The notes below the pieces were generated by a model. The model did no database searches. It was given only the letters and a program-made list of their open reading frames with translations, and had not been told where the DNA came from. A stretch of 7,195 bases of DNA from Hyphomicrobiales bacterium (lineage in GTDB: Bacteria; Pseudomonadota; Alphaproteobacteria; Rhizobiales; Afifellaceae). Position 1 is the stretch's first letter. Each line of letters starts with the position of its first letter. This document shows positions 1 to 7,195 of the stretch, one piece after another. The position numbers were made by a program, and so were the translations under genes. The stretch lies in the NCBI GenBank assembly GCA_013812985.1, contig JACCSN010000268.1, positions 1-7,195 of the forward strand, written 5' to 3'.

Positions 1-197
1 GACCAGCGAATCGACCTGAAAAGGCGTCTTCGCGACCTGCGCTGTGGCCGCTGGCAAGGTAATGCCCTTCACGAAGGCCTCGGCCTTTACAGTTTCGATC
101 AACTCGTCGCGTAGACGCGCCTCACGGCCGTGACCGGGAAAGGGGTGCCTTTAGCTGGAGCAGCAGTCGCAGGTGGAGCAAGCGTGAGAGAATCCAT
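1..197 (-). pseudogene. N-terminal part of unrecognised leftward gene, probable frameshift
   Basis: On the minus strand an ATG at 197-195 opens a peptide beginning MDSLTLAPPATAAPAKGTP, which reaches a stop at about 101-99. A second minus-strand frame reads on without a stop from about position 140 to the left edge, giving GHGREARLRDELIETVKAEA and then a segment ending KTPFQVDSLV. The two join smoothly if one base is restored in the GGGG run at 142-145 (plus strand). The second frame is closed by TAA just upstream and has no good start of its own. I therefore read one gene, broken by a one-base loss and cut off by the window edge. I do not recognise the family and assign no function. A promoter with a palindrome lies just upstream at 225-253. 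The joined reading is an inference. Confidence 0.45.
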
Positions 198-224
198 GGA
201 CGTGTCTTTCCAAGACTCGATCTC

Positions 225-253
225 ACTATAATGTCGGATTTTCAGACATGCAA
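225..253 (-). promoter_or_regulatory. Leftward promoter with palindromic operator in the spacer
   Basis: Read on the minus strand, TATAGT (230-225) matches the -10 consensus at five of six bases. TTGCAT (253-248) lies 17 bp upstream as a weak -35. The spacer is filled by the imperfect palindrome ATGTCGGATTTTCAGACAT (231-249), two 8-bp arms around TTT with one mismatch. This placement is typical of a repressor operator, and the leftward gene starts about 30 bp downstream. On the plus strand the same DNA holds a perfect TATAAT (227-232), without a convincing -35, so rightward transcription is also possible. The binding protein is unknown. Confidence 0.5.
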
Positions 254-310
254 GCCCGATTTCTCACCGGCCTGCGATCAAGGTCGGGGTCTCCGCACAA
301 GGACGTCATG

Positions 311-411
311 AGGGGAAAGCCTTCCCCTGCGGGCAAGCCCCGCGAGCGGTCTTGACCGACCCCTTCTGCGGGGGCGCAGCCCCCCGCAACGCCCCCCGGA
401 TCGTGACCGGG
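311..411. other. GC-rich non-coding stretch with serial stem-loops
   Basis: No credible gene lies between 198 and 529. Within it several inverted repeats follow closely: AGGGGAA/TTCCCCT (311-317 and 322-328), GCGGG/CCCGC (329-333 and 339-343), the compact CGGTC-TT-GACCG (347-358), TGCGGGGG/CCCCCGCA (367-374 and 381-388), and CCCGG/CCGGG (395-399 and 407-411). The strongest is the 8-bp stem at 367-388. Such a string between divergent genes could be an origin of transfer, a protein-binding region, or a structured leader for the rightward transcript. Nothing in the sequence decides between these. High GC raises the chance of accidental short stems. Confidence 0.4.
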
Positions 412-472
412 ACGGAGGCGTGAGCGGGCCTTCGACAAAGCGAAAGAGAGCGAGAGGGCCGCGGCTGTCGCC

Positions 473-522
473 GTGACGGGTCTGGAGGTCGAGAGAGAGG
501 CTCCGGCCGGCCCGTCGCGGAG
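473..522 (+). promoter_or_regulatory. Hairpin leader of ardC, candidate radC RNA motif (copy 1)
   Basis: GTGACGGG (473-480) pairs over 8 bp, with one G-U, with CCCGTCGC (511-518). The loop region carries GAGAGAGAGGCTCC (491-504). A short inner GGAG/CTCC pairing (484-487 and 501-504) is possible. One base after the closing stem comes the Shine-Dalgarno GGAG (519-522), seven bases from the ATG of ardC. A near copy sits in the same place before parB (2432-2481). The radC RNA motif is a known structured leader in bacteria, found before genes for DNA-binding and antirestriction proteins. Assignment to that family rests on context and remembered form and needs a covariance-model search. Confidence 0.6.
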
Positions 523-529
523 ACCCGCA

Positions 530-1492
530 ATGCCTCGCTCTTCCCCCTCCCGGTCAGCGCCCGAAGCCGACCGCACCAACCTCTACGACGAGATAACCAC
601 CAGCATCATCGCCGAACTTGAAGCCGGACGGCTTCCCTGGGTGCAGCCCTGGGGCTCATCGGGCGTCTCGGCCCCGCTCTCTATGCCCAAGAATGCCGCG
701 ACCGGACGCGGCTACTCCGGCATAAACATCCTGATCCTCAGGGGCGCCGTGGTCGCCCGCGGCTACTCTTGCCAGAGCTGGCTTACCTTTCGCCAGGCGC
801 TGAGCCTTGGCGGCAATGTCCGCAAGGGCGAGCGCGGCACGACCGTCGTTTACGCCCACCGCTTCGTGCCGGGGGACGAGCGCCAACGCGCCCGCGAGGC
901 CGGCGATGACGCCAAGTCGATCCCCTTTTTGAAGCGCTTCACGGTCTTCTCGACGGATCAATGCGAAGGGCTGCCCGAGGATCTCGTCACCGCTCCGCCG
1001 CCTATTCCAGAGGGACTGATCATTCCCGAGGTAGAAGCGCTGATCCGCGCGAGCGGCGCCGATCTTCGGCTCGGCGGCGACAAAGCCTTCTATGCGCCCG
1101 CGCTCGATTACATCCAGGTGCCTCGGCCCGAGGCATATTTCGAGCCGATCAACTGGCACCGGACCGCGCTCCACGAGCTCGGCCATTGGTCCGGACATAA
1201 CAGCCGGCTCGGGCGCGATCTCTCTGGCGGTTTCGGCTCCGACAGATATGCGCGTGAGGAGCTGGTCGCCGAGATCTGCGCAGCCTTCTGCTGCGCCACG
1301 CTCGGCATCACGCCGACCGTCCGCCACGCCGACTATATCGGCTCGTGGCTCGAGGTGCTGCGCGAGGACTCGAAGGCGATCGTGCGCGCCGCCTCCGCCG
1401 CGTCGAAGGCTGCCGACTATCTGCTCGCGTTCCGGCCCGGCGCCGATCAGCTCGACCCGGAGATCGCCGATGACGAGCGGGAGGCGGCATGA
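530..1492 (+). CDS. ardC: ArdC-type antirestriction protein (zincin-like metallopeptidase)
   Basis: This 320-residue protein has the two-part ArdC layout. An N-terminal ssDNA-binding domain (about residues 15-150) contains LYDEITTSIIAELEAG near its start, a GRGYSGIN motif (59-66) and WLTFRQA (84-90). A C-terminal zincin domain carries HELGH (215-219), with H215, E216 and H219 as zinc ligands and catalytic base. The conserved EELVAE (243-248) follows and should supply the third ligand. ArdC proteins, first described on IncW plasmid pSa, protect incoming single-stranded DNA from restriction during conjugation. I chose the ATG at 530 because GGAG lies seven bases upstream and the parB start has the same arrangement. 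The earlier in-frame GTG at 473 lies inside the hairpin leader. The stop overlaps the next start as ATGA, implying translational coupling. Length and motifs look intact. Confidence 0.9.
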   Translation: MPRSSPSRSAPEADRTNLYDEITTSIIAELEAGRLPWVQPWGSSGVSAPLSMPKNAATGRGYSGINILILRGAVVARGYSCQSWLTFRQALSLGGNVRKGERGTTVVYAHRFVPGDERQRAREAGDDAKSIPFLKRFTVFSTDQCEGLPEDLVTAPPPIPEGLIIPEVEALIRASGADLRLGGDKAFYAPALDYIQVPRPEAYFEPINWHRTALHELGHWSGHNSRLGRDLSGGFGSDRYAREELVAEICAAFCCATLGITPTVRHADYIGSWLEVLREDSKAIVRAASAASKAADYLLAFRPGADQLDPEIADDEREAA

Positions 1493-2421
1493 TGCTCGCC
1501 GCCCCCGCTCCGGATCCCGCCATCCGCCTGCGTGTGCTCAGCCTCGGCGCCGGCGTGCAATCGACGACGCTGGCGCTCATGGCCGCGCATGGTGAGATCG
1601 GGCCGATGCCGGATTTCGCCGCGTTCGCCGACACTGGCTGGGAGCCGGCGGCAGTCTATGATCACCTCGCTTGGCTGCGATCGGGCAACGTGCTGCCGTT
1701 TCCGGTCCACGTCGTCTCGGGCGGGGACATCCGCGCCGACCTGCTGCGCGCTGGCCGCGGCGAACGCTGGGCGTCGATCCCGGCGTTCACGCGCAGCGTG
1801 CGGGGTGTGCGCATCGACATCGGCATGATCCGCCGCCAATGCACCAAGGACTACAAAATCGTGCCGATCCGAAGGAAGGTCCGGGCGCTCGCCGGCCTGA
1901 CCCGGCGCCGCTCGCCGAAGGCGCCGCTCGTCGAACAATGGATTGGCATCTCGCGTGACGAGGCGATCCGCGTGAAGCCGAGCTTCGAGACGTGGCAGGT
2001 GAACCGCTGGCCGCTGATCGAACGAGGCATGACCCGCCGCGACTGCTTGCGCTGGCTCGCACGCCACGGCTATCCGACCCCGCCGAAGAGCAGCTGCATC
2101 GGCTGCCCGTTCCACAGCGATGCCGCATGGCGCCAACTGCGCGACGAGGATGCCGACGCCTGGGCGTCGGCGGTCGAAGTCGACAGAGCGATCCGCACCG
2201 GCGTGCGCGGCGTGCGCGGCGAGGTCTTCCTGCACCGCTCAGCCGTTCCCCTCGACGAAGCGGATCTGTCGACGCCGAGGACGCGGGCCAGCTCGACCTG
2301 TGGGGTAACGAGTGCGAGGGCATGTGCGGCGTGTGACGCGGCGCGGAGGTGGCCGCCGCGCTCGGAATGGCCAGCGTCGATTCCGGCGTCAGGCGGCGGC
2401 GCCCTAGAGGAAGAGGGCTGA
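1489..2421 (+). CDS. PAPS-reductase-like PP-loop ATPase, C-terminus frameshifted
   Basis: The protein belongs to the phosphoadenosine phosphosulfate reductase-like group of PP-loop ATPases common on mobile elements. Visible motifs are a variant PP-loop SLGAGVQST (18-26), FADTGWE (46-52), RQCTKDYK (116-123) and a CxxC pair in SSCIGCPFH (201-209). PP-loop enzymes adenylate a substrate; the cysteines suggest sulfur or metal chemistry, but the substrate of this subgroup is not known. The start overlaps the ardC stop (ATGA at 1489-1492); a second ATG follows at once. After residue S261 the reading frame runs into an unrelated 49-residue tail. Restoring one base near 2271 gives a 282-residue protein stopping at 2336 and ending GQLDLWGNECEGMCGV, the tail I expect for this family. 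The present sequence therefore loses a conserved Cys-containing end through a one-base deletion, either real or a sequencing error. Confidence 0.8.
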   Translation: MMLAAPAPDPAIRLRVLSLGAGVQSTTLALMAAHGEIGPMPDFAAFADTGWEPAAVYDHLAWLRSGNVLPFPVHVVSGGDIRADLLRAGRGERWASIPAFTRSVRGVRIDIGMIRRQCTKDYKIVPIRRKVRALAGLTRRRSPKAPLVEQWIGISRDEAIRVKPSFETWQVNRWPLIERGMTRRDCLRWLARHGYPTPPKSSCIGCPFHSDAAWRQLRDEDADAWASAVEVDRAIRTGVRGVRGEVFLHRSAVPLDEADLSTPRTRASSTCGVTSARACAACDAARRWPPRSEWPASIPASGGGALEEEG

Positions 2422-2431
2422 GCGGAGCTTC
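2337..2431 (+). other. Gap between PP-loop gene and parB leader, short inverted repeats
   Basis: If the PP-loop gene truly ends at 2336, this short stretch is non-coding. It holds GC-rich inverted pieces near 2338-2362 (GCGCGG with CCGCGC) and GCCCT/AGGGC flanking 2401-2418. Neither is followed by a T-run, so I do not call a terminator. Confidence 0.25.
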
Positions 2432-2481
2432 GTGACGGGTCGAGGGCCGAGAGAGAGGCTCCCGGCCGGCCCGTCGCGGAG
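2432..2481 (+). promoter_or_regulatory. Hairpin leader of parB, candidate radC RNA motif (copy 2)
   Basis: GTGACGGG (2432-2439) pairs with CCCGTCGC (2470-2477), the same two strands as in the ardC leader at 473-518 and at the same 46-nt span. The core GAGAGAGAGGCTCC (2449-2462) is identical too. The intervening bases differ by substitutions and compensating one-base indels, so the copies are related but not a recent exact duplication. GGAG (2478-2481) follows one base after the stem, seven bases from the ATG of parB. An alternative GGCCG/CGGCC inner stem (2445-2449 and 2463-2467) is possible here. Attribution to the radC RNA family is unverified. Confidence 0.6.
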
Positions 2482-2488
2482 AACCGAC

Positions 2489-4267
2489 ATGGCTCAAGCT
2501 GCCCAGAAGATCGTCCTCAGCACGTCGCAGGACATCCCGTTCAACAAGCTCATCCTTTCCCAGTCGAACGTCCGGCGCGTGAAGGCCGGCGTCTCGATCG
2601 AGCAGCTCGCAGAAAGCATCGCGCGCTGCAATCTGATCCAGAGCCTCAGCGTCCGGCCCGTGCTGGGCGACGACGGCCAGGAGACCGGCATGTTCGAGGT
2701 GCCGGCCGGCGGCCGGCGCTACCGCGCCCTCGAACTGCTCGTGAAGCAGAAGCGCCTCGCCAAGGCCGCACCGGTCCCGTGCGTCGTCAAGGCGGCGGAT
2801 GACGTGACCTCGGCCGAGGAGGACTCGTTCGTCGAGAACGACGAGCGCGTTTCGCTGCATCCGCTCGACCAGTTCCGCGCCTTTCAGACCCTGCGCGAGC
2901 AGGGCCAGGGCGAGGAGGAGATCGCCGCCCGCTTCTTCGTCACCCCCGCAATCGTCAAGCAGCGGCTGCGCCTCGCAACCGTCAGCCCGAAGCTGCTCGA
3001 CCTCTACGCCGAAGACGGCATGACGCTTGAGCAACTCATGGCGTTCAGCGTCACGGCCGACCACGCCCGCCAGGAGCAGGTCTGGGACGCGCTCGCGCGT
3101 TCGCCCTACAAGGAAGCCTATCAGATCCGCCGCATGCTGACCGAAGGCGCGGTGCGCGCCACCGACCGGCGCGCACAGCTGATCGGAATCGAGGCGTATG
3201 AAGCGGCGGGTGGCGTCGTGCTGCGCGACTTGTTCCAGCATGACGACGGCGGCTGGTTGCAGGATCCCGTGCTCCTCGACCGGCTCGTCATCGAGAAGCT
3301 GCAGGCCGAAGCGCAGGCCATCGCCGGCGAAGGCTGGAAGGGGATCGAGGTCGCGATCGACTTCCCCTACGGCCACAGCACGGGCCTTCGGAAGCTGCGG
3401 GCCACCGGCCCGGTGTTCACCGACGAGGAGCAGGTGACCTACGACGCGCTCCAGTCCGAATACGGCGCGCTCGAGGGGCAATATGCCGAGTCGCAGGAAG
3501 ACCTGCCGGACGAAATCGATCAGCGCCTCGGCGAGATCGAGGCGGCGCTCGACGCCTTCCACAACCGTCCGCCGACCTTCGACCTGGATGAGGTCGCACG
3601 GGCCGGCGCGTTCGTCAGCGTCGGCGCCTCGGGCGAGCTGAAGGTCGAGCGCGGCTATGTGCGGCACGAGGACGAGGCTCCGGCCGCGCCGCCGGAAGCG
3701 GCGAGCGGCGAGGGCGAGGTCGACCCGGCCGGCCCGGCGACGGGCGAGCCTCCTGCGGTCCAGCGGGCGGTCATCACCATCGGCGGCGCCGAGCCGCCCG
3801 AGCCGGCGGAGGAGGATGAGGGGCTGAAGCCGCTCCCTGAGCGCCTGATGATGGAGCTGACCGCCCATCGCACCTTGGCTCTGCGCGACGCCGTCGCCAA
3901 CGACCCGCACGTTGCTCTCACGCTCCTCCTGCACAAGCTCGTCCTCGACACCTTCGTGCGCACGTCCACCGCGGGCGGGTGCCTCGAAGCTTCCGTCCGG
4001 CACGTCTTCTTCTCGGCGCAAGCTGCCGATCTGAAGGACAGCCCGTCGGCGAAAGCTGTTGGCGAGCGGCAGGACGCCTGGAGCACCGACTTGCGCTTGG
4101 GCGACGACCAAGCCCTGTGGGACTGGCTCGACGCGCTGGATCAGGCGAGCCGCATTGCGCTCCTGGCGCACTGCGTCAGCTACGGCGTCAACGCCTTGTT
4201 CGAGAAGGTCGACCGCTACGGCGGGGCCGGCCTGTCGCAGCACGGCCTTGAGCGCCGTCTCGGCTAG
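2489..4267 (+). CDS. parB: Large ParB/Spo0J-family protein, truncated by in-frame TAG
   Basis: As read, the gene encodes 592 residues. The N-terminal ParB domain (about 15-115) includes SQSNVRR (25-31), LAESIARCNLIQ (40-51) and the CTP/parS-associated box GGRRYRALELL (74-84). ENDERVSLHPLDQFRAF (116-132) leads into a helix-turn-helix region near 140-165. The middle holds a long family-specific segment, and residues about 410-460 are Pro/Glu/Ala-rich linker. ParB proteins bind centromere-like sites and act in segregation or as regulators; this long form is typical of alphaproteobacterial mobile elements and usually has no adjacent parA, as here. The ATG at 2489 has GGAG seven bases upstream; the in-frame GTG at 2432 is inside the leader hairpin. 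TAG at 4265-4267 interrupts the frame, which stays open and family-like to 4633. An uninterrupted gene would give about 714 residues. Confidence 0.85.
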   Translation: MAQAAQKIVLSTSQDIPFNKLILSQSNVRRVKAGVSIEQLAESIARCNLIQSLSVRPVLGDDGQETGMFEVPAGGRRYRALELLVKQKRLAKAAPVPCVVKAADDVTSAEEDSFVENDERVSLHPLDQFRAFQTLREQGQGEEEIAARFFVTPAIVKQRLRLATVSPKLLDLYAEDGMTLEQLMAFSVTADHARQEQVWDALARSPYKEAYQIRRMLTEGAVRATDRRAQLIGIEAYEAAGGVVLRDLFQHDDGGWLQDPVLLDRLVIEKLQAEAQAIAGEGWKGIEVAIDFPYGHSTGLRKLRATGPVFTDEEQVTYDALQSEYGALEGQYAESQEDLPDEIDQRLGEIEAALDAFHNRPPTFDLDEVARAGAFVSVGASGELKVERGYVRHEDEAPAAPPEAASGEGEVDPAGPATGEPPAVQRAVITIGGAEPPEPAEEDEGLKPLPERLMMELTAHRTLALRDAVANDPHVALTLLLHKLVLDTFVRTSTAGGCLEASVRHVFFSAQAADLKDSPSAKAVGERQDAWSTDLRLGDDQALWDWLDALDQASRIALLAHCVSYGVNALFEKVDRYGGAGLSQHGLERRLG

Positions 4268-4633
4268 GCGGATCGGCTCGCGCGGGCGGTCAGCCTCGAC
4301 ATGGCCGAGGCCGGCTGGACGCCGACGGTCGACAACTATCTCGGCCGAGTCACCAAGGGGCGGATCCTCGAAGCGGTCCGCGAAGCGAAGGGCGAGCAGG
4401 CGTCCCAGCTCATCGACCATCTAAAGAAGGGCGACATGGCGAAGGAAGCTGAGCGGCTGCTCGACGGCTCCGGCTGGCTCCCCGAACCGCTGCGCACGCC
4501 GGAGACCCTTGATGGCGATGCGGCGGAGGCAAGCGCCGACGCCGAGCTGCCCGCCTTCCTCTCCGACGACGAGCAGCACGAGCAGGCCGAAGCCGACGAG
4601 CCCGAAGCGGCCCACGCGATCGCCGCCGAGTGA
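4268..4633 (+). pseudogene. Detached C-terminal segment of parB
   Basis: This is the same reading frame as parB, continuing directly after the TAG at 4265-4267 for 121 residues. It begins ADRLARAVSLDMAEAGWTP and contains VDNYLGRVTKGRILEAVREA and IDHLKKGDMAKEAERLL, which I recognise as the usual C-terminal region of these long ParB proteins. An acidic tail follows. An ATG at 4301 could restart translation, but I see no ribosome binding site before it. A single G-to-T change (GAG to TAG) would explain the break. It could be a separate small product, readthrough, or a dead remnant; a remnant or a sequence error seems most likely. Confidence 0.65.
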
Positions 4634-4641
4634 CCAACCCC

Positions 4642-4676
4642 GCCCGGAGCGCATCCACGCTCCGGGCGACCTTTTT
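4642..4676 (+). terminator. Stem-loop with T-run after parB
   Basis: GCCCGGAGCG (4642-4651) and CGCTCCGGGC (4658-4667) form a perfect 10-bp stem with a 6-nt loop. GACC and five T bases (4672-4676) follow. This is a plausible intrinsic terminator of the ardC-parB transcript. The Shine-Dalgarno of the next gene begins only three bases after the T-run, so it might act instead as an attenuator or RNA-stability element. Confidence 0.65.
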
Positions 4677-4691
4677 CCAGGAGAGATTTCC

Positions 4692-5183
4692 ATGACCACC
4701 ACGACCGCCAACCCCGCAACCGCCACGCCGGCCTACTCGCCGGATTATGCCGCCTACCTCGCCCGCGAAGCCGAGCGCACTCGCCTTGCAGATGAACTCC
4801 GGCCCGCAAACAAGGCTGCCCTGTTGGATGCCCTCGCGGCGGCAGGAATCACCCTCGTTGTCGTCGCCTTCGATGGCTGCGGCGATTCCGGGCAGATCGA
4901 ATCCGTGACCGCTTGGACGGGGGACAAGCCGATCGCGCTTCCCGCCACCATCGTGGAGCTCGCCGCCCCGTCATGGGACGGCCCGGACGTGGAGTGCCGC
5001 TCCGAACCCGTCGAGAAGGCGATCGAGTCGCTCGCCTACGCCTTCCTCAAGCAGACGCACGGCGGCTGGGAGAACAATGACGGCGCCTATGGCGAGTTCA
5101 GCTTCGACGTCGCCGCCCGCACGATCATGCTCGACTACAACGAGCGTTACGTCGCGACCGAATCCTACGAGCACGCGTTCTGA
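4692..5183 (+). CDS. DUF6878 family protein
   Basis: This 163-residue, acidic, apparently soluble protein has no signal peptide or membrane segment. A Thr/Ala-rich start is followed by a helical stretch (about 18-50). Next comes a strand leading into FDGCGDSGQIE (60-70), the signature I associate with DUF6878. A later region holds ETHGGWENNDG-like sequence (here THGGWENNDGAYGEF, 122-136) and an aromatic C-terminus. The biochemical function is unknown; such genes are common on alphaproteobacterial plasmids and integrative elements near ardC and parB. AGGAG at 4679-4683, eight bases before the ATG, supports this start over upstream in-frame ATGs within the parB tail. The next gene's Shine-Dalgarno starts at the stop codon, implying coupled translation. 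The family name is from memory and was not searched. Confidence 0.8.
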   Translation: MTTTTANPATATPAYSPDYAAYLAREAERTRLADELRPANKAALLDALAAAGITLVVVAFDGCGDSGQIESVTAWTGDKPIALPATIVELAAPSWDGPDVECRSEPVEKAIESLAYAFLKQTHGGWENNDGAYGEFSFDVAARTIMLDYNERYVATESYEHAF

Positions 5184-5194
5184 AGGAGGGTGCG

Positions 5195-5560
5195 ATGGGA
5201 CATTGTTATCATCACGCGCTGTCGTCCGCGAAGAAGTGGGGCGGCACGGCCGAGGATTATCTCGCGCTCCACCAATGGTTCGACGAGTCGAAGGCGATCA
5301 CCGCCGACTTCCGTCACCGCGCGCTGCGCCACCACGCCGAGGGCATCTTCATGCTGGAGCGCTTCTTCGGCGCGACCATCATGATCTCGACCGGCCGCGT
5401 CGTGCTGGTCCGACTGATCGGCGAACAGCACGTGATCGAAGATCTCGGCTTCGTGCCGAGCTTCGCAGACTGGGTGCGCTCGATCCGCCCCCAACCCTGG
5501 ATGGGACGCGCGCAGCCGATCCACCGCAGCGTCGACCCGTTCGCGGTGACAGCCGACTGA
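5195..5560 (+). CDS. DUF6915-like small protein
   Basis: This is a 121-residue protein of unknown function. It is rich in His and aromatic residues: GHCYHHALSSAKKWGG (2-17), DYLALHQWFDESK (21-33), DFRHRALRHHAEGIF (38-52) and IGEQHVIEDLG (75-85), followed by DWVRSIRPQPWM. These blocks are what I recall for DUF6915. The clustered histidines with nearby acidic residues could bind metal, but that is only a suggestion. No signal peptide or membrane helix is apparent. A very strong GAAGGAGGG (5182-5190) overlaps the stop of the preceding gene and sits four bases before the ATG, so the two are probably co-translated. The small gap and shared strand place it in the accessory gene train after parB. 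Confidence 0.75.
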   Translation: MGHCYHHALSSAKKWGGTAEDYLALHQWFDESKAITADFRHRALRHHAEGIFMLERFFGATIMISTGRVVLVRLIGEQHVIEDLGFVPSFADWVRSIRPQPWMGRAQPIHRSVDPFAVTAD

Positions 5561-5568
5561 CCGTCCCC

Positions 5569-5596
5569 TTCGACCGCTGCCGTCCGTCGAACTTTT
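5569..5596 (+). terminator. Weak stem-loop with short T-run
   Basis: TTCGAC (5569-5574) and GTCGAA (5586-5591) form a 6-bp stem with an 11-nt loop, followed by CTTTT. It lies between the DUF6915-like gene and the next Shine-Dalgarno. The stem is short, so a terminator role is doubtful, though its place matches stronger hairpins at other junctions nearby. Confidence 0.3.
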
Positions 5597-5627
5597 CGTT
5601 TCCCACCAGTTATCAAGGAGACACTTC

Positions 5628-6165
5628 ATGGACACTCGCCGTTTCGGCGAGGTCTCGGTGCTGCACCTCGAGCCCGAGACCTACGCCAAACTCATCGAAC
5701 TCGCCGCGACGGGGCCGGGCCGCCCCGGCGGCCGCGGTTACGACCCGGAGAATCCTTGGCACAGCCTCATCGTCGAGCCGCACACCTTTGGCTGCTTCGT
5801 TCACACCGGCATCATCGACGACGGCGAGAAACGGCCTGCCTGAATCGCTGATCGCGGTGCTCCGCGACGCCCGCGCCAGCGACGCGGCTTACGTGCTCTT
5901 CGACGCGGACCTCATGCCGATGCTCGACCTACCGGTGTTCGAACATCCGGAACCCGCGCCGACGAGCACGCGCCGCGTGGTGTTCCAATACTCGGTCCCC
6001 ATCCATGTCGAGGTCGAGGACGGTGAGGTCACCCGCGTCACCATCATCGACGAGACGCCGGTGCGCGACCCGACCCTGGTCGAGGGCGACGGCGATTATC
6101 TCGCCGCGGCGGTCGCGGCGTCCGACGACGGGCAGGACTGGCCGGCCTGGCGCTTCGGCTACTGA
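5628..6165 (+). pseudogene. DUF5983-like gene split by a one-base insertion
   Basis: The ATG at 5628 has a good AAGGAG (5615-5620) seven bases upstream. It reads 67 plausible residues, including YDPENPWHSLIVEPHTFGCF (39-58) and HTGIIDDGE, then stops at 5841-5843. The next frame, without its own start, continues as NGLPESLIAVLRDARASDAA, then YVLFDADLMPMLDLPVFEH, to a stop at 6163-6165. Removing one A from the AAA run at 5829-5831 fuses both into a 178-residue protein. The block from LPESL to LPVFEH resembles the C-terminal signature of DUF5983-type proteins (helix with AR, then FDxD, then LPxY/F). Function is unknown. The last 70 residues look like a strand-rich addition. The AAA site shows no known recoding signal, so it is either a recent lesion or a sequencing error. 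Confidence 0.7.
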
Positions 6166-6192
6166 CGCTCCGCACATCCATTCAACCCCGAG

Positions 6193-6223
6193 AGCCCGGC
6201 CTTCGCGCCGGGCTTTCGCGTTT
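6193..6223 (+). terminator. Stem-loop before the 6237 gene
   Basis: AGCCCGGC (6193-6200) and GCCGGGCT (6207-6214) form a perfect 8-bp stem with a CTTCGC loop, followed by TTCGCGTTT. It resembles an intrinsic terminator with an interrupted T-tract. The next gene's AGGAG starts at 6225, almost directly after. Confidence 0.5.
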
Positions 6224-6236
6224 CAGGAGAAGACCC

Positions 6237-6611
6237 ATGCACTGGGATCAACCGTGCGCCTACGACGAGGCGCAGAAGCGACGTTTCCACGCCACCGCCC
6301 GCGCCCGCCTGCGCCAGCTCGCGGTCGAGCTTCGGCTGCCCGCCGGCAGCTATGACCTGCGCTCGAACAAGGGCGGCATCGCCGTCTCGGGCGAGATCAC
6401 GCTTCACCACGAGGCCGTCTACGTCCAGGTCAGCCAGTCGGCGATGGGCGGCGACATGGGCATCCTCATCCGCACCTGTCGCCGCCGGCGCGACTACACC
6501 GGCGGCGCCAACAATTTCGCGCCACTCGGGCTGCTCGACGATTTGCCGGCGCTCGCCACGCTCGTCTGTCGTGTCGCCCCGGCTGGCAGCGCGGTGCGGA
6601 CCGCCGCGTGA
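6237..6611 (+). CDS. Hypothetical protein, conserved on mobile elements
   Basis: This 124-residue basic protein does not match a family I can name. A helical N-terminus rich in Arg and Ala (10-33) leads to LPAGSYDLRSNKGGIAVSGE (34-53), then alternating strands (ITLHHEAVYVQVSQSAMGG) and ILIRTCRRRRDYTGG (76-90). It looks like a small alpha-plus-beta fold, soluble, without signal peptide or transmembrane helix. Similar genes occur, to my recollection, beside DUF6878 and DUF6927 genes in alphaproteobacterial accessory regions. AGGAG (6225-6229), seven bases before the ATG, fixes the start. The frame is intact and its codon use resembles its neighbours, so I regard it as a real gene of unknown role. 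Confidence 0.7.
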   Translation: MHWDQPCAYDEAQKRRFHATARARLRQLAVELRLPAGSYDLRSNKGGIAVSGEITLHHEAVYVQVSQSAMGGDMGILIRTCRRRRDYTGGANNFAPLGLLDDLPALATLVCRVAPAGSAVRTAA

Positions 6612-6637
6612 GATCGTCCCGTTGCCATAACCCACCC

Positions 6638-6666
6638 GAACGGCTCGCCCTCCAAGCGGGCCGTTC
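6638..6666 (+). terminator. Stem-loop before the DUF6927-like gene
   Basis: GAACGGCTCGC (6638-6648) pairs with GCGGGCCGTTC (6656-6666) over 11 bp, with one T-G wobble and a 7-nt loop. Only TCAGTT follows rather than a T-run, and AGGAGG of the next gene begins at 6674. Terminator activity is uncertain; an RNA-stabilising or translation-controlling hairpin is equally possible. Confidence 0.4.
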
Positions 6667-6684
6667 TCAGTTCAGGAGGCCGCC

Positions 6685-7137
6685 ATGGGCTGGCTCTACA
6701 TGCAATCGCTGGACGGCCATTCCGGCCCGCGCCAGTACCTCGACGCACAGTTCACCTACGATCGTCCCGAGCGCCGATCGCGCGTGCTCCGCTCGGCGCT
6801 CGTCGGGATGCGGACCTATTACGCCGCTGTCGAAAGCGTCGGCAGCAATGGCGAGCGCGAAGTCTTCGCGATCGTGTGCTTGGTCCGCTATAACCCGCGC
6901 GATCGCGAGGGCTACATCTTCGGCTGCAAGGACATGGACGAATCCATGTGGCCTTGTGAGGCCGAGTGCCCGCCGGCGGTCCTCGACCTGCTCACGCCCA
7001 CCCACCGGCCGTATGCGGTCCAGTGGCGCGAGCGGTGCCGCGCCGCCGCATCTCGCCGTGGGTCTACCCCCAAGCTGCGATCGGGTCAGATCATCGTGCA
7101 GGGCAATCGGGTGAAGGAATGGGTGACAAACGGTTGA
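6685..7137 (+). CDS. DUF6927 family protein
   Basis: The 150-residue product starts MGWLYMQSLDGHSGPRQYLD and continues with AQFTYDRPE, VLRSALVGMRTYYAAVE (34-50), FAIVCLVRYNPRDREGYIFG (61-80) and KDMDESMWPCEAECPPAVLD (82-101). I recognise this order as DUF6927, a family of unknown function common on alphaproteobacterial plasmids and integrative elements. Two conserved cysteines (C91 and C95) and the DMDES acidic patch could form a binding site, though nothing here proves it. The C-terminus is basic and ends in a short strand, QIIVQGN. AGGAGG at 6674-6679, five bases before the ATG, makes the start secure. The gene is intact and is the last complete member of the rightward series. No membrane segment or signal peptide is seen. 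Confidence 0.8.
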   Translation: MGWLYMQSLDGHSGPRQYLDAQFTYDRPERRSRVLRSALVGMRTYYAAVESVGSNGEREVFAIVCLVRYNPRDREGYIFGCKDMDESMWPCEAECPPAVLDLLTPTHRPYAVQWRERCRAAASRRGSTPKLRSGQIIVQGNRVKEWVTNG

Positions 7138-7155
7138 AGCTCTGAATCGGTGCTG

Positions 7156-7177
7156 ATCCTCTGATTCGATTGAGGAT
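7156..7177 (+). other. Small inverted repeat near right edge
   Basis: ATCCTC (7156-7161) and GAGGAT (7172-7177) form a 6-bp stem with a 10-nt loop. It lies between the DUF6927-like gene and a possible next start, in the same position as the other intergenic hairpins. It has no T-run and could hide the weak GAGGATGG ribosome site before 7184. Confidence 0.25.
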
Positions 7178-7183
7178 GGCACG

Positions 7184-7195
7184 ATGGACGGGAAG
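7184..7195 (+). CDS. Possible start of the next gene (cut by window edge)
   Basis: An ATG at 7184 reads MDGK before the window ends. A purine-rich GAGGATGG (7172-7179) lies at suitable distance upstream. Spacing from the preceding gene matches the rest of the series, but four codons are not enough to confirm a gene. Confidence 0.25.

Follow-up and report, generated by a model that had tools for sequence, protein, structure and literature searches.

Two hairpins before ardC-like and parB-like genes belong to a widespread, apparently unlisted family of structured mRNA leaders on alphaproteobacterial plasmid genes

Two copies of one leader in the window

The stretch of DNA analysed here, 7,195 nucleotides long and called the window below, carries one hairpin before an ardC-like gene and another before a ParB-like gene. 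Both are members of a widespread and apparently unlisted family of structured mRNA leaders on plasmid genes of Alphaproteobacteria. The genes under this leader (anti-restriction, ParB-like and others) presumably act when a plasmid reaches a new host, and the leader may allow a plasmid to control its entry genes together.

As delimited by the conservation profile and the covariance-model matches, with limits set from conservation in 193 copies, the ardC and parB leaders are each about 79 nt long and reach over the ribosome-binding site (Table 1). Each consists of an AGAGnnAGAGG box, a hairpin, and the Shine-Dalgarno GGAG joined directly to the 3' strand of the hairpin, which is built of a 7-bp outer stem, a 5' bulge, an inner stem of about 8 bp and an AGAGG loop. 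An earlier note on this DNA had described two 46-nt elements with identical 8-bp strands and an identical 14-nt core, and so they are: the outer-stem strands GTGACGGG and CCCGTCGC are the same in 473-518 and 2432-2477, and the core GAGAGAGAGGCTCC is the same at 491-504 and 2449-2462. It had also counted seven bases from GGAG to ATG, rightly for both copies, and one base between stem and GGAG, where there is actually none, GGAG adjoining the 8-bp stem. Absent from that note were the purine box, the inner stem with its AGAGG loop, the predicted pairing of the Shine-Dalgarno with the bases immediately ahead of the outer stem, and the leaders found elsewhere; when all four are considered, the element spans about 445-523 and 2404-2482.

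The 14-mer GAGAGAGAGGCTCC has two sites in the window, both exact, even with up to two mismatches permitted, while 0.15 are expected by chance and none of 200 shuffles gets two. The purine box, at which conservation sets in abruptly and amounts to as much as roughly 1 bit per base, stands some 28 nt upstream of GACGGG. Upstream of the box the conservation profile has no conserved promoter or -35/-10-like motif, and no T-run is found 3' of the hairpin.

Between the two leader genes lies an ORF, presumably PAPS-reductase-like and named so here, which has no Pfam or NCBIfam match; its relative in locus L001 has a leader of its own (L001:5515-5592). The ParB-like protein scores 25.7 bits against Pfam ParB_N, where the cut-off is 26.3, and its NCBIfam ParB matches are weak and all under their cut-offs; its relatives have a median length of 706 aa (107 proteins).

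Table 1. Genes and leader elements in the window
Feature	Position	Strand	Basis or remark
Entire ardC leader	445..523	+	covariance-model match, 75.7 bits; one of the model's 15 seeds
AGAGnnAGAG purine box, ardC leader	447..456	+	alignment, conservation profile
Outer stem 5' strand, ardC leader	473..480	+	sequence identity, fold, covariation
Inner stem 5' arm, ardC leader	487..495	+	one bulged base; partner 501-508; fold, and covariation in relatives
AGAGG loop, ardC leader	496..500	+	fold
Outer stem 3' strand, ardC leader	511..518	+	sequence identity, fold, covariation
Shine-Dalgarno GGAG, ardC	519..522	+	3 of 4 bases predicted paired (469, 471, 472)
ardC-like gene	530..1492	+	Pfam: ArdcN and MPTase-PolyVal domains
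PAPS-reductase-like ORF between ardC and the ParB-like gene	1489..2421	+	68% identity to L001 protein, residues 12-268
Entire parB leader	2404..2482	+	covariance-model match, 81.7 bits; also a seed
AGAGnnAGAG purine box, parB leader	2406..2415	+	within 3' end of upstream ORF; alignment
Outer stem 5' strand, parB leader	2432..2439	+	sequence identity, fold, covariation
AGAGG loop, parB leader	2454..2458	+	fold
Outer stem 3' strand, parB leader	2470..2477	+	sequence identity, fold, covariation
Shine-Dalgarno GGAG, parB	2478..2481	+	4 of 4 bases predicted paired (2428-2431)
ParB-like gene	2489..4267	+	592 aa, TAG stop at 4265-4267

Size of the family and its downstream genes

A covariance model built on 15 seeds, both window leaders among them, retrieved 222 untruncated copies, all scoring 37.6 bits or more, from the window together with 128 fetched loci. 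The next match down scores 25.7 bits; matches under 37.6 bits were left out (11 of 130 in the first search, and 17 of 123, from 24.9 bits down, in the second), as were three matches cut by contig ends (L102, L108, L096) and the likewise cut match L138:3019-3079. Among 16 genomes known to carry the leader, each has 2-11 copies, and the exact search pattern also matched in three stretches of viral_contigs. An ORF in sense orientation follows directly 3' in 217 of the 222 copies, and the start codon comes 6-8 nt past the leader end in 213 of them.

After removal of duplicates (303 to 288 distinct copies), the leader precedes 131 parB-like genes, 64 ardC genes, 53 DUF932 genes and 23 genes for a protein family of about 180 aa, and a radC gene with a RadC domain stands behind one copy. 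In a class sample it is missing at 21 of 30 ardC loci and 8 of 30 parB-like loci, so it is not required by these genes in general. None of the Rfam families reached its gathering score in eight related loci, and none of the titles and abstracts listed from searches of open-access papers describes such a leader.

The earlier note had proposed the hairpins as candidate radC RNAs, and this identity is rejected here: the RF01754 model, run on the window and on both leaders, gave no match in the window at E<=5 and none in the leaders at E<=10. In ten related genomes and plasmids nothing exceeded the cut-off (gathering score 40 bits), and the weak matches overlap no leader; 14 control genomes also gave nothing over it, hence this comparison has no positive control.

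Evidence that the mRNA strand folds

The view of a conserved structured RNA rather than a chance likeness was supported by shuffle tests, hundreds of homologous leaders and covarying stems. Against dinucleotide shuffles, folding of the ardC and parB leaders gave z values of -2.94 and -2.93, and 0 of 200 and 1 of 200 shuffles, respectively, folded as well. Every copy analysed was found with a model that rewards pairing, and among 74 distinct copies lying outside the search pattern 91.6% of cells are paired (slid controls, 37-50%). The covarying pairs that the earlier note had proposed to look for across homologues are present in both the outer and the inner stems: in these 74 copies double changes occur at 15 of 20 pairs, including eight of eight in the inner stem, and none of 500 shuffles reaches the observed value on any measure. 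In 122 non-pattern copies the structure supplies the top four of 2775 column pairs. A home-made tree-based null gave no covarying pairs at E<0.05, but it is heavier than the observed background, with 86 pairs scoring above 20 per null alignment vs 22 observed outside the structure; we therefore relied on ranks.

Pairs were counted in 280 distinct elements, each 60 nt or longer; their outer and inner stems hold 487 G.U cells vs 107 A.C cells, A.C outnumbering G.U at two of 15 pairs (51 vs 11 and 25 vs 7). G.U being far above A.C, together with stem bases that change together, indicates that it is the mRNA-sense strand that folds.

For the Shine-Dalgarno pairing we are less sure than for the hairpin: 85.1% of its cells are paired, and double changes occur at three of five pairs, in only eight cells. 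The predicted probabilities that the GGAG bases are unpaired are 0, 0, 1 and 0.01 for ardC and 0 throughout for parB. The predicted mean is 0.18 in 287 leaders, vs 0.31 in 270 other GGAG-bearing ORFs of the same loci and 0.49 when the upstream part is shuffled (100 leaders); leaders of the 180-aa family have a more open Shine-Dalgarno, with a mean of 0.44.

Position on plasmids

Fourteen records typed as conjugative were surveyed, eight non-mobilizable ones (L002, L004-L008, L259, L266) being left out. On those with a PF03432 relaxase, 36 of 42 leaders lie on the relaxase strand, 12-61 kb upstream, and six lie away from the expected place; the expected strand and side are seen in all 12 PF03432 (MOBP) records, some of which share a backbone. 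In the MOBQ plasmid NZ_CP063363 the leader is on the 3' side of traA. On these MOBP plasmids the strand and side of most leaders, measured relative to the relaxase, would fit a leading region.

A proposed translational operator and its rivals

Sequence and structure models incline us to see in the element a leader that regulates its mRNA in cis, probably the translational operator of an establishment regulon of alphaproteobacterial plasmids. As the 3' strand of the hairpin continues into the Shine-Dalgarno, the predicted fold would hide the ribosome site and, once the plasmid is established in a cell, might keep translation down. Its opening would be decided by a factor acting in trans, most likely a protein that binds RNA and recognises the AGAG motifs of box and loop; the products would then appear together, most probably as a burst that follows transfer. 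The earlier note had proposed that one signal, a candidate radC RNA, controls DNA protection and partition jointly, perhaps at host entry. Of this the radC identity has fallen and the shared leader stands; that genes for DNA protection and ParB-like genes are controlled jointly is plausible because the leader is common to ardC, parB, DUF932 and one radC gene, and its timing at host entry is strengthened by the leading-region-like position on conjugative plasmids. More tentatively, a plasmid-encoded repressor recognising AGAG in the RNA could keep the donor's anti-defence and entry genes silent; its absence from a fresh recipient would release all of them at once, as a zygotic induction that acts on translation.

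It is also conceivable, though unlikely, that box and hairpin act on RNA polymerase and not on ribosomes, like a lambda nut site or a readthrough block of the EGeRS1 kind. A box followed by a purine-loop hairpin does resemble the nut layout, and no promoter motif is conserved above the box. EGeRS1 ahead of the pLS20 ardC stops readthrough (PMC8708921). However, action on polymerase alone needs neither a Shine-Dalgarno adjoining the hairpin nor a fixed distance to the start codon, and it is at odds with a Shine-Dalgarno more closed than in control ORFs and with the lack of a T-run. Somewhat less probable still is an unregulated, static structure which serves to damp translation or to shield the mRNA; a stable fold and a closed Shine-Dalgarno require no ligand, but the conserved purine box and loop would be left unexplained, and the leader recurs before unrelated proteins.

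We consider it very unlikely that the element is a single-stranded-DNA promoter of the Frpo/ssi type, folded in the transferred strand. Place and orientation fit leading-region genes, where Frpo promoters occur (PMC11541004). Should the relaxase mark the lagging side, it is the template strand that is transferred, and the many G.U pairs of the sense strand would be A.C there, against the counts given above; no -35/-10-like motif is conserved, and the hairpin stops at the Shine-Dalgarno. Even more improbable is a double-stranded DNA operator, that is, an inverted repeat bound by the ParB-like protein or another repressor: an inverted repeat does precede most of the parB-like genes found, but a duplex treats both strands alike, so that the wobble asymmetry would be unexpected, as would the double changes at all inner pairs and the fixed spacing to the start codon. 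Finally, a translated leader, with the protein extended at its N terminus to start from the GTG of 473 or 2432 (in both window copies in frame, 57 nt ahead of ATG), is rejected as a general explanation, since over 190 GACGGG copies the phases spread 64/76/50 and an in-frame stop intervenes in 123.

Comparison with known systems

The radC RNA sits before DNA-acting genes, for example radC and antirestriction genes, and the present leader likewise precedes genes of this kind. RF01754 has 149 positions, whereas the present leader has 77. Like the present leader, the radC RNA motif is a candidate structured RNA of Proteobacteria (PMC2864571).

Translational operators that hide the Shine-Dalgarno are exemplified by ribosomal-protein leaders and ROSE thermometers. 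The present hairpin resembles them in its predicted pairing with the ribosome site, but it matches no Rfam 15 family and its targets are plasmid genes.

In the Bacillus plasmids pLS20 and p576, sequences shared upstream of ardC and other operons, EGeRS1 and EGeRS2, define an establishment regulon; EGeRS1 measures 420-750 bp, contains many inverted repeats and stops readthrough, while EGeRS2 comprises promoters under the regulator Reg (PMC8708921). In both systems a common sequence adjoins the ribosome site of ardC, and of other plasmid genes, on its upstream side, whereas the present element is about 79 nt long and alphaproteobacterial, and folds in the mRNA sense including the Shine-Dalgarno. 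Frpo is a folded promoter with -35/-10 elements in the transferred DNA strand of F-like plasmids (PMC11541004). Like Frpo/ssi, our leader would be linked with leading-region and anti-defence genes, but its fold is on the opposite, mRNA-sense strand and carries a Shine-Dalgarno.

If the repressor reading is true, the leader would in addition tag, by its sequence, unknown genes of anti-defence in Alphaproteobacteria, such as DUF932, the 180-aa family and the PAPS-like gene; it offers a simple search handle for them, and the element is suited to reporter tests. Early expression of plasmid entry genes has been described with single-stranded-DNA promoters in enterobacterial plasmids (PMC11541004) and with EGeRS in Bacillus plasmids (PMC8708921); in Alphaproteobacteria a compact RNA tag would mark such genes, making their regulon visible and suggesting control at translation.

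Structure of the leader

The paired hairpin elements that the earlier note described before ardC and the parB-like gene were both found in the window as stated, except that GGAG directly abuts the 8-bp stem instead of lying one base from it. Their shared 14-mer core is present at two places in the window, where 0.15 would be expected, and both window leaders fold better than their dinucleotide shuffles (z of -2.94 and -2.93). Judging by homologues, the element is longer than the 46 nt first assigned to it. R1, our covariance model built from 15 seeds, detects 222 untruncated copies (37.6 bits or more) in the window and 128 loci. This is a copy count and not a frequency because the loci were retrieved for holding a copy; the next-best match has 25.7 bits. 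In the conservation profile, anchored on the GACGGG of 193 of these copies (the remaining 29 have an altered hexamer), no conserved base appears above position -28 relative to GACGGG, where an AGAG-nn-AGAGG box sets in abruptly; after it come a stretch of weaker conservation and CGTGACGGG. In the hairpin, a bulge on the 5' side separates the outer stem TGACGGG/CCCGTCR from an inner stem of about 8 bp, which closes an AGAGN loop. Moreover, the outer stem can be extended in most copies by a CTTCG- or TTCCG-like strand pairing with CGGAG, which would make the Shine-Dalgarno part of the helix.

The proposal of a conserved RNA structure is borne out by compensating pair changes in relatives and by an excess of G.U on the sense strand. 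To reduce bias from the search pattern, a structure-free alignment was made of the 74 distinct sequences among 77 copies that do not match this pattern, all of them found with R1 and six of them among its seeds. In this alignment 91.6% of 1470 cells are paired, double changes occur at 15 of the 20 proposed pairs (103 cells), and none of 500 shuffles reaches the real values on any of five measures, while pairing drops to 37-50% when the partner is slid by 1-3 columns. The inner stem has double changes at all eight pairs, and RNAalifold, run on this alignment, predicts 17 pairs, every one within the proposed 20. By APC-corrected G score, the top four of 2775 column pairs are structural among 122 non-pattern copies; with all 280 elements the top three are, and two more fall within the best nine. 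Counting against the fold, no pair reaches E < 0.05 under home-made tree-based nulls, which are heavier than the observed background. As for wobble pairs in the 280 distinct elements, G.U and A.C cells number 194 vs 15 in the outer stem and 293 vs 92 in the inner stem; G.U exceeds A.C at 13 of the 15 pairs in the two stems, the two exceptions having 51 and 25 A.C cells, and four pairs hold most of the G.U cells. Such an asymmetry in the aligned sequences points to a fold on the sense strand. The extension (340 G.U vs 25 A.C) was omitted from this argument because the Shine-Dalgarno fixes its 3' side.

The leader as coding sequence was rejected: in the 190 copies that contain GACGGG, the spacing between the GTG position and the start codon is spread over phases 0, 1 and 2 (64, 76 and 50 copies) and 123 have an in-frame stop. 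That this GTG is in frame in both window copies is coincidental.

Distribution and downstream genes

Window positions 440-535 match 133 of 72,556 plasmid records (blastn, E <= 0.01), and the 60 listed among these 133 all belong to alphaproteobacterial genera; the taxonomy lines of eight retrieved records name five alphaproteobacterial orders. In a one-genome-per-species collection, at least 120 stretches have the pattern, the titles among the matches listed being mostly of alphaproteobacterial genera, with one Gammaproteobacteria MAG and several named only as Proteobacteria. Two samples not selected for the leader, which share some genomes and both include the centre genome G004, gave matches (E <= 1e-5) in 27 of 385 genomes for the class and in 33 of 398 for the phylum, the latter not split by class. 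Sixteen genomes picked as leader carriers have 2-11 matches each and plasmid NZ_CP076395 has eight (E <= 0.001). The leader is also carried by three viral-collection stretches (L250, L251 and L252), of which one has three copies.

By blastp to reference proteins, the genes after 288 distinct copies are parB-like (131), ardC (64), DUF932 (53), a family of about 180 aa (23), PAPS-like (1) and radC (1), with seven others and eight short or none; Pfam supplied the RadC domain and, below threshold, a DUF932 match, and DUF932 is also given by record annotation. The parB-like gene follows ardC in 33 of 127 sources and DUF932 in 25. Within a further sample of the class (289 genomes; loci retrieved for 30 of 33 parB-like matches), the leader lies directly upstream of 21/21 parB-like genes at least 49% identical to the window protein and of 1/9 below 49%. 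For ardC (30 of 47 matches retrieved) it is present in 9/9 at 65% identity or more and in 0/21 at 63% or less. Since presence follows identity to the window proteins, the leader tracks one clade of mobile modules, not whole gene families.

Several single cases are collected in the table. The window parB-like protein has 592 aa vs a median of 706 aa in relatives. Similarity of the PAPS-like ORF to its L001 relative ends at residue 268, and because the last 18 residues of the relative fit another frame, the gene appears to carry a frameshift close to its end. The family of about 180 aa, with no Pfam match for one complete member or for the first part of a second, is a candidate establishment or anti-defence gene.

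Coordinates of leaders and neighbouring features (W, window; L, loci or plasmid records retrieved for comparison)
Feature	Location	Observation
Leader before ardC	W about 445-523	
Purine box of ardC leader	W 446-453	Pairs with first ardC codons in predicted fold
PAPS-like gene, near its end	W ~2260-2340	Seems frameshifted; last 18 residues of L001 relative fit another frame
Leader before parB-like gene	W about 2404-2482	
Stop of parB-like gene	W 4265-4267	TAG
In-frame 110-aa stretch	W 4301-4633	Matches C-terminal part of intact relatives (66-70% in six best matches)
Intergenic GC-rich inverted repeat, different from the leader (by eye)	W 4637-4690, 6180-6236, 6640-6684	Further on, AGGAG before next ATG (by eye); possibly terminator plus ribosome site
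DUF6878 gene	W 4692-5183	
Weak leader-like match	L253:23003-23090	Immediately precedes a DUF6878 gene (17.8 bits, E 0.005)
Tandem leaders	L187:186-265, 327-405	Before one parB-like gene; the first has no start codon after it in our scan
Leader	L043:1188-1263	Before 969-aa ORF that seems to run into the next gene because it matches both ArdC and ParB
Leaders of ~180-aa family (examples)	L005:9880-9951, L011:951-1027, L025:1101-1179	
Leader	L143:2045-2120	Before 126-aa protein resembling AlpA-type regulator by eye; possible lead to a regulator

Position on plasmids

A PF03432 relaxase is present in 12 of the 14 plasmid records typed conjugative. These 12, all of type MOBP, bear 42 leaders (four weak, 25-37 bits), 36 of which lie on the strand of a relaxase and 12-61 kb upstream of it. 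At least one leader is so placed in each of the 12, which are not independent cases because four (W09, W13, W14 and W16) look like one backbone. Eleven records have all their relaxases on a single strand, and 33 of their 34 leaders are on that strand as well; in NZ_CP076395 both strands carry relaxases. The six misfits are two of eight leaders on NZ_CP076395 and four of seven on NZ_CP017782. On NZ_CP063363, one of two MOBQ records, the leader is on the traA strand but on the 3' side of traA. NZ_CP022197, a conjugative plasmid, has leaders before three genes, namely the parB-like gene, one a short way past ssb and the one that follows radC; toxin-antitoxin and defence genes are in this stretch too, and mobC and the relaxase come further on, on the same strand. 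As a rule, oriT is located immediately upstream of the operon that encodes the relaxase. If this holds here, the MOBP leaders would be placed in the leading region. With an oriT near the relaxase operon, the pattern would also fit the orientation that passages of PMC11541004 report for anti-defence genes.

Ribosome-site accessibility and known families

The predicted unpaired probability of GGAG is lower in the leaders (mean 0.18, median 0.08, n = 287) than in control ORFs (mean 0.31, median 0.26, n = 270), which were mechanically picked from the same loci with at least 120 aa and their own GGAG; with the upstream part shuffled it is 0.49 (100 leaders). Among the large classes it is tightest for parB-like genes (0.12), then ardC (0.16) and DUF932 (0.22), the class of about 180 aa being the loosest (0.44). 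For the two window leaders, the prediction closes every GGAG base before the parB-like gene and three of the four before ardC. Comparison or prediction shows the structure, its strand, its place on the ribosome site, the gene set and the plasmid position. We infer a mechanism in which the leader would repress translation, a factor would read the AGAG motifs and release would follow transfer.

For the suggested identity with radC RNA, the Rfam radC model gives no support, its power in the search of related records being undemonstrated because control genomes also had no match over the cut-off. In eight related loci (118,806 bases), no Rfam 15 family reaches its gathering score, and no description of the leader was found among the titles and abstracts listed in searches of open-access papers. 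For these reasons it is apparently an unlisted family of cis-regulatory RNA leaders. In function, the nearest parallel is offered by the plasmids pLS20 and p576 with their establishment regulon (passages of PMC8708921). That regulon was likewise identified through a leader shared with ardC, but its elements are different, being much longer or promoter-type.
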